A stretch of 64,000 nt of DNA. Source: an archaeon. Lineage in GTDB: Archaea; Thermoproteota; Nitrososphaeria; Nitrososphaerales; Gagatemarchaeaceae. The stretch covers positions 1 to 64,000 of the forward strand of contig CADDZR010000003.1 of assembly GCA_902812495.1 (NCBI GenBank). Reading direction: 5' to 3'. Positions within the stretch are counted from its first letter, which is position 1. The number at the start of each line of letters is the position of its first letter. Shown here piece after piece: positions 1 to 64,000 of this stretch. The notes under the pieces are model-generated. The model was not told where the DNA came from and searched no databases. It saw nothing but the letters and a program-made list of their open reading frames with translations. The translations under genes were made by a program, and so were the position numbers.

Positions 1-825
1 GACTACCTTTCACGTTACCAGTCTGAGAAAGTGGGCCACTACAACACAACAGTCTATATGCATGTATTCACAATCATTACTCTCTTGATACTTGTGCCAG
101 TACTGAATCCACCTTTAGCCTTAACATATCAAAGCCTAGTTGTACTCTTCGCGGCAAGTATTTTGAATTTCTTTGCATTCTTGTTCCTTTACAAAGCATT
201 CCACAAGGGAATTGTATCTGTAGTAGCACCGCTTGCATACACTTACCCTGCAGTAACTGTACTGCTTGGGTTTCTCTTATTTGGAACACATCTCTCTTCT
301 TTTCAATATATAGCATTAATATGTATAATGGCTGGTGTAATGCTTCTCTCAGCAAGAATTTCTGAGTTGAAGGGCTCATACGTAGATAGAAGGAAACTAT
401 TACCCGGTGCTGGCTCAGCTTTAGTTGCAGCAATGTCTTTTGGAACTGTTTATGTTGGTGTTGGCTACGTTACACCTTTAATAGGATACTTTGTTCCCGT
501 TATATTTCTAAGAGCTATGGGCGCACTTCTGGGTTTCACCTTAGCGCCTCTCCTCAAGCAGAATGTAAAACCAAGTAAAATGAGCATCAAACCCGCAGTA
601 ATTGTAATGGGGATACTCGAATCTCTCGGTCTTCTCTTCCTTACACTTGGTATCTCAGATTCTAGTGTGCATCTACCTATAGTCACAGCTTTATCTAGTC
701 TAGGAGGTGCATTTGCAACTTCATATGCAATATTTTTCCTCAGGGAGAGGCTCGAGCTAAATCAGATATTTGGTGCTTTTCTTGCTCTTTCAGGTGTCTT
801 TTTTGTTCTTTATTTTTCAGGGTAA
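1..825 (+). CDS. EamA/DMT-family membrane transporter, 5' end cut by window
   Basis: The reading frame is open from the first base to the TAA at 823-825, so the gene begins left of the window; the GTG at 31 is unlikely to be the true start because the preceding codons continue in the same style. The product is almost entirely hydrophobic helices with short polar loops, in two similar halves, each ending in a paired-helix motif rich in Gly, Leu and Phe, as in drug/metabolite transporters (two EamA repeats, ten helices). Substrate cannot be read from sequence. The next gene starts three bases downstream, suggesting co-transcription. Family assignment is by pattern only. Confidence 0.75.
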   Translation, partial: DYLSRYQSEKVGHYNTTVYMHVFTIITLLILVPVLNPPLALTYQSLVVLFAASILNFFAFLFLYKAFHKGIVSVVAPLAYTYPAVTVLLGFLLFGTHLSSFQYIALICIMAGVMLLSARISELKGSYVDRRKLLPGAGSALVAAMSFGTVYVGVGYVTPLIGYFVPVIFLRAMGALLGFTLAPLLKQNVKPSKMSIKPAVIVMGILESLGLLFLTLGISDSSVHLPIVTALSSLGGAFATSYAIFFLRERLELNQIFGAFLALSGVFFVLYFSG

Positions 826-828
826 AAA

Positions 829-1146
829 ATGAGATATTTAGACGCTATTAAGCAAGGTAAGGATAGAGTTAGAGAATCTATGAGAATTCTTAACGAATCT
901 GGAAGTCTTTCATATCCCTTGCTTTTCCTAAAGTTTGGAAAAGCTGACTTTGAACCTGTTGGAGAAGAAAATCTTTATTCTGTGCTTGAAGATAGAGATA
1001 AGAGAGCTGTTGTTATATGTGACAGCGAGGGAAATGCAAAGGCAATAACTCCTTGGATGGAGGAAGAGAAGACAAATCAAATAGTTAGAAGCCTAGTATC
1101 GCTAGGCATAGAACGTTACAAAGGTACTTTGAAAATGCCAAGATGA
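829..1146 (+). CDS. Hypothetical protein, 105 aa
   Basis: I do not recognise a family. The product is soluble, mixed charged, has no cysteine pairs or membrane segment, and ends in a basic tail. It begins with ATG three bases after the transporter stop, so the two are probably translated from one message. The N-terminal third (residues 1-25) looks helical and basic; the middle has alternating hydrophobic residues suggestive of a small alpha/beta fold. Function unknown. Confidence 0.6.
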   Translation: MRYLDAIKQGKDRVRESMRILNESGSLSYPLLFLKFGKADFEPVGEENLYSVLEDRDKRAVVICDSEGNAKAITPWMEEEKTNQIVRSLVSLGIERYKGTLKMPR

Positions 1147-1226
1147 AAACATCTCATTTATTAATAGGCTAGGAGAAGCAATATAGAAACAGGTTTGGAT
1201 AAACAAAATTATACGGTGGTATCTGC

Positions 1227-1403
1227 TTGACACGATGCTCTGTTTGCAGGTCTCACGCAGTAGCAAAATGCTATGAATGTGGGGCTCCAATATGCATGAG
1301 CCATTCAAACACATTTTACGATGAGAAGCTGAAGGCAATGAGGCAGCTTTGTGGGAATTGCATGGCAAAGAAGATGCCAGTTTGGAGTAGGTTCAGGAAG
1401 TAA
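1227..1403 (+). CDS. Small zinc-binding protein, 58 aa
   Basis: This ORF starts with TTG preceded by GGTGGT at 1215-1220 and ends at TAA 1401-1403. The product has the pattern C4-x2-C7-x7-C15-x2-C18, then C23 and the pair C42/C45, with His 10 and His 27 nearby; this resembles a compact double zinc-binding module (B-box or AN1-like spacing), but I cannot assign a family. The C-terminus is basic (KKMPVWSRFRK). It converges on and overlaps the end of alaX by 11 bases. Composition and the cysteine periodicity make it a credible gene despite its size. Confidence 0.6.
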   Translation: MTRCSVCRSHAVAKCYECGAPICMSHSNTFYDEKLKAMRQLCGNCMAKKMPVWSRFRK

Positions 1404-2100
1404 TGTTTTCTAACGTAAAGTATACTCTTCTGTTATTCTTCCCTTTATTCTCCATCTTCAAAAGAGAAACTCTACCTATCTCCTTTGTATTTCTGACATG
1501 AACGCCTCCATCTGCTTGAATATCAAAATCACCAATTTGAACAATTCTTAACTCTGAAACGTTTGGGGGCATTGCCTCAGCAAGCTTAACAACTCCAGGT
1601 ATTTTGATTGCTTCCTCTCTCTTTAGGAAATAAGTTTTAACCTCAAGGTTGAGAGAAATTATCTTATTTGTTTCTTCAACAAAATGGAAAAGCTTTTCCC
1701 TTTCAAAGTTCTCAAGACTGAAATCAACATGTGACACATCAGGTCCAACTTTATTTCCAGTTATAAGTGCACCAGACTCTTTATTTACTACTGAACTAAG
1801 TATATGTGTTGCAGTATGCATACGCATAATTCTGTATCTTCTTTCCCAGTCTATTGTTCCTCTTACAGCACTCCCATTTACAAAATCCCCTTCCCCTTCA
1901 ATTCTGTGAACTATATCTTCCCCTTTGTAGTATACTTCTTGGACCCTCACCCCTGAAATAAAACCCGTATCTGATACAAGCCCTCCTGACCTTGGATAGA
2001 ATGCAGTAGAATCCAGAATCAGCTCAGAGTTAGAGAATGAAACAACTACAGCCTCAAACTCTTTCATATACATATCTTCCCAGAAGAGCTTTCTTGTCAA
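1393..2100 (-). CDS. alaX: Alanyl-tRNA editing protein AlaX
   Basis: AlaX proteins hydrolyse Ser (or Gly) mischarged on tRNA-Ala and resemble the editing domain of AlaRS. At 235 aa it has the length of the medium form, with the glycine-rich stretch FYPRSGG at residues 34-40 found in AlaX-M and AlaRS. Zinc ligands are visible as HTATH (residues 95-99) and a C-terminal His 201 in the segment QADGGVHV. At the position where many relatives have Cys there is Asp 197, so the metal site would be H-H-D-H-like or three-coordinate. The gene is followed by the nre-type gene on the same strand upstream (3-base gap), suggesting an operon. Confidence 0.88.
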   Translation of the reverse strand: MTRKLFWEDMYMKEFEAVVVSFSNSELILDSTAFYPRSGGLVSDTGFISGVRVQEVYYKGEDIVHRIEGEGDFVNGSAVRGTIDWERRYRIMRMHTATHILSSVVNKESGALITGNKVGPDVSHVDFSLENFEREKLFHFVEETNKIISLNLEVKTYFLKREEAIKIPGVVKLAEAMPPNVSELRIVQIGDFDIQADGGVHVRNTKEIGRVSLLKMENKGKNNRRVYFTLENITS

Positions 2101-2103
2101 AAT

Positions 2104-3228
2104 TTAGCCTCCGTTTAATTTTGTTTGCAGCATCTCTTGCCTTATAATCTTGCTTATCTTCGACCACTCTTCAAGCCTTATTTTAAGATAGGACATCGCA
2201 TTAAGAAGTGCATCTTCAAATGTTTCATGTGAACTATATTTACCTTTCATCATTGTCCTCACAGATTCCCTCACATTCCATACACCTATTCTTGCAAAGA
2301 ATCCTGGATAAACCTCTCTTAATATTAAAGCTCCTGCCTGCCTTCTTTCATGAAGAAGGTGTTCAGCTATAGCTAATCTAACAGAGTAATAGCATCCACC
2401 TACCCTTGCATAATCTTTTCTTCCAGAATAACCTTCATAGTCTCCTTCAATGTATGGTCCATTAGAATCTTGGTTCCATAAAGTGCTGGGAAACCAAGCT
2501 TCAATCCATTCAAATTTCCACTTTGAAGGTATTAGTATTGCTACATACTTGTTACGGTAAATTTCAAAGCTGTAGACTCTATACGAATCTATAGTTTCGT
2601 AATCCTTTATCATCTCAATCAGCTTCCTGCCGATTATTTCATCTACAGCAGTTATACTCCATCTTGTAGGGATAATCTTTCTTTTGCTCTTCAGCCCAAT
2701 CATACCTAAGCTCAATACCTTCTGTATTGTATTTACTGAAGAGTTTTGTGTATAGAGATAAAAGATAGCTTCCTCTGCCTTCATATCAATATCATAGTAT
2801 ACTTTCTCAATTCTCCTGTCACTGTTAGAAGGAAATATTCTTAATTCTACCATTTCGCCATATGGGCCGAGAGGAGGTACAAACTCGCTTAGCGAAACCT
2901 TTACGGTTGGAGGCTTAGACAGCTTCAAAATACTATCAACAGGTCTAGAAGAGATGAGAAGTTCATGCAGCCTTACAATCTTCTCATTAGGCTCTATAAC
3001 TTCTTTTCTGTTGACATTTACAAGGCCTCTAACAAGCATCTTTCTGTAGCTAAGTATTTCTTCGAAGCTCTTTCCAAGCCATCTTTCAGGCTCATCTAGT
3101 AGTGATGTATCCCCGTGTAATTCAGGGACCATTGGACCAATTGCAAGTCTTGGATAATTTCTTGAAGATACAAACACAGCTGGTGGTGAGCTTCCTTCAA
3201 TCACAGCATGGCTCTCTTTTTCAGGCAT
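2104..3228 (-). CDS. Nre-family DNA repair protein
   Basis: The 374-aa product matches the archaeal Nre family (PF04894/PF04895 type), implicated in DNA damage repair in haloarchaea. I recognise the N-terminal segment with PAVFVG-like FVSSRNYPRLAIGPM (about residues 18-33), the region ending in DEPERWLGKS, and the conserved C-terminal block around GGCYYSVRLAIAEHL (about 286-300). The Cys-rich zinc finger that often precedes this in relatives is absent, and no PCNA-binding PIP box is seen at the C-terminus (ends QTKLNGG). It lies immediately upstream of alaX on the same strand. The family call is firm; the biochemical activity is not settled. Confidence 0.8.
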   Translation of the reverse strand: MPEKESHAVIEGSSPPAVFVSSRNYPRLAIGPMVPELHGDTSLLDEPERWLGKSFEEILSYRKMLVRGLVNVNRKEVIEPNEKIVRLHELLISSRPVDSILKLSKPPTVKVSLSEFVPPLGPYGEMVELRIFPSNSDRRIEKVYYDIDMKAEEAIFYLYTQNSSVNTIQKVLSLGMIGLKSKRKIIPTRWSITAVDEIIGRKLIEMIKDYETIDSYRVYSFEIYRNKYVAILIPSKWKFEWIEAWFPSTLWNQDSNGPYIEGDYEGYSGRKDYARVGGCYYSVRLAIAEHLLHERRQAGALILREVYPGFFARIGVWNVRESVRTMMKGKYSSHETFEDALLNAMSYLKIRLEEWSKISKIIRQEMLQTKLNGG

Positions 3229-3279
3229 CTGCTTCCTTCCGTTTCTTCCCTATCATAAATACTTTAACAGAAGCTGGGC

Positions 3280-3580
3280 GTATGGCGCGTCTCGGCCGTA
3301 GTCCTCCTTCTGTTTTAGACGGGATTCGGCTATGCGGCCCACCTTGGTCTCGAGCAGGCGCCTCATAGACCATGTTTGGCCTTGCTCTGCATGGGTCGGC
3401 CGTTTCATCCTAGCACCACCGACCTCATGGTTCCCCAATCACCGCATTTGGTGGGCCAGGTCTCGTTTCTGTTCCGTTGCCAGCCGTCTCCGGCTGCGCC
3501 TCTCGGCGCCATGCAGCCTGCTACGAGGGAGGAACTTCCTCAGGAGTCCCCCGTGACCCGTCCGCCGACTCGCGCCTCTT
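3280..3580 (-). ncRNA. rnpB: RNase P RNA
   Basis: This GC-rich block read on the minus strand has the conserved cores of archaeal RNase P RNA. Near the 5' end is GAGGAAGTTCCTCC, further on ACAGAAAC, and near the 3' end ACAGAAGGAGGACT. The first and last pair as helix P4 with one bulged U, the universal P4 hallmark. The termini pair as P1/P2: GGCGCG with CGCGCC and TCGGC with GCCGA, at 3564-3576 and 3284-3298. The RNA cleaves pre-tRNA 5' leaders. Ends are estimated from P1, accurate to perhaps 5 bases. Confidence 0.9.
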
Positions 3581-3600
3581 CCAATACACTCAATACTGCC

Positions 3601-4116
3601 TTATGTATTTAACTGAAAGAGCTGTGGGAAAAATTCCCTCTCTAGCCTAAGGACCTCGGATTCGTCCTTTGCTTCGCTGTATGCTTGGAGTGGCTCTTGG
3701 TTTAATTTCTCGAAAGTCTCACCCCATTTATAAATCGATAAAAATTTCCTAGCTCTTTCACTCATTCCAAGTATAAAAAGGGAAGCGGCAACAGCTTCCA
3801 AGGAGCTTAAGAGTCCTATCTTAGAATAGTTCACTGGATTTGCTGCAAGAAGAAGGGGGAGTCTCCTGTGTTTACCACCAAGCCTTTTATGGAAAACACT
3901 TTTAGCAAGCTTCCAGGAACAGTCCACAGCCAAAAGCCCCCTTGCACTTCTATCGTTTGGTGACATTATTCTGTGTGCAAATGGATTAAGTACGAGCATT
4001 TTATCCGATGCATGAAACTTCCTTCCAACAGGCTTAGCTAACTCCATCCTGACCATCTTCCTTGCTGTGCATTTCAGGGGATCATCTTGGCACAGCTCAA
4101 GAACAAAAACATCCAT
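3601..4116 (-). CDS. tsr3: Tsr3-like rRNA aminocarboxypropyltransferase
   Basis: Tsr3 transfers the 3-amino-3-carboxypropyl group of SAM onto a hypermodified pseudouridine of small-subunit rRNA (helix 31). At 171 aa the product has the family signatures: DCSW at residues 65-68, HRRLPLLLAANPVNY at about 83-97 and the SSLEAVAASLFILG helix at about 104-117. Spacing and length match archaeal DUF367/Tsr3 proteins. The gene is immediately upstream of RNase P RNA on the same strand. Confidence 0.92.
   Translation of the reverse strand: MDVFVLELCQDDPLKCTARKMVRMELAKPVGRKFHASDKMLVLNPFAHRIMSPNDRSARGLLAVDCSWKLAKSVFHKRLGGKHRRLPLLLAANPVNYSKIGLLSSLEAVAASLFILGMSERARKFLSIYKWGETFEKLNQEPLQAYSEAKDESEVLRLEREFFPQLFQLNT
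3603..3612 (-). promoter_or_regulatory. TATA box for RNase P RNA
   Basis: On the minus strand this reads TTAAATACAT, an archaeal TATA box about 26 bases upstream of the inferred RNA 5' end. It lies inside the last codons of tsr3, so rnpB can be transcribed independently although the two are adjacent on the same strand. Confidence 0.5.
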
Positions 4117-4200
4117 GTTCTCATTTTGAAGCTCAAATATAATTAAACCTTCCCAAGCATGAAAGTTTTTTATACCCTATTAAACATATAGGCTGTCAGA

Positions 4201-4473
4201 TTGGCAAAAGCAATGGCGTTCGTGCTGATAAATGCCGACTTGGGAGCTGAAGAGGAATTAGTTAGGGAACTAAGAAACACAGAGAACGTGAAGGAGGTTT
4301 ACGTAGTATACGGCGTTTACGACATTGTAGCAAAGGTCGAAGCAGACACAATGGAAAAAGTAAAAGAGACTATAACATGGAAAATAAGGAGGCTTGACAA
4401 GGTAAGAAGTACCCTGACTATGATTGTTGTCAACCCCGATGTTGAAGAGGCATCTCCTCACTCTGGCTCCTAA
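4201..4473 (+). CDS. Stand-alone Lrp/AsnC ligand-binding (RAM) domain protein
   Basis: The 90-aa product is a single RAM fold without the usual helix-turn-helix: beta-strand (AFVLINADLGAEEELV), helix, then VKEVYVVYGVYDIVAKVEA and a final strand LTMIVVNP. Such proteins are ligand-binding partners of Lrp-type regulators in archaea. Start is TTG at 4201 (ATG at 4213 is the alternative); a TATA-like TTTTTTATACC lies about 30 bases upstream. tiaS follows 17 bases later on the same strand. Confidence 0.85.
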   Translation: MAKAMAFVLINADLGAEEELVRELRNTENVKEVYVVYGVYDIVAKVEADTMEKVKETITWKIRRLDKVRSTLTMIVVNPDVEEASPHSGS

Positions 4474-4490
4474 GTAAATTTTTTCTTGGG

Positions 4491-5831
4491 GTGCTGGGTA
4501 GAAAATTCGTGGAATACCTAGCCGGTATAGACGACACAGACTCGGCAGAAGGAATGTGTACAACCTATCTTGCTTACTATATAATTTCAAAAGCAAGAAA
4601 CTTCAGGGTCAAGCCATTCCCTAGACTTGTGAGGCTGAACCCCAACATACCGTTTAAGACAAGGGGAAACGCATCCGTATGTTTGGATATCGTTACAGAT
4701 GACCCAGACAAAACATTTGATGAACTATGTGGTTACGTGAAAGAACTTTCTGACATCTCCCATGGAGCTAATACAGGTTTGGTTTTTGTGAGTAAGGAAA
4801 GAGTGTCGCATGAATTTGGTGAGATTTACTCGAGAGCCCTACGAGGTGTGGTAAACCACAGGAAGATAAGAAAATTCCTTGAGAGAAAAAACATACAACA
4901 CTTCACTACAGGCAATGGGATGGGTCTCGTCGGGGCATCAGCTGCAGTTGGCCTTGATTCAGAAGACATCACCTATGAGCTCATAGCATACAGAAAGAGG
5001 GAGAACTGGGGAAAGCCAAGACTGATAGAAACAAACTCTGTCGTTGAAATGGACCGTTCAACATTTCCGTTCACATTTAACAACTTCGACTATGAGAAGG
5101 GAAGGGTTCTCATTGCACCGCACGGACCAGATCCAGTTTTATTTGGAATAAGGGGCGAGACACCTGAGATACTCCTCAAAGCCTTCAAGATGGTAAAAGT
5201 ACAAGAACCGATTGATGGCTACGTTATCTACATCTCAAATCAGCACACCGACGCACATTTGAAATACAAGATAGAAAAGAAGTCATTTAGCTCTGGATGG
5301 ATAGATGGAAGAGTGAAAAATATCAAAAGGATAACAGGCGGGCATATAATTATTGAGCTTGATGGAACAAGCTTCCCAGCAGCAGTTTACAGTCCAACAG
5401 GAGACCTTCTAAGGATTGCTTCATCCTTGATGGAAGGGGATAAACTTAGGCTTTACGGAGGCATGCGGAAACCCTCTAAGAACCATCCAATGGTACTTAA
5501 CGTTGAAAAGATACAAGTGCTTGCTTTGAAAGACAAGATTTACTCCAACCCATTGTGCCCGAAATGCATGCACAGGATGAAATCCGAGGGCACTGGAAAA
5601 GGTTTCGAATGCAAGAAGTGTGGCCTAAAAAGAAAGAGGAAAACACTTACAAAGATAGAAAGGAAACTTGTCCCTGGGATATACCTGCCATCACCAAGAG
5701 CTCACAGACATTTAACAAAACCTTACGCGAGATACATCAATGTAGGCGTATTTCAGCAACATGAGGTTGGAGGCGCATGGTTCTATAAAGATCAAGGCCA
5801 GGAGAAACTGCAACTGCCGTATCAAATCTAG
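4491..5831 (+). CDS. tiaS: tRNA(Ile2) 2-agmatinylcytidine synthetase TiaS
   Basis: TiaS attaches agmatine to C34 of the CAU-anticodon tRNA-Ile so that it reads AUA. The product (446 aa) opens with GIDDTDS at residues 12-18, has the RLNPNIPFKTRGNASV-type block at about 47-62, the FTTGNGMGLVGASAA region near 140, an OB-fold stretch around 270-340 and a C-terminal zinc ribbon (CPKC then CKKC, about residues 356-380). All are characteristic of the family. Start is a GTG at 4491; an internal GTG at 4509 is possible. The presence of agmatine-using genes at 33-35 kb is consistent with an agmatine pool. Confidence 0.93.
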   Translation: MLGRKFVEYLAGIDDTDSAEGMCTTYLAYYIISKARNFRVKPFPRLVRLNPNIPFKTRGNASVCLDIVTDDPDKTFDELCGYVKELSDISHGANTGLVFVSKERVSHEFGEIYSRALRGVVNHRKIRKFLERKNIQHFTTGNGMGLVGASAAVGLDSEDITYELIAYRKRENWGKPRLIETNSVVEMDRSTFPFTFNNFDYEKGRVLIAPHGPDPVLFGIRGETPEILLKAFKMVKVQEPIDGYVIYISNQHTDAHLKYKIEKKSFSSGWIDGRVKNIKRITGGHIIIELDGTSFPAAVYSPTGDLLRIASSLMEGDKLRLYGGMRKPSKNHPMVLNVEKIQVLALKDKIYSNPLCPKCMHRMKSEGTGKGFECKKCGLKRKRKTLTKIERKLVPGIYLPSPRAHRHLTKPYARYINVGVFQQHEVGGAWFYKDQGQEKLQLPYQI

Positions 5832-5847
5832 CGGCTATCTAAGTATT

Positions 5848-7017
5848 TCAAACAGATTCCAGGGCTCTCCCAAAATCTTCAATTATATCCTCGGCGTCTT
5901 CTATCCCGACCGAAACACGGATCAGGGTTTCAGATATACCTGTTCTCTTTTTATCCTCATCCTTCATCTGCGCATGAGTCAAAGTTGAGGGCTGGGATAC
6001 TAGGGTCTCTACACCACCCAAACTTCCAGCAAGATATGCTATCTTGACCGATTCTGTGAATTTCATTGCTTGTGCCATTGAGCCCTTTATCTCAAAGCTT
6101 AGCATACAACCATATCCACTCATCTGTTTTCTTGCTATTTCGTGTTGCGGATGGGTTTTCAAACCAGGATAGTGAACAAACTTTACTTTCGGATGGTCTT
6201 CGAGGTACTCCGCAAGCCTCATCGCATTCGAGTTTTGCGCTCTAACCCTTATAGCCATTGTTTTCATTCCTCTCAAAACTAACCAAGCAGCATGTGGGTC
6301 GAGAGTGCCCCCAAGCACTCTCCTAAGCTTCCTTACCTTTGATACAATTTCTTTGCTTCCTGCTACCGCCCCTGCTATCACGTCGGCATGCCCGTTGATG
6401 CACTTTGTTGCACTGTGCAATACAAGGTCTGCGCCATGTTTTACAGGTCTTTGATTTATTGGTGAAGCAAAGGTATTGTCAACGAAAAGCAAGGAGCCAG
6501 CTTCATGAGCAAGCTTTGCCGTATAGGCTATATCAACAACTTTCATGGTCGGGTTTGTAGGTGTTTCTATGTAGACAACTTTTGGCTTCCTTTCAACTGC
6601 ATTGGCAAGGGCCTCTGTGTCGTTCGTATCAATAAGAGACACATCTATACCCATGCTTGGAAGAAACTCCGTAAAGAGCCTGTAAGTCTCTCCATAGAGG
6701 TCTCTTATAGCAACCACGCTATCTCCTTTTTTCACTATAGAAAGCAGAGCTGTAGAGATGGCCGCCATACCGGAAGAGAAGAAGGCAGAATCCTCAACTG
6801 ATTCAAGTGCTGCCAGCTTCTGTTCAAGTCTCTCTACCGTTGGATTGCTCCACCTACTATAAACGTATCCGCTTTTCTCACCTCTCACAACCTCTGAAAG
6901 CTCCTCAGCGTCATGGAATGCAAAGGTAGATGTTTGGTATATTGGTGTCACAACAGAGCCAGTTGTTTCATCTACAGGTTCTCCTTCATGCACACAAAGT
7001 GTAGAATCTCCAGCCAT
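5848..7017 (-). CDS. Cystathionine gamma-synthase/gamma-lyase-type PLP enzyme
   Basis: The 389-aa protein is a Cys/Met-metabolism fold-type I PLP enzyme. The cofactor lysine is K205 within the SATKCINGHADV block, the phosphate-binding region is SSGMAAIS at 81-88, and the Tyr/Arg pair YSRWSNPT at 53-60 is typical. Such enzymes act in transsulfuration (cystathionine synthesis or cleavage) or on homoserine esters; sequence inspection does not separate MetB, CGL and related activities. It converges with tiaS with a 16-base gap. Confidence 0.85.
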   Translation of the reverse strand: MAGDSTLCVHEGEPVDETTGSVVTPIYQTSTFAFHDAEELSEVVRGEKSGYVYSRWSNPTVERLEQKLAALESVEDSAFFSSGMAAISTALLSIVKKGDSVVAIRDLYGETYRLFTEFLPSMGIDVSLIDTNDTEALANAVERKPKVVYIETPTNPTMKVVDIAYTAKLAHEAGSLLFVDNTFASPINQRPVKHGADLVLHSATKCINGHADVIAGAVAGSKEIVSKVRKLRRVLGGTLDPHAAWLVLRGMKTMAIRVRAQNSNAMRLAEYLEDHPKVKFVHYPGLKTHPQHEIARKQMSGYGCMLSFEIKGSMAQAMKFTESVKIAYLAGSLGGVETLVSQPSTLTHAQMKDEDKKRTGISETLIRVSVGIEDAEDIIEDFGRALESV

Positions 7018-7063
7018 GAGTTCGAAGGTTTACCTAGCCTGTATATATGTTGTTTAGGAATAG

Positions 7064-7158
7064 TAGCGAGGGGTGGATTTGAACCTGCGGCCTGTTCAAC
7101 AGGACACCGCTCTGCGGGTTATGAGCCCGCCGGGATAACCTGGCTTCCCCACCTCGCT
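7064..7158 (-). tRNA. Initiator tRNA-Met (CAT) with a 20-nt intron in the T arm
   Basis: Read on the minus strand the acceptor AGCGAGG pairs with CCTCGCT (discriminator A at 7064). The anticodon arm is GCGGG-CTCATAA-CCCGC, with the A1:U72 pair and three stacked G:C pairs that mark archaeal initiators. The T stem only forms (GGTGG/CCACC) if 7085-7104 is removed. That segment makes a standard BHB: central helix GCGG/CCGC, 3-nt bulges TGT and AGG, inner hairpin CCTG/CAGG. Cutting after the second base of each bulge restores a 75-nt tRNA, so the intron sits between positions 52 and 53. Confidence 0.9.
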
Positions 7159-7236
7159 ACCAACCCAGCTATTACCTTACCACGCTTAAAGTTATTGCAT
7201 CTGAGAATAAACAAGAACAAACAGCAGATTAACAAA

Positions 7237-7344
7237 TTATGCTTTCTTCTGCATGCAAGCACATCTAATATAGGTACAGCAACTACATTTTTCACAGCTT
7301 TCAAATGTCCTGTGTTTGCAGACCCTGCATACACATACTGGCAT
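7237..7344 (-). CDS. Cysteine-rich miniprotein, 35 aa
   Basis: The ORF begins with ATG four bases after the stop of the HD-domain gene on the same strand and ends with TAA at 7237-7239. Nine of 35 residues are cysteine: C4, C6, C9, C17, C20, C22, C23, C28 and C30, in the order CxCxxC, x7, CxxCxCC, x4, CxC. The spacing suggests one or two zinc (or Fe-S) sites. The spacing to the upstream stop and a purine-rich GTAAAAAG leader fit translational coupling. I do not recognise a family; the 58-aa protein at 1227-1403 has a similar first half. Confidence 0.5.
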   Translation of the reverse strand: MPVCVCRVCKHRTFESCEKCSCCTYIRCACMQKKA

Positions 7345-7348
7345 CTTT

Positions 7349-7894
7349 TTACAACACCATCCTGTTCATCACAACTAATTCGGGGTCCTCACCAAGTTCC
7401 TCCTTTAACCTTTCCTTAAGTGCGACTAACCTCCTCGCATCAAGACCCTCTAACTCGAACCTCTTTACCTCTCTCTCGAACGGCCTCACCTTATCAGAGT
7501 CTACCATTTTATCTGCAAAACAAACTATCCTTTCCTCAAGTGTCCTTGGAATATAATCAAAGTCAGGAAGGCCTAATCTTTTCGCTTCTTCACTGCTTAT
7601 TCCAGCTCCAACATGTCTCCTTACAGCTTCCACCACAGCCTTATCAACTCCTTCTTTCTCGAGGATTTCAGCACCAACAAGACCATGCCTGACAGAGTGC
7701 GTCACTGTCCTACCTATATCATGAAGCAAAGCAGCTGCCTTAACGACTTGCAAATCAACTTTCTTCCCCTTCTTGGCAAACTCTTCCGCTACTATACTAG
7801 CAACCCTTTCAACTGTCCTGCAATGATTTACAATCCTTTCGTTCGAACCATATTTTTTGTGAAGCTTCAGAGCTGTTCCTTCGTCAGGAATCAC
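7349..7894 (-). CDS. HD-domain metal-dependent phosphohydrolase
   Basis: The 181-aa product carries the HD signature: His 24, then LLHDIGRT with H58/D59, and a further H67-type histidine in the THSVRHGLVGA block and Asp 128 in FADKMVD. These ligate metals in nucleotide or cyclic-nucleotide phosphohydrolases. The family is the archaeal TIGR00295-like HD proteins. The start overlaps the end of tfe by four bases (ATGA), so it is co-translated with tfe. Substrate unknown. Confidence 0.85.
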   Translation of the reverse strand: MIPDEGTALKLHKKYGSNERIVNHCRTVERVASIVAEEFAKKGKKVDLQVVKAAALLHDIGRTVTHSVRHGLVGAEILEKEGVDKAVVEAVRRHVGAGISSEEAKRLGLPDFDYIPRTLEERIVCFADKMVDSDKVRPFEREVKRFELEGLDARRLVALKERLKEELGEDPELVVMNRMVL

Positions 7895-8400
7895 TTGGAA
7901 AGTTCCTCTTCAAGCTGCTTTATCTTCCACTTGAGTGCTTCTTTGAGCTCCGTATTATCTACCCTGTTTAGAGGTTTGGAACAGTCAGGACACTTGAAGA
8001 AATTTTCCATAGCTTCCTCAAACGTTCTTGTCTTGCAAGTCTGAGTATTACAGTGATAGAACTCGTGTGTTTCCTCATACTCGAGCCTTAGCTTCAGCTT
8101 GCCAAGTATCTTCTTTCTCTGGGCTTGTATAAAGCTGTCAGTCTGATCTCTCTGTGCCTTCCATCTGTACACAAACCAGCCTCTCTTCGGGTCCCTTACC
8201 TTTATTCCTGTGATTAAGCTCCTTCCGTAAAGGTCGTAAAGTGCTTTTCTTACGTTCTTTATCTTCAGGCCAGTTGCAGAAGCTATCTCCTCGTCTGTAG
8301 CATTTTCGTTGTTGAGAAGGGCCCTTGCAACCTTTACGTACTCCGGCCCGCCAAGAAGACCTGCTACCTTCACAAATGTGTCCTCGTACTCTATTTTCAT
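7891..8400 (-). CDS. tfe: Transcription factor E alpha subunit (TFE)
   Basis: TFE stabilises melted promoter DNA in the archaeal RNA polymerase initiation complex (TFIIE-alpha homologue). The 169-aa protein has an N-terminal extended winged helix (about residues 5-90) and a zinc ribbon with C117, C122, C137 and C140, followed by a charged helical tail. Length and architecture match archaeal TFE-alpha. It overlaps trm56 upstream and the HD gene downstream by four bases each, indicating one operon. Confidence 0.95.
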   Translation of the reverse strand: MKIEYEDTFVKVAGLLGGPEYVKVARALLNNENATDEEIASATGLKIKNVRKALYDLYGRSLITGIKVRDPKRGWFVYRWKAQRDQTDSFIQAQRKKILGKLKLRLEYEETHEFYHCNTQTCKTRTFEEAMENFFKCPDCSKPLNRVDNTELKEALKWKIKQLEEELSK

Positions 8401-8921
8401 GCTTTAATAACCATTTTACCTTTTCTCATCGGTATTATTCTAATTTTACTATTCTCAAAACTAGCAGAGAGCTCCCTACCTTCCTGTAGCTCATGCATAA
8501 AGACAGCAAGTGCTGCTATCTCCGAATGCGGTTGGGATGTTACAGATATATTGTAGTCAGCTATCGCATAAATCTCACGCGGTACTTTCGGGCCCCCTAC
8601 AACAACAAGAATCCTTTCCTCTTTTCTCACATCGCCAAGTGCTTGATGAAGAGGGATACCGTACATTGTCAGGTGTACAATACTCCAGCCGCTCGATTTA
8701 TGCTTCCTTATGACGTCCTTCCATTTTTCCCCAATGTTGACCTTGAAATTACCACCCCACCTTTTGTTCACCTTCTCCACACTTTCTGCAACAGAGTTCT
8801 CCGCATCCTCAAGATATATTGACTCGGCTCCAAATGCCCTAGCAACTAGACAGAGATGGGTGACGGTCCTTTCGTCTCTTGCATACCTCCTACCTATTCT
8901 AAGTACCCTTACTTTATTCAT
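8397..8921 (-). CDS. trm56: tRNA (cytidine-56-2'-O)-methyltransferase aTrm56
   Basis: aTrm56 is an archaea-specific SPOUT methyltransferase acting on C56 in the T-loop. Visible features are the N-terminal RVLRIGRRYARDERTVTH block (residues 4-21), the HLTMYGIPL segment near 83-91, and the knot region VVVGGPKVPREIY followed by ADYNISVTSQPHSEIAALA, which holds the SAM pocket. At 174 aa it is the usual length. Four-base overlaps join it to hflX and tfe. Confidence 0.93.
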   Translation of the reverse strand: MNKVRVLRIGRRYARDERTVTHLCLVARAFGAESIYLEDAENSVAESVEKVNKRWGGNFKVNIGEKWKDVIRKHKSSGWSIVHLTMYGIPLHQALGDVRKEERILVVVGGPKVPREIYAIADYNISVTSQPHSEIAALAVFMHELQEGRELSASFENSKIRIIPMRKGKMVIKA

Positions 8922-9970
8922 GAGGCTAACCTGCTTGATATTTCATTAAGGATCCTGTCTATACCTGTTCCCTTTTTTGCAGATATGATGACAGGATCAT
9001 TTATCCCAAGCATCTTTGATTTCTCCAGGGCTTCTTCCTCACCCACTAGGTCAACCTTATTCATAACATGCAAGATTCTTCCCTGTCCTACACCAAGATC
9101 TTGAAGTGTTTCAATGCATGTATCAAAGTTCTTCAGTAGCCTTTCCTCGGGGAGACTGGCATCAGAAAGTAAGAGAACCACATCAGAGGTCGAAACCTCA
9201 TCAAGTGTTGACCTGAATGCCTCTATCATGTAGTGAGGAAGCCTGCTAATGAAACCAACTGTATCTGACACAAGAAATTTCCTCCCAGCGACTGTGATAC
9301 CCCTTGTTGTGGTAGCTAGGGTGGTGAAGACACCTGCATCAACTTCCTTCCTCTCCCCCGAGAGTAGGTTGAATAATGTTGTTTTACCTGAGCCGGTATA
9401 ACCAGTAATTGCAACAGATGGAAGTCCTGTCTTCTCTCTCCTTATCCTGAAAGCTTCCCTTCTCCTTCTTATTTCCTCGACTTTTCTTTTCAAGATTGAT
9501 ATTCTTCTCTTTATCATTCTAACGTAAATATCTGCCTCGTACTTTCCCAAGCCAAAGAAGCCAGGTTGCTCTCCCATCTTAGCCACCCTGACCATATCCC
9601 TTGCCCTTGGTAGCTGGTAGGTGAGTTCTGCAAGCTCAACTTGGAGCTTTGCCTCAGCGCTGGAAGCCCTTTTTGCAAATATTTCAAGTATAAGCTTCTC
9701 TCTGTCTATCACTTCAGCCTTGCATATTTTCGCAAGGTTGTAAGCTTGGGATGCCTTGAGCTTGGCATCAAAAATTATTTTTTCTATCTCCTGTTCTCTC
9801 ACAACCCTCGACGCTTCTTCAGCCTTTCCTTCTCCTATCCCGAACTTCGACCTTGATAAGTACCGCTGCGTGAGCATAGCTACAGGCTGGTAGCCTGCCG
9901 ATTCTGCAAGAGCAACACACTCCTCTATGGCAAACTTGTCAGGATACATTATGAGGAGAGCTCTAACCAT
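8918..9970 (-). CDS. hflX: GTPase HflX
   Basis: HflX is a ribosome-associated GTPase that splits stalled or stressed ribosomes. The 350-aa protein has the N-terminal HflX nucleotide-binding-like domain (1-150, with KADIY-like GKYEADIYVR at about 142-151), a basic linker helix, then the G domain: G1 GYTGSGKTT at 190-198, G3 DTVGF near 243 and G4 NKVD near 306. The gene is the second of a leftward operon beginning with aMBF1. Confidence 0.93.
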   Translation of the reverse strand: MVRALLIMYPDKFAIEECVALAESAGYQPVAMLTQRYLSRSKFGIGEGKAEEASRVVREQEIEKIIFDAKLKASQAYNLAKICKAEVIDREKLILEIFAKRASSAEAKLQVELAELTYQLPRARDMVRVAKMGEQPGFFGLGKYEADIYVRMIKRRISILKRKVEEIRRRREAFRIRREKTGLPSVAITGYTGSGKTTLFNLLSGERKEVDAGVFTTLATTTRGITVAGRKFLVSDTVGFISRLPHYMIEAFRSTLDEVSTSDVVLLLSDASLPEERLLKNFDTCIETLQDLGVGQGRILHVMNKVDLVGEEEALEKSKMLGINDPVIISAKKGTGIDRILNEISSRLAS

Positions 9971-9975
9971 TCCTT

Positions 9976-10389
9976 CTATCTTTCTTCCAGCTCATTTACA
10001 GGTATTAGAAGATTTATTTTTAACGCGTGCATCAGCTTCCTTGCAAGGATAAGGTCTGGCTTGAGCCTACCAGTCTCTATGTGGCTTATGACAGAGGGCT
10101 TGACGTTAATCATTTTCCCAAGCTGCTCCTGAGAAAGGCCAAGCTTCTCCCTTGTAGTTCTTACTTTTGAACTGTATTCTGGGTCGATATCAAACTCAGG
10201 CTCAGGACTAGTAACTTGCCTTACTTCCCTTGGGGTGCCCTTTCCAGTTTCCGCTTTCTTTAACTTCCTTCCCATTCTAGCACAACTATTGCAGACGTTT
10301 AACACCGCTCCATCAATCTCGACAGCAACAGGGAACCTGACTTCCGCACCACATACTTCGCAACTTAATGGCAAGCCATTTTCAGGCAC
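9976..10389 (-). CDS. Multiprotein bridging factor aMBF1
   Basis: The 137-aa product joins an N-terminal zinc ribbon (C10, C13, C33, C36) to an XRE-type helix-turn-helix at about residues 76-130 (REKLGLSQEQLGKMINVKP). This is the arrangement of archaeal MBF1, a factor associated with transcription and the small ribosomal subunit. A TATA-like stretch lies in the 58-bp divergent spacer (10390-10447). It heads the operon with hflX, trm56, tfe and the HD protein. Confidence 0.92.
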   Translation of the reverse strand: MPENGLPLSCEVCGAEVRFPVAVEIDGAVLNVCNSCARMGRKLKKAETGKGTPREVRQVTSPEPEFDIDPEYSSKVRTTREKLGLSQEQLGKMINVKPSVISHIETGRLKPDLILARKLMHALKINLLIPVNELEER

Positions 10390-10447
10390 TCTTAAATGCC
10401 TATAAAGATTATCAAAGCTTTTATCGAATGTCGAAAGGGATAAAAAA

Positions 10448-10915
10448 TTGGAAATGGTTCGGTTCAGAAAAGTCGCGATACTTTTTGACTATTTTTTTGG
10501 TAATGTAAGTTCTGTGTTGCCAAAAAAAGGGTACAAGTTTGTCATTTCTCCCAAATCTGGTAGGGTTAAGCAGATATATCACAGAAATAACTTATTCGCT
10601 ACCGTAAGGCCAGACGGATCCATTGCATTAACAGGCTATTCCGTCTCGATATTGCTTAGGTCGAAGAATTTTCTAGAGAACTGCATTTACGTTAGCAAGG
10701 AAGCTGCTGAATTTGTCAAGAAAGGCAGGTCTGTTTTCAACAAATTTGTTGTTAAGGCTGGTAAGAACATTAGACCTGGGAGCGAGGTTGTAGTGCTTGA
10801 TGAGTCGGGAAAGCCGATAGCAATAGGTACCTCTGTATTGAGCTGGAAACATATGGGAGAATTTAAGAGAGGCATTGCAGTTAAGGTGAGGAAGTGCATA
10901 GAAGATGAAAATTGA
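10448..10915 (+). CDS. PUA-domain RNA-binding protein
   Basis: The 155-aa product has a C-terminal PUA fold: CIYVSKEAAEFVKKGRSVF, then FVVKAGKNIRPGSEVVVLD and the GKPIAIGTSVLSW segment, like the PUA domain of archaeal tRNA-guanine transglycosylase/ArcS proteins. The N-terminal half (1-75) matches the domain that precedes PUA in those relatives, but no transglycosylase catalytic domain is present. TTG 10448 or ATG 10454 could start it. It overlaps the NAC gene by 11 bases, hinting at a ribosome-linked role, which is inference. Confidence 0.8.
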   Translation: MEMVRFRKVAILFDYFFGNVSSVLPKKGYKFVISPKSGRVKQIYHRNNLFATVRPDGSIALTGYSVSILLRSKNFLENCIYVSKEAAEFVKKGRSVFNKFVVKAGKNIRPGSEVVVLDESGKPIAIGTSVLSWKHMGEFKRGIAVKVRKCIEDEN

Positions 10916-11243
10916 CAACAGGCAGGCAAGACGGATGATGGAAAGAATGGGCATCGAAATGAAGGAAATAAAAGAGGTTGAGAAAGTTGTTATATTTACA
11001 CGTAACATGGATCTTGTGATAAAGAACCCCGTCGTGTCAGAAATAAATGCACAGGGTGCTAGGATATTCCAAGTAACAGGTGAGGTTAGCGAAGAGAAGA
11101 AGCAGAGGGAAAAGTTTACAGAGGAGGACGTGCTTCTTGTTCAGCAGCAGACTGGCGTGGATAGAACAAGGGCTATCGCAGCTCTCGAGGAATCTGATGG
11201 GGAGGTAGCGAAAGCAATACTCAAACTTACAACCCAAGGTTAA
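10905..11243 (+). CDS. nac: Nascent polypeptide-associated complex protein
   Basis: Archaeal NAC is a homodimeric chaperone at the ribosomal exit tunnel. The 112-aa product shows the NAC domain at about 16-60 (VVIFTRNMDLVIKNPVV, then ARIFQVTGEV) and a C-terminal UBA domain at 70-112 (EEDVLLVQQQTGVDRTRAIA then LEESDGEVAKAILKL). Both are as expected. The ATG lies inside the end of the PUA gene, so the two are likely translated together. Confidence 0.95.
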   Translation: MKIDNRQARRMMERMGIEMKEIKEVEKVVIFTRNMDLVIKNPVVSEINAQGARIFQVTGEVSEEKKQREKFTEEDVLLVQQQTGVDRTRAIAALEESDGEVAKAILKLTTQG

Positions 11244-11276
11244 CATTTAATTAGACAAACAAATTGCCGTGAACAG

Positions 11277-11600
11277 ATGTCCCATCTGCAGGAAGCAATA
11301 GATGCACTCATTTCTTTTGAAGAGAGGCTTGAGGAGATAAGGAAGGAAACGTCAGAATCGCTCAAGAAGATAGCAGCTGATGTTGAAACGGCACTCTCTC
11401 AGGAAAGGGAAAGAATTGTAAGTCTTGCTAAAGAAAGAGCACAGAAACTTGTTGAGAACGCAAGGAACGAAGCGGAAGAACAGGCAGCAAAGATAAAGAA
11501 AAAAGCGGAAAAGGCTAGCTCTGAACTTAGAAAGAAGATAGACGCAAACAAGGAAAAAGCGGTCGATTTTGTCGTGTCTAAAATTTTAGGTGAAAAATAA
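11277..11600 (+). CDS. atpH: A-type ATP synthase subunit H (peripheral stalk)
   Basis: The 107-aa protein is almost wholly a long charged helix with alanine-rich heptads, as in the archaeal H (G-like) subunit that forms the peripheral stalk with subunit E. It begins the ATP synthase run H-F-E-A-B-D and its last base is the first base of atpF. The call rests on coiled-coil character plus position, since this subunit is poorly conserved. Confidence 0.8.
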   Translation: MSHLQEAIDALISFEERLEEIRKETSESLKKIAADVETALSQERERIVSLAKERAQKLVENARNEAEEQAAKIKKKAEKASSELRKKIDANKEKAVDFVVSKILGEK

Positions 11601-11896
11601 TGAAAATCTTTGCTGTCGGAGGGAAGGCATTTGTTACAGGGTTCGTGCTTGCCGGTGTCAATGGAGAATACGTCTCAAGTCCAGAAGAAGCAATGAAAAA
11701 GATAGAAGAACTCTCTTCAAACCCGGAGGTCGGGCTCATCATAGTGAGCGACGAGATCGCAAAGCCATTAAGGGAGAAGATTTCACTTCTAAAGACTAGG
11801 AAACCAGTCCCACTCATATATGAGGTTCCTGGTCCTGGGAGCAAACCAGAGAAAATAGAGTACAGGAAAATGCTCAGACAGATACTTGGTGTTTAA
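11600..11896 (+). CDS. atpF: A-type ATP synthase subunit F
   Basis: Subunit F is the small central-stalk protein with a receiver-like fold. The 98-aa product starts MKIFAVGGKAFVTGFVLAGV, has EVGLIIVSDEIA at about 43-54 and VPLIYEVPGPGS at 69-80, all standard for this subunit. It overlaps atpH by one base and precedes atpE by two bases. Confidence 0.93.
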   Translation: MKIFAVGGKAFVTGFVLAGVNGEYVSSPEEAMKKIEELSSNPEVGLIIVSDEIAKPLREKISLLKTRKPVPLIYEVPGPGSKPEKIEYRKMLRQILGV

Positions 11897-11898
11897 TT

Positions 11899-12483
11899 AT
11901 GAGCTCAACAGAAAGGACGCTTGCAAAGGTCTCCGAGGAATTTTTAAGCGAGGTAAAGACGGAGATCTCGAAGGCTAAGCAGGACATAATTCAAAGAATA
12001 GACAGAGAGCAAAGAGAGGTTGCGGAGCTTGTATCGCGTGTAGTTGAGAATGGTGAAAAGCAGGCAGAGTCCCTGAAACGACAGATAGTAGGTTCTGCGG
12101 AGATAGAGGCAAGGAACTATCAGCTCAAGGTGATGGAAGACGCATTTACAGATGTCATAGACAAGGCCATTGAGAGGATAAAAAACCTTGATGAAGAGAG
12201 GTACAAAGATGCAATATCAAGGATGCTTCTGGAAGCCTATGAGACAATTGGAAAGGAATGCGTCGTTTACTGCAACAAAGAAGACCGTTCCATCGTATCC
12301 TCATCTATAAGGAAGCTGAAGTTAAGCAAGGTATCACTATCCTCCGAGCATATAGAAAGCAGTGGCGGAATAATTGTAGAATCAAAGGATAAAACAATAC
12401 GGTTCGACAACACAGTTGAAGCAAGGATGGAAAGGATGAGGCAGGAGCTCAGGAAGGAAGTATCCTCGATTCTTACCTTGTAG
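11899..12483 (+). CDS. atpE: A-type ATP synthase subunit E (peripheral stalk)
   Basis: The 194-aa product has a long N-terminal coiled coil (about 1-85) and a globular C-terminal domain with the SSGGIIVESKDKTIRFDNTV block at about 149-168, as in subunit E. It would pair with subunit H in the stator. Three bases downstream a small minus-strand gene interrupts the cluster before atpA. Confidence 0.93.
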   Translation: MSSTERTLAKVSEEFLSEVKTEISKAKQDIIQRIDREQREVAELVSRVVENGEKQAESLKRQIVGSAEIEARNYQLKVMEDAFTDVIDKAIERIKNLDEERYKDAISRMLLEAYETIGKECVVYCNKEDRSIVSSSIRKLKLSKVSLSSEHIESSGGIIVESKDKTIRFDNTVEARMERMRQELRKEVSSILTL

Positions 12484-12486
12484 GAT

Positions 12487-12663
12487 TTACGTCCCTTTGT
12501 CCCTTTTCCCCTTCTTAAGTAACTTCTCTACCCTCTTGTTTATCCATTCTTCGTAGCTGTCCGGAACAATCTTTTTCCCTATCTTCCTGGAAGAACTGAC
12601 AACCTTCTGTCTTGCTAACCATTCCTCAAAGGTATCTTGTGTCAACTGTTTTTTCTTTACCAT
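12487..12663 (-). CDS. Hypothetical basic protein with a repeated EEW motif, 58 aa
   Basis: This gene lies on the opposite strand between atpE and atpA. I place its start at the ATG complementary to 12661-12663, because TATTTAACC at 12687-12695 is a TATA box about 28 bases upstream, giving a leaderless message; a longer frame reaches back to 12741. The product is very basic and holds two related segments, DTFEEWLARQ and DSYEEWINKR, separated by about 15 residues. No family is recognised. The internal repeat favours a real protein. Confidence 0.55.
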   Translation of the reverse strand: MVKKKQLTQDTFEEWLARQKVVSSSRKIGKKIVPDSYEEWINKRVEKLLKKGKRDKGT

Positions 12664-12776
12664 GTTTAAAAATGAGGTGGCTCGGGTATTTAACCTTAGT
12701 TCTGCGCCACAGGTTGGCTGTCCAATCACAACACTTTTCAATCTAGAGGGGCGGGGGTGAAACGAAGCGACCTAAT

Positions 12777-14567
12777 TTGGCTGTTAAAGGTAAGATAGAA
12801 TGGATCTCTGGACCCGCGGTTAAGGCAAGCGGTATGGCATCCGCAAAGATGTACGAGGTTGTTCAGGTTGGAGAGGAAAGGCTGATAGGCGAAATAATAA
12901 AGCTGACAGGAGACATAGCTTTTGTACAGGTTTACGAATCAACAAGTGGCCTTAGACCAGGGGAACCTGTTTATGGAACAGGCCTGCCCCTTTCAACAAC
13001 ACTTGGACCTGGCATGATCGGGACAATTTATGATGGGCTTCAGAGGCCCTTGGATGTAATTGCAAAGAAAGCAGGACCATTTATAACAAGAGGAATAACA
13101 GCAGACTCGATACCTTTCGATAAGCCCTGGGAATTTGACCCCACTATCAAGCAAGGAGACACAATCGAGGGTGGAAGTGTAATTGGCATTGTACAAGAAA
13201 CACCCCTTATTGAGCACAAGATACTTGTACCCCCAAACATACCGAAATGCACCGTAAAGGAGGTTGCAAAGCATGGAAGGTACAAGGCCGACGACGAGAT
13301 AGCTAGTGTTGAAGATAAGAATGGAAAGAAGCACGAGCTGAAGCTTTACCACAGATGGCCAGTTAGGATACCGAGACCAATAAGGGAAAGACTTGACCCT
13401 GTAATACCCCTTCTCACGGGGCAAAGGGTTCTTGATTCTTTCTTTCCAATGGCAAAAGGAGGCACAGGTGCAATACCAGGCGCATTCGGAACTGGTAAGA
13501 CTGTGACACTACATTCGGTTGCGAAATGGGCGGACTCTAAGGTTGTATTTCACATAGGATGTGGAGAGAGGGGGAACGAGATGACAGAAGTTCTTGTTGA
13601 ATTCCCTGAACTAACAGACCCTCAGACAGGAAGACCCCTTATGGAGAGAACGATACTTGTTGCAAACGTAAGCAATATGCCAGTTGCGGCAAGGGAGGCC
13701 TCAATATACACAGGTGTTACTATGGCGGAATACTACAGAGACATGGGTTATGACGTCGTCCTTGTTGCTGATTCGACAAGCAGATGGGCGGAAGCACTAA
13801 GAGAGATAAGTGGAAGGCTCGAGGAGATGCCGGCAGAAGAAGGCTATCCATCGTACTTGGCCTCAAGGCTCGCGGAGTTTTACGAGAGGGCAGGAAGAGT
13901 AATTGCTCTAGGCACACCTGAGAGAACTGGGTCCGTGACACTTATCGGTGCCGTATCACCTGCTGGAGGTGATTTCACGGAACCTGTAACATCTCAAACA
14001 ATAAGGTTCGTTAGAACCTTCTGGTCGCTCGACGCAAGGCTAGCTTACTCAAGACATTATCCGGCCATAAACTGGATGACATCTTATTCAGGTTACGTGG
14101 ATACTGTCAAGACGTGGTGGGAGTCGAACGTTGACAAGGAATGGTTCCAGGTCAGGGCAGATGCATACGCAATACTTCAAAGAGAAGATGCCCTGAAGGA
14201 AATAGTGAGGCTTCTTGGACCTGAATCTCTCCCTGACGAGGAGAAGCTGATACTTGACGTTGCAAGGATGATCCAGATAGGGTTCCTGCAGCAGAATGCC
14301 TATGATCCTATTGATGCATACTGCAGCCCGATGAAACAGTTCAAGATGATGAAAATGTTTGTTATCTTTTACCAAGAGGCACTTAAAGCCCTCAGAAGTG
14401 GCGTCCAGCTTGCAAGGATAAGGGGAATGCAGGTTATTCCAAAGATGCTCAGGGCAAAGTTTGCCATTAAGAACGAGGAGATGGACAAGCTTGACCAGCT
14501 GGTTGAGGAAATGCTTAACGAGTTCAGGTCTCTCTACGGTGTAAAGGAGGTTCAGGTCGTTGAGTAA
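12777..14567 (+). CDS. atpA: A-type ATP synthase catalytic subunit A
   Basis: The 596-aa catalytic subunit hydrolyses or makes ATP in the A1 head. Seen are the beta-barrel start ([16 protein letters not shown]), the Walker A loop GAFGTGKT at about 235-242, the GERGNEM block, and [21 protein letters not shown] typical of A-type subunits. There is no intein. Start is TTG at 12777, preceded by a G-rich stretch (12748-12758) spaced rather far away. The gene overlaps atpB by eight bases. Confidence 0.97.
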
Positions 14568-15960
14568 GACTTCGGGTGTTGAGTACAGCAGGGTAGCAGA
14601 AATAAGGGGACCTCTTCTTGTTGTAGATGGAGTGGAGAGGGCAGCTTTCGATGAACTTGTAGAGATAGAGGATAACGAGGGAAACAGAAGGCTTGCGCGT
14701 GTTCTTGAAACAGGCTTCGGAAAGGCCGTTGTGCAAGTCTTTGAGGGTACTTCGGGTCTCTCTGTCTCAGGAACGAGGGCAAGGTTCCTCGGAAAGACCA
14801 TGCAACTTGCGGTTTCAGACCAACTCCTCGGCAGAGTCTTTGACGGTCTTGGGAGGCCCTTGGATGGTTTGCCAGAACCTGTTGGCAAAGATTTTCTAGA
14901 CATAAACGGTGCACCGATCAACCCGGAGAGAAGGGAGTATCCTGCAGACCTTATACAGACAGGCATTTCTGTAATAGATGGTATGCTAACACTGATACGT
15001 GGTCAGAAGCTTCCAATCTTCTCCGGCGCTGGTATGCCTCACAACATGCTTGCAGCACAGATAGCAAGGCAGGCAACAGTTGTTGGGGAGGGAGAGGAGT
15101 TTGCTGTTGTCTTTGCAGCTATAGGCGCCTCTCATGGTGAGGCTTCATTTTTCCAAAGGAGTCTTCAGGAGTCAGGTGCAATAAGGAGAAGCATACTCTA
15201 TCTAAATCTTGCAGACGACCCTGCTATAGAGAGGATAATAACACCCAGGGTCGCGTTAACAGCTGCTGAATTCCTTGCTTTCCAGCTTGACATGCATGTT
15301 CTTGTTATACTTATAGATATGACGAGCTATGCAGAAGCACTCCGGGAGATATCTGCAGCAAGAGAAGAAGTGCCCGGAAGAAAGGGATTCCCAGGATACC
15401 TATATACAGACCTTGCAACAAACTATGAGAGAGCAGGGAGGATAAAGGGAAAGAAGGGAAGCATTACACAGATGCCTATACTCACAATGCCAAGCGACGA
15501 CGTAACACATCCGATACCCGACTTAACAGGATACATAACAGAGGGGCAGATATTTCTAGGTAGAGAGCTTTTCAGAAAGGGAATATATCCCCCTGTCTAC
15601 GTTCTCTCAAGCCTTAGCAGACTTATGGGTCCTGCACTTGGAAAGGCAATAAAGGAAGGAAAGGCAAGACCAGATCATCATCAGGTTGGAAACCAGCTTT
15701 ACAATGCGTATGCCAGAGCCGTTGAGCTCAGAGCTCTTGCTGAGATAGTTGGAAAGTCAGGACTTACGGGTGCGGACCTAAAATACCTAACATTCGGTGA
15801 TGAGTTCGAGCTCAAGTTCCTTAAGCAAGGATACGAAGAGAACAGGACGTTCGAGGACACACTTAGAATCGCTTGGGATGTTCTCTCTATACTTCCTGAA
15901 ACAGAGCTAACAAACATAAAGGAAGAGTTCATACAGAAATACTATGTGAAGAGGGTCTAG
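14560..15960 (+). CDS. atpB: A-type ATP synthase regulatory subunit B
   Basis: The 466-aa non-catalytic subunit lacks a true Walker A ([11 protein letters not shown] in its place) and has the conserved [19 protein letters not shown] and [16 protein letters not shown] blocks. It alternates with subunit A in the A3B3 head. It starts with TTG inside the end of atpA and is followed one base later by atpD. Confidence 0.97.
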
Positions 15961-15961
15961 G

Positions 15962-16603
15962 TTGTCTGTAAGCTTTGGAGCCAACGTCCTTCCTACAAAG
16001 ATAGAACTAATAAAGACGAGAAGAAGTCTCCAGACAGCTCGAAGAGTACAAAAGGTACTAGATGATAAGAGAGAGGTTCTTCTCAAGAGGCTTGACGAGA
16101 TGATACAGAGGGCAAGCGAGGCGAGAGAGGAGATATTCCAGCCACTTTCAGATGCTTACTTCTCCCTCTACGACGCGTACCTTAAGCTAGGACCTCTTAG
16201 ACTTGAAGGTATTGCTTCAAACACACCCCCGACAGTTGAGGCTGAAGTAAACATAAAGAAGGTGGTTGATGTGGATGTGCCGACATTAAAGCTTTCGGAG
16301 AAGAACGTGGGCATGACTTACGGGTTTGCAGATACTAACATAGCTGTAGACAGAGCATCGAGACAGATGAGAAGGGTTCTTCCATCAATACTTAGAGCAG
16401 CAGAGTACGAAAATGCGATTTTCAGACTAGCAAAGGAGCTTGAGAGAACACAGAGACTTCTCAACGCGCTTGAATATATGATAATACCAAGGTACGAGGC
16501 GTCGATAAGGTATATTCAGCAGATACTGGAGGAGAGAGAAAGAGAGGAATTCGTAAGATTAAAGCACGTCAAGAAAGTACTAGAGAGAAGGATAACAAAA
16601 TGA
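15962..16603 (+). CDS. atpD: A-type ATP synthase subunit D (central rotor stalk)
   Basis: The 213-aa product has the two long helices of the rotor: N-terminal NVLPTKIELIKTRRSLQTAR at about 8-27 and C-terminal NALEYMIIPRYEASIRYI near 168-185. Length is standard. TTG start at 15962; its TGA overlaps the ATG of the small downstream gene by four bases. Subunits C, I and K are not in this window. Confidence 0.95.
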   Translation: MSVSFGANVLPTKIELIKTRRSLQTARRVQKVLDDKREVLLKRLDEMIQRASEAREEIFQPLSDAYFSLYDAYLKLGPLRLEGIASNTPPTVEAEVNIKKVVDVDVPTLKLSEKNVGMTYGFADTNIAVDRASRQMRRVLPSILRAAEYENAIFRLAKELERTQRLLNALEYMIIPRYEASIRYIQQILEEREREEFVRLKHVKKVLERRITK

Positions 16604-16740
16604 GTGAAAAGGAGGAAGTGGAGAAAGGTTTTAGCGTGCTAAGGAGCAAGGTAGAGAAGCAGTTCGAGGAACTCGAGGATGAATTGAGGAAGAAGGTGGA
16701 GAAAGCAAGGGAAGAAACACTTAGGAAGCTTGGTTCTTAG
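16600..16740 (+). CDS. Short coiled-coil protein, 46 aa, ATP synthase operon
   Basis: An ATG four bases inside atpD opens a 46-codon frame ending at TAG 16738-16740. The product is a single highly charged helix (e.g. KQFEELEDELRKKVEKARE) resembling a mini version of subunit H/E coiled coils. The ATGA overlap strongly suggests coupled translation with atpD. Its 3' end overlaps the convergent small membrane gene by 20 bases. Function unknown; a stalk accessory or assembly role is only a guess. Confidence 0.6.
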   Translation: MSEKEEVEKGFSVLRSKVEKQFEELEDELRKKVEKAREETLRKLGS

Positions 16741-16957
16741 AGCTGGAGTTAACAAGCATGACAATTATCCTTCCCACTATGTATATTCCTACCACGAAAC
16801 CTGCTGTTGCAAGGATGCTCTGCATCACAACAGCTGGAATCCCGTATGAAGCAAAGTAAGAACCTGCATAAATTCCAAGGAGCATCAGAGGGGCTATTAT
16901 TGCAGGTGTTGCTACCATCACTATTATTAGATGTTTCTGCTTCTCGTTTATTCGCAT
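16721..16957 (-). CDS. Small membrane protein with two transmembrane helices, 78 aa
   Basis: I choose ATG at 16957 (MRINEKQKH), which overlaps the end of the ribonucleotide reductase gene by 10 bases; a frame extending to 16990 would overlap more and starts in poor context. Two hydrophobic helices are clear at about residues 10-35 and 42-68, with a short polar tail (NSSSKNQAS). No family recognised. It is probably co-transcribed with the reductase. Confidence 0.55.
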   Translation of the reverse strand: MRINEKQKHLIIVMVATPAIIAPLMLLGIYAGSYFASYGIPAVVMQSILATAGFVVGIYIVGRIIVMLVNSSSKNQAS

Positions 16958-19224
16958 TTGCTGTATCCGCAGTTCAGGCACTTGTAACATCCGTTTTCAA
17001 ATATGAGCGTGCTCTCCTTGCATTCCGGACATATTGCCGCGCCTGTACCCTTGATCTGCTCCGATATACCACTTTTTTCTGTTCCACCCGTTGCAAGAAT
17101 TTCCAATGCCTTCGCAACGGCATCTGGAATGGATAGAAGCTGAATACCTTCGTCCCACGCTGCGTACCTTCCTTTTATTCCTTTCAATGTTGAGATCACA
17201 TTCTTGACATCTCCTCCATGTTGCAGGTAGAGGCTTATTAGCCTGCCCAGGGCCTCCGCGTCTGCCTTCTCGTCACCGCCTGACTTTCCGAGTGTAACAA
17301 AGACCTCCTTTAGCTCGCCTTCAATAAAGTTGGCTGTTACGTAAATAGCGCCTTGAGGTAACCTTAGCTTTATCGTCTTTCCTTCCATCACCCTTGGCCT
17401 TTCAAATTGTATCTGTTCGGCCTTCTTTTTTGCAGCCCTTTCCGTCTCAAGTATACCTTCCCTGCTTCCTTCCCTGTAAACTGTTATACCCTTGCAGCCA
17501 AGTTTCCAAGCAAGCATGTATATTTTTTCCACTTCTTCGGGCGTTATATCTTCGGGAAGATTGACCGTGCTAGATATCGCTGTATCGATGTGTTTCTGTA
17601 TAGCTGCCTGCATCTTGACACGCATTTCAGGCTTTATTTGATGCGCTGTTACGAAGTAACTCGGAAGCTGTTTCTCGTCGTTTATCCTGTACATATCCAT
17701 GTACTGCCTTACGAGCGGGTGGAATACCTTAAACTCTCCCTCGCTGAGTGACTTACTTCTTCTTATGTAGGAGAGTGCAAAGACAGGTTCTATGCCACTT
17801 GAACAGCCCGCAAGTATGGATCCAGAACCAACAGGAGGTATTGTTGTGAGAGCTGCATTCCTGAGCCCTAGGTTTCTTATCTTTTCCTTCACCCTGTCAT
17901 CCAGTCTCTGAATGAATGGTTGGGAGAGATGCTTCTCTGCATCGAATGCAGGGAAACTTCCCTTTTCCTTTGCTAACTCTGTCGAATAATCATATATCAC
18001 ATTCTTTATCCTCTCGAAGAGGTTGCCGACAAACTCTATGGTCGCATCCTCATCATACTTCAGTCCGAGCTTTATCAGCATGTCTCCAAGTCCAGTTATA
18101 CCCACGCCTATCCTCCTGCTCCAGAGTGAAGCTTTTCTCTGCTGTGGAAGTGGATGCCTATCCGCATTGTAGTCGAGAACATTGTCGAGGAAGCGTACAG
18201 CGTACTGGCAGGCTGTTGTCAACGCTTCCCAGTCTATACTTGCCCTCTCAGTGAATGGCTCCTTGACAAAGGCGCTCAGGTTAACAGATCCAAGACAGCA
18301 ATTTCCGTAGTTCTCAAGTGTTTGCTCAGAGCAGGGATTGACACCTTCAACCTCCATTCCATTGTATTCTGTAGTAGACTCTTTCTTTATTGTATCCCAG
18401 AAGAGAACGCCTGGTTCGGCCGAAGCCCAAGCACTCTTCACAAGCTGTTTCCAGATATCCCGAGCCTTAACCCTCCTGTAGACCTCTACCCTTTCGTTCT
18501 TGAACCTGAGCGTAAATTCTTCATCGTTCTCAACTGCCCTCATGAACTCATCTGTTATCTTGACAGATATGTTTGCATAGTTGACCTTTGTCAGGTCCCT
18601 TTTTACATTAATGAAATCGAAGATATCAGGATGGTCAACCCTAAGAGTTATCATAAGGGCACCCCTTCTTCCTGCCTGTCCAATTGTACCCGTTGTGGTC
18701 GACAGGAGCTCCATGAAAGAGACAGAGCCCGAACTGTATATTGCCGCGTTGTTCACAGGCGAACCCTTTGGTCTCAGTACGGAGATATCCGTTCCAACAC
18801 CTCCTCCATAGCTGTAGGTCCTTGCAGCTTCTTTGCAGAAGTCAAAGATACCTTCTATCGAGTCCTCCCTTATCTTGAAGAAGTAACAGTTCAAAAGGGT
18901 TGACTTTCTAGGCTGGCCCGCGCCAAAAAGTATTCTCCCTCCAGGTACAAATCTATAGTTTTCCAGAAGCCAGTAAAACTTTTCCTCCCATTCCTTCCTT
19001 TTTGGCTCATCTTTCTCCACCGAAGCTATTTCATGTGCAACCCTTCTCCACATCTCCTGAGGTGTTTTCTCTACTTGCTTTCCTGTAAGGTCCCTTAGGG
19101 CGTATTTCTCATAAAATACCCTTGCCCTCAGCTCATCTCCGTCAAAGGAAAGTAATGTTTCTCGGGGCAGCTCAACTTCGTAACCCCTCCCACTATTTTC
19201 CGAGCTTTCTGTAACCGATGTCAT
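16948..19224 (-). CDS. nrdJ: Class II (adenosylcobalamin-dependent) ribonucleotide reductase
   Basis: The 758-aa enzyme makes deoxyribonucleotides using a B12-derived thiyl radical. Landmarks are C113 in STLLNCYFF, the loop NPCSEQTL with the thiyl cysteine C298, and C309/C310 in the GNCCLGSVNL segment completing the active-site cysteines. The C-terminus is a zinc-ribbon/redox tail (CPEC, then CYKCLNCGYSKCE). The N-terminal ATP-cone of class I enzymes is missing. An AT-rich TATA at about 19250-19260 is 30 bases upstream of ATG, implying a leaderless transcript. An ATP-cone protein is encoded 99 bases upstream. Confidence 0.95.
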   Translation of the reverse strand: MTSVTESSENSGRGYEVELPRETLLSFDGDELRARVFYEKYALRDLTGKQVEKTPQEMWRRVAHEIASVEKDEPKRKEWEEKFYWLLENYRFVPGGRILFGAGQPRKSTLLNCYFFKIREDSIEGIFDFCKEAARTYSYGGGVGTDISVLRPKGSPVNNAAIYSSGSVSFMELLSTTTGTIGQAGRRGALMITLRVDHPDIFDFINVKRDLTKVNYANISVKITDEFMRAVENDEEFTLRFKNERVEVYRRVKARDIWKQLVKSAWASAEPGVLFWDTIKKESTTEYNGMEVEGVNPCSEQTLENYGNCCLGSVNLSAFVKEPFTERASIDWEALTTACQYAVRFLDNVLDYNADRHPLPQQRKASLWSRRIGVGITGLGDMLIKLGLKYDEDATIEFVGNLFERIKNVIYDYSTELAKEKGSFPAFDAEKHLSQPFIQRLDDRVKEKIRNLGLRNAALTTIPPVGSGSILAGCSSGIEPVFALSYIRRSKSLSEGEFKVFHPLVRQYMDMYRINDEKQLPSYFVTAHQIKPEMRVKMQAAIQKHIDTAISSTVNLPEDITPEEVEKIYMLAWKLGCKGITVYREGSREGILETERAAKKKAEQIQFERPRVMEGKTIKLRLPQGAIYVTANFIEGELKEVFVTLGKSGGDEKADAEALGRLISLYLQHGGDVKNVISTLKGIKGRYAAWDEGIQLLSIPDAVAKALEILATGGTEKSGISEQIKGTGAAICPECKESTLIFENGCYKCLNCGYSKCE

Positions 19225-19323
19225 AAACGCACCACACTGCGATTAGGTCAAATATAAAAATGGCTATCGCTCAAAAATTTTAAACCAAAGAAGCTTCAAA
19301 CCATCTAAATTATTTTGACATAG

Positions 19324-21429
19324 TTAGCTTGAGGTTAGATATACACTACTTGCAACAGATCTGCACCTTGGACATCTCTCTTGCTTTTGCAACTTGAAGC
19401 CACAGTTCTTGCAGACGGTTATGTCCTTTGCAATCTTGAGAAACTCAAATTTGGGAGCGAATGTCGAAAGAGCTGCAGAAATTGATTTTGCTTCCTGGCC
19501 CCTAGCATCCAGCGTAGTTGAAACTCCACCAAGCAGAACCAACGATAGCTTCCTTATATATTCAATTGTTTCTGTGTCGTTCGCATTCTGCAGGTTGATC
19601 ATGTTTGTTTGGCTGTAGTTTCCCTCGACACGGGGCTGAACAACCGACTTACCGTACCTCTCCACGTCAAGCTCGTAAAGCCTTGAGGTTCCATGCTGTT
19701 CAACCAATGAGACGAAGAACTTTTCATTTTTGCTTGACTTCTCTCTTGCCTTTTCTGAGGCTGTTTCGGCTATCTTCAGAGCAAGCTCGTATCTTTGCTG
19801 TCCTACTTGCTTTGTAAGGCTGTCCAAAGTCTCGTCTATCCCTACCATATTTATAACAAGAGGCATGTTTTCCGAAGTGAAGGTCTCACTACCTGCCACA
19901 AGTGCAGGCAGCAATCCCCTCTTCAAGTTCCTTTCTATCATCTTTCTCCTAGAGGATAAAGCAGATACAGCTGTAGACATAAGCATCGCAAGTTTTGCCC
20001 TGAAATACGTCTCATCTTGGTTTGATTCGTATGCAAGACGGGGCAGATTCAGACTAAGGTTATGCAAGACGCATATGTTATCTGCCTTGAAATCCCCAGG
20101 CAAAGAAGAGATGCTTATACCCTCGAAGTTATAGATACGGCTTGAAGAGACAAGTGCTACCTTGCCTCCCTCTGCAACAAGAGAGGCAACCCTTCTGTAT
20201 AATGCCTGTTGCTCCTTTTCTCCAGGAGGATGAACAAGAAGCCTAACCCTGGGTTCAGGTGTCTCCTTAACAAAGCTTGAGTACGCATCGAAGGTTGCTT
20301 CGTACACCTTCTCAGCAACATCTCTTGGTATATCATCTCCACCATCTGCTGAAAGCTCTATACTTATCCCTGCCTCATCAAGACCGCGTGCATACATACT
20401 AAGGATCTCAAGCATTCTAAGTATTGCAACCTCTAGCTCCTTTATCGTCTTTGACCTTGCGAAAGCACCTAAATACTGTACAAAGTTTCTTAGAACAACA
20501 TCGTTAGATGCTTCACGTGAAAGGAGTGAAGTGAGAATCACGATCATGTTAAGAGCTCTTTCCGCGTTTTCAGGGCTTGGGACTGAGGGTGCTTCTCTTA
20601 TCCTGCCCCTCATGTTAAAACCTGAACTCTTCAGGCTCAGCAGATCAACATATACCGTGTCAGGTACGAGCCCCCATGTCCCTGCCTTGGATATATGCAT
20701 ATCTCCTGAAAGATGAGCATCTGCTACATCCCTTGGTAGCTGCTCCAGCAAGAGATACTCAGAGAATACAGACCGTCCTGTGTACTGTATGAGCGAATCT
20801 ATACTCCATCCGTCTTCTCCCGCCCTTCCGAGGAGCTGCGTTACATCGTAAACAGGCATTCCAAGTCTAGTTAACTTATGCCTGTATTCCTCGTAATTCT
20901 GCTCGACGAGAACTGAATTGACTATCTCCCTTATGAGTGGTGCAGTAAGGTACTGTGCTTGAAACTTGTAAATCCTCGATTCAGCCTCGCTTGTTATTTT
21001 CTGTGCAAGCTCAACTGGCATTCCTGCTTCCTTGACTAGAGATTGTGTTATCTTGTTTGCATTGAACTCTTCCATTGTCTGACGTGACGTTCTAACATAT
21101 AGTTTGCCGCTTTCTACCTGCGACTGGTCTTCTATTTGCTTTGTTACATTAAGAACCATTCTTCCAAAGTTTGTAACAGTGTACTTCCTCTCCTGCCTGT
21201 TGAGCTGTATGAGCATAACCCTCACGAGCTTTCTTAGGTGATACGCAAACTTCCCAGACTCCTTCTTTGATTTGAAACCTGCAAGTGTCTTAAGTGCGCT
21301 GTACGTTAGAGGTCCTTTTGTGTTCAGTATCCTGAGTATCTCAAGCCTCTGTGGAGACGCAATCACACTATAAATTGACTTGACCCTTCTTGGAGCTGCC
21401 TGCAACTCGGGGCGAAGCCTTGGTGTCAA
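19324..21429 (-). CDS. HTH + ATP-cone + NrdD-like protein lacking radical-enzyme residues
   Basis: The 701-aa product has an ArsR-like winged helix (about residues 15-95), an ATP-cone (about 108-195) and a C-terminal region resembling anaerobic ribonucleotide reductase NrdD: DAHLSGDMHI at 237-246, LNLPRLAYES in the middle and a terminal zinc ribbon CKNC/CPRC. However the usual glycyl-radical ending RVTGYL is replaced by ASSVYLTSS with no glycine, and only five cysteines occur, four of them in the zinc ribbon. I therefore read it as a degenerate, probably regulatory relative, sensing ATP/dATP and binding DNA. It lies upstream of nrdJ on the same strand. Confidence 0.8.
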   Translation of the reverse strand: MTPRLRPELQAAPRRVKSIYSVIASPQRLEILRILNTKGPLTYSALKTLAGFKSKKESGKFAYHLRKLVRVMLIQLNRQERKYTVTNFGRMVLNVTKQIEDQSQVESGKLYVRTSRQTMEEFNANKITQSLVKEAGMPVELAQKITSEAESRIYKFQAQYLTAPLIREIVNSVLVEQNYEEYRHKLTRLGMPVYDVTQLLGRAGEDGWSIDSLIQYTGRSVFSEYLLLEQLPRDVADAHLSGDMHISKAGTWGLVPDTVYVDLLSLKSSGFNMRGRIREAPSVPSPENAERALNMIVILTSLLSREASNDVVLRNFVQYLGAFARSKTIKELEVAILRMLEILSMYARGLDEAGISIELSADGGDDIPRDVAEKVYEATFDAYSSFVKETPEPRVRLLVHPPGEKEQQALYRRVASLVAEGGKVALVSSSRIYNFEGISISSLPGDFKADNICVLHNLSLNLPRLAYESNQDETYFRAKLAMLMSTAVSALSSRRKMIERNLKRGLLPALVAGSETFTSENMPLVINMVGIDETLDSLTKQVGQQRYELALKIAETASEKAREKSSKNEKFFVSLVEQHGTSRLYELDVERYGKSVVQPRVEGNYSQTNMINLQNANDTETIEYIRKLSLVLLGGVSTTLDARGQEAKSISAALSTFAPKFEFLKIAKDITVCKNCGFKLQKQERCPRCRSVASSVYLTSS

Positions 21430-21537
21430 AACTATTTAACATTATGATAATACTTTTTCATACTGAACATAGCTTTAAAACCCAATTGAAGCATCCTAAT
21501 TGAAAAATTATCAATCAAGTTAATCTCAGGGTGTGGT

Positions 21538-24500
21538 ATGGACCCCTTGACAAGAAGAGCAATTTATCTTAATTTGTGCCCTAATTGTGAAGATGAGATA
21601 TATGACGAAGAACTTCTTTCTAAGGGTGTTTGTGAAAAATGTGTTACTGAAAAAGAATACGATCTAATTAACAGACCAGATCCTGTTAGAGATGCTTGGA
21701 GAAAGATGCTTGATCTTCTTAAATCCAAAGGGAAAGAAGGAGAATTTGCAAGGATACTAACTGTTAACCTTGAGCTACACGAGTTTGAGGAGTTTTTTAA
21801 AAAAGCTACAGGACACAGAATGACTAACCTCCAGCAAACATGGGCAAAGAGACTCTTTCTTGGTAAAAGCTTTGCAATAGCCGCGCCTACAGGCTACGGT
21901 AAAACGACTTTCGGACTTATTTATTCCTTGTATCTTGCTACAAAGATGAAGAAAAGCTATGTAATTGTTCCTACGGCTTACTTGGTTTATAACATTGTAT
22001 CTAGGTACAAAAAATACTTGGACACCCTACAAGGTATAACAGCAAGACGTAACATTAGAATAGTATCATATCTCTCATCAATGAACAAAAAGAAAGCTTC
22101 TGAGTCTCTTTCTTTAATAAAGAATCAGAATTTTGATATTTTTGTTTCTACGGACAGGTTCTTGCATAAGAGACTTGACATCTTGAGTCAGGTGAAATTC
22201 AACCTTATCTTTGTAGACGATATTGAATCATTTCTCAAATCACCAAAGAACGCAGAGAGAATTTTAAAGATAATGGGTTTCACTGAATATGAGTTAACTT
22301 ACGCGAGAAAGGATCATTCTGACACAAAGAATAGCGTAAGAAACTTGGAAACAATGATAGTTCTAGCTGGTTCGCTAACGAGGTGGGATAGCCCTGGAGT
22401 AAAGTTATTTAGTTTGCTTCTCGGCTTCGAACCCTCATATTCACCCAGCCTGCTCAGAAATGTTAGGAATTTCTATTTAAGGAGGTTTTCAGAAGAACAG
22501 TTAGCAAAAATTGTGCAGACTCATGGAAAAGGGTGCCTCATTTTCACGCCACATGCCCTTGGGAGGGATTTTGCTATTAAACTTGAAGAGGCTCTGCTTA
22601 GGTATGGTCTTTATGTGAAGGCATATGAAAAACCAGATACATCCGTGCTTGATGAATTTTCTTCGGGAAAGTTGGATGCGCTTATTGGGATTGCAAGCAC
22701 AAGAGGGCCTCTTGCAAAAGGTATAGACCTCCCCGAAGCTGTTAGATATGCTGTGTTTGCTGGTGTCCCGAGGCGTGAAATTTTGCTCGAAAAGGATAGG
22801 AGCTCTGTGAAATTGTTGCTGGTTGTTCTTAAATCGATATTACCTTTACTTGAAGAAGTTGAAAGAAAGCAAGCAAAGACCCTATTTAGAGAATTGTCAG
22901 CAATGCGTGGGGAATTAGCAACAAAAGAGAGCAGAGTATATTCTCTAAAAGAGGAAACGTGGGCATTACTCAAAAGAATTTGTTTAAAGGATGGTAAAAA
23001 GTTTCATGAAATTGGAATAAGCCTACAGATTGAACCGGATGGCGCGGATAGGATTAAACTAGTCATTCCAGATGTGTCGGGTTACATACAGGCCTCCGGA
23101 AGAACTTCTAGGCTTTTCGCAAACGGACTAACTAGAGGAGTTTCAATACTTTTGATAGACGATGAAGATTCTTTCAAAGGATTAGAAAAAAGGTTGGCAA
23201 TTGTCGCAGACGAAAGTTTCGAGGAGTATGATTTAGCGATCGTAAATAAGGAATTCACGGTAATTGATAAAGACAGAAGTATTCTCAAGCAAATGAAGTA
23301 TGCTGAACAAGACCAAACACACGAAATCCCTTTCAAGACATCTCTTATCGTGGTAGAGTCCCCTGCAAAAGCAAAAACAATAGCCGGATTTTTTGGAAAG
23401 CCTTCAAAGAGAAATAATGAGGGAATCATAGCTTATGAAATCCCCTCTGGCGAGAGGTTACTATGCATCACCGCAAGTCAGGGGCATATATTTGACTTGA
23501 CAACAAAAAGAGGATTCCATGGCGTTGAAAAGGAAGATGGTGTCTTTGTTCCAATTTATACAGATATTAGGAGGTGTGTGTCCTGTAAAAACCAATTTAC
23601 AGATTCTGAGATTTGTCCTGTTTGCAAATCAAACAATATTTTTTCAAAAATCAGAATAGCAAGAGCACTTGGTATACTCGCATTTGAGACGAATGAGGTT
23701 CTAATAGCAACAGACCCAGACAGTGAGGGAGAGAAGATAGCCTATGACATACTGTGTTGTGTATATCCATTCAACAAGACTGTAAGGAGGTTAGAATTTC
23801 ACGAAGTAACGAAAAGAGCATTTCTCAAATCATTGCATGAACAAAGGGAAATCGACATAAGAAAAGTGGAGGCTCAGATGGTCCGAAGGATTGAAGACAG
23901 ATGGATAGGCTTTGAACTGAGTCATAAACTTTGGCAAAAGTTTGGAAAGAATACACTTTCGACAGGGAGAGTTCAGACACCAGTATTAGGATGGGTCGTA
24001 AAGAGAACGGACGAACTAAAGAAGAAAAGAAAAGTTATTCTTGTAAAACTCGAAAACGGATTACTTCTGAGATTCTGGGATACAGAAATAACCAAGTCTG
24101 AACCTTTGGAAGCAGTAATCTCCTCCTCCGAGTTAATTACCGAAACAGTTAGTCCTCCACCTCCATTTACAACAGACACACTTCTCAGCGCACTTTCTCG
24201 GATGGGAATGAATGTTATACGTGTCATGGAACTCGCTCAAGACCTGTTTGAGCTTGGCCTAATAACATACCATAGAACTGATTCTACAAGAGTCTCCGAT
24301 TCTGGTTTAGCTGTTGCAAAACAGTACCTTGAGGGAAAGTCGCTTGAGTTTAAAGAAAGGAGGTATGAAAGTAAAGGTGCTCATGAGTGTATAAGACCAA
24401 CGCGACCTATTGACTCCTCAGAACTTTTCTTCTACTTGCAAGATAGATATCCGGAAGGACAAAAAACAAGGATAAAAAAGGAACATATCTTCCTTTACGA

Positions 24501-25047
24501 CACAATATTTAGAAGGTTCATTGCGAGCCAGATGAAGGAAGCATTGGTAGAATCCCAGGAGTATTCTGTAAAATTAGGCACCTTAGAGACAAAGCTCAAA
24601 AGAATTATTAAAATAAAAGAGCATGGGTTTCTTGTGTATCTTCCTCTTCTTAAACAGGAACCTCCAATTGTTCCAGGACATTACAGAGTCGTGGAGACAA
24701 AGTCAATGTTGGTTCCTTCATCCTCTCCCTATACACAGCATGAAATAATATCGCTAATGAAAGAAAGGGGGATTGGGAGACCTAGCACATACGCTAAAAT
24801 TATTGATACTTTATTTGCTAGAAAATATATCAAACAGCGAGGAAAGGCAATAATAGCGACCAAACTTGGCAAGGAAGTTTATGAGTACCTTGAGTCAAAT
24901 TTTGAAAAGATGATATCAGAAGCGACTACTAGAGAACTTGAAAAAAGGATGGACCTTGTAGAGAGAGGTGAAAGGAATTATCAGGACGTGCTGCAATATG
25001 TTTACTCAGAAATTAATGACATCTTAAAACAGAGCACATCTTATTAA
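21538..25047 (+). CDS. rgy: Reverse gyrase
   Basis: The 1169-aa protein fuses a helicase to a type IA topoisomerase and introduces positive supercoils; it is the hallmark enzyme of hyperthermophiles. In order: N-terminal zinc finger (CPNC at 14-17, CEKC at 32-35), Walker A APTGYGKTT at 115-123, DDIE box near 226, the Toprim start VVESPAKAKTIAGFFGKP near 604, a second zinc finger CVSC/CPVC near 680, and the catalytic tyrosine in LITYHRTDSTR at about 911. No intein, no split. By eye it is more A+T-rich than the reductase genes beside it. ATG is preceded by AGGGTGTGGT. Confidence 0.97.
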   Translation: MDPLTRRAIYLNLCPNCEDEIYDEELLSKGVCEKCVTEKEYDLINRPDPVRDAWRKMLDLLKSKGKEGEFARILTVNLELHEFEEFFKKATGHRMTNLQQTWAKRLFLGKSFAIAAPTGYGKTTFGLIYSLYLATKMKKSYVIVPTAYLVYNIVSRYKKYLDTLQGITARRNIRIVSYLSSMNKKKASESLSLIKNQNFDIFVSTDRFLHKRLDILSQVKFNLIFVDDIESFLKSPKNAERILKIMGFTEYELTYARKDHSDTKNSVRNLETMIVLAGSLTRWDSPGVKLFSLLLGFEPSYSPSLLRNVRNFYLRRFSEEQLAKIVQTHGKGCLIFTPHALGRDFAIKLEEALLRYGLYVKAYEKPDTSVLDEFSSGKLDALIGIASTRGPLAKGIDLPEAVRYAVFAGVPRREILLEKDRSSVKLLLVVLKSILPLLEEVERKQAKTLFRELSAMRGELATKESRVYSLKEETWALLKRICLKDGKKFHEIGISLQIEPDGADRIKLVIPDVSGYIQASGRTSRLFANGLTRGVSILLIDDEDSFKGLEKRLAIVADESFEEYDLAIVNKEFTVIDKDRSILKQMKYAEQDQTHEIPFKTSLIVVESPAKAKTIAGFFGKPSKRNNEGIIAYEIPSGERLLCITASQGHIFDLTTKRGFHGVEKEDGVFVPIYTDIRRCVSCKNQFTDSEICPVCKSNNIFSKIRIARALGILAFETNEVLIATDPDSEGEKIAYDILCCVYPFNKTVRRLEFHEVTKRAFLKSLHEQREIDIRKVEAQMVRRIEDRWIGFELSHKLWQKFGKNTLSTGRVQTPVLGWVVKRTDELKKKRKVILVKLENGLLLRFWDTEITKSEPLEAVISSSELITETVSPPPPFTTDTLLSALSRMGMNVIRVMELAQDLFELGLITYHRTDSTRVSDSGLAVAKQYLEGKSLEFKERRYESKGAHECIRPTRPIDSSELFFYLQDRYPEGQKTRIKKEHIFLYDTIFRRFIASQMKEALVESQEYSVKLGTLETKLKRIIKIKEHGFLVYLPLLKQEPPIVPGHYRVVETKSMLVPSSSPYTQHEIISLMKERGIGRPSTYAKIIDTLFARKYIKQRGKAIIATKLGKEVYEYLESNFEKMISEATTRELEKRMDLVERGERNYQDVLQYVYSEINDILKQSTSY

Positions 25048-25123
25048 CCTACAAAAAAGAACAATCCTGTTCTCTCTCTTAATGGAAGAGGCGATTAGCA
25101 AAACAAACAGCATGCTTCTGTAG

Positions 25124-25199
25124 TGGGGTCGGCCGGATTTGAACCGGCGATCTCGAGCGCCCAAGGCTCGAAGCCTAGACCAGACTAGCCGACGACCCC
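25124..25199 (-). tRNA. tRNA-Pro (TGG)
   Basis: On the minus strand the acceptor GGGGTCG pairs with CGACCCC (discriminator A). The D stem is GGCT/GGCT with G:U pairs, the anticodon arm CGAGC-CTTGGGC-GCTCG gives TGG, and the T arm is GCCGG-TTCAAAT-CCGGC. No intron and no encoded CCA. It lies between rgy (convergent) and mpg. Confidence 0.93.
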
Positions 25200-25222
25200 C
25201 GTCATGCTCATGCCCACACTCG

Positions 25223-25870
25223 TTATTGGTTTTTATCAAAACACTTCGGAAAAGAAGGTTTGTTGAGTAGGCGTACGGTTTCCTGTTTAATCCAGAATCT
25301 CCATTTTAGGTTTTTTCCCCTTCTTATACCTATCCTCTGACCTGACTGTACCTCAAAATCATTCAAGACCCTTTCAGTTACAAATAGTTCATCGGAATTT
25401 ATTAAATCTAGGCCGTTTAGTCTCTTGTCTATCATAAATGCCTTTGTTATTTTTCCTGGCCCGTTTGTAAGGTTTGACAAATCATTTGTCTTCCTGTTTT
25501 TCATCATTATCTCAACACCATGGACAGGTTTTAGCGACCTTATCAGAACAGCACCTGGAACCCCGGCTGGCTCTGTGGTGATGTTAAGGCAGTAATGGAA
25601 GCCGTATGTGAAGTATACATATGCATGCCCAGGCTCGCAGAACATAACACTATTCCTCTTTGTTATGCCCCTATAAGCATGGCTTGCTGGGTCATCTGAC
25701 CCCCTGTATGCTTCGTCCTCAACTATTATACCTGAAACATAATCTTTCCCTATTTTTCTTACTAGCATGCATCCCAGAAGATCTACAGCTACCTCGGGTG
25801 TGTATCTCTCAAAGAAATCCCTATCGGGTCTTTTTAACCTCTTAAGGTCTATCTGCATCATTTGAACCAT
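25223..25870 (-). CDS. mpg: DNA-3-methyladenine glycosylase (AAG/MPG family)
   Basis: This monofunctional glycosylase removes alkylated purines from DNA. The 215-aa protein has the family blocks VAVDLLGCMLVRK (27-39), IIVEDEAYRGSDDPASHAY (48-66, with the catalytic Glu), FCEPGHAYVYFTYGFHYCLN (77-96) and GPGKITKAF. Length is normal. A later in-frame ATG gives the start MQIDLKRLKRPDRDFF five residues on. Confidence 0.93.
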   Translation of the reverse strand: MVQMMQIDLKRLKRPDRDFFERYTPEVAVDLLGCMLVRKIGKDYVSGIIVEDEAYRGSDDPASHAYRGITKRNSVMFCEPGHAYVYFTYGFHYCLNITTEPAGVPGAVLIRSLKPVHGVEIMMKNRKTNDLSNLTNGPGKITKAFMIDKRLNGLDLINSDELFVTERVLNDFEVQSGQRIGIRRGKNLKWRFWIKQETVRLLNKPSFPKCFDKNQ

Positions 25871-25944
25871 TCTTCAGGGTATATTTTAAATAGAGGTCGA
25901 ACCCTGATAAGTTAGTGATTGTTTGCTGACAGAGGAACATAGAG

Positions 25945-26262
25945 GTGTTAAGTTTGGGTAAGAGAAAAGTTCTGAGCGAGTCAAACCTGAAGGAGTTAGT
26001 GCTTCCTGAACAGGGTGAGTTACTGGGAAGAGTGACCAAGATAGCAAGTGGGGACCATGTCTTGGTTAAGTGCACTGACGGCAAGGTGAGACTCTGCAGG
26101 ATAAGGGGAAAAATGAAAAGAAGGGTCTGGATAAGGGAGAATGATGTCGTGCTTGTCGCACCATGGGACTTCGACGACAGCAGGGCAGATGTAGTTTGGA
26201 GGTACATCAAAGCGCATGAAGAATGGCTGATCCAGAACAATTACCTGCCTCAAAACTTCTGA
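25945..26262 (+). CDS. eif1A: Translation initiation factor aIF1A
   Basis: The S1-like OB fold is evident: LPEQGELLGRVTKIASGDHV, VKCTDGKVRLCRIRGKMKRR, VWIRENDVVLVAPWDF and the final ADVVWRYIKAHEEWL. The factor binds the ribosomal A site during initiation. The GTG at 25945 or TTG at 25954 could start it; the family usually begins with a short basic tail, which both allow. It converges on the MFS gene with a 13-base overlap. Confidence 0.95.
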   Translation: MLSLGKRKVLSESNLKELVLPEQGELLGRVTKIASGDHVLVKCTDGKVRLCRIRGKMKRRVWIRENDVVLVAPWDFDDSRADVVWRYIKAHEEWLIQNNYLPQNF

Positions 26263-27419
26263 TTTCTGAAATAAACGTAAAAGATAGATATCCCAGCAAA
26301 GTAAAAGACAGACGCAAGGAGCCAAAGCGTATCAAAGCTAACTAAACCCAGGAGAATAGAGGCTAATATTGTGGAAGCGCTGTTAGGTATTCTCCATATT
26401 ATCGCGACTAAGGCACTTATAAAGCCTCTGCTCTCGGGACTAGCCAAACTCATCACTATCGTGTCCATGAGCGGGTTACTCATATTCATCAACATTGTTC
26501 TAACGATGTATACCAAGCTCGCGACATAGGGGTCTGAGATAAACGCAAGCGAGGCCATGAAGGTGAGCGAAGAAGCCATTGTGGCCGTTGCCGCATTAAC
26601 TATTCCCACCTTCTTTGCAAGAAAAGGGCTTAAACTAGCAGCAAAGCCTATTGTAATTCCACCAGCCGCAAGAACTGGCCCGCTGAAACTGTCTTGTAGT
26701 CCAAACTTTACTAGGAGCCACGTGGGTACAAAAGGAATTATTAGCCCAGCACCGAAGGCTATCAAACTGTTGGAAATTACAAGTTTTAGGACTAGGCCAG
26801 ATATTCTAGTTGCGCCTTTTTCTTGATTATAGCCCAATTCTTTGTAACCTCTTAGCACAAGAACAGTTGCCACGGTTGATACTGCACATGCTAGAACTAA
26901 TGCAAGGAGGCTTAGGTAGTGGATTCTCTCCACCGAAGAATTCAACACTGCCTCAAGATATGGAAATACAAATGGCAATGCCGAGCCAACAGAGTTAGCA
27001 ACATTCGAGACTACGAAAGTCAAAGAAAAGGCTTGAGCTCTGTCAGCAAGGTCCGTCCTGTCAGCAACTATTGCATTCCAAGTTGAAACCACAGCGGCTC
27101 CTGCAACACCAAAGAGCACTGCAGCAGCAAGGTATTGATACAGTTGCCTAGCAAAGAAGAAAATTATTCCAGCTAATACAGCAAGAGAATTCCCCGCAAT
27201 AAGTATTGTTCTCCTTCCTTTCTTGTCAGACAAGATACCAAGCGGTACCGCCGCGGTTATTGATGTGAGTCCCTCTATTCCAAGAAGCAGCCCAACACCC
27301 GAAACAGGAAAACCCCTGGATGGCAGGTATCCAGCTACAAATATGATTAGGTAAGAGCTGAGAAGGCTATTAGGTGCCATAAGATATGTTAAGAGTTTTA
27401 CGTCTCTTGGTACGGGCAA
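26250..27419 (-). CDS. MFS-family transporter
   Basis: The 389-aa product has about twelve hydrophobic helices and the cytoplasmic loop motif GILSDKKGRRTILIAGN at about 57-73 between helices 2 and 3, the signature of the major facilitator superfamily. Charged loops elsewhere are short. Substrate is not deducible. The gene is followed by aIF1A on the other strand. Confidence 0.85.
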   Translation of the reverse strand: MPVPRDVKLLTYLMAPNSLLSSYLIIFVAGYLPSRGFPVSGVGLLLGIEGLTSITAAVPLGILSDKKGRRTILIAGNSLAVLAGIIFFFARQLYQYLAAAVLFGVAGAAVVSTWNAIVADRTDLADRAQAFSLTFVVSNVANSVGSALPFVFPYLEAVLNSSVERIHYLSLLALVLACAVSTVATVLVLRGYKELGYNQEKGATRISGLVLKLVISNSLIAFGAGLIIPFVPTWLLVKFGLQDSFSGPVLAAGGITIGFAASLSPFLAKKVGIVNAATATMASSLTFMASLAFISDPYVASLVYIVRTMLMNMSNPLMDTIVMSLASPESRGFISALVAIIWRIPNSASTILASILLGLVSFDTLWLLASVFYFAGISIFYVYFRNQKF

Positions 27420-27607
27420 CTTTCTGGCTCAGATTCTACCATTTATAAACACATTTTAGAAAAAACTCTATTGACCTTTTAAAATGCTATTTTACTATGT
27501 GTTTTGGTTTGCAGCAGTTCTTTCCCCTTAGCTAGGAACCTATATTCCAAAAGTCTAAACAATGACCTGGGGAAAAATTCTTATATGAATTATAGGAGGG
27601 CTGCTCC

Positions 27608-28183
27608 ATGTCTATAGTTCTTTTCGAGCCAAGGGAGGTCAAGAAGATAAGGTCCCAGCTAGGCCTGACTCAAAATCAGTTAGCGAAAGAAGCAGGTGTA
27701 AGCCAGTCCCTGATAGCCAAGATAGAGGCTGGAAACATAGACCCGTCGTTCAGTACGATGGTCTCGATAACGAGGGCTTTGAGGACCAGGATGAATCTAA
27801 GAAGCAAGAAGGTAAGAGAAGTAATGTCAAGCCCTGTTGTATCTGTTCAGCCATACACAACATTGAAAAAATGCGTGGAGATTATGAAAGTAGAGGGAAT
27901 ATCTCAGCTTCCGGTCCTTTCAAACGGAAGGTCTGTTGGTTCAATAACAGAAACACAGGTTCTTTCGTTGATTGGTTCATCTCAGAACCCAGAGATACTT
28001 CTCGAAAGACCTGTTTCAGCTTGTATGCAAGGACCATTTCCCCAAGTTGGACCGGATACACCTGTAGAAGCTATAACACCTCTTCTTTCCTTCTTTCCCG
28101 CTGTTCTTGTTGTGTCCGAGGATAAGGTAGAGGGCATAGTTACAAAGATAGACATAATATCAGCTAGGATAGGTGTAGTTTAA
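27608..28183 (+). CDS. HTH (XRE) transcriptional regulator with CBS pair
   Basis: The 191-aa protein has an XRE-type helix-turn-helix at about 8-60 (RSQLGLTQNQLAKEAGVSQS) followed by two CBS modules (MSSPVVSVQPYTTLKKCVEI and the RPVSACMQGPFPQVGPDTPV block), which bind adenosyl nucleotides. This arrangement is common in archaeal regulators. TATATGAATT about 30 bases upstream of ATG and the leader AGGAGGG provide promoter and Shine-Dalgarno signals. Target genes unknown. Confidence 0.88.
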   Translation: MSIVLFEPREVKKIRSQLGLTQNQLAKEAGVSQSLIAKIEAGNIDPSFSTMVSITRALRTRMNLRSKKVREVMSSPVVSVQPYTTLKKCVEIMKVEGISQLPVLSNGRSVGSITETQVLSLIGSSQNPEILLERPVSACMQGPFPQVGPDTPVEAITPLLSFFPAVLVVSEDKVEGIVTKIDIISARIGVV

Positions 28184-28315
28184 TTTTGCAAAACAATTGG
28201 CACAAATTTATCTTTAACAAAATGGAAATGCTTTGTCCTATATTGATGGCTAAATTTGAGCATTCTCTGAAAAATCTTTCAATGGCCTTTGTTAGAACCG
28301 ATTAACAGCTTGAAC

Positions 28316-30361
28316 TCAAATCCTGATCCTCTTTAATGTGAGAGAGTTTGTTACTACAGATACTGAGCTAAATGCCATCGCAAGTGCAGCAAGTATTGGA
28401 TTAAGCAATCCGTAAGCAGCAACAGGAATTAGGGTAGCATTGTATGCGAATGCCCAGAAAAGATTTTGTTTTATTTTGCTCATCGTTGCTTTGCTTAGCT
28501 TTATTGCTCTTACAATATCCCTTAGATCGTCCTTAATCAATACAATGCCAGCAGTCTCAATAGCGACATCTGTTCCACTACCAATTGCAATTCCCAAGTC
28601 CGATTCTGCCAAGGCTGGTGCATCGTTTATCCCATCTCCTACCATTGCTACTATCTCACCTCTTTCCTTTAGCTTCCTGATTACCTCTGCTTTTTGGTTA
28701 GGTAGAACTTCCGCAATGACCTCATCTATTTGAAGCTTTGAAGCGACTGCTCTTGCTGTTCTCTCGTTATCACCAGTAAGCATTATTACCTTTAAACCCA
28801 TACTCTTCAATTCTTTGATTGCATCTTCTGCCTCTTGTTTCAGGGTATCAGCTACTCCTATGACACCTGCCAATACACCTTCTATGGCAACAAGGATTGC
28901 TGTCTTACCATCATTTTCTAATGCTGAAAGAACTCTTTCAGCAATGTTTGTTTCTATACCAAAAGCTTCAAGGAGTTTCCTGTTGCCAGCTACCACTACC
29001 ATGCTGTCAACATGTGCCTTTACACCCATGCCTGGCAGTGTCTCAAAATCCTTTGAGCTTGGAATCTCTATTTTTGTTTCTTCAGCCTTCCTTACAATTG
29101 CCTGGCCTATAGGATGCTCTGAGTTTCTTTCTACACTTGCAGCATATCCTATGATTTCCTCTTTGCTGAATTTGTTTAGTGCAATTACATCTGTAACAGA
29201 TGGAACTCCTCTTGTAAGTGTGCCTGTTTTATCAAGTACAACAGTAGTAATTTTATGAGCTCTTTCAAGGTTCTCTCCTCCTTTTATCAGCATTCCTTTT
29301 TCTGCCCCTTTTCCCACACCTACAACCACAGCAGCAGGCGTCGCTAAACCCAACGCACATGGGCATGCTACTATTAGAACTGCTATCAAGGCAGTAAAGC
29401 CATATACAAAGGGTTTCCCAACCGCTATCCAAAATATTAGTGAGAAAACAGCAATAGCTACAACTGTCGGTACAAAATAAGAAGAGACCTTGTCTGCAAG
29501 TCTTTCGACAGGTGCCTGAGCTGCTTGAGCTTCTTCAACTAGTTTTACTATTTGTGAAAGTGTTGTGTCGGCTCCAACCTTTGTTGCTTTTATTGTGAGT
29601 ACACCTGTTTTGTTTATGGTTGCTCCAATTACCTCATCATCCTTTTGTTTCTCTACAGGCATGCTTTCTCCTGTTATCATTTTTTCGTCTACGTAGCTAT
29701 GTCCATCTAGCACAATACCATCTGTAGGTATCTTCTCTCCTGGTCTAACAATTATTATATCACCCACAATTACTTTCTCTACTGGAACCTCGATTTCTTT
29801 CCCATCTCTAAGTACTCTTGCTGTTGCAGGTTGCAGGTCAAGTAGTTTCCTTACAGCATCTGATGCTCTTCTTTTTACAGCATGTTCAAGTACTTTACCA
29901 AAAAGTATCAGGGCTATTATAAGAGAAGAAGCCTCAAAGTATGTTCCATCTGGTAATAATCCTGGAGCAAAAGTAACAACAGAACTGTAAGACCAGGCTG
30001 CTGTTGTGCCTATAGCTATCAATGTGTCCATGTTTGCAATTTTTTCTTTTATTGCATGGTAAGCGCCCTTGTAGAATCTCCATCCAGCTATAAACTGAAC
30101 AGGAGTTGAGAGAGAAAAAAGTACATAGTTAGTGGGAATTGGTAGAGTAAAAACATTAAACCAGGTTAGTATTAGCGTTGGTATGCCTAGAGCAAAACTA
30201 AGGAATGTCACTTTCTTCAAACTTTTAAATTCTCTCTCCGGATAAAGAAATGTGTTCAAGCATGTTTCACTGCAAAAGTAATATTCCCTACCCCTTACTT
30301 TAGCCCGAAGTGAATTTTTCCCTTCTTCTACAAACATCCCACAAACAGGGTCTTTTGCTAT
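28316..30361 (-). CDS. copA: Copper-type P1B ATPase with N-terminal YHS domain
   Basis: The enzyme exports Cu(I) (or a related soft metal) using ATP. It shows the intramembrane [12 protein letters not shown], the phosphorylation site DKTGTLT, the SEHP motif, GDGINDAP and six to eight membrane helices. The N-terminal metal-binding part is a YHS/TRASH module with DPVCGM and FCSETC rather than a CxxC HMA domain. The first ATG (30337) would cut the module after DPVCG; upstream in frame is GCA AAA preceded by ATA (30359-30361) and GGTGAAAGGAG. Comparison with the YHS protein at 31133, which starts MAKDPVCGM, suggests translation begins at that ATA. Confidence 0.9.
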
Positions 30362-30411
30362 CTCCTTTCACCTTTGAATAATGAGAGAACTCGTTTATTT
30401 AACCAATATCC

Positions 30412-30425
30412 TTTACATTTGTAAA
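30412..30425. promoter_or_regulatory. Palindromic operator upstream of copA
   Basis: The sequence TTTACATTTGTAAA is a 14-base inverted repeat (TTTAC-N4-GTAAA) overlapping the stop of the copT-like gene. It lies just upstream of a TATA-like TTAAATAAAC (minus strand, about 30393-30402) that would drive copA. A near-identical copy sits in the copT/YHS divergent promoter at 31080-31093, differing at one base when read on the other strand. Confidence 0.55.
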
Positions 30426-31048
30426 GCTTTTTTCTGCAAGAAACCTAGTTTCTCAAGCCTTGCTTTATTTTTCTCTATATAAGAGCTCCTGCACGTCCTG
30501 CAACAAAATAAGTATTTCAAAGCACCAACCTTTATACTGTATGGCTTTTCTGAAGTTATCTTCCCACCACAAAAGTCACACTCTGCATCAATCAGCAGGT
30601 TACTTCCCACGTTGAAAGGCTGTTCATCCTTTACAGTCTTGAGTACTAATATATTACCAATTATTTCAAGACCAGATTTTGCTATTTTGCTGGAAATAAA
30701 AATGTCTAACTCACTCATACTCTTGAATGAGACCTTTAGTAAAACATTCCTTTCTGCAGTTAGGTAGATACCGCAAACCTCTTTCATCTTTTTAAGCTTC
30801 TTTAACCAGCTGTCAAAGATAACCTGAGGTATCTTCAAACTGATTAAAGCTACCACACCTTGTTCAAGTTTCTCTGTGTTAAATAGTGGGACAAATCTCT
30901 GTATTAAACCAACCTTAATAAGTTTTGAGAGATGATTTGAGACAGTAGGTGTTGTTAAGTTTGTTAGGCTTGCAATCTTCCTGAGAGAAGCCCTTCCATC
31001 TTCTGATAGAATGTTTAGTATTTTTAAGTCAGTATTGTCAAGTTTCAA
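30413..31048 (-). CDS. copT: CopT-like metal-responsive regulator (Lrp HTH + TRASH)
   Basis: The 211-aa protein has an Lrp/AsnC-type helix-turn-helix at about 5-52 (LDNTDLKILNILSEDGRASL), a middle domain, and a C-terminal TRASH motif CDFCGG (about 160) followed by FCCRTC near 183, as in the Sulfolobus copper regulator CopT/CopR. The TRASH cysteines sense the metal. It is encoded between copA and the YHS miniprotein; the palindromes at both promoters are the likely binding sites. Family and role are well supported; the metal is inferred. Confidence 0.88.
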   Translation of the reverse strand: MKLDNTDLKILNILSEDGRASLRKIASLTNLTTPTVSNHLSKLIKVGLIQRFVPLFNTEKLEQGVVALISLKIPQVIFDSWLKKLKKMKEVCGIYLTAERNVLLKVSFKSMSELDIFISSKIAKSGLEIIGNILVLKTVKDEQPFNVGSNLLIDAECDFCGGKITSEKPYSIKVGALKYLFCCRTCRSSYIEKNKARLEKLGFLQKKALQM

Positions 31049-31058
31049 TATTTTTTTT

Positions 31059-31124
31059 GGATGTATTCACATTAAAAAATTTACGAATGTAAATACACAG
31101 TCTTATAAATCAGTAAATACATCC
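31059..31124. promoter_or_regulatory. Divergent copT/YHS promoter with repeated operator sites
   Basis: The 84-bp spacer holds TTTACGAATGTAAA at 31080-31093 (TTTAC-N4-GTAAA). A GTRAATACA half-site occurs three times: on the minus strand at 31059-31070 and on the plus strand from 31089 and from 31113. The outer two form an inverted repeat matching 11 of 12 bases (31059-31070 with 31113-31124). TTATAAAT at 31103-31110 is a TATA box about 27 bases before the YHS ATG, implying a leaderless transcript that starts within or next to the operators. Confidence 0.6.
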
Positions 31125-31132
31125 TGTCAATT

Positions 31133-31276
31133 ATGGCCAAAGACCCAGTTTGTGGAATGAATGTTGATGAGAAAAAGACAAACTTAAAGGCAGAGTTTGA
31201 AGGAAAGACATATTACTTCTGTTCGGCTTCATGCAAGAAAAGCTTTGAAGCAAATCCCAAAAAGTATGTAAAGTAA
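31133..31276 (+). CDS. YHS-domain miniprotein, probable copper chaperone, 47 aa
   Basis: The whole 47-aa product is one YHS module: [12 protein letters not shown], then a loop and YYFCSASCKKSFE, with C7 and the pair C30/C34. It resembles the CopM-type chaperone encoded next to copT and copA in Sulfolobales. ATG at 31133 follows a TATA box by about 27 bases, so the message is likely leaderless. It is divergent from the regulator and shares its operators. Confidence 0.85.
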   Translation: MAKDPVCGMNVDEKKTNLKAEFEGKTYYFCSASCKKSFEANPKKYVK

Positions 31277-31497
31277 AGAATAAGATCTACTCAACCTTTT
31301 GTACAATATCTGTTAGTTGTTCAATATCAAGTAACGGAAGACTCTTTGTCAATCGCGTTGCAATCCAAAAAGTTTGAGACGCTAGGCTTTTCTTCCTTTA
31401 TAAATTCCAGCAGATGAAACCATACCTTTTAGAAGTGGGAGGATGTCATACATTCATTAAAACAGAATTTCACCGCCTTAGCTAGGACTGGTTTTGG

Positions 31498-31627
31498 TGG
31501 GGACGGTGGGACTTGAACCCACGGTCTACAGGTCTCTTGCGCTCCAATGTTCAATCATCCACTTCTGTGTCATCATCTTTTCTTTGACACTGGAGCCTGT
31601 CGCCCTGCCTTGCTAGGCTACGTCCCC
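31498..31627 (-). tRNA. tRNA-Trp (CCA) with a 56-nt intron
   Basis: On the minus strand the acceptor GGGGACG pairs with CGTCCCC, the D stem is GCCT/GGGC and the T arm GTGGG-TTCAAGT-CCCAC. Joining exon 31590-31627 to exon 31498-31533 gives the anticodon arm ACAGG-CTCCAGA-CCTGT, anticodon CCA, with the intron (31534-31589) at the standard 37/38 site. The intron end GGAGC can pair with the anticodon region GCTCC and GTGTC pairs with GACAC inside, but the 3' bulge is larger than a textbook BHB, so the splice sites may be off by a few bases. The bases after A73 read CCA, so CCA may be encoded. Confidence 0.85.
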
Positions 31628-32007
31628 CTCTTTTCACATCTTAGCCGATTCTTATTTCTCTTTCTTAAGATTAGTGGATTACCAAAGTAAATCTTTCTTC
31701 CTGCTATAAGCACATCAAACTATAGAAGGAATTGTTTGCTTTAGTTCCGTCGTGCAAGAGTTAAAGCACATGCAGATTTGAGACAGAGAAATCTTGCATC
31801 CTAAAATTTTAGGATGCGGAGTTAAGAAGTTTACACCAAACCATCGCTAGGCAAACAAGCTTTTTTGCAAAGGGAAAAGTGAGGTTGATTCATTTCAAAG
31901 CCAATGGAGGTTAAATTTCTCCTAAACAAGGTCTATGATCATTATAGGTTTTCATTCTTAAAAGCAGGCTGTCTATATTTTTAAGCTACGTAAATGGAAG
32001 ACTTTCT
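31628..32007. other. Intergenic, no gene seen
   Basis: This A+T-rich 380-base spacer between tRNA-Trp and the phosphodiesterase contains no convincing ORF on either strand. Apart from the perfect palindrome listed separately, I see only scattered AT tracts and a possible TATA-like TATATTTTTAAGC about 25-35 bases before the ATG at 32008. Confidence 0.5.
31796..31817. repeat. Perfect 22-base palindrome
   Basis: GCATCCTAAAA followed by its exact reverse complement, with no spacer. It could be an operator for a dimeric protein or a remnant hairpin; there is no T-run after it, so it is not a typical terminator. Confidence 0.6.
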
Positions 32008-33300
32008 ATGAAGTATGATTCAGAGCTCTATGCAGAGATCTCAGATGAGTTCAGCTGGTTTGACGAAGGGAATAACTTCCTAATACCTGATTATAAAAAA
32101 AGATGTTTGAGCAACATACCTTGGTTCTTGCTTGAAACACTAACTGCTAAGAGACAAGTAAGAACCTTACCAGAAGAACTTTTCTCTGGCATAGAGAAAG
32201 AGAGGTTCGAGAAGGTAATTTTAATACTGATAGATGGCTTTGGTTTTTACCAGCTTTTAGAACATAAAGAAGGACTGTTCAAAAGAATAAGTAAGCTTGC
32301 ATGTATAAATCCGATTACCACTGTATTCCCTTCGACAACTGCAGCAGCCTTAACATCATTATCAACTGGCTTAACACCTCAAGAGCATGGGCTCATAGAA
32401 TGGTACATCTATTTAGAGGAAGCTAAAGAGATAATTGCAAGTCTTCTATTCTCTCCTTTGGGTAGCAGGGGTAGAGACCTGCTTGCAGATAAATTTAGCC
32501 CGAGGATTCTATTTGACGGCAGAACCTTCTATTCAGATTTAGCAAAATCTGATGTAAAGAGTTTTGTTTTTCTTGGAAGGAATATCGCAAGGTCATCATA
32601 TTCTAAAGTTGCATACAGAGGAAGCGAATTGGTTCCCTACACCTCTTCGTCAGATATGTTTGTGAATCTAAGAAGGGTCCTTGGGCAAGTAGCTGAAAAA
32701 TCATACTATCAGGTGTACTGGAGCACAGTAGATACAATGGAACACACATATGGTCCCAGTTTCGAAGGGTCTAAGCTTGAATTAGAACTCTTCATGCATT
32801 CTTTTTTTGACGGATTTATAGACAGGCTAGATAAAAAGCAAGCTAGGAACACACTTCTCATAATTACATCAGACCACGGACAGATTGACATAGAACCTGA
32901 AAAAACAATATATCTTAACAGACTCAGAAAGCTACAAGAAAAATTCAGAAAGAACCCTGACGGAAAGCTAATAGAGCCTACGGGAAGTGCAAGAGATGTC
33001 TTTTTACACGTTGAGGATGTAGATTCTACTATCGCTTACCTTCAAAAGAAATTTAATGGGAAAGCACTTGTCGTTGACACATCTGATGCAGTGATGAAAG
33101 GGCTTTTCGGAATAGGTAAAAAGAGTGATAAATTTATGAAAAGACTTGGTCAAATACTTCTACTCCCCTATTCAAATAACACGGTATGGTACAAGTTTGC
33201 TAACCTTGGAAAGCTAGACCTGAGAGGGCATCATGGATCTCTAACACCAAAGGAGTTAATTGTTCCTTTTATTGCGGTTGAGTTGGAGAAACTTATTTAG
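32008..33300 (+). CDS. Alkaline phosphatase superfamily phosphodiesterase
   Basis: The 430-aa product fits the type I phosphodiesterase/nucleotide pyrophosphatase family. LILIDGFGF near 71-79 carries the first metal Asp, TTVFPSTTAAALTSLSTG at about 103-120 contains the catalytic threonine region, and TSDHGQID near 287 and the C-terminal GHHGSLTPKE supply the remaining metal Asp/His ligands. No signal peptide is present, so it is cytoplasmic. Substrate unknown. Confidence 0.85.
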   Translation: MKYDSELYAEISDEFSWFDEGNNFLIPDYKKRCLSNIPWFLLETLTAKRQVRTLPEELFSGIEKERFEKVILILIDGFGFYQLLEHKEGLFKRISKLACINPITTVFPSTTAAALTSLSTGLTPQEHGLIEWYIYLEEAKEIIASLLFSPLGSRGRDLLADKFSPRILFDGRTFYSDLAKSDVKSFVFLGRNIARSSYSKVAYRGSELVPYTSSSDMFVNLRRVLGQVAEKSYYQVYWSTVDTMEHTYGPSFEGSKLELELFMHSFFDGFIDRLDKKQARNTLLIITSDHGQIDIEPEKTIYLNRLRKLQEKFRKNPDGKLIEPTGSARDVFLHVEDVDSTIAYLQKKFNGKALVVDTSDAVMKGLFGIGKKSDKFMKRLGQILLLPYSNNTVWYKFANLGKLDLRGHHGSLTPKELIVPFIAVELEKLI

Positions 33301-33457
33301 CATCAAGTTGACAAAAGCAAAGTTTGTTGTCCTTTTTGCAAATTCTATGTTAATGATTATTATCCTCCATCTAAAGGATGATGGTTGGGCTTATTAATTA
33401 GTTAGCCCTTGTCAGCTCCATAAAAGTTTTAACGAGCTTAGAAGGGCTTACAAATAG

Positions 33458-34297
33458 ATGAACAAACAAATCAAGATAGCGCTGTTACAGATGGAGATAG
33501 GTAAAAAGAATCAAAACCTTAGCAAAGCAATATCTATGATTGAGGAAGCTGCATCAAAAGGTGCTGAAATAGCGTGCCTTCCGGAGTTATTTCTCTATCG
33601 CTATTTTCCACAGTATAAAAAAGCAGATGAGGAACCTGAACCAGTCCCAGGTGAAACAACAAGAATAATCTCAGAGGTTGCAAAGAGATTATCAATATTT
33701 GTAATTGCAGGCTCAATTTATGAGAAGTCTGAAGAAGGGTTATTCAATACATCTGTCTTAATAGATAAAGAGGGAAGGATAATAGGGAAATACAGAAAAG
33801 TCCATCTACCTCAGGACGAGTGTTTCTATGAGCAGAGCTACTTCAAGAGTGGTAACGACTATGTTTTATGCAAAATGAAAGGTATTGGAGTTGGTGTTTT
33901 GATATGCTTCGACCAATGGTATCCAGAACCTGCAAGGATACTCAAGCTGAGAGGTGCAGAAATAATATTCTATCCTTCTGCTATAGGAACTGTTGAAGGA
34001 ATAGAGCAAACAGAGGGGTCTTGGAAAGAAGCTTGGGAGGCTGTACAGAGGGGTCATGCAATAGCAAACAGCGTAATTGTTGCAGCTGTTAATAGAACGG
34101 GACAGGAAGGTAGAATGCACTTTTGGGGTGGTTCATTTGTTTACGACCAGTTTGGTAAAAAGATCGGTTCTGCAGGCGAGAATGAACATGTTCTGATTGT
34201 TTCATGTAACACAGAACTATCTGAACAGATTGAAGGAGGATGGGGTTTCATGAGGAACAGAAAACCCTCAACCTACAGAGAAATTTCGGAGTCCTAA
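33458..34297 (+). CDS. aguB: N-carbamoylputrescine amidohydrolase-type nitrilase
   Basis: Nitrilase-superfamily hydrolase (279 aa) with catalytic triad E43 (LPELFLYRYF), K114 (KYRKVHLPQD) and C150 (LICFDQWYPEPAR). The residues following the cysteine match N-carbamoylputrescine amidases, which release putrescine, CO2 and ammonia. The next gene, one base downstream, is agmatine deiminase, so together they convert agmatine to putrescine. That adjacency makes the assignment strong. Confidence 0.92.
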   Translation: MNKQIKIALLQMEIGKKNQNLSKAISMIEEAASKGAEIACLPELFLYRYFPQYKKADEEPEPVPGETTRIISEVAKRLSIFVIAGSIYEKSEEGLFNTSVLIDKEGRIIGKYRKVHLPQDECFYEQSYFKSGNDYVLCKMKGIGVGVLICFDQWYPEPARILKLRGAEIIFYPSAIGTVEGIEQTEGSWKEAWEAVQRGHAIANSVIVAAVNRTGQEGRMHFWGGSFVYDQFGKKIGSAGENEHVLIVSCNTELSEQIEGGWGFMRNRKPSTYREISES

Positions 34298-34298
34298 A

Positions 34299-35285
34299 AT
34301 GATAATGCCGGGAGAGTTTGAGCCACATGAAGCTACTTGGCTTGTATGGCCAAGAAACAGGTTAACGTTTGGCGAAGGAATTGAAAAAGTTCAAGAAACA
34401 TATTTGCAGCTAATCAAGGAGATATCGAAATCAGAAAGAGTTGAACTTCTAGTAAATGACAATGAGGAGATAGATAGGATAAAATCGATGACAGGAAGAG
34501 GAAGGGTTAACTTCAATATTATAAAGTCGTGCGATGTCTGGGTCAGGGATTACGGACCAATATTTGTCCTTTCTAAGAAGGAGGTTTTAGCTGTTAAATG
34601 GAAGTTCAATGCATGGGGAGCTAAATACACAGACCTTCTTGACGACGATAGGACCGGACTCGAGATAGCGAAGAAGTCTGGAAAAAGGATAATCAGACCA
34701 AACCTCGTGTTAGAGGGTGGTGCAATTGACGTTAATGGGAAGGGGATATGCCTTTCAACAAAAAGCTGCCTCCTTGACAGAAAGAGAAACCCGGCAATTA
34801 ATGAAGCAAAACTTCTCCGCTATCTAAGACGTTACCTAGGGATAAGAAAGGTAATCTGGCTTGAAAGCAAAATAGCCGGGGATGATACAGATGGGCATGT
34901 GGATAACGTTGCCAGATTCGTTAACACTAATACGGTTGTCACAATCCATAGCAAGGAAAGGGGCTGGGACTTCGCAAAGAGGAATCTCGAGAAACTGAGG
35001 AAATTTAAGATAGGGGAAGAAGGAAGGCTTGATGTTTACACCCTACCAGTCCCTGATGAAAGGCCATCGTTACCTTTAAGTTACGCAAACTTTTATTTTA
35101 CAAATAAACAAATCATAATGCCTGTCTTTGGAAAGAAAAACGATGATACTGCTCTTTCTTTGCTCGAGTCAGTTACTGGAAGAAAAGTAATACCCATTGA
35201 GTGCAGTTATCTTCTCAACGGCTTTGGGGGTATACATTGCATAACACAGCAACAGCCATGTTTTGTTAACAAGGAACATACTTAG
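34299..35285 (+). CDS. aguA: Agmatine deiminase
   Basis: The 328-aa PAD-family enzyme hydrolyses agmatine to N-carbamoylputrescine. Visible catalytic elements are VWVRDYGP (D84), LEGGAIDV (E139), GDDTDGHVDN (H200) and the nucleophile C314 in GGIHCITQQQP. Start ATG is one base after aguB, giving an aguB-aguA operon. It converges with the arginine-deiminase-like gene with a 4-base overlap. Confidence 0.95.
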   Translation: MIMPGEFEPHEATWLVWPRNRLTFGEGIEKVQETYLQLIKEISKSERVELLVNDNEEIDRIKSMTGRGRVNFNIIKSCDVWVRDYGPIFVLSKKEVLAVKWKFNAWGAKYTDLLDDDRTGLEIAKKSGKRIIRPNLVLEGGAIDVNGKGICLSTKSCLLDRKRNPAINEAKLLRYLRRYLGIRKVIWLESKIAGDDTDGHVDNVARFVNTNTVVTIHSKERGWDFAKRNLEKLRKFKIGEEGRLDVYTLPVPDERPSLPLSYANFYFTNKQIIMPVFGKKNDDTALSLLESVTGRKVIPIECSYLLNGFGGIHCITQQQPCFVNKEHT

Positions 35286-36571
35286 CCCCTCGATATCGTT
35301 GCTGTCATGCAATGAGCCCCCCCATATCCTCCAGTTATCTCATCAAGCCTAACACTTTCAGTCTTAACTCCAAGAGTGGATAACTCTTCCTTCATAGGAA
35401 AGAAGCTATTCTTAGTCTTGAGTTCTTCATATTCTTTTCTTGCTTGTTCGAGAAGCGCACCGTATCTGTATTTGTCCACAGATGCCTTCAATTCCAGCTT
35501 CCTGAGAACATTCTTCGCAACCCTGTATGTGTCGATGCAGAGTATTTTGCCTTCTCTCAAGCAGAGGAAGTTCGATGCATAGCACATCTGTTCAAGAGTT
35601 GTGATGTTAACTATCCTGAAGCCCTTTGAGTTAATGTAATCGAATAAATTTGTCCTTCCTTCTTTCTGGTACTCACCACGCCTTCTATACACCTCTACTT
35701 TTGCAAGTTTAAGCAGTGGGACACACCCAACAGCGACGTCGCTAGATACAAAGTTAAAGTATGTGTCGAGGTGCATGTTTATCATAGGATCCTTTTTTTT
35801 ATCAGGTATGAGTGGATGGTTTGGTTGGTGTACTATGGCTACCTCATCAAATCCAAGACAGTGTTTCATAACCTGTTTTGCACCATTTGTATTTGTTCTT
35901 TCACCTATTCCAATTAAGGCAAACTTCATTGCAGGCATGAAATCACCTCCTTCAAATGTTCCAGGATCCTTCACCCTGTAGATGATCTCGAGCCCCATTA
36001 ATTCTAGCAATGTTCCAGTAAGGACTGTTTCAAGCCTTCTCTGTGGCTTTGCAAGCCTTCCAATAAAAATGCCCATGTCCGTTACGGCCTGTTGGTCCCT
36101 CATGAAGAAAAGGTTAGCAAGTGGAACCTCGAGAACAACCCTAGGCAAAACTGTCCTGTACTTTCTGCTGCTCTCTAGAAAGAAGCTTGGCTGCAACACA
36201 AGAATATTGAAGATTGTTTCTTCGTCGAACCTTTCAAGCGATGAAATGAACTCCCTTCTGGCCCTCTCAACCTCCCTTTTCGGACCCTTAAACTTGACAA
36301 CGTAGGCTGCGAAATCCCTTATTCTCTCGTTCAGCTTTTCTTCTCTCTTAATTAAAGAGATGACTGTATCTTTGAGCTTCCTAACCTTGACACCGTTATC
36401 CAATAGCCTCCTTTCAAGTCCCTGATGCTCCCTAACAGCCTTTGTGATGCTAAATTCCCTCTCATAGAGAAATGAAAAAGGGGACAAGACGCCAAAAAAC
36501 ATCTCCACACCCGGTCTATGTATAACAACCTCCCTTAGCCTTTCCCACTCTGCTAATGCAACAGCCTTCAT
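35282..36571 (-). CDS. Arginine deiminase-like amidinohydrolase
   Basis: The 429-aa protein belongs to the guanidino-group modifying superfamily and resembles arginine deiminase: N-terminal LREVVIHRPG, RDQQAVTDMG near 158-167, FEGGDFMP near 206-213, the NMHLDTYFNF segment with the catalytic His, and the nucleophile C421 in GGAHCMTATISRG. It would convert arginine to citrulline and ammonia; no ornithine carbamoyltransferase or carbamate kinase is seen nearby. It follows the Trm112-like gene with a 4-base gap. Confidence 0.85.
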   Translation of the reverse strand: MKAVALAEWERLREVVIHRPGVEMFFGVLSPFSFLYEREFSITKAVREHQGLERRLLDNGVKVRKLKDTVISLIKREEKLNERIRDFAAYVVKFKGPKREVERARREFISSLERFDEETIFNILVLQPSFFLESSRKYRTVLPRVVLEVPLANLFFMRDQQAVTDMGIFIGRLAKPQRRLETVLTGTLLELMGLEIIYRVKDPGTFEGGDFMPAMKFALIGIGERTNTNGAKQVMKHCLGFDEVAIVHQPNHPLIPDKKKDPMINMHLDTYFNFVSSDVAVGCVPLLKLAKVEVYRRRGEYQKEGRTNLFDYINSKGFRIVNITTLEQMCYASNFLCLREGKILCIDTYRVAKNVLRKLELKASVDKYRYGALLEQARKEYEELKTKNSFFPMKEELSTLGVKTESVRLDEITGGYGGAHCMTATISRG

Positions 36572-36575
36572 ATAC

Positions 36576-36851
36576 TCAACCTTTTAAATTCCACGGCTTG
36601 CCTTCTTCCAGTATTTCACTTGGCAATTTCTCCTTCCACTTTTCAAGAAATGCCATGTCTTCCTGCTTGTTCCTAAGTTCGTCTGGGAGCATTATAGGTA
36701 TCTCATCTATTATGGGATAGTACCTGCTACACTTCCTACAGAAAAGCACTCCCTGTATCACTTTATCACCCTCAGTAACAAACTCGTGGAGCTCCAGAGG
36801 ATAGTATTTGTCCATAGGACAGGCCAGTATGTCAAGGAGTTTCTTTCTCAT
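36576..36851 (-). CDS. Trm112-family zinc protein
   Basis: Starting from ATG at 36851 gives 91 aa beginning MRKKLLDILACPMDKYYPL, the typical opening of Trm112/YcaR proteins, with a second cysteine pair in FCRKCSRYYPIIDEIPIMLP. Trm112 activates several methyltransferases (tRNA, rRNA, release factor). A frame extends upstream to 36908 but has non-conserved sequence. It shares a transcript with the arginine deiminase-like gene. Confidence 0.88.
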   Translation of the reverse strand: MRKKLLDILACPMDKYYPLELHEFVTEGDKVIQGVLFCRKCSRYYPIIDEIPIMLPDELRNKQEDMAFLEKWKEKLPSEILEEGKPWNLKG

Positions 36852-36909
36852 TATACATCGGCAGGCTTGTAATTTGAAATGATTTAAAATACAACCAAAG
36901 AAGCACAAG

Positions 36910-36919
36910 AGTTAAATTT
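36910..36919 (+). promoter_or_regulatory. TATA box for 5S rRNA
   Basis: AGTTAAATTT lies about 25-28 bases before the inferred 5' end of 5S rRNA, the normal archaeal spacing. Confidence 0.5.
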
Positions 36920-36940
36920 GGACGTAAAGGAAGAAGTAAC

Positions 36941-37057
36941 AAGCCGGCCATAGCACGTGGGTCCGACCTGGACTCATTCCGAACCCAGAAGTCAAACCAC
37001 GTGTCGTCGTCACGGTACTGAGCTCCGAGAGGGCTCGGGAAGTGACGATGCCGGCAC
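36941..37057 (+). rRNA. rrf: 5S ribosomal RNA
   Basis: Helix I is formed by GCCGGC at 36943-36948 and 37050-37055. The interior has the conserved segments GACCTGGACTCATTCCGAAC and CCGAGAGGGCTCGGGAAG typical of archaeal 5S RNA loop B/helix III and helix IV/V. There is no 16S or 23S gene nearby, so the 5S gene stands alone as in many Thermoproteota. Ends estimated from the closing helix. Confidence 0.95.
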
Positions 37058-37135
37058 CTTTGTAGAATAGTACTACAAATTCCTAAACCTTTAAGTTCAG
37101 GTATTTTTAGAGAGAGTTCAGGAGATAGCACCAAA

Positions 37136-38248
37136 ATGCTGTGGAATCTACAGCTTCAAACAACAACAGACCTTAACACAATAATATACTTTGTAAGTTT
37201 GATGTTCTTTGTATTCTACGGGTTCTACGGCCAGAGAATACAGATGTATTTTGCACTTAGCGATATTGGGCGTGGTCTCAACAGGCTAAAATTGATGAGA
37301 GATAAAGCCAGAAAGGAAACAATAGACTATCTCGTAAACACAGGTAAGGCGTCAAACGACCCATCTGAGAGGGTAGACCAGTTCCTCGATTATGTCACCA
37401 TAATGCCGGTAGACATGGATCCCGCTGGAATAGTTAAGAAGGTTGACCACATTATAACGACAAGGGACGATAGAATAAGGGCAGAGGTATCGGGACTTCT
37501 GGGGCAGAAGGACCCGGTAACTATATCGATATCCGAGAATCTGCTTGGTGTTGCCTCAGCTTTGAACATGATACACAAGATAGTCAGGCATTATTACTTG
37601 ATGGGAAAGAAGACAAATTCACTTTTCCTGATATTCCAGCTGCAGATGATAATGCCACAGATCATACAGGAGGCAGATGCGCTCCTAAATGCGGTTGACA
37701 GCTTCAAGCTTGGACAGCCTGTCGGTGACGGGATAGGTCCTGTTATAGCATCTAGGTTTATGGTAGGCAAGGAAAAACAGAGGATAGCAAAGGATACTGT
37801 AATGACTGTAACGGAACACAAGGGAAGGAAGCTCTACGTGATAAAGGCCGAGGGGCCGATGGCTTATGTCGGCCAGCCCGGCGTTGCAATACAGAAGGTT
37901 GTAAATGAGATGAACATTAAACCATCAATAATAATAATGGTTGATGCAGCCTTAAAGCTTGAAGGCGAAAAAACTGGAGAAGTAGCCGAGGGCGTTGGTG
38001 CTGCTATTGGTGGAATAGGTGTTGAAAAATACCAGATAGAAGAGATCGCGACAGCAAACAAGATACCTCTTTACGCTATCCTGATAAAGCAGAGCATACT
38101 TGAAGCAATAACTGTCATGAGAAAGGAGATAGCAGAAGCAACAGATAAGGTTCTCCAGATAATAAACAGAGTAATAGACGAGAAAACAAAGGAAGGAGAT
38201 AGTGTCCTTCTCGCGGGTATAGGCAACACAATTGGTGTGGGTCAGTGA
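37136..38248 (+). CDS. DUF1512-family protein
   Basis: The 370-aa product matches the archaeal DUF1512 family: one N-terminal membrane helix (about residues 18-35, FVSLMFFVFYGFYGQRIQMY), then a soluble domain with KLMRDKARKETIDYL, VDMDPAGIVKKVDHI and a C-terminal alpha/beta part with IIIMVDAALKLEGEKTGEVA. Function is undetermined. It overlaps the zinc-ribbon gene downstream by four bases (GTGA). Confidence 0.8.
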   Translation: MLWNLQLQTTTDLNTIIYFVSLMFFVFYGFYGQRIQMYFALSDIGRGLNRLKLMRDKARKETIDYLVNTGKASNDPSERVDQFLDYVTIMPVDMDPAGIVKKVDHIITTRDDRIRAEVSGLLGQKDPVTISISENLLGVASALNMIHKIVRHYYLMGKKTNSLFLIFQLQMIMPQIIQEADALLNAVDSFKLGQPVGDGIGPVIASRFMVGKEKQRIAKDTVMTVTEHKGRKLYVIKAEGPMAYVGQPGVAIQKVVNEMNIKPSIIIMVDAALKLEGEKTGEVAEGVGAAIGGIGVEKYQIEEIATANKIPLYAILIKQSILEAITVMRKEIAEATDKVLQIINRVIDEKTKEGDSVLLAGIGNTIGVGQ

Positions 38249-38448
38249 TAAGTTCTGTCCCAGCGAATGATAGGAGGTCAAAGCTTCTGGTCTACACAAT
38301 AGAGGAATGTCCTGCATGTGGCCAGAAAACAAAAAGGGCATTTCAGGTAGGGGACTACATTACAAAAGAAGCATCCAAATGTTCAAAATGTGGTAATACA
38401 ACAATAATATCATTAATCTACGCGGAAAGTTCAAAACAGCTAGGTTAG
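38245..38448 (+). CDS. Zinc-ribbon protein, 67 aa
   Basis: GTG start inside the DUF1512 stop; the product has CPAC at 23-26 and CSKC at 46-49, a one-domain zinc ribbon of the kind found in archaeal RNA-binding or ribosomal accessory proteins. I cannot name it. The 4-base overlap suggests coupled translation with DUF1512. It converges on map with a 9-base overlap. Confidence 0.7.
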   Translation: MISSVPANDRRSKLLVYTIEECPACGQKTKRAFQVGDYITKEASKCSKCGNTTIISLIYAESSKQLG

Positions 38449-39324
38449 CACAACCAAACTTCCGTCCTGAAAAGCAACTGTGTGTTCAAACTGTGCAACG
38501 GGCTTACCTGCACCTTCTACAAGTGTTGGATATGCCCTTGCAACCCTCATCCTAACTAGCTCTTTTAGAATTCTTTCAACATCACCAAAGTCCCTCTCGA
38601 ACCACCTTGGAGAAAAGGGAAGTGTTCTCCTGCTGTCCCATACAGCGTCAATAAACTCGTCTAATCTCTTTTGCTTTGTCTTTCTCCTTCCAACGATGGA
38701 GAATATTGTCTCTTCCTTCTGTTCAACAACATATCCAGCACCATCCCTTGTCGTAAGGAATGGTTCTATAGCAAAGACCTCGTCCTTTCTTATTACAGGA
38801 AGATTTGGAACATAGACGTTTGGTATGCTCTTGCCTGCGTGAACAGTGTACCTCTCGACGGTGTGCCCGCTCAGGTTCTCGATTACCTTGAATCCGTATT
38901 TCGAAGCAATACTACTTATTGTCCTACCTATTTCGCCTGCCCTCTGATCCTTCCTTGCTGTGTTTATCGATTCGTCGAGAGCCTTTTGCGTTGCCTCTAA
39001 GAGAGAATAGTATCTCTCGTTGAATGTTACAGTGACAGCTGTGTCCGCAAGGAAGCCCATTACGTGCACACCAAAGTCTATCTTCACAACATCTTCCTCC
39101 GTAAATTCTGTAGTATCTTCACTCCTTGGACTGTAGTGGGCAGTGACATGATTTACGCCTATTCCGCAGGGAAATGCTGGTACGCCGCCAAGCTCCTTTA
39201 TCTTGCTCTCAACAGCTTCACAGAGCTCAATGCACTTCATTCCGGGCTTGACAAAACCAATTAACCACTTCCTTACGTCCTTTGTTATTCTACCTGCTTC
39301 GATGTATTCCTTCTGTAAACCCAT
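38440..39324 (-). CDS. map: Methionine aminopeptidase type II
   Basis: The 294-aa enzyme removes N-terminal Met. Metal ligands are the Asp in VVKIDFGVHV, the Asp in FLADTAVTV, the His in LSGHTVERYTVHAGKSIP, and the two Glu in FAIEPFLTTRDG and VAQFEHTVAF. The extra archaeal/eukaryal insert places it in type II. Confidence 0.95.
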   Translation of the reverse strand: MGLQKEYIEAGRITKDVRKWLIGFVKPGMKCIELCEAVESKIKELGGVPAFPCGIGVNHVTAHYSPRSEDTTEFTEEDVVKIDFGVHVMGFLADTAVTVTFNERYYSLLEATQKALDESINTARKDQRAGEIGRTISSIASKYGFKVIENLSGHTVERYTVHAGKSIPNVYVPNLPVIRKDEVFAIEPFLTTRDGAGYVVEQKEETIFSIVGRRKTKQKRLDEFIDAVWDSRRTLPFSPRWFERDFGDVERILKELVRMRVARAYPTLVEGAGKPVAQFEHTVAFQDGSLVVLT

Positions 39325-39394
39325 CTTCGGTACCTTCTTTTTTCGAACCCCATATTAATGGGATATATCAACTAATTTAAACAAGGTGTGCGGT

Positions 39395-39862
39395 ATGCGT
39401 TTCAGGGTTGTAGCCACAGGAGGCACCTTTGACCACCTTCACAAGGGCCACGAAGCACTTCTGAGAAAGAGCTTTGAGGTTGGGGAGAAGGTTGTGATAG
39501 GGGTAACTTCTGACGAGTTTGCTACAAGGGAGGGCAAGAAACCAGATATGTCCTACGAGGAAAGGGTTTCTAGATTAAAGGAGTACATAGAAAAAAACTT
39601 CCCTGGAAGAGAGTACATTATATCAAGGCTTGACGACTATTTTGGGCCTGGTATAGCTTCGCCAGAAGTCGAGGCAATAGTTGTGAGCCCAGAGACACTT
39701 GGCAGGGTACCCTTGGCAAACAAGTTAAGACAGGAGAAAGGCTTCGGTCCGCTTCAGGTTATTGTTGTTGACTACGTTCTTGCGGAGGACGGTCTCCCGA
39801 TCTCCTCCACGAGAATAAGGAAGGGTGAGATAGACAAGGAAGGCAAGCTCATGAAGAGATAA
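39395..39862 (+). CDS. coaD: Phosphopantetheine adenylyltransferase (archaeal CoaD)
   Basis: This enzyme makes dephospho-CoA from 4'-phosphopantetheine. The cytidylyltransferase motif TGGTFDHLHKGHEAL is near the N-terminus and ISSTRIRKGEID near the C-terminus. I prefer ATG at 39395 because AAGGTG stands seven bases upstream, although an in-frame GTG at 39386 is possible. trpS follows 32 bases later. Confidence 0.93.
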   Translation: MRFRVVATGGTFDHLHKGHEALLRKSFEVGEKVVIGVTSDEFATREGKKPDMSYEERVSRLKEYIEKNFPGREYIISRLDDYFGPGIASPEVEAIVVSPETLGRVPLANKLRQEKGFGPLQVIVVDYVLAEDGLPISSTRIRKGEIDKEGKLMKR

Positions 39863-39894
39863 CGATACAGATTTAACCATAGGAAGGCTCAGCC

Positions 39895-41028
39895 TTGCGT
39901 ATTGTGGAAAAGATCGATCCGTGGGGTTCGTCAGCATTAAGAGACTATGCAAAACTTCAGTCCGAATTTGGTATAGAACCAATATCAACCATTTTAGGAA
40001 GGCTAAAAAATCCAAGCCTGCATATACGAAGAGGTATAGACTTTGGTCACAGAGACCTTGGAAGAATAATAGACGCAATAGAGAAAAACGAAAAATTTGC
40101 TGTAATGAGCGGAATAAAGCCTACTGGTATATTCCATCTTGGAACAAAGATGACAGCAGACGATATGATATACTTCCAGTCCCTGTCAACAAAAGCGACT
40201 GTGTTCTACGCAATTGCAGATGTTGAGGCTTACTGTGACAACGGTATATCATTCAGCGATAGCAGGAAAATAGCGGTACAAAACGTAGCTGACATACTTG
40301 CACTAGGGCTAGACCCAGAGAGGGCTTACGTTTATCTCCAGAGTGAAGAGATAAGGGTCATGAAACTATCCACAATTTTCTCAAAGGGTGTTACAAATAA
40401 CATGCTGAAAGCAATTTATGGTGAGAGGCAGATCGGTCTATACCTCTCAGCCCTTGTTCAGGCAGGGGATATATTGATGCCCCAGCTGGAGGACTTCGGT
40501 GGACCAAAACCGACAGTAGTGCCTGTTGGCGTGGACCAGGACCCGCATATAAGGCTTGCAAGAGACCTTGCAGATAAGTTCAGGGAACAGTTTGGTTTTA
40601 TTCAGCCTTCGGCAATTTACCACAGGCTAATGCTCAGTCTTTCGGGTGAAACAAAGATGTCAAAACGCTCAGCATCAACACTCCTTACACTTGCAGACTC
40701 GCAGGGAGAAGCAGAGAGGAAGGTAATGGAAGCCTTTACTGGAGGAAGAGCAACGATAGAGGAGCAGAGAAGAATGGGAGGGGAGGCAGAAAAATGTCCA
40801 GTCTTTGACCTCTACAACTTCCACTTCGCATCGTCGGATGAGCATGCAGCTGAAGTGTTCAGAGAATGTATCGGAGGTATAAGGATGTGCGGGGAGTGCA
40901 AGAGGGAAGCCGCATCTCTTGTCAAGTTATTTCTGGAACAACACCAGGCAAAAAAGCAGAAATTTATAGCGAGGGCAGAAGAACTAATAACAAAGGGGAA
41001 TAAGGAAATATCCTCAGCACTGAAGTGA
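39895..41028 (+). CDS. trpS: Tryptophanyl-tRNA synthetase
   Basis: Class I synthetase of the archaeal/eukaryal type (377 aa). The HIGH-equivalent is TGIFHLGTK near 81-89 and the KMSKS-equivalent is TKMSKRSAS near 256-264. The start is TTG at 39895 after AGGAAGG. The tRNA-Trp gene for its substrate is at 31.5 kb. Confidence 0.95.
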   Translation: MRIVEKIDPWGSSALRDYAKLQSEFGIEPISTILGRLKNPSLHIRRGIDFGHRDLGRIIDAIEKNEKFAVMSGIKPTGIFHLGTKMTADDMIYFQSLSTKATVFYAIADVEAYCDNGISFSDSRKIAVQNVADILALGLDPERAYVYLQSEEIRVMKLSTIFSKGVTNNMLKAIYGERQIGLYLSALVQAGDILMPQLEDFGGPKPTVVPVGVDQDPHIRLARDLADKFREQFGFIQPSAIYHRLMLSLSGETKMSKRSASTLLTLADSQGEAERKVMEAFTGGRATIEEQRRMGGEAEKCPVFDLYNFHFASSDEHAAEVFRECIGGIRMCGECKREAASLVKLFLEQHQAKKQKFIARAEELITKGNKEISSALK

Positions 41029-41035
41029 TAAAGCT

Positions 41036-42502
41036 TTGGCTACACTTCACCCTCTCGAAAGGAAGGTTCTGGAATCTCTCTCAAATAGAGAATGGAAGGA
41101 TGTCCGTAGTTTATCTATTTCTTCAGGACTGAAAGAAGATCAGGTAAGGAGAGCAGTTGAATGGCTACTGCAGAAGGGTTTTGTTGAGAAGCACGAGGTC
41201 AAGCATACACAGATGCAAATAAAGGACAAACCTGCTGAACTGAAGCTTGTAGAAATACTGAAGTCCTCAGGCGGAACATTGAGCCTTGAACAGTTGAGGT
41301 CTGTGCTCTCTCAGGAAGAATTGTCCGCAGGCATGGGTAAGGCTAGAGCGAATAAATGGATTGAGGTAAAAGGAGACGGTGAGGCAAGCGTTAGACTTAC
41401 TGGAACTGACTACAGCATTTACTTTAGTTCATTCGAAAGAATATCTGCTGGTAAGGAGCTTTCGGCTTTCGACCTCAAGTATTTGGAGGATCTTTCCAGA
41501 AGGGGTCTTGTTCAAATAAAGGAGCACAGGTCTATTGAGTACAGGATAACGGAGCATGGCCTAGCAGCGCTGTCATCACAACATGAAGAGTATCTTGAAG
41601 GCCTTACAGCGGAGTTGCTTGCGTCAGGTGCATGGAAGGGTAAGAGGCTCAGGCCAATTGACGTGAAGGCAGATGCTCCTAGGTTTTACCCGGGAAGGAG
41701 ACATCCTGTCAGAGAATTCATATCTGAAGTAAGGGATGTCTACATTTCCATGGGCTTTACTGAGCTGCATGGAGGAAGTATCCAACCCGCCTTCTGGAAC
41801 TTTGACGCGCTCTTCATCCCTCAAGATCATCCTGCAAGGGAAATGCAGGACACATTTTACCTCGAGGATCTTCAAGATGAAGCAATAAGGAGGGAAGGCG
41901 TTTACGAAAGGGTTGCCCTTACACATGAGAACGGATGGGTAACGGGAGGCACGGGCTGGGGATATAGGTGGGATGTTAACCAGGCAAAGAAGCTTCTCCT
42001 CAGAACACATAACACAGTTTTAACTGTAAAGGCACTTCATGAATACGGTAACAGGGAATTAAGAGTCTTTGCAATAAGCAAGGTATACAGAAACGAGAGT
42101 CTTGATTACAAGCACCTTGCAGAATTCCATCAGATGGATGGTATAATCGCAGGTAAAAACCTTAACATAAAGCATCTGGTCGGTTTCCTGAAGGAGTTTT
42201 ACAGGAAGCTTGGTATCAAGGACGTAAAGCTTTGGCCAACGTACTTTCCTTATACGGAGCCCTCGCTACAGATAATGGGGTATTCAGAAAAGGCAGGAGG
42301 ATGGATAGAGCTAGGCGGCTCCGGTATATTTAGGCCGGAGGTCACAATTCCGCTCGGTGTTGACCTGCCTGTACTGGCCTGGGGTCCTGCCATAGAGAGA
42401 CTTATGCTTCTAAGATACAACCTCAATGACATACGGGAACTTTACAGTAACGACATAGGATGGCTAAGGAGGAGAAGGCAGTTTGCCAGTGGTGAAGGCT
42501 GA
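41036..42502 (+). CDS. pheS: Phenylalanyl-tRNA synthetase alpha subunit
   Basis: The 488-aa protein has N-terminal winged-helix repeats (1-190) and the class II catalytic core with ARFYPGRRHPVREFISEVR-like motif 1 around 220, DHPAREMQDTFYL motif 2 region and the GGSGIFRPEV motif 3 block near 425. It starts at TTG eight bases after trpS and overlaps pheT by 20 bases. Confidence 0.95.
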   Translation: MATLHPLERKVLESLSNREWKDVRSLSISSGLKEDQVRRAVEWLLQKGFVEKHEVKHTQMQIKDKPAELKLVEILKSSGGTLSLEQLRSVLSQEELSAGMGKARANKWIEVKGDGEASVRLTGTDYSIYFSSFERISAGKELSAFDLKYLEDLSRRGLVQIKEHRSIEYRITEHGLAALSSQHEEYLEGLTAELLASGAWKGKRLRPIDVKADAPRFYPGRRHPVREFISEVRDVYISMGFTELHGGSIQPAFWNFDALFIPQDHPAREMQDTFYLEDLQDEAIRREGVYERVALTHENGWVTGGTGWGYRWDVNQAKKLLLRTHNTVLTVKALHEYGNRELRVFAISKVYRNESLDYKHLAEFHQMDGIIAGKNLNIKHLVGFLKEFYRKLGIKDVKLWPTYFPYTEPSLQIMGYSEKAGGWIELGGSGIFRPEVTIPLGVDLPVLAWGPAIERLMLLRYNLNDIRELYSNDIGWLRRRRQFASGEG

Positions 42503-44135
42503 CCTCGAAAGGTTGGCGCGCATAGTTGGTGCGGAGAAAAGAGAAATTGTCGAAAGGATACCCTACGTTGGACTTGATATAGAGGAGTTAACCGAGAGCT
42601 ACATAAGAGTCGAGTACAGTCCAAACAGGCCAGATTTCGGATCTGACGTTGGAATAGCAAGAGCACTTAAGGGCATAATGGGCATAGAGAAAGGTCTTCC
42701 AAAGTATAGGGTTGAAAAAGGGAATCTTAAAGTTGAGGTTGATCCCAAGCTCCACGAAGTAAGACCTTATATTGCATGCGTACTCGCAGAATCTCTTTCA
42801 TTGGGAGAGGAGGACATAAGACAGTTAATATCCCTTCAAGAGGATCTCCACCAGGGTCTTGGTAGGAAAAGGGCAAGGGCTGCAATTGGGCTCCACGACT
42901 TTTCAAGACTCGCTCAGCCAATATACTACAGAGCAGCAGAGCCTGACTATTCATTCCAGCCACTAGGCTACGAAAGAAAGATGAGTATATCGGAGATAAT
43001 TGAGAAAACAGAACAAGGCAAACTTTACGGGAATCTAATAAAGGGAAAAAACACATTCCCTGTTCTCGAAGATTCTGCTGGAAACACCCTTTCAATGCCA
43101 CCAGTCATAAATGGTTCAGTTACAAAGCTAACAGTGGAAACGAAGGAAGTCTTTGTGGATGTTACAAGCACAGACAAGAAAACAGGTGAACAGGTTCTTA
43201 ATATAATCGCTACAACACTTCATGATATGGGTGGGAGGCTGAAAAGTGTAAAGATAGTTTACAGCAATTCTACAGAAGTAACACCGAGACTCAAACCCTT
43301 CACCGCTAACTTGGAAAAGAATGTCGTAGAGAGATTGACGGGACTGAAACTTTCAAAAAGGGATCTTGCGGAATATCTCTCAAGGTCAAGGCTTGAATTA
43401 AGAGGGAACAGAGTCTACATACCTTGCTACAGGGTTGATATCATGCATCCTGTGGACATAGCCGAGGAGGTTGCACTTGGCTATGGTATCGAGAAGTTCG
43501 ACGCAATATACCCTCCCCCCAACTCACCTGGTGAGAGGAACAAGTTTGAAAGTTTCCTAGAGTCTGTCTCCAACTTCATGGCAATGTCAGGATTGCTCGA
43601 GGTCATGGAGTACGAGCTAACAGATGAGAAGAGCCTGATAGGAAACTTCTCAAGGGAGGACTCTGGCATAATAAGGGTGATGAATCCAAAGAGCATTGAG
43701 CATTCCTTGCTTAGAGACAGTCTTATACCCTCGCTTCTCTCGGTGCTTTCAAGAAACTTAAAGGAGGAGTATCCTCAGAGAATTTACGAGGTTGGAAGGG
43801 TTTTCTCGAGAAAAGGCAACACGTTTGATGAGCACTGGAATCTTTGCATGATGCTCTCTCACTCAAAGGCCAGCTACAGCGAGGCGAAGTCTTACCTTGC
43901 ATCATTTCTCAACACATGTATAGGTATCAAAACATCAACAGAGCCATCCTCGCACTGGGCATTCTCTGAGGGTAGAACAGCAAGCATTCTTGTGTCTGAG
44001 AGAGAGACGGGTGTGATAGGCGAGGTTAAGCCCGAGGCACTTGAGTGCTTCGGTATATACACACCTGTATCGGGTTTCGAGATAAATCTAACCATGCTCT
44101 ATAACATGCTGAATAATAGCTCTCACTCAATCTGA
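42483..44135 (+). CDS. pheT: Phenylalanyl-tRNA synthetase beta subunit
   Basis: The 550-aa subunit shows the B1/B3/B4 region (RVEYSPNRPDFGSDVGIARA at about 38-57) and the B5 and catalytic-like modules, as in archaeal PheT, which lacks the bacterial RNA-binding tail. It forms an alpha2beta2 tetramer with PheS. Its 3' end overlaps convergent phoU by 13 bases. Confidence 0.95.
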   Translation: MPVVKADLERLARIVGAEKREIVERIPYVGLDIEELTESYIRVEYSPNRPDFGSDVGIARALKGIMGIEKGLPKYRVEKGNLKVEVDPKLHEVRPYIACVLAESLSLGEEDIRQLISLQEDLHQGLGRKRARAAIGLHDFSRLAQPIYYRAAEPDYSFQPLGYERKMSISEIIEKTEQGKLYGNLIKGKNTFPVLEDSAGNTLSMPPVINGSVTKLTVETKEVFVDVTSTDKKTGEQVLNIIATTLHDMGGRLKSVKIVYSNSTEVTPRLKPFTANLEKNVVERLTGLKLSKRDLAEYLSRSRLELRGNRVYIPCYRVDIMHPVDIAEEVALGYGIEKFDAIYPPPNSPGERNKFESFLESVSNFMAMSGLLEVMEYELTDEKSLIGNFSREDSGIIRVMNPKSIEHSLLRDSLIPSLLSVLSRNLKEEYPQRIYEVGRVFSRKGNTFDEHWNLCMMLSHSKASYSEAKSYLASFLNTCIGIKTSTEPSSHWAFSEGRTASILVSERETGVIGEVKPEALECFGIYTPVSGFEINLTMLYNMLNNSSHSI

Positions 44136-44746
44136 CCCGAGACAATGTAAACAACACTTTCTGCAATGTAGGATGCGTGGTCAGCTATCCTCTCTAAGTA
44201 CCTAAGTATCAATGTTGCAGAAAGATGGCATTTTAGCCCCTTTTCACTTCCTCTCAAAACAGCTCTTAGGTTTTCCCTGTATTTCTCGTCAACAAAATCG
44301 TCCATCTCTGGTATCTTCCTTGCAGCGAGAATGTCCCTATTTACAAATGCATTTATGCTCATGTCTATCATCTCCTGAACCCTCTTTGCTGTCTCGAGAA
44401 CAATCGTATGGTCGCATCTGCTTAGGTCGCCAAATATATCGAGCACCTCAATTATATCATAAGCATACCTTCCGAACCTAAAGAAACCGTAAGATATCTC
44501 CATGCATGCCTTAATGAACCTAAGGTCGGAGGCAACTGGCTGATACCTTGCTAAAAGCTCCATCGCAAGCTCACTTACTTCATTGTGAAGAACTCTTAGC
44601 CTTGCAGCCATCTCCTTTACCCTTTCTCCTTTCTCTCCCTCACTGTAAGCAGATATTGCAAGCCCAACCGCGTCCCTTGAGATTCCTGCCATCTCGGTTA
44701 GCATTCCATTCAGCTTCTCTAGACCTATATCCAGAAGCCTTGCCAT
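44123..44746 (-). CDS. phoU: PhoU-type phosphate regulator
   Basis: The 207-aa all-helical protein has the two three-helix-bundle repeats of PhoU, with the second repeat sequence RYLERIADHASYIAESVVYI near the C-terminus carrying the E..AD metal-binding motif. It is last in the pstSCAB-phoU cluster, four bases after pstB, and likely couples Pst activity to phosphate status. Confidence 0.9.
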   Translation of the reverse strand: MARLLDIGLEKLNGMLTEMAGISRDAVGLAISAYSEGEKGERVKEMAARLRVLHNEVSELAMELLARYQPVASDLRFIKACMEISYGFFRFGRYAYDIIEVLDIFGDLSRCDHTIVLETAKRVQEMIDMSINAFVNRDILAARKIPEMDDFVDEKYRENLRAVLRGSEKGLKCHLSATLILRYLERIADHASYIAESVVYIVSGQIE

Positions 44747-44750
44747 TCAA

Positions 44751-45563
44751 TCACCCAAACTTTCCTGTTATGTACCTCTCTGTCAGTTCCTCCCTTGGAT
44801 TCTCAAATAGTTTTGTTGTCTTATCATATTCGATTATCTTGCCAAGGTACATGAATGCTGTGTAATCTGCAACCCTTGAGGCTTGTTGCATGTTGTGTGT
44901 TACTACAACAACTGTGTATTCCCTTTTAAGCGAGATAATAAGCTCCTCTATCTTTGCTGTTGCTGTAGGGTCCAGAGCAGAGCATGGTTCGTCCATCAGC
45001 AGGACCTCTGGCTCCACAGCAAGGGCTCTAGCTATACATAGCCTCTGCTGCTGCCCGCCAGACAAAGAAGCACCTGAGAGGTCAAGCTTGTCCTTCACCT
45101 CGTCCCAAAGGAACGCCTTTTCGAGACAGCTTCTCAGAACCTCATCAAGCTTCTTCCTGTCCTTCATTCCGGAAAACTTGAGACCTGCAAGTACATTGTC
45201 CTTCACAGACATATTTGGAAAGGGGTTGGGTTTCTGGAAGACCATTCCTATTCTCCTTCTTATCTCTGTTGGGTCAATCCCCTCATCATAAATGTTCACG
45301 CCATCTAAGAGTACCTTCCCCTCAACCCTTGCATCAGGAACCAGTTCGTGTAACCTGTTAAGGCATCTGATAAATGTTGATTTACCGCATCCTGATGGAC
45401 CGATTATCGCTGTGACACAGTTCGAATTGATGGATATGTTGATATCCTTCAAAACATGATTCTTTCCGTACCACGCGTTCAATCCCTCAACACGTATTAT
45501 CTCACCATTCAAGTACGACAATTCACCTTTCTTTTTATCTTGCTCCTCTTTTACAAGCATCAT
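44751..45563 (-). CDS. pstB: Phosphate ABC transporter ATPase PstB
   Basis: The start is set at ATG 45563, whose ATGA overlaps the pstA stop; a longer frame to 45650 would run into pstA. The 270-aa ATPase has Walker [10 protein letters not shown], signature [15 protein letters not shown] and Walker [13 protein letters not shown]. Confidence 0.95.
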
Positions 45564-46387
45564 AAATATCTGTATCTTCCTTTTGCAATAAACCTCACGC
45601 CAAGGCTTATTCCAAGAACTATGAGGAGGAGGACAAGACTTGCACCCCATGCCTGACTCACAAGAGGTGGATTTCCTGACGTTGCGCTGTTGAATATGAA
45701 GAGGGTTAAAGTATTGACGGGCTTTAGGAGGCCCGAGAATGGAAGCTGGCTTCCAAGTGCTGTCATAAGCAGTGGTGCCGTTTCACCAGATGCCCTCGCC
45801 AGAGCAAGGAGTATGCCAGATAAAATTCCGCCCTTTGCGTTCGATATAACTATTGCAACAACCCTAATCCTTCTTATGCCCAGTGCGTATGCTGCTTCCC
45901 TTATTGAGTTTGGTACGAAGGCCATTGATTCCGCAGTTGTTATGGTGACGATTGGTACCATAATAAGTCCGAGTGCTATACCACCTGCAAGTGCTGAAAA
46001 GGTGTGAAGCGAAAGAACGACTAGCGAATAAACAAGTATGCCTGTAACTATTGAAGGGACACCCAACAGAACATCAGAGACAAACCTTACTACCCTGCTG
46101 TATCTCTCGCTTCTGAATTCAGATATGTAAGCACCTGCTGCAATTCCAATGGGTATGCCAACCAGCGAGGCAATTGCTACAGTTACAAAAGAACCAACTA
46201 TCGAGTTTGCTATGCCTCCTCCAACACCCGTTGCAGAGGGATCCTCCGTTAAGAAACTCAGGTTTATAACGGAGAGACCGTTTGAAACGACGTATGCTAT
46301 TATGCTGAAAAGTGGTACAACTGCTACCAGGAAGGCAGCCACAGAGAAAAACAGAAATAGCTTGTCGTAGATTTTTCTTTTAATCAA
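45560..46387 (-). CDS. pstA: Phosphate ABC transporter permease PstA
   Basis: The 275-aa membrane protein has about six helices and the EAA loop [18 protein letters not shown] near 179-196. It overlaps pstC and pstB by four bases each and forms the channel with PstC. Confidence 0.93.
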
Positions 46388-47304
46388 ATCAGTTCCGACC
46401 CCCTCAATCTCATCCTCCTCAGTATGATCCTTGCTGCGAAGTTTATGATAAATGAGATAACAAGCAAGGTGAAACCTGCTGCTATGACTGAAGATATAGC
46501 TATCTCGCCAATTGCTTCAGCATACTGGTTAGCTATGAGGCTTGCAAGTGTTTGAGATGGCATCAAAAGAGAGTAGCTGAATTGAAGGGCGTTACCTATT
46601 ATCATGGTTACGGCCATTGTTTCACCCAAAGCCCTTCCAAAGCCAAGAAAGACAGAAGCGGCTATCCCTTGCTTTGCGTAACCTATCACTGCCTTCCTTA
46701 TGACCTCGGACTTTGTTGCTCCTAATGCGTAAGCAGCCTCACGTAAGGAGCTAGGTACATATAGGAAAGATTCTCTGCACACAGATGACATTATTGGCAT
46801 TATCATTATCGCGAGAACAACACCAGAGCTTAGCATGTTGTAACCTGTTATCCCATCATTGCTGCTTAACAAAGGAATGAAGCTCAAATTTTCCTTCAGG
46901 AAGTTCTCGACAGGGTACAGGAAATATGGTACAAATACAGCAAGACCCCAAAAGCCATAGACAACGCTAGGAACAGCTGCAAGAAGCTCAACTATGCTCC
47001 CAAGAAAGTCGCTGAATCTTCTAGGGCAGAACTCTGAAAGGAATATCGCAAGACCAATACTCACAGGGAGGGAAATAAGTAAAGCTATAGCTGAGCTAAC
47101 TAATGTCCCCATTATCTCGGGGAATACCTGAAATATCTCTCGCGGCGGGTTCCATGTGCTGCCAAGAAAGAAGGAGATACCAAACTTCTGAAACGCAAGA
47201 AGCGAGTCTTTCCCTATAGCAATAAAGTAAAGGGCAAGAAGAAAAGGTATGAATGAAGCAAACGCTGTTAGAAAATACTTCAAATATTTTTCGTTTAGTT
47301 TCAT
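46384..47304 (-). CDS. pstC: Phosphate ABC transporter permease PstC
   Basis: The 306-aa permease has six helices and the EAA loop [39 protein letters not shown] in the middle is typical for PstC. It follows pstS by 31 bases. Confidence 0.93.
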   Translation of the reverse strand: MKLNEKYLKYFLTAFASFIPFLLALYFIAIGKDSLLAFQKFGISFFLGSTWNPPREIFQVFPEIMGTLVSSAIALLISLPVSIGLAIFLSEFCPRRFSDFLGSIVELLAAVPSVVYGFWGLAVFVPYFLYPVENFLKENLSFIPLLSSNDGITGYNMLSSGVVLAIMIMPIMSSVCRESFLYVPSSLREAAYALGATKSEVIRKAVIGYAKQGIAASVFLGFGRALGETMAVTMIIGNALQFSYSLLMPSQTLASLIANQYAEAIGEIAISSVIAAGFTLLVISFIINFAARIILRRMRLRGSELI

Positions 47305-47335
47305 TTTGGGTCAACAAATCTTTGGGAGACGTCCA

Positions 47336-48511
47336 CTATGTGAACGTCTTTCCCTGATAGTTTATTGAGGATATCAGCTGGATGTCTATGCTTACGACAT
47401 TCTGAGGGAGTGGCGCAAAGTAAAGCTTCTCACTGTACGACTGACCGTCCGTTACAACCCACTTGAAGAAGTTTGCGATAGCCCAGCCCTTGTTAGGGTC
47501 GTTCTGGTTCTGCCATACAAGAAGGTAGGTAAAAGTTGCAATGGGATATGAATCTTGACCTGGAGCGTTGACGATCGATGCTGTTATGTTCTTAGAGAGA
47601 ACATCTGCAAACTGAGAGGCAGCTGCAACGAAAGAGGCTACGGTGGGCTGAACGAACTTTCCCGCACTATTTCTTATGTTTGCTGCAAGCAAGTGGTTGT
47701 TGAAGGCATAGTAACTGTCTGCATAGCCTATCGAGTACTTGTTCTGTATTACTAGCCCGGCAACACCGCTGCTTCCCTTTCCTGCAAGTTCATTTGTAGG
47801 CCAGTTAACTGAGGTACCAACACCTATCGTACTAACCCAGGTAGGGTCCTGTGTAGCGAGATAGGATGTAAGTGCGTAAGTAGTCCCACTTCCGTCTGAC
47901 CTGTGAACCGGTATTATTGTTTGATTTGGAAGTGTTACAGAAGGATTGAGCTGTACAATGGCCTGGTCATTCCACTTTGTTATCTTCTGTTCGTATATCT
48001 TTGCTATTATATCGCCTGTAAGGTTCAGGGAAACACTTATGCCAGGTATGTTGTAGAATATTGCAACTCCTCCCAGAGCTTCGGGTATCTGGAGCAGGTT
48101 TCCTTTCGATGAGTACTGTGCAAGCTGGCTAGCGCTGACAGGGGCATCGCTACCTGCGAAATCGAGTGTTCCTGTGAATAGTCCCTGCTGCCCAGCGCTG
48201 CTTCCTATTGGCTGGTAGTTTATCGAGACTGGGTTCTGAGAGGAAGCTGTCAGATTGTGATATGCTGATGCCCAAACTTGCATTATTGGGTTTACAAAGG
48301 TTGAACCTCCTGCAGATATAACTATCTGGCCAGGAGGCGGCATGTACCTTGAGGTACTAGTCATGCTTGAAGTTGTGCTAGATGTTTGGGTTGTACTAGT
48401 CTGCTGTTCTTGCCTCATAGATACAAGTACCACGACCGCAACCACCACAACTACTAGAAGAACAACAGCTATGACCGAAGACTTTGCAGATATCCCTTTG
48501 CTGCGTTTCAT
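47336..48511 (-). CDS. pstS: Phosphate-binding protein PstS
   Basis: The 391-aa protein has an N-terminal membrane anchor (residues 12-32, VIAVVLLVVVVVAVVVLV), a Ser/Thr-rich linker (35-55, probably O-glycosylated outside the cell) and the binding domain with ISAGGSTFVNPIMQVW near 64-79 and IIPVHRSDGSGTTY near 198-211, whose GSGTT loop binds phosphate. It is the first gene of the leftward pst operon. Confidence 0.95.
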   Translation of the reverse strand: MKRSKGISAKSSVIAVVLLVVVVVAVVVLVSMRQEQQTSTTQTSSTTSSMTSTSRYMPPPGQIVISAGGSTFVNPIMQVWASAYHNLTASSQNPVSINYQPIGSSAGQQGLFTGTLDFAGSDAPVSASQLAQYSSKGNLLQIPEALGGVAIFYNIPGISVSLNLTGDIIAKIYEQKITKWNDQAIVQLNPSVTLPNQTIIPVHRSDGSGTTYALTSYLATQDPTWVSTIGVGTSVNWPTNELAGKGSSGVAGLVIQNKYSIGYADSYYAFNNHLLAANIRNSAGKFVQPTVASFVAAASQFADVLSKNITASIVNAPGQDSYPIATFTYLLVWQNQNDPNKGWAIANFFKWVVTDGQSYSEKLYFAPLPQNVVSIDIQLISSINYQGKTFT

Positions 48512-48682
48512 TATGTTTGTGCTATATATTTAGTCATTATATTTGTTTTCGAAATATGTTACTTATTAAATATAGACCTATTTGAAATATATATCTTGAA
48601 CAAGAACATAACGTTCTTATAATCAATATTGTGTGTATATCATTACTCAAATTTATATATATTAAATTTCAACTTAAAGGCT
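48512..48682. promoter_or_regulatory. Divergent promoter of pstS and the PhoU-like regulator
   Basis: This 171-base A+T-rich spacer carries TATA-like boxes at both ends (ATTATATTTG near 48536 for pstS; TTTATATATA at 48651-48660 for the regulator) and the inverted repeat AAGAAC-N5-GTTCTT at 48602-48618. A motif TTYGAAATAT occurs twice (48548-48557 and 48581-48590). These are candidate phosphate-response operators. Confidence 0.5.
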
Positions 48683-49693
48683 ATGGAATTTAGAAAACTC
48701 CAAGTAACAGGTGGCAACAGCTACATTGTTTCGTTGCCCAAGGAATGGATAAAAGACATGTCGCTCAGGCCAAAGGATCCAGTAGCTGTTATCATACAGC
48801 CTGATTCCTCTTTATTGATAGTACCAAAAAGGGAATACAAAGAAAGCCCAAAAAAAGAAGGCTACATTGATGCTCTCAAAGAAAGGGATAGAGACACAAT
48901 TCTCAGAAGATTCATCTCTTACTACCTTGCAGGCTATGACGTTATCAAAATAGACACAGGAAAGTCTGAACCAGCGTTGCGAGCTGCCATAAGGGAAATA
49001 GTTAGGAAAAAGCTCATAGGCATAGAGATAGTCGAAGAAAGTTCAACAGGTCTTCTTGCCCAATGCATCTCAAGCTACTCTGACCTGCCTCTGAAGAAAG
49101 CAACTGAGAGGATGTCTATAATAGCTTCGGGCATGTTCTCAGATTCAATTGAGGTTCTGAAACAGGGAAGCAAGGACCTAGCGAACGAGATACTTGAAAG
49201 GGACGACGAGGTTGACAGGTTCTACTACCTGGTTCTGAGACAGCTTAACATAGCAATAAGAAACAGGTTCATCATACAGGAAATTGGGCTAAGCTCTCCA
49301 AGGGACCTGCTTGGCTACAGACTTGCGGCAAAGAGTATAGAAAGGGTTGGGGACCACGCAACGTCTATTGCGATGGAGGCAAGCGAGGTGACAGGTATAA
49401 GGAAGGAGGTTCTGGAGAAGATAGAGGAAATAGCACAACTCTCAAAGAATGTTTTCGAAACATCCGTTAACTCGCTTCTCAGACTTGATACAAAGCTTGC
49501 AGAGGAAGCAATAACAAGGACAAAGGAGGTTGTAACGCTTGAGCAGAAGGTGAGCGGAGAAATACTTGCGCCAAAAATGTTCGGGAGCGAGGCATCCTTC
49601 CTCAAGTTGATACTCGAGAGTGTGAGGAGGGTTGCTGAATATGGCGCTGATATTTCGGAAATAACAATAGATATGACAGTGAAGGAACCCTAA
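48683..49693 (+). CDS. Phosphate uptake regulator: AbrB-like plus PhoU domains
   Basis: With ATG at 48683 (27 bases after TATATA) the 336-aa product begins MEFRKLQVTGGNSYIVSLPK, an AbrB/SpoVT-type DNA-binding domain, and continues with two PhoU repeats (e.g. AAKSIERVGDHATSIAMEA). This fusion is the common archaeal phosphate regulator and is a candidate for binding the operator region in front of it and pstS. Confidence 0.9.
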   Translation: MEFRKLQVTGGNSYIVSLPKEWIKDMSLRPKDPVAVIIQPDSSLLIVPKREYKESPKKEGYIDALKERDRDTILRRFISYYLAGYDVIKIDTGKSEPALRAAIREIVRKKLIGIEIVEESSTGLLAQCISSYSDLPLKKATERMSIIASGMFSDSIEVLKQGSKDLANEILERDDEVDRFYYLVLRQLNIAIRNRFIIQEIGLSSPRDLLGYRLAAKSIERVGDHATSIAMEASEVTGIRKEVLEKIEEIAQLSKNVFETSVNSLLRLDTKLAEEAITRTKEVVTLEQKVSGEILAPKMFGSEASFLKLILESVRRVAEYGADISEITIDMTVKEP

Positions 49694-49697
49694 GCTC

Positions 49698-49988
49698 TTA
49701 TTCTGGCAGCTCGCATGTCTTTTCCATTATCTCGTACATTATTCTCTCTCCCCTTTCAGTAAGCGAGAGATATTCCTTCACATACCTTCCATCCCTGTAT
49801 GTTACTACGTCCACAAGATATTCGCCCTGGAGCTCACCTACTAACTTCGAAAATTCGGCCTTACACATATCCATATAATGCATTGCCTGCATGAACTCCA
49901 TCCGCTTACTGCCATAGAGCTTTAAGAGCATCTTCACTCCTTGTGGCGAGATCACAGATCTGCTTCTTTGTGATACTTGCGTTTGCAT
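49698..49988 (-). CDS. Winged-helix-like DNA-binding protein, 96 aa
   Basis: The product fits a small winged helix: helices in SPQGVKMLLKLYG and MQAMHYMDMCKAEFSKLVGEL, then a beta-hairpin YLVDVVTYRDGRYVKEYLSLT and a final helix ERGERIMYEIM. This is MarR/ArsR-like, but no precise family is recognised. It converges on the regulator with a 4-base gap. Confidence 0.65.
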   Translation of the reverse strand: MQTQVSQRSRSVISPQGVKMLLKLYGSKRMEFMQAMHYMDMCKAEFSKLVGELQGEYLVDVVTYRDGRYVKEYLSLTERGERIMYEIMEKTCELPE

Positions 49989-50085
49989 TTCTTTTCACGT
50001 TCAGTCTATGGCCCAATTACGATATATTGCTTTCCGAAATACGTACATTATGCGCTATACAATATATATGAGCGCCTGTAAAGCC

Positions 50086-50092
50086 TATAAAA
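50086..50092 (+). promoter_or_regulatory. TATA box upstream of the structured RNA
   Basis: TATAAAA lies 27 bases before 50113, the base next to the first stem of the RNA described below, so the RNA has its own promoter. Confidence 0.5.
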
Positions 50093-50112
50093 CACCACAC
50101 TGCATGATGTAT

Positions 50113-50280
50113 CCGCAGCCTTCCAGAAAAGCGCGCATAACGGCCACCTGTGAAGGCAGCTATGCTTTGATGAACAGATGGTTTACCCAGGCGCGCGACA
50201 TGGAAGGCTGCGTGCCCGTCAAAGAGGCTCAGCAACCAAAGGCTAGGGATGAGCTGGGCAAGTCAGAGACGGGCAACAAA
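50113..50280 (+). ncRNA. Probable two-hairpin H/ACA guide RNA
   Basis: This GC-rich stretch follows a TATA box. Hairpin I: basal helix GCGCGC/GCGCGC (50131-50136/50191-50196), upper helix 50142-50151/50174-50183, a k-turn-like GATGA at 50169-50173 opposite GA, and ACA at 50198-50200, 14 bases below the upper helix. Hairpin II: basal GCCCGTC/GACGGGC, upper GCTCAGC/GCTGGGC, GATGA at 50248-50252 in the same place, and ACA at 50276-50278. Both show the archaeal H/ACA layout for guiding pseudouridylation. A perfect 12-bp helix (50114-50125 with 50201-50212) also encloses hairpin I, which is unusual. The 3' end is uncertain and a third stem may exist. Confidence 0.6.
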
Positions 50281-50338
50281 CTCAAAAGGCTTAAGGGAGC
50301 ACAGTTTTCAAAGTCTTGCTGCGGGGCAGTGCTTACAG

Positions 50339-50734
50339 ATGAACACTGAAGAAAGGAGGTTCGAATCCTTCTTAAGCTTCCTCAGGGTCTTCGTTAGCGA
50401 GCTCAACTTAAAATGTGAAGGCAACATAGCTCTACTCGTAGAGGGAAAAAGGGATGTCATTGCTCTCAGGAAGATAGGCTTTACAGGCAATGTAATTACA
50501 CTCACCTCCTTTGTCAAGATGAGGCAAAAGGGTAGCCTTATGTTCAGCAAGCTAATAGTGATGACAGACTTTGACAAGGAGGGAAGGTATCTAGCATCTA
50601 GGCTTTGTAGAACGATGCCACGTGTTGGGATAGAAGTTTCTGTAGAGGAAAGGAAAAAGTTGCTTGACGCTTCAAAAGGCCTCCTTTACAACATAGAGAA
50701 TCTTTCCAGATTCGCTGATTTCTTTTCATTGTGA
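50339..50734 (+). CDS. Small Toprim-domain protein, 131 aa
   Basis: Start ATG at 50339 is chosen because the in-frame sequence upstream to 50249 falls in the structured RNA region. The product carries a Toprim fold: LLVEGKRDVIALRKIG with the metal Glu, and VMTDFDKEGRYLASRL with the DxD motif, as in RNase M5-like and archaeal stand-alone Toprim proteins (UPF0292-like). A nuclease or RNA-processing role is plausible but not shown. Confidence 0.8.
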   Translation: MNTEERRFESFLSFLRVFVSELNLKCEGNIALLVEGKRDVIALRKIGFTGNVITLTSFVKMRQKGSLMFSKLIVMTDFDKEGRYLASRLCRTMPRVGIEVSVEERKKLLDASKGLLYNIENLSRFADFFSL

Positions 50735-50947
50735 TCTTTCAAGCGCGCCAACAGCATACTATCCTCTTTCATTTATTTCATAATATGTCCAAAGAGAATA
50801 CAATAAATTCAAACTACATGCCTTATGCGTAACACAGAGTTTAACTTGCAATCAAACTAAAACATTCTCCCCAAAATGCAAGTGTTTATATTACAGATGA
50901 GTCTATGGTTTATCTGTAAAAGCTGTTACGATTAAAAAGTAAATGAG

Positions 50948-52096
50948 ATGATAAAATTGCCAGATTCGGGATTAGTAAAATACTTGGTAAAGCTGAAGTT
51001 CGAAGTAGATGGCGTAGTGGAGAGAGCTGATGTTATAGGTGCAATATTTGGGCAGACAGAGGGTCTCTTTGGACCAGAGATGAACCTCAACGAACTCCAG
51101 AAAAGCTGGAAGATAGGAAGGATAGAGATTAACCTAGAGTCAAAGAACGACAAGACAAGAGGGGAGGTAATAATACCAATGTCGACAGACATAGGCACAG
51201 CTGCTCTTATTGCGGCTGCAATCGAGAGTGTCGATAAGGTAGGGCCATGCACTGCAAGGTTCACCCTATCAACAATAGAGGATGTAAGGGCAACAAAGAG
51301 AAAGCAGATAGTAGACAGGGCAAAGGCAATAATAAGAGAATGGAGCTCTAAGACTGCTAGCGAAGGCGAGACACTTCTAAAGGATGTAGTTGAGTCGACA
51401 AAAAGAGCTAGGGTGATAACCTTCGGACCAGAGGAGCTGCCTGCAGGTCCTGGTATATATACATCTGAGACGATATACCTTGTGGAAGGAAGGGCTGATG
51501 TAGTACTGTTCTTGCGTGCTGGAATAGAGAATGTCGTTGCCCTCGAAGGAACAAGCGTTCCGGAATCAATAATAGAGCTTAGCAAGAAAAAGAGACTGAT
51601 AGCGGTTCTGGACGGGGACAGAGGCGGGGATCTTATAGAGAAGGAACTTGCACAAGTTGCAAGGATAGAGAGGGTTATCAGGGCACCTCCTGGAAGGGAA
51701 GTTGAGGAACTAACACCAATAGAGCTGATAAGACTTCTAAAGGGTGAGAAAGAGGAAAAAGAAGCTCCTACTCCCCAGAAGCAGCTCGAAGCACCAAACG
51801 AATTCTTCGAGAAAGTAAAGGAGCTCTACTCAACAATAAATGGGACACTTGAAGCTGTACTGCTTGATGAATCGCTTCAAGAGGTTGCAAGATTTCCCAT
51901 AAGCGAACTTGTCCAGAAAATGGAGAACTCGAACGGCGCAAAGTTCCTTGTGTTTGACGGAATAATAACACAGAGACTAGTTGACACAGCATTCAAGGCA
52001 GGTGTAAAGACAATTGTCGGGCACAGGACAGGAGAGATCCAGTCTGTCCCGGAAGGCTCGACTATTGCAACTTTCAGGGACCTCGGTCTCGAGTAG
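50948..52096 (+). CDS. dnaG: DnaG-like primase/exosome subunit
   Basis: Archaeal DnaG is a Toprim protein of the RNA exosome with primase activity. The 382-aa product has the N-terminal archaeal block (VKLKFEVDGVVERADVIGAI, FGQTEGLFGPE, GEVIIPMSTDIGTAALIAAA) and the Toprim core YLVEGRADVVLFLRAG, ALEGT and AVLDGDRGG. Pelota follows immediately (TAG then TTG). Confidence 0.96.
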   Translation: MIKLPDSGLVKYLVKLKFEVDGVVERADVIGAIFGQTEGLFGPEMNLNELQKSWKIGRIEINLESKNDKTRGEVIIPMSTDIGTAALIAAAIESVDKVGPCTARFTLSTIEDVRATKRKQIVDRAKAIIREWSSKTASEGETLLKDVVESTKRARVITFGPEELPAGPGIYTSETIYLVEGRADVVLFLRAGIENVVALEGTSVPESIIELSKKKRLIAVLDGDRGGDLIEKELAQVARIERVIRAPPGREVEELTPIELIRLLKGEKEEKEAPTPQKQLEAPNEFFEKVKELYSTINGTLEAVLLDESLQEVARFPISELVQKMENSNGAKFLVFDGIITQRLVDTAFKAGVKTIVGHRTGEIQSVPEGSTIATFRDLGLE

Positions 52097-53143
52097 TTGA
52101 TAGTAAGAAGCATCGACATAAAGAAGAAAATATGTACACTGACTGTTGAATCGTCCGACGACCTCTGGAAGCTGAGAAGGTTCATTTCAAAAGGGGACAG
52201 GGTTACGACAAGAACATCCAGGGTTGTGAAGAAGGAAGACGAATTCTCAAGGCCTGACAAGGGAGAGAGGATAAAGGTATACATAACAGTTAGTGTAGAG
52301 CAGGTCTTCCTCGACAGCACTCTTGAAAGGCTGAGGGTGAGGGGAAAGGTTGTTGAGGCAAGTGATGACTCTGTAAGCAAATCAGGATACCACACGTTTT
52401 CCATAACCCCAGGAAGTACAGTTTCTATTTTCAAGGAAAAATGGAGGGATACTGATACAAAGCTTCTCCAATCGGAGAGCGAGAACAGGTATCTTCTCAT
52501 AGCAATCGACAGGAGGGAGGCAGGTATAGGATTGCTTAGCGGCAGCCATCTATCCATAGTTGCAACAATTGAATCAGGAGCATCCGGAAAAGCATTCGGG
52601 GAAAAAGACATTACAGATTACCTGGAGGACGTAGCTGAGAAAGCCTCTAGGTTTGATGAAAACACTAGGATTGTTATTGCAGGCCCTGGCAACACAAAGA
52701 ATGTCCTTGCAAACTTACTTATGAGGAAGGGAAGGAGAGCTTTGCTTGTGGATGGTTTTGATATGTCTGGCTCTGACGGTGTGAGGACGCTTATAAAGTT
52801 CGCTGGCTTTAAGGCAATTGCCTCGGACACAACGGCAGTTAAGCTCCAATCACTTGTTGAAGAAGCTGTGAAGAGGATATCTACAGGCGATGGTAGGGTT
52901 GCAATCTCTCTCGAGAGGGTAAGGGAGGCCGCCTATCTTGGTGCTGTGGAAACATGCATTGTATCCGATAACGTATTCGAATCAACAAAAGATGAACAGC
53001 TTATAGTTGATACACTCAATACAGTCGAACAGAGGGGAGGAAGGGTTTACGTAGCAGACACAACGTTAGAGTACGGGAAACATGTCTCCTCATTTGGCGG
53101 TATAATAGCACTTCTTAGATACCCAATCAAAGCTTACTTATGA
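52097..53143 (+). CDS. pelA: mRNA surveillance protein pelota (Dom34)
   Basis: The 348-aa protein rescues stalled ribosomes together with aIF2/ABCE1-type partners. N-terminal Sm-like domain with ESSDDLWKLRRFISKGDRVT at about 17-36, central domain AIDRREAGIGLLSGSHLSIV and C-terminal L7Ae-like domain are as in aPelota. TTG start directly after dnaG implies an operon; its 3' end overlaps the convergent membrane gene. Confidence 0.95.
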   Translation: MIVRSIDIKKKICTLTVESSDDLWKLRRFISKGDRVTTRTSRVVKKEDEFSRPDKGERIKVYITVSVEQVFLDSTLERLRVRGKVVEASDDSVSKSGYHTFSITPGSTVSIFKEKWRDTDTKLLQSESENRYLLIAIDRREAGIGLLSGSHLSIVATIESGASGKAFGEKDITDYLEDVAEKASRFDENTRIVIAGPGNTKNVLANLLMRKGRRALLVDGFDMSGSDGVRTLIKFAGFKAIASDTTAVKLQSLVEEAVKRISTGDGRVAISLERVREAAYLGAVETCIVSDNVFESTKDEQLIVDTLNTVEQRGGRVYVADTTLEYGKHVSSFGGIIALLRYPIKAYL

Positions 53144-53402
53144 AGGGGAATACAAACTCTGTGAGAACTGCAAGTATTATACCTCCCTTTATCAGGTCCT
53201 TTCCCAGCCTTCTTTCTATTCTCGTGAAGTAAAGGAACACACCTAGAAGTATAACAGTGACGTATGCAGCCCTAGACAGGTCGACTACAGTTGCGTCAAC
53301 AGTTGAAAGAACAGTCTTCGCAAGCTGGCTGAACTGGTTCGCAAGGTTCTGCACTACGCCTCCTATGTCGTTCTGTCCTGTAGCTTGTTGTGTGTCCAGC
53401 AT
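53127..53402 (-). CDS. Small membrane protein with two helices, 91 aa
   Basis: Residues 40-62 (DLSRAAYVTVILLGVFLYF) and 70-88 (IKGGIILAVLTEFVFPFI) are hydrophobic; the N-terminus is polar with Gln/Asn. No family recognised. It follows the site-2 protease on the same strand by 35 bases and may be co-transcribed. Confidence 0.6.
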   Translation of the reverse strand: MLDTQQATGQNDIGGVVQNLANQFSQLAKTVLSTVDATVVDLSRAAYVTVILLGVFLYFTRIERRLGKDLIKGGIILAVLTEFVFPFISKL

Positions 53403-53437
53403 CCTCCAATCATAGCTGGCTGATATTTAAGCCGCAA

Positions 53438-54724
53438 TCAAGCAAAGCTAAGGTAGGGTCCGAAGATGGTGAACAAAACCATGAGCAAGACAAGGGTGCT
53501 CGTTGCGGCTGTAATCCCGTTTAGACTTGCTTCGCTTAGCCTTCCCTTTCCCACAGCCTTTACAAGCAGCCTGAAAGCCTGACCACCGTCAAAAAAGTAA
53601 ATTGGCAATGAATTAACGATTGCAAGGTTGAAGTTGATAAAGAATATCCAGTAAAGGAGGTTTGCCAGTGGAACTATCAATGGTCCAAGAGGTGAGCTGT
53701 AGAATGCGTAGAGAGGACTTCCGAATGGTACAGCATTCTGGCATTGAGGGAGAGTCGGAATGCAGAAGTAAATTGCAGGAAAAGAGAAGAGGGAGGTAGA
53801 GTATGTTCTTGCAACTGAAAGAAGCTCGCTGTAGCTCTTATCCCCGACACCTATAAAGCCAAGTGTCTTGTTTAACGGGTTTTCCCCAAGCACTAATGTT
53901 TTATTCAATATAGCACCATCCCTGTAGACAGAGAGTTTTAGGACTACTCCTGGCCTGTACCAAGGGCTGGAGGATATGTTGGTAGGGGAGTTTACATGCG
54001 TGCCATTTATTGCGACTATAAAATCGCCTGGAATGATTCCTGCCTTGTCGGCAGGGGAGTCCACCACAACATTAACTACAGCTATACCGTTTGCCTTTGG
54101 TGCCATCGTCGATACCACACCAAATATCAGTAGCATTAAACAAACCGCAGCAAGTAAAAAGTTAACACCTGCGCCAGCACCAAGAACTCTTGAGGAATCC
54201 CTGAATCTAGCGTTCGCAAGCTCCACATCGTCAACCTCAACGAAGGCACCAATTGGTATGAATATGAAAAAAAGGAGCCCTGAAGATTTTACTTTTAACC
54301 CAAGGCTTCTGGCAACAACACCGTGCGCCGCTTCATGTATTATTATTGCTATTATAAGTGCAATCCATCCGTAGACAATTGGAAGGTATGGGTTTATTCC
54401 AGGTATACCGAGGTTTGCCAGAGGTCCAAGTGATTTGATTACAGTTGAGACCTGCTGACCTCGCGGGGAAAATAGTACGAAAAGCTGGCTTAGGAATATG
54501 TAAACTGCCACAGCCGCTATAAAAGGCATCAGATAAACCAGGAACCAAGAAAAAGGCCTTGTCACCTTGAGCCTGCCAAGCCTCTCCATGAGGCCAAGGA
54601 ACCTTCTTGTTCTTAGAATTACGACACCGTACTTGAACTCAACTCTGTTATACTCCTCTTCCAAACTACGGAAAGACCAGAATACCGAGTATATTAATAA
54701 TACCCTATCAAGGATTAACTGCAC
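53438..54724 (-). CDS. Site-2 protease family metalloprotease with PDZ domain
   Basis: The 428-aa multi-pass protein has the zinc motif HEAAH at 130-134, a PDZ segment (ADKAGIIPGDFIVAINGTHV at about 223-242) and the second metal-ligand region SLPIYFFDGGQAFRL near 379-393. This is the archaeal S2P (M50) arrangement for intramembrane proteolysis. Substrate unknown. Confidence 0.9.
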   Translation of the reverse strand: MQLILDRVLLIYSVFWSFRSLEEEYNRVEFKYGVVILRTRRFLGLMERLGRLKVTRPFSWFLVYLMPFIAAVAVYIFLSQLFVLFSPRGQQVSTVIKSLGPLANLGIPGINPYLPIVYGWIALIIAIIIHEAAHGVVARSLGLKVKSSGLLFFIFIPIGAFVEVDDVELANARFRDSSRVLGAGAGVNFLLAAVCLMLLIFGVVSTMAPKANGIAVVNVVVDSPADKAGIIPGDFIVAINGTHVNSPTNISSSPWYRPGVVLKLSVYRDGAILNKTLVLGENPLNKTLGFIGVGDKSYSELLSVARTYSTSLFSFPAIYFCIPTLPQCQNAVPFGSPLYAFYSSPLGPLIVPLANLLYWIFFINFNLAIVNSLPIYFFDGGQAFRLLVKAVGKGRLSEASLNGITAATSTLVLLMVLFTIFGPYLSFA

Positions 54725-54756
54725 ATTTTATTACAAAGGTCTTTTCTGCTAGTTGC

Positions 54757-55671
54757 ATGGAGATATGTTCCAAGTGTAGCTCGCCCTCATTCTACACAAG
54801 AAGGTACTCAGGCGAGAAATTTTGCGAGGTGCATTTCAAGGAGTCTGTGATAAGCAAGGTTTCTAGGACAATCTCAAAGTACGGCATGCTAAAGTACGGT
54901 GAGAGAGTAGGTGTTGCTGTCTCTGGAGGTAAGGACAGCCTCTCCCTCCTTTTAATAATGGAAAAACTATGCAGGAAGAAAGGTCTTGAGCTAACGGCCT
55001 TGACTGTTGATGAGGGGATAGAGGGCTATAGGGACGAGGCAATATCAAACGCTACAAGTATTACAAAGAAGCTTGGTATAAGGCATGTAGTTGTATCGTA
55101 CAGGGAACTTTTCGGCTTTACGCTGGACAAGGCACTTCGGCAGGACGATAGAGATGTATCTTCATGTAGCTTCTGCGGTGTCATGAGGAGAAGAGCGATT
55201 GACGAAGCCGCTCTGAGGGCAGGCGTGAACGTTGTCGCAACAGCACATAATCTTGACGATTTCGTACAGACATTTTTGATGAACCTCCTGCATGGTGACG
55301 TTGAGAGACTCGGTTTCATGAGCCCGAGCTACAAAGACGGGGCCTTTCCACTAAGAAGGATAAAACCAATGATGGAGCTTTATGAGGAAGAGACAGCTCT
55401 TTTTGCCTACTTATCGGGTATTCCATTTCAGAGTGTAAGCTGCCCGTACATGCACGAAGGACTGAGGAGCGAGGTAAGGGATTTTCTAAACCAACTGGAG
55501 GCAAAACATCCTGGCATGAAATATGTTCTTTTCAACTCCTGTATGGAAGTGATTTCACACTTTAACATCTCAAAGGAAAAGTCAAAGCCATGTAAATTCT
55601 GCGGCATGCCATCCTCTTCTGGCATATGTGGCACGTGTAGGATGGCAAGGCTTGTGAGGGGTGGTGTCTAG
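54757..55671 (+). CDS. ttuA: tRNA 2-thiolation protein TtuA-like
   Basis: The 304-aa protein is of the TtuA/Ncs6 family (TIGR00269). N-terminal zinc ligands (CSKC at 4-7, plus C/H at 23-26), the PP-loop SGGKDS at 56-61, the Fe-S/catalytic cysteine pair CSFC near 137, and a C-terminal zinc finger CKFC/CGTC. TtuA makes 2-thioribothymidine at tRNA position 54, which stabilises tRNA at high temperature; this matches the reverse gyrase. Partner genes were not found here. Confidence 0.9.
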   Translation: MEICSKCSSPSFYTRRYSGEKFCEVHFKESVISKVSRTISKYGMLKYGERVGVAVSGGKDSLSLLLIMEKLCRKKGLELTALTVDEGIEGYRDEAISNATSITKKLGIRHVVVSYRELFGFTLDKALRQDDRDVSSCSFCGVMRRRAIDEAALRAGVNVVATAHNLDDFVQTFLMNLLHGDVERLGFMSPSYKDGAFPLRRIKPMMELYEEETALFAYLSGIPFQSVSCPYMHEGLRSEVRDFLNQLEAKHPGMKYVLFNSCMEVISHFNISKEKSKPCKFCGMPSSSGICGTCRMARLVRGGV

Positions 55672-55698
55672 CTTCAAGGCTTGGAATTCCATATTACC

Positions 55699-55705
55699 TA
55701 TAAAT
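55699..55705 (+). promoter_or_regulatory. TATA box for SRP RNA
   Basis: TATAAAT about 26 bases before the inferred RNA 5' end. Confidence 0.55.
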
Positions 55706-55722
55706 CGTTGCTCCCTATCCTA

Positions 55723-56043
55723 AACGGCGGCGGGTAGGGTGGGGAGGTTAGCCGTCTCCTCTTGCCGAAACCGGCTACATGCGGCCACCAGTAACTGCCG
55801 GGTAAAGCTTACTTCCTGCACTACCCGCGTGCTGCAGGTGTATGAGCCCGCGCCGGAGTGGGTGGTCACGAGAGGCGGCGCTCCCGAAGGGGAGCGTTCG
55901 ACCTTCAATCACCGAACCGGGCGAGGTCCGGGAGGGAGCAGCCCTAAGGTGACGTGACCACGCTTCTCCGTCTACGTGGGGGACATTTGTAGCACGAGAT
56001 GGGGGTGCAGGGAGGGGTGAACGCCGGCAGAGCCGCCGCCGTT
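55723..56043 (+). ncRNA. ffs: 7S signal recognition particle RNA
   Basis: The 5' CGGCGGCGG (55725-55733) pairs with CCGCCGCCG (56033-56041), closing the molecule. Helix 8 with its asymmetric loop is seen as CCGGGCGAGGTCCGGGAGGG followed by AGCAGCCC, the binding site of SRP54, and the Alu-type 5' domain is present. Length about 320 nt is normal for archaea. The RNA guides membrane-protein targeting. Confidence 0.95.
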
Positions 56044-56055
56044 GTGCTGACATGC

Positions 56056-56075
56056 TTTTTTCTTTAATACTTTTT
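56056..56075 (+). terminator. T-rich terminator after SRP RNA
   Basis: Two T-runs (TTTTTT at 56056-56061 and TTTTT at 56071-56075) directly downstream of the RNA are typical archaeal transcription termination signals. The second run and the following AAC may also serve as the TATA region of the tRNA-Ser promoter. Confidence 0.5.
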
Positions 56076-56102
56076 AACTGGGAGACATGTAGCCAGCCCA
56101 AC

Positions 56103-56188
56103 GCCGGGGTAGCCTAGCCTGGTAAGGCGCAGGCTTGCTAAGCCTGTGGCTCTCACGGGCCTCGTGGGTTCGAGTCCCACCCCCGGCG
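56103..56188 (+). tRNA. tRNA-Ser (GCT)
   Basis: Acceptor GCCGGGG/CCCCGGC, D stem GCCT/AGGC, anticodon arm CAGGC-TTGCTAA-GCCTG giving GCT, a long variable arm (type II) and T arm GTGGG-TTCGAGT-CCCAC. The discriminator is G, no encoded CCA. Its last 36 bases are overlapped on the other strand by the end of enolase. Confidence 0.95.
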
Positions 56189-57457
56189 CCTAAGTAACTC
56201 TCCTGCAAAAGTGGCTCTATCTCCGAGAAGCTCCTCGATCCTGAGAAGCTCGTTGTACTTTGCAGTTCTCTCCCCTCTCGCAGGAGCACCAGATTTTATC
56301 ATGACGCAGCCCACCGCCGTCGAGAGATGCGAGATAAATGCATCTTCTGTATCGCCAGACCTATGGGATGCTATGGTGTAAAGGTCCTTGGAATGTGATA
56401 GTTCAATTGCTTCGATAGCTTCGGTAACTGTTCCAATCTGGTTCGGCTTTATCAATACTGCATCAACAGCCGAATGTCTTAGGGCCCTCTCTATTCTTGA
56501 CCTGTTTGTGCAAAGAAGGTCGTCGCCTATCACTATTGCCCTGCCTCCAATTTCCCTTCTGAGCTGCGAGAAGCCCACGAAGTCTTCCTCGTTGAGCGGG
56601 TCCTCAAGCGTCCTTAGCGTGTACTTTGACTGTATTTCTCTAAGGTAGTCTATCATCCCCCCTCTGTCGAGCTTCAGATCATCTATCAGGTATCTTCTCT
56701 CCTTGGTTAGGTAGAAGGCGCTGGAAGCTAGGTCTAAACCTATCCAAACTTCTTTCTCGTACCCCCTTTCCTCTATCGCATCTGAAAGAACATCAAGTGC
56801 TTCCTCAGTTTTCTGGAGTGGTGGAGCAAAGCCTCCCTCATCTCCGACGTTACTTGAAGCCTTTCCATATTTCTTCACTAGCCTTTCCTTTAGCGTGTGA
56901 TATATCTCGGAGCCAAACATTACTGCCTCCGAAAATGTTCTAGCACCAACAGGCATTATCAAGAATTCCTGAACAGACAGCTTATTGCCAGCATGCTGGC
57001 CTCCGTTAATCAGGTTCATCATGGGAACGGGCAAAGTGTACCTGTCTCTCTCCTTCAAAACTGAAAAGAGAGGTACACCAAGAGAGCTTGATGCAGCTCT
57101 GACACATGCTATAGATACTGCAAGTATCGCATTTCCTCCTAGCTTTGACTTGTTAGCCGTACCGTCAAGCTCTATCATCTTTTTATCTATTGAAACATAA
57201 TCTGAAGCTCTCATACCGACTATTTCTGGTGCAATTACATGCTTTACATTTGAAACTGCCTTTCTTACACCCATGCCCATAAACCTATTGTCCTTATCTC
57301 TCAGCTCGACACACTCGTGTTTTCCCTTCGACTTGCCAGAAGGTACGCTAGCTATCCCAAACCCTTTCTCTGTTCGTACCTCTGCCTCGACAGTTGGGTT
57401 GCCTCTAGAATCAAGTATCTCCCTCGCGGAGATGGATAAAATCTTATCCCTGGTCAT
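56153..57457 (-). CDS. eno: Enolase
   Basis: Interconverts 2-phosphoglycerate and phosphoenolpyruvate. The sequence has ISAREILDSRGNPTVEAEV, the catalytic NVGDEGGFAPP loop, LEDPLNEEDF, VIGDDLLCTN and the C-terminal SHRSGDTEDAFISHLS. I place the start at ATG 57457 because GGAAGG precedes it; GTG 57484 is possible. The C-terminus runs on through the 3' part of the tRNA-Ser gene, adding about a dozen residues (RRRGWDSNPRGP) that are simply the antisense of the tRNA, before stopping at 56153. Confidence 0.93.
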   Translation of the reverse strand: MTRDKILSISAREILDSRGNPTVEAEVRTEKGFGIASVPSGKSKGKHECVELRDKDNRFMGMGVRKAVSNVKHVIAPEIVGMRASDYVSIDKKMIELDGTANKSKLGGNAILAVSIACVRAASSSLGVPLFSVLKERDRYTLPVPMMNLINGGQHAGNKLSVQEFLIMPVGARTFSEAVMFGSEIYHTLKERLVKKYGKASSNVGDEGGFAPPLQKTEEALDVLSDAIEERGYEKEVWIGLDLASSAFYLTKERRYLIDDLKLDRGGMIDYLREIQSKYTLRTLEDPLNEEDFVGFSQLRREIGGRAIVIGDDLLCTNRSRIERALRHSAVDAVLIKPNQIGTVTEAIEAIELSHSKDLYTIASHRSGDTEDAFISHLSTAVGCVMIKSGAPARGERTAKYNELLRIEELLGDRATFAGELLRRRGWDSNPRGP

Positions 57458-57528
57458 CTTGGGCCCTTCCAACGTTATACTCACATTAATGGATGTTTTA
57501 AATCCGCATGCTTGGGACCCATTGTTTA

Positions 57529-57620
57529 GGGCCGGTCGTCTAGCCTGGTCTAGGACGTCAGCTTTATGCCGTTAGGCCCTTACACGGCGAAGGTCGGCGG
57601 TTCAAATCCGCCCCGGCCCA
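57529..57620 (+). tRNA. tRNA-Val (TAC) with a 16-nt intron in the anticodon stem
   Basis: Acceptor GGGCCGG/CCGGCCC, D stem GTCT/GGAC, T arm GGCGG-TTCAAAT-CCGCC. The anticodon stem can only form if 57560-57575 is removed, giving TCGCC-CTTACAC-GGCGA and anticodon TAC. The intron has a BHB: central helix GACG/CGTT, bulges TCA and AGG cut after their second bases, and a tiny inner hairpin. The intron therefore sits between positions 28 and 29. The spliced tRNA is 76 nt with A73. Confidence 0.88.
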
Positions 57621-58469
57621 TTCTGGTTAACATGCTAACACTCTCGCTAAACTGTATGTACTTTGCTGCATAATTATACAACTGTAAAAGTAACTTTGTG
57701 CGTTTATTGCTTCAGACCTAGGTATTTGGCTCCAATAATTGACTAGATTGCCCAAAGCAGAGGAGATTTACCCTTCAACACCGTACGTTATTATTTTGAG
57801 TTTTCTTCTTCCAATGGCTCGATCTCCTTTCTCCTAATATCGTGTTCCTTGTTAGAGTAAGTAACCCAAACCGATTCTTGGAGAAAAGTCTACTTCAAAA
57901 CTTGAATCTATGTAGTAGGTTGGTTTCAATCCAAGCCTTTTGAAGCAATTAAATATTTGATAGTTGGATATTATAATTGATAGGCAGAGATGGAACGAAT
58001 ATATACATTGAAGGAAGCTCCGACATTTAGTGAAGAGATGAACTGTGCATCCTTTACAAATGAGAGCAATGAATAGATTGTCAGATGTGGCTTAGATGTT
58101 CAAAAGCTGAGCAAGGCTCCAACTGAATTGGGCTGATAAGGAGGTTCGGGTAAAAATAATAAGTCCCTCTTGGAGAGATAACATGGTAATGGCATATCCT
58201 TTGCTTTTAATAGAAACAAGAAACAAAATTCCTAAAATGATGGAAATCTTATAGCTTTAGATGCTGGATGATGTCAATAGGCCCACTATTCTACAGCCTA
58301 GTAGAATTGTTTATGTTTAGCTCGCGAAGCTAGTGGTTCAAATCTGTGCCAGATTTGTTTTCTAACTTTTGGAGGCTTTTAGCTAAGTAATCTGGTTTTG
58401 TCTGCTTTATTTAATAAATGCTGCATAACTATTTTCTTTAAATACATCTGCATAGCGAATTATAATGGT
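57621..58469. other. Gene-poor A+T-rich region downstream of tRNA-Val
   Basis: No intact gene is seen over about 850 bases. A 28-codon frame at 57990-58076 starts MERIYTLKEAP, slightly reminiscent of the N-terminus of MerR-like resolvases, but stops quickly. At 58288-58361 three small inverted repeats occur in series: ATTCTAC/GTAGAAT, TAGCT/AGCTA and CAAATCT/AGATTTG, the last followed by TTTT and overlapping a TTCAAAT motif. The region looks like decayed insertion material beside a tRNA gene. Confidence 0.4.
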
Positions 58470-59516
58470 GTGGGAGAGGTAAAAGGTCTGCATCACATAA
58501 CACTTGTAACAAGGAATCAAAAGGTTAACTTTAGGTTTTACACAGAAATTCTTGGGCTAAGACGTGTTAAGGTGAGTGTGAATCAAGATGATATTTATCA
58601 CAGACATTTGTTCTACGCAGACCACGAAGGAAATCCAGGGAGTACGATAACATTTTTTGAGTGGCCTGAACTCTCACGCGGCAGAGTTGGCTTAACTTCT
58701 CCTCATCACATCTCTTACGGGGTTAAAAAAGTAGAATCCATAATAAGATGGAAGAAATGGTTAGCATCGAAAGGTGTTTCTGTGAGAGGCCCTTTTGTAA
58801 GAGATGGGCGCATCTCACTTTACCTAAGAGATCCGGACGGTGTCTTAATCGAGATAACAAGGAAAGATAGCGAAAAACTTGAACCAAAATACATACTGGA
58901 ACTCGAAGAAAAAATAAAAGAGCCAGATAGAGTAGATTCAGATATGATTTTACAAAAACTAGACCATTCAAGCCCAGTAGCTTCAGATTCAGGTTTATTA
59001 GAAAAGTTCTTCACTAAGGTTCTTGGCCTGAAGAAAAATTACTCTACAAAGAATCCAGACCAAGCCGATTCATTAATTGTCGGGATAGGTAATGAGCAAA
59101 GAACTGACTTCATGCGCTATATTGTTAGCGACAAAGCCCCTTACGGGATAGTTGGCATTGGCAATATACATCACATTGCCATGATGGTCGAGGAAGATCA
59201 AGACCAGAGGCACATCATGAGGAAACTTGAGGACCTTGGAATAAGGAACTCTGGAATAATAGATAGGTTCTGGTTTAAATCACTTTATTTTAGAGATCCT
59301 GAGGGAAACCTTCTGGAGGTTGCTACAAAAGGTCCTGGATACACGGTTGATGAGCCGCAAGAAGAGCTTGGAAAGACATTAGCACTGCCAGTATGGCTAG
59401 AACCAAAGAGAAATGAAATCGAGATACAGTTAAAAGAACTTGACTCCAAGAATAGGGAAGAGTGGCCTCCCAATTATGACAATATACCAGAGAGACCAGA
59501 GCAACTAAAACAATGA
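58470..59516 (+). CDS. Tandem VOC-fold ring-cleaving dioxygenase-like protein
   Basis: Start GTG at 58470 follows TTTAAATAC by about 28 bases; earlier codons of the frame lack conservation. The 348-aa protein has two glyoxalase/VOC repeats. Repeat one has His-His GLHHIT, TSPHHISYG and the Glu in VLIEITR; repeat two has LDHSSP, GNIHHIAMM and LLEVATKG. The H-H-E set per repeat matches extradiol/hydroquinone dioxygenases of the PcpA/MhqO type. It may act on aromatic ring compounds, as suggested by the PaaK gene nearby. Confidence 0.8.
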   Translation: MGEVKGLHHITLVTRNQKVNFRFYTEILGLRRVKVSVNQDDIYHRHLFYADHEGNPGSTITFFEWPELSRGRVGLTSPHHISYGVKKVESIIRWKKWLASKGVSVRGPFVRDGRISLYLRDPDGVLIEITRKDSEKLEPKYILELEEKIKEPDRVDSDMILQKLDHSSPVASDSGLLEKFFTKVLGLKKNYSTKNPDQADSLIVGIGNEQRTDFMRYIVSDKAPYGIVGIGNIHHIAMMVEEDQDQRHIMRKLEDLGIRNSGIIDRFWFKSLYFRDPEGNLLEVATKGPGYTVDEPQEELGKTLALPVWLEPKRNEIEIQLKELDSKNREEWPPNYDNIPERPEQLKQ

Positions 59517-59625
59517 TCGGTGCATAAGGATGCTCTAAAACGTGCAATTCTCTCAATTAATCTGCTATTATTACATTTCCGTTCTCAAAAATCTAATATA
59601 TATATAAGTTATAATATATCCTGAT

Positions 59626-60138
59626 GTGAAGACTCAAAACGTTGGAACAGTGTTTTCAGTCACACTTTTATTAACTATCTTGTTCTTGTCCTACCTTTCA
59701 ATTGCCCAAGGTTTCAAAAATGGTCCTCCTAAACCAACAGAAACTGTTACAGTTGTGTGCTACGGTCCGAGCATATTTTCAATGAAGTCAGTTACTATCT
59801 CAACTCACTCTCCTGCAAGGATAGTCATTAACCTGGGTACTTACGGAACACAAGATGTTGTTCTTATTGTTGGAAGAAACAGGTCCATTCCAGATAATCC
59901 CTCTCAGGTCCAAATAACTGACGATTTGCCCCCATATGTGAAAGTGACCTATCCCACTGGAAGATATTTGCACTTGCAAGATCAAACACTTACACTTTTG
60001 CACGTTCCTGTTATTGTCAGTATATCGAACAGTGCACCCAAGTTCTTTGAACTTGACTTTCATGTTGTAAATGTCCCCCGCCCTGGCGAAACATATTGTG
60101 AAGGCTACTTTACTGTAACCTTCACTGTGACAGGATGA
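59626..60138 (+). CDS. Secreted protein of unknown function, 170 aa
   Basis: The N-terminus is a clear signal peptide (VFSVTLLLTILFLSYLSIAQG at residues 9-29, hydrophobic core). The mature part is beta-rich with two cysteines (C46 and C159). No family recognised. A TATA-like TATATATAA lies about 30 bases upstream of the GTG start. The next gene, a pseudogene, begins on the last base of its stop codon. Confidence 0.7.
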   Translation: MKTQNVGTVFSVTLLLTILFLSYLSIAQGFKNGPPKPTETVTVVCYGPSIFSMKSVTISTHSPARIVINLGTYGTQDVVLIVGRNRSIPDNPSQVQITDDLPPYVKVTYPTGRYLHLQDQTLTLLHVPVIVSISNSAPKFFELDFHVVNVPRPGETYCEGYFTVTFTVTG

Positions 60139-60875
60139 TGAAAGGCATTTTGATTCTTTTAGGTTAATTCCTTACTGTTGTGATGCTAACCGAGTCCCAG
60201 ATATATGCTGTTAGCTCAAGCATAAATCCTCCATTTTCAAGCTTTCAATCAATACCTTCATATGCAACATGTAGCACATTTACCTGGATTGGTGTTTATA
60301 CTAAGACATGCGCATACCACAACCTAACCTACGGATACATGTTTCTTTACGATCTTGGGTCTTCATCTTGCAACGAATTATCATGTTCAGGTGCATACCC
60401 TGAGGCTATTGGCTACTTCAATCCAAACGGACCTTATGCACAAATTACCTTAAGCCGACCGAGTATCATGCTTTGATTCTTCGAAACTGTGTCTGCATAC
60501 GGCTATGTCAGTGCGGACGCATTCTCCACTGTTTCTGTTTATGCCGAGTGGATTGTTACTTATTGTGCAGGCTGGCAATGTTCATCTCCTGCAACATACT
60601 ATTCTAACTTTATTTACGACCAAGGCGCTCCTCTCGGTCAAATAAACAAATTGTACTATCCGCAAGCTGGTTCTTATTCTCTTTATGGCTGTATTCACAT
60701 AAAAGTGTCTATCCCACCTACAAGTGAAGGAGTTCAGACTGAAGCACTTGCAGACTTCTACAGTACGCCTCCGGGAGGAGGCTTTCCATACGACTTAGAC
60801 ACAGCAAGTATCAGCATTTCTACCCTTAATTCATTTCTTGCAAACCCGAGTACACGAGTTGACCTCAAAGAATAA
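60138..60875 (+). pseudogene. Secreted cysteine-containing protein broken by two in-frame stops
   Basis: A single frame runs from ATG 60138 to TAA 60873 and is interrupted by TAA at 60165-60167 and TGA at 60474-60476. Reading through gives a signal-peptide start (MKGILILLG, stop, FLTVVMLTESQIYA) and a Cys-, Tyr- and Ser-rich exported body that continues smoothly on both sides of the second stop. Two different stop codons argue against a suppressor tRNA and for decay by point mutation. A shortened product might start at GTG/ATG 60180-60185. No family recognised. Confidence 0.7.
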
Positions 60876-60967
60876 ACCATGTACTAGTAGCATGAAAAGT
60901 TCTCCCAAATCTTGCCAAAACAATGTTAGCAATCCCAGAAAGCGAAACCTTGAGATTCTTAATGAAG

Positions 60968-62302
60968 TCACGGCGTGGCTAAGGATTTGTCCGAGTTAAT
61001 TCTTTGGTCCACGAGACGCTGTGCCTTCCCTACCTCAACCCTTGGCAGTGTTCCTGGGTCGACTACAACTACCTCCGGCTGAAAGAGGAGCACATTAGTG
61101 AGATTCTCCTTTAGTACTGCACGGAGCTTCTCTCTTTCTATTTCAGAAAGTTTTCTAGAGGACTCCACCTCTATTCTCACAATATCTTTATAGTCAATTC
61201 TCGAGATAACTATTCTATACTCTTGGCCCACATCCTTATTATTCAGAATTGTACTTTCAACCATTGAAGGCCAGAAGTTAACACCTGAAACCTTTACCAT
61301 ATCGTCTGTTCTTCCTATTATCTCTGAATACCTTCTATGTGTTCTTCCACACTCGCATGTTTTTGCATCGAGTAGCATAGAAATATCTCTTGTTCTATAC
61401 CTTAAAAGAGGCATCGCTTCCTTTCTCAGCGTTGTGATAACAAGTTCTCCTTTCTCCTCCGGGCCTAGAATATCGCCAGTCTTAGGGTCAACAACCTCAA
61501 CAAGAAAGAAGTCCTCCCATATATGCAGCCCGTCATGCACAAAACAGTCGTTGCCCATTCCGGGCCCGTACATCTCAGAGAAACCATAAACATCATATGG
61601 CTCCATATCCCAGAGGTTTGCAAGTTTCTTTTTCATCTCCTTCGTCCAGACCTCGCTTCCAAATATTCCCTTACGCACTTTTGTCTGCTTCCTTACGTCT
61701 ATACCCATCTCTTGGGCAACCTCTGCAAGTCTGAATGCGTAGGAAACAATTGCTGAAAACATCGTCGTCCCCAAGTCAAGCATGAACTGTATCTGCCTCC
61801 TTGAAAAACCAGCGCTTGCAGGGATTATTGTGCACCCGACTTTCCTTGCACCATGGTAGAAACCAAAACCGCCCGAGAACATTCCAAAGCTTGGTGTTAT
61901 TTGGAAAACATCATCCTTTGTTAGACCAGACATAACAAGGCACCTTGCTGAAATTTCACCCCAGTCAACCAAGTCTTTTTCTGTATGAAGCCCAAGCACA
62001 GGCGTGCCAGTAGTACCAGAGCTTGCATGCATCTCCACTACTCTGTTCCTCTCAACTGCAAGCATTCCGTATGGATACGAGTTTCTAATATCGTCCTTTG
62101 TTGTAAAGAACCTTAGCTTCTGCATATCCTCTATGCTCTTTATATCTTCAGCCCTAATTCCAAGCTCCCTGAACTTCCTTGAATAGAAAAGAGAACTTTC
62201 AAAGCACCTTCGAACTGTTTCTCTAAAGAGTCTTGAGCTACTCCTTTTAAGCTCCTCCCTTGGCATCTTTTCTGCTCTCGGATTGTGAAATGCTTCCTTC
62301 AA
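60968..62302 (-). CDS. paaK: Phenylacetate-CoA ligase
   Basis: The 444-aa AMP-binding enzyme activates phenylacetate (or related aromatic acid) with CoA. The phosphate loop SSGTTGTPV is near residues 93-101, YGFSEMYGPGMG in the middle, RYRTRDIS near 311 and the C-terminal VKVSGVNFWP lid with the catalytic-lysine-bearing loop GKAQRLVDQR near the end. Together with the VOC dioxygenase it may belong to aromatic-acid use. Divergent from the Liv transporter. Confidence 0.9.
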   Translation of the reverse strand: MKEAFHNPRAEKMPREELKRSSSRLFRETVRRCFESSLFYSRKFRELGIRAEDIKSIEDMQKLRFFTTKDDIRNSYPYGMLAVERNRVVEMHASSGTTGTPVLGLHTEKDLVDWGEISARCLVMSGLTKDDVFQITPSFGMFSGGFGFYHGARKVGCTIIPASAGFSRRQIQFMLDLGTTMFSAIVSYAFRLAEVAQEMGIDVRKQTKVRKGIFGSEVWTKEMKKKLANLWDMEPYDVYGFSEMYGPGMGNDCFVHDGLHIWEDFFLVEVVDPKTGDILGPEEKGELVITTLRKEAMPLLRYRTRDISMLLDAKTCECGRTHRRYSEIIGRTDDMVKVSGVNFWPSMVESTILNNKDVGQEYRIVISRIDYKDIVRIEVESSRKLSEIEREKLRAVLKENLTNVLLFQPEVVVVDPGTLPRVEVGKAQRLVDQRINSDKSLATP

Positions 62303-62384
62303 CCCCTGAGCTCATAGCATCTCCTTTTTCATCTTTTTTCGTTTACTCTATAAGCTTTAATACCTTCAAGATGCTCAGGTTGGC

Positions 62385-63776
62385 ATGCGTCCGCACCCTA
62401 TGGGTGTTAGGAGTGCTGTTTCGAGTGCTCTAATAGTAGCTGTTTTGGCTATCATCATTATAGTTGCAGGAGTTGGGGTGTACCTTTACATTTATCGCGG
62501 TCCAACATCAACTCAAACACAAACTTCAAACACTACAACCACTGCACAAAATTACGTCACACTAGGTCTGTCAATACCAACTAGGTTTGCAGTTGGTCAG
62601 GATGCACAAGCTGCTGCGGACATGGCCGTGGGCGAAATAAACGCAAACGGAGGTGTAGTTATGAATGGTACACACTACCTTCTCAGGACAGTTACCGAAG
62701 ATACAAACGAGATGGACTGGACCATACCTGTCGACCAAGGACTTAGTGCATTGGATAAGCTGGTTACGGTTGACGGTGCTCAGATAATTCTAGGAGGTGT
62801 AAGAACGGACGTCGTAGTTGCGGAGACAACAAAGCTTCCACAGTATAAAGTTGTGTTTGTAGATGTTGAGTCAAATCAACCTATATCTGAATGTATGGTT
62901 AGAACAGCTCCAAAGTGCCCGCCAACCGCTCATTCTAATTATACCGCATACAAATACTATTTCCATCTTTTTGTAAATGGTTCTGCAATAGGTCCCTCAT
63001 TAGTCCAGTTCCCGATTGCACTTAGGGCCTATGCCAAGACACAAACAGGCTGGCCCAATATAAATAATGTTGCAATCCTTGCAGAAAATGCACTCTGGAC
63101 TGTTGGGCCGGTTGGAAGGCCAGCAGGCAATTCGAGCTTTGTCAGGGCTCTACAAGGTGCTGGTTTCAACATTGTGTATGCACAGCTGTTCCCTCTTAAT
63201 ACACAAGACTTCTCGACTTACCTCTCTCAAATTGCTGCCTCGAAGGCTGGCTTGATAGTACTTTTCTTCTCTGGCACAGATGGTGTAGCATTCGCACAGC
63301 AGTGGAAGTCTTACAACTGGCCAAACGGCACACGTCCTTTTGTGTACGGTCCAGGTTTGGTTGGAGGCTTCTCTTACTTCTGGGACCAGTCAAATGGAGC
63401 GGCGCAGGGAATGGTGCCATGGCCTTCAACAGTTAACGAGTCCTTCACTCCAAAGACAGTACCTTTCATCAAGGCATTCACACAGAAATATGGGCATACA
63501 CCAAACACAATGGCGATGGACATGTATGACGCTGTCTATGTGGTTAAACAAGCAATGGAGATGGCGAATTCTTGGAAGGCAGACAAGCTTATACCTGCCC
63601 TCGAATCCCTTACATACACTGGAGTAATAGGAACGATACACTTTACAAGTCAGCACGGTATCAATTTGCCTCAGATACCAATGTACCAACAGTTTGGTCA
63701 GTGGCAGAACGGTGTGCTTGTTCCCATATGGAAGACGGGACAGCAAAACGTGAGCTCGAGGATAATCAAGCCATAG
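62385..63776 (+). CDS. ABC transporter substrate-binding protein (Liv type)
   Basis: The 463-aa protein has an N-terminal membrane anchor (about residues 15-36), a Thr-rich linker (40-55) and a periplasmic-binding fold of the branched-chain amino-acid class: AAADMAVGEINANGGVV near 74-90 and VAILAENALWTVGPVG near 227-242. It is followed by a permease gene. The ligand could also be an aromatic acid given the neighbouring paaK. Confidence 0.85.
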   Translation: MRPHPMGVRSAVSSALIVAVLAIIIIVAGVGVYLYIYRGPTSTQTQTSNTTTTAQNYVTLGLSIPTRFAVGQDAQAAADMAVGEINANGGVVMNGTHYLLRTVTEDTNEMDWTIPVDQGLSALDKLVTVDGAQIILGGVRTDVVVAETTKLPQYKVVFVDVESNQPISECMVRTAPKCPPTAHSNYTAYKYYFHLFVNGSAIGPSLVQFPIALRAYAKTQTGWPNINNVAILAENALWTVGPVGRPAGNSSFVRALQGAGFNIVYAQLFPLNTQDFSTYLSQIAASKAGLIVLFFSGTDGVAFAQQWKSYNWPNGTRPFVYGPGLVGGFSYFWDQSNGAAQGMVPWPSTVNESFTPKTVPFIKAFTQKYGHTPNTMAMDMYDAVYVVKQAMEMANSWKADKLIPALESLTYTGVIGTIHFTSQHGINLPQIPMYQQFGQWQNGVLVPIWKTGQQNVSSRIIKP

Positions 63777-63804
63777 GCACTCCATTAAGGAGGAAGATTC
63801 AATA

Positions 63805-64000
63805 ATGGTACTGGTGAGTGTGGAGTCTCTCATCTCCCTGATAATTCTGGGAGGTGTGACCGGGATAATCTACACACTTCTTTCAGAAGGCTTCAGCCTT
63901 GTATATGGTGTGGCAGGGATACTTAATGGTGCATACGGAGCAATATACATGGTAGCAGACTACATCGCATTCCTCCTGCTTAGAATTTACGGGCTAAACA
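63805..64000 (+). CDS. Liv-type ABC transporter permease (LivH-like), cut by window
   Basis: ATG at 63805 follows AAGGAGG. The 65 residues visible include EGFSLVYGVAGILNGAYGAI, the standard first helix and signature of LivH permeases, where N and G of the NxAxG motif are present. The gene runs off the right edge. Confidence 0.85.
   Translation, partial: MVLVSVESLISLIILGGVTGIIYTLLSEGFSLVYGVAGILNGAYGAIYMVADYIAFLLLRIYGLN

Follow-up and report, generated by a model that had tools for sequence, protein, structure and literature searches.

What does a protein do that combines the body of the anaerobic ribonucleotide reductase (RNR) NrdD with an N-terminal winged helix? The question is raised by a gene in a 64,000-nucleotide stretch of archaeal DNA (the window, by which we mean the whole stretch that was analyzed). 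A preliminary description had read this gene as a repurposed reductase that acts, like NrdR, as a nucleotide-sensing transcription regulator of RNR genes. Features of the locus are listed in Table 1.

Table 1. Positions of the regulator gene, its domains, the neighboring reductase gene and the putative promoter elements within the window
Feature	Position	Strand	Basis
nrdJ, class II (B12-dependent) RNR, 758 aa, no ATP-cone; presumed target	16948..19224	-	Profile matches
TATA-like TTTATAT of nrdJ, 27 nt from ATG (putative)	19252..19258	-	Read from sequence
Weak copy of the candidate operator in the regulator-nrdJ gap, GTCAAAATAATTTAGA, 2 mismatches to GTCAA-N6-TTnAC	19304..19319		
Pseudo-NrdD regulator gene (winged helix, ATP-cone, inactive NrdD body, Zn ribbon)	19324..21405	-	Predicted start
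C-terminal four-Cys zinc ribbon (C673, C676, C686, C689)	19363..19413	-	Invariant in 55/55
NrdD-like body, about residues 191-660, without betaA Cys and finger-loop Cys	19450..20859	-	Pfam, alignment, fold match
ATP-cone, residues 111-182	20884..21099	-	Pfam; whole-genome match at the same place
Winged helix, residues 18-94 (Pfam DUF7347)	21148..21378	-	Pfam and conservation
Candidate operator upstream of regulator, GTTAAATAGTTTTGAC on the - strand (GTnAA-N6-TTGAC)	21425..21440		Pattern search
TATA-like TTAAATA inside candidate operator (putative)	21432..21438	-	Read from sequence

The longest open reading frame for the protein runs over 19324-21429 on the minus strand (701 codons), as described before, but translation probably starts at the TTG at 21405 (MQAAPRRV...) rather than at 21429, because relatives begin with MQxAxRRV in a conserved TTGCAGGC(A/G)GC context and the TTG of the window lies in the context GAGTTGCAGGCAGCTCC. 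Pfam recognized the winged helix as DUF7347 (PF24038; residues 18-94, 37.9 bits against a gathering score of 27.6) and an ATP-cone behind it (PF03477; 35.6 bits against 25.8), and the body matched the Pfam NRDD model with an E value of 5e-30. Under the NCBI equivalog model for NrdD, TIGR02487, the protein scored only 89.5 bits against a cutoff of 326.35. An NrdD-like protein with a winged helix, an ATP-cone and a terminal zinc ribbon, as first proposed, is thus borne out by Pfam and by the ribbon cysteines, and the two NrdD-like segments quoted at the time, DAHLSGDMHI and LNLPRLAYES, are both found in the frame. Structure prediction likewise returned an NrdD fold: an AlphaFold model made from 55 homologues (pLDDT, 89.1; pTM, 0.79) had its best PDB matches among the NrdDs of Thermotoga maritima, Streptococcus thermophilus, Prevotella copri and T4 (crystal and cryo-electron microscopy structures), with a Foldseek E value of 1e-20 against 4col.

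Conservation is uneven along the chain. Across 17 diverse sequences, the mean majority-residue fraction was 0.84 in the winged helix, where 31 of 80 positions are invariant, and 0.81 in the ATP-cone, versus 0.41 to 0.56 in the barrel; within the winged helix, GFKSKKESGKFAYHLRKL is invariant across 17 Nitrososphaerota sequences. Such a peak in these two domains would be expected under selection for DNA binding and nucleotide sensing. The phosphate-binding hairpin of the ATP-cone has R-T (VRTS) in place of the usual K-R, a replacement shared by at least one real NrdD from the phylum of the Nitrososphaerota. When aligned by eye, R113-T114 lies opposite K50/R51 of Streptomyces coelicolor NrdR; R113 is invariant in 55 sequences, and the second residue is nonbasic. 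We also considered a decaying pseudogene and rejected it, since full length and key motifs are retained throughout the phylum.

We aligned 59 family representatives and, for comparison, 15 bona fide NrdDs of this phylum. All 15 NrdDs have the betaA cysteine, both finger-loop cysteines and the radical glycine. Among the family members, the betaA cysteine is present in 0 of 59, the first finger-loop cysteine in 0 of 59 (with glycine in its place in 56) and the second in 1, and the radical glycine is lost in 57; the two that keep it (L172 and L179) come from the lineages closest to NrdD in the tree. The finger-loop cysteine motif of NrdD is MGCR or MCCR (PMC9669993). One relative (L171:5831-8179) keeps a GCR finger-loop motif and has lost the betaA cysteine and the radical glycine, and may be an intermediate of decay. 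The window protein ends with ASSVYLTSS right after the ribbon, whereas real NrdDs run on with SRxxGY, and in Nitrososphaerota members generally the chain stops just past the ribbon, before the glycyl-radical loop. The window protein has five cysteines, as counted before, namely C454 and the ribbon quartet. The absence of the radical glycine and active-site cysteines claimed in the preliminary description therefore stands up to alignment with real NrdDs. Judged by alignment and model, the protein, which we call pseudo-NrdD, has the NrdD fold and is predicted to be incapable of known RNR chemistry.

Within the order, 38 of 41 genomes contain a relative of the regulator, and a profile search was positive in 243 of 299 genomes of the phylum, although the weakest of these matches (E value, 1e-4) may be to the winged helix or ATP-cone only. 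Named records with a family member are all Nitrososphaerota/Thaumarchaeota or archaeal metagenome-assembled genomes (MAGs), one MAG being titled "bacterium"; named genera include Nitrosopumilus, Nitrosotalea, Nitrosotenuis and Nitrososphaera. Relatives also occur in other classes of the phylum, beyond Nitrososphaerota, and these more distant genomes are probably Bathyarchaeia. In a tree of the ATP-cone and body, 35 of 35 family members were split from 16 of 16 NrdDs on one branch (SH-aLRT, 100). As the tree is unrooted, its topology is compatible with a single origin of the family and falls short of proving one. A viral or phage origin was rejected, with zero relatives among 50,697 phage records and in IMG/VR.

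The genomic neighborhood ties the gene to RNR. In Nitrososphaerota, nrdJ follows directly in the same orientation in all 19 long loci (L033 to L051) and in 75 of 80 named loci, the remaining five ending within about 400 bp; synteny with nrdJ is thus nearly invariant there. In other classes, the downstream gene encodes NrdD in L166, L167, L171 and L177 (with a glutaredoxin gene in between in L166 and L171) and NrdJ in L170, and some relatives stand alone without any RNR gene nearby. Next to the stand-alone relatives there is often a convergent carbamoyltransferase gene, which likewise flanks loci of the NrdD type. Twenty other-class genomes searched for both reductases contained NrdD only, NrdJ only or both. 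Because the neighbor may be NrdD or NrdJ, gene order indicates that the partner of the regulator is RNR in general rather than one class. No NrdR (TIGR00244) scored above the cutoff in 41 genomes, comprising that of the window and 40 relatives; the same search was positive in 9 of 14 control genomes.

The preliminary description had also placed the gene upstream of an nrdJ without an ATP-cone, from which one could argue that the regulator makes up for this lack. The adjacent NrdJ indeed has no cone, but the genome has a second NrdJ outside the window (L196:1-2706, on G000:C33) with two ATP-cone stretches. Compensation for a coneless NrdJ fails as a general rule and was rejected, since in several relatives (L036, L033 and L038) the adjacent NrdJ carries a cone of its own, as does the second NrdJ of the window's genome. 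The 5' end of this second gene is cut by the contig end. Two NrdJ genes of relatives (L041 and L109) have large insertions bearing intein splicing and LAGLIDADG domains.

A candidate operator emerged from the gaps between regulator and RNR genes, in which the top 6-mer relative to shuffles was TGTCAA (26 of 44 gaps, with 8.3 expected). The longer pattern GTCAA-N6-TTnAC occurs 16 times in the 11.4 kb of gap sequence; with spacers of 2 to 11 other than 6, the count was 0 or 1. Counted over nonredundant loci and in both orientations, the pattern reached a density of 1.08/kb in the gap; the 300 bp preceding the regulator gene had 0.52/kb, and the density elsewhere was about 0.016/kb. Over whole genomes the element was no commoner overall than a reversed control. 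Among 22 genomes of the window's family, 19 contain the exact element in either of two positions, against an expectation of 0.04 (a nominal figure that does not give a true P value, since the pattern was picked after the gaps had been viewed and the genomes are related). The exact element lies just upstream of the gene in 13 of these genomes and just past its stop codon in 14. From these sequence comparisons, the placement of the element appears hard to explain otherwise.

In the window, the copy upstream of the regulator encloses a TATA-like motif 27 nt from the TTG start, a distance that would suit a leaderless archaeal transcript. Relatives carry GTTAAATACTTTTGAC at the own-promoter place, and their proteins are only about 60% identical. 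The copy on the nrdJ side is weak in the window, and relatives have exact copies there. The window's genome contains seven copies of the element, six of them within open reading frames and only the one at 21425-21440 outside. A larger regulon was considered and rejected: perfect copies elsewhere in relatives precede no common gene, and the six other copies in the window's own genome are inside open reading frames. In part of the Nitrosopumilaceae, the gap is without GTCAA-N6-TTnAC and has a different conserved block instead; the site may have drifted along with the protein in this group.

Several further observations concern the site and its surroundings. In the Nitrosopumilaceae L135, L139, L150, L157 and L160, a conserved palindrome, TATGAAnTTCATA, with CGGTGT(N)AA after it, takes the place of the element upstream of nrdJ. 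In L004, L005, L008, L010, L012, L017 and others, a second box, CGTCTCATG, lies about 9 to 10 bases past GTCAA-N6-TTnAC in the nrdJ gap; the spacing is nearly fixed, and the footprint may be compound. A perfect GTCAA-N6-TTGAC also marks the 5' end of the gene for a 521-amino-acid DUF7347 winged-helix protein (L207:953-2518, G005). This hints that winged helices of the DUF7347 type read GTCAA half-sites. A genome of the same order that is 99% complete (L197, G030) has nrdJ and lacks both the regulator and any element nearby, and presents a case of natural loss. In the window, a reverse gyrase gene (21538-25047, plus strand; 1135 bits to TIGR01054) is divergent from the regulator, and the candidate operator lies within the short intergenic region common to the two and could also touch reverse gyrase.

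These data are consistent with a transcription regulator of RNR genes that senses nucleotides, controls its own gene, has an NrdR-like role and was made from a whole dead class III enzyme, a reading that we consider likely. An NrdD would have been duplicated, its ATP-cone, fold and zinc ribbon being kept, its radical glycine and catalytic cysteines lost and a winged helix carried at the N terminus. The regulator would bind the two half-sites of GTnAA-N6-TTGAC, most likely as a dimer. The site over its own TATA box would then serve autoregulation, and through the site between the regulator and the downstream RNR gene it would control nrdJ or, in some lineages, nrdD. Levels of ATP/dATP or deoxynucleoside triphosphates (dNTPs) would be sensed by the ATP-cone, perhaps together with the former specificity pocket, and, by analogy with the ATP-cone in NrdR and NrdD, translated into a changed oligomeric state and DNA affinity. 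The ATP-cone of NrdR governs how that protein oligomerizes and binds DNA (PMC9110341), and in NrdD the cones shift on ATP/dATP (PMC11226230). Bound at its own promoter, the regulator would cover the TATA box, and the likeliest outcome is repression; at nrdJ, where the sites lie upstream of the TATA box, binding could act in either direction. Some features weigh against this reading: the R-T hairpin of the ATP-cone, the two mismatches in the window's nrdJ-side site, the deviating gap block of several Nitrosopumilaceae, and the other-class relatives that lie apart from RNR genes. The regulatory role proposed in the preliminary description thus draws support from synteny with RNR genes, an element at both promoters, the lack of NrdR and the conservation of winged helix and ATP-cone, from which we infer the function.

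Could the protein act on the reductase itself? The dead NrdD body and ATP-cone might attach to NrdJ or NrdD and tune that enzyme's activity, with DNA binding just placing the protein or autoregulating its gene; the fold of an RNR subunit, the position beside RNR genes of either class and the coneless NrdJ of the window would suit such an allosteric partner. We regard this as unlikely, because conservation peaks in the winged helix, the element occurs at the RNR gene as well as at the gene's own promoter, the regulator is retained in relatives whose NrdJ bears its own ATP-cone, and control by contact would demand that a single scaffold suit two RNR classes that differ greatly. There is also a slim chance that the element belongs to another transcription factor and that pseudo-NrdD does something else with DNA, for which the differing element in part of the Nitrosopumilaceae could be cited. 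The element is, however, confined to the two promoters flanking this winged-helix gene, its other copies lying within open reading frames in the window's genome and before no shared gene in relatives, a pattern usual for a local autoregulator. A functional reductase that uses unusual chemistry or a partner supplying the missing residues is hardly credible despite the NrdD fold, the conserved zinc ribbon and the NLPR segment, since the betaA cysteine, finger-loop cysteines and glycine loop are gone in practically all members and kept in the real NrdDs of the phylum, a working NrdJ adjoins, and the searches made in genomes carrying the gene turned up an NrdJ or NrdD.

We found no earlier description of such a protein in the open-access literature, where we met only reviews and structures of NrdR and NrdD. 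Pseudo-NrdD fits neither NrdD, by its catalytic residues, nor NrdR, by model and architecture, and there is a good chance that it represents a nucleotide-sensing RNR regulator built on a scaffold unrelated to NrdR, namely an entire dead reductase. Nearly all Nitrososphaerota examined have the gene, and Nitrososphaerota are among the most abundant archaea on Earth. Because all 55 scanned members match NrdD models, annotation pipelines risk labeling pseudo-NrdD an anaerobic reductase, a label that would falsely imply a class III RNR in aerobic ammonia oxidizers. The finding bears on how archaea without NrdR adjust deoxyribonucleotide synthesis and offers a testable candidate regulator with a defined DNA site. 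More broadly, we lean toward the view that pseudo-NrdD is a dedicated, lineage-wide factor that reads dNTP status through its original allosteric sites and acts on the promoters of whichever RNR class is present, replacing the absent NrdR across ammonia-oxidizing archaea and their relatives. If the regulator reading is true, the protein is a clear example of an enzyme scaffold that came to serve as a transcription factor in the pathway from which it derives.

Among known systems, the closest in presumed role is NrdR (TIGR00244), which also joins an ATP-cone to a DNA-binding part, although here the DNA binder is presumed. NrdR controls RNR genes of any class and often its own gene (PMC9110341), and its DNA boxes, like the pseudo-NrdD element, lie upstream of RNR genes and often of its own gene; the element is of a different sequence type, and its binding by pseudo-NrdD is predicted. 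NrdR has about 150 amino acids and binds DNA through an N-terminal zinc ribbon, whereas pseudo-NrdD has a winged helix as presumed DNA binder, a whole NrdD body and the C-terminal ribbon of NrdD. TIGR00244, which describes an N-terminal zinc ribbon with an ATP-cone, gave no match to it above the cutoff, and the order of parts differs. With NrdD (PF13597 and TIGR02487), pseudo-NrdD is homologous over the ATP-cone, the barrel and the C-terminal ribbon; it differs in having no radical glycine loop, betaA cysteine or finger-loop cysteines and in its extra N-terminal winged helix, and it scores far under the equivalog cutoff. The winged helix is shared with DUF7347 and ArsR-like archaeal regulators (PF24038 and PF12840), of which, to our knowledge, none has been described as fused to an ATP-cone and an NrdD body. 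Finally, NrdA, NrdJ and class I NrdB variants that bear an ATP-cone use it as an activity switch and are parts of an active enzyme, whereas pseudo-NrdD is an inactive chain with a DNA-binding domain.
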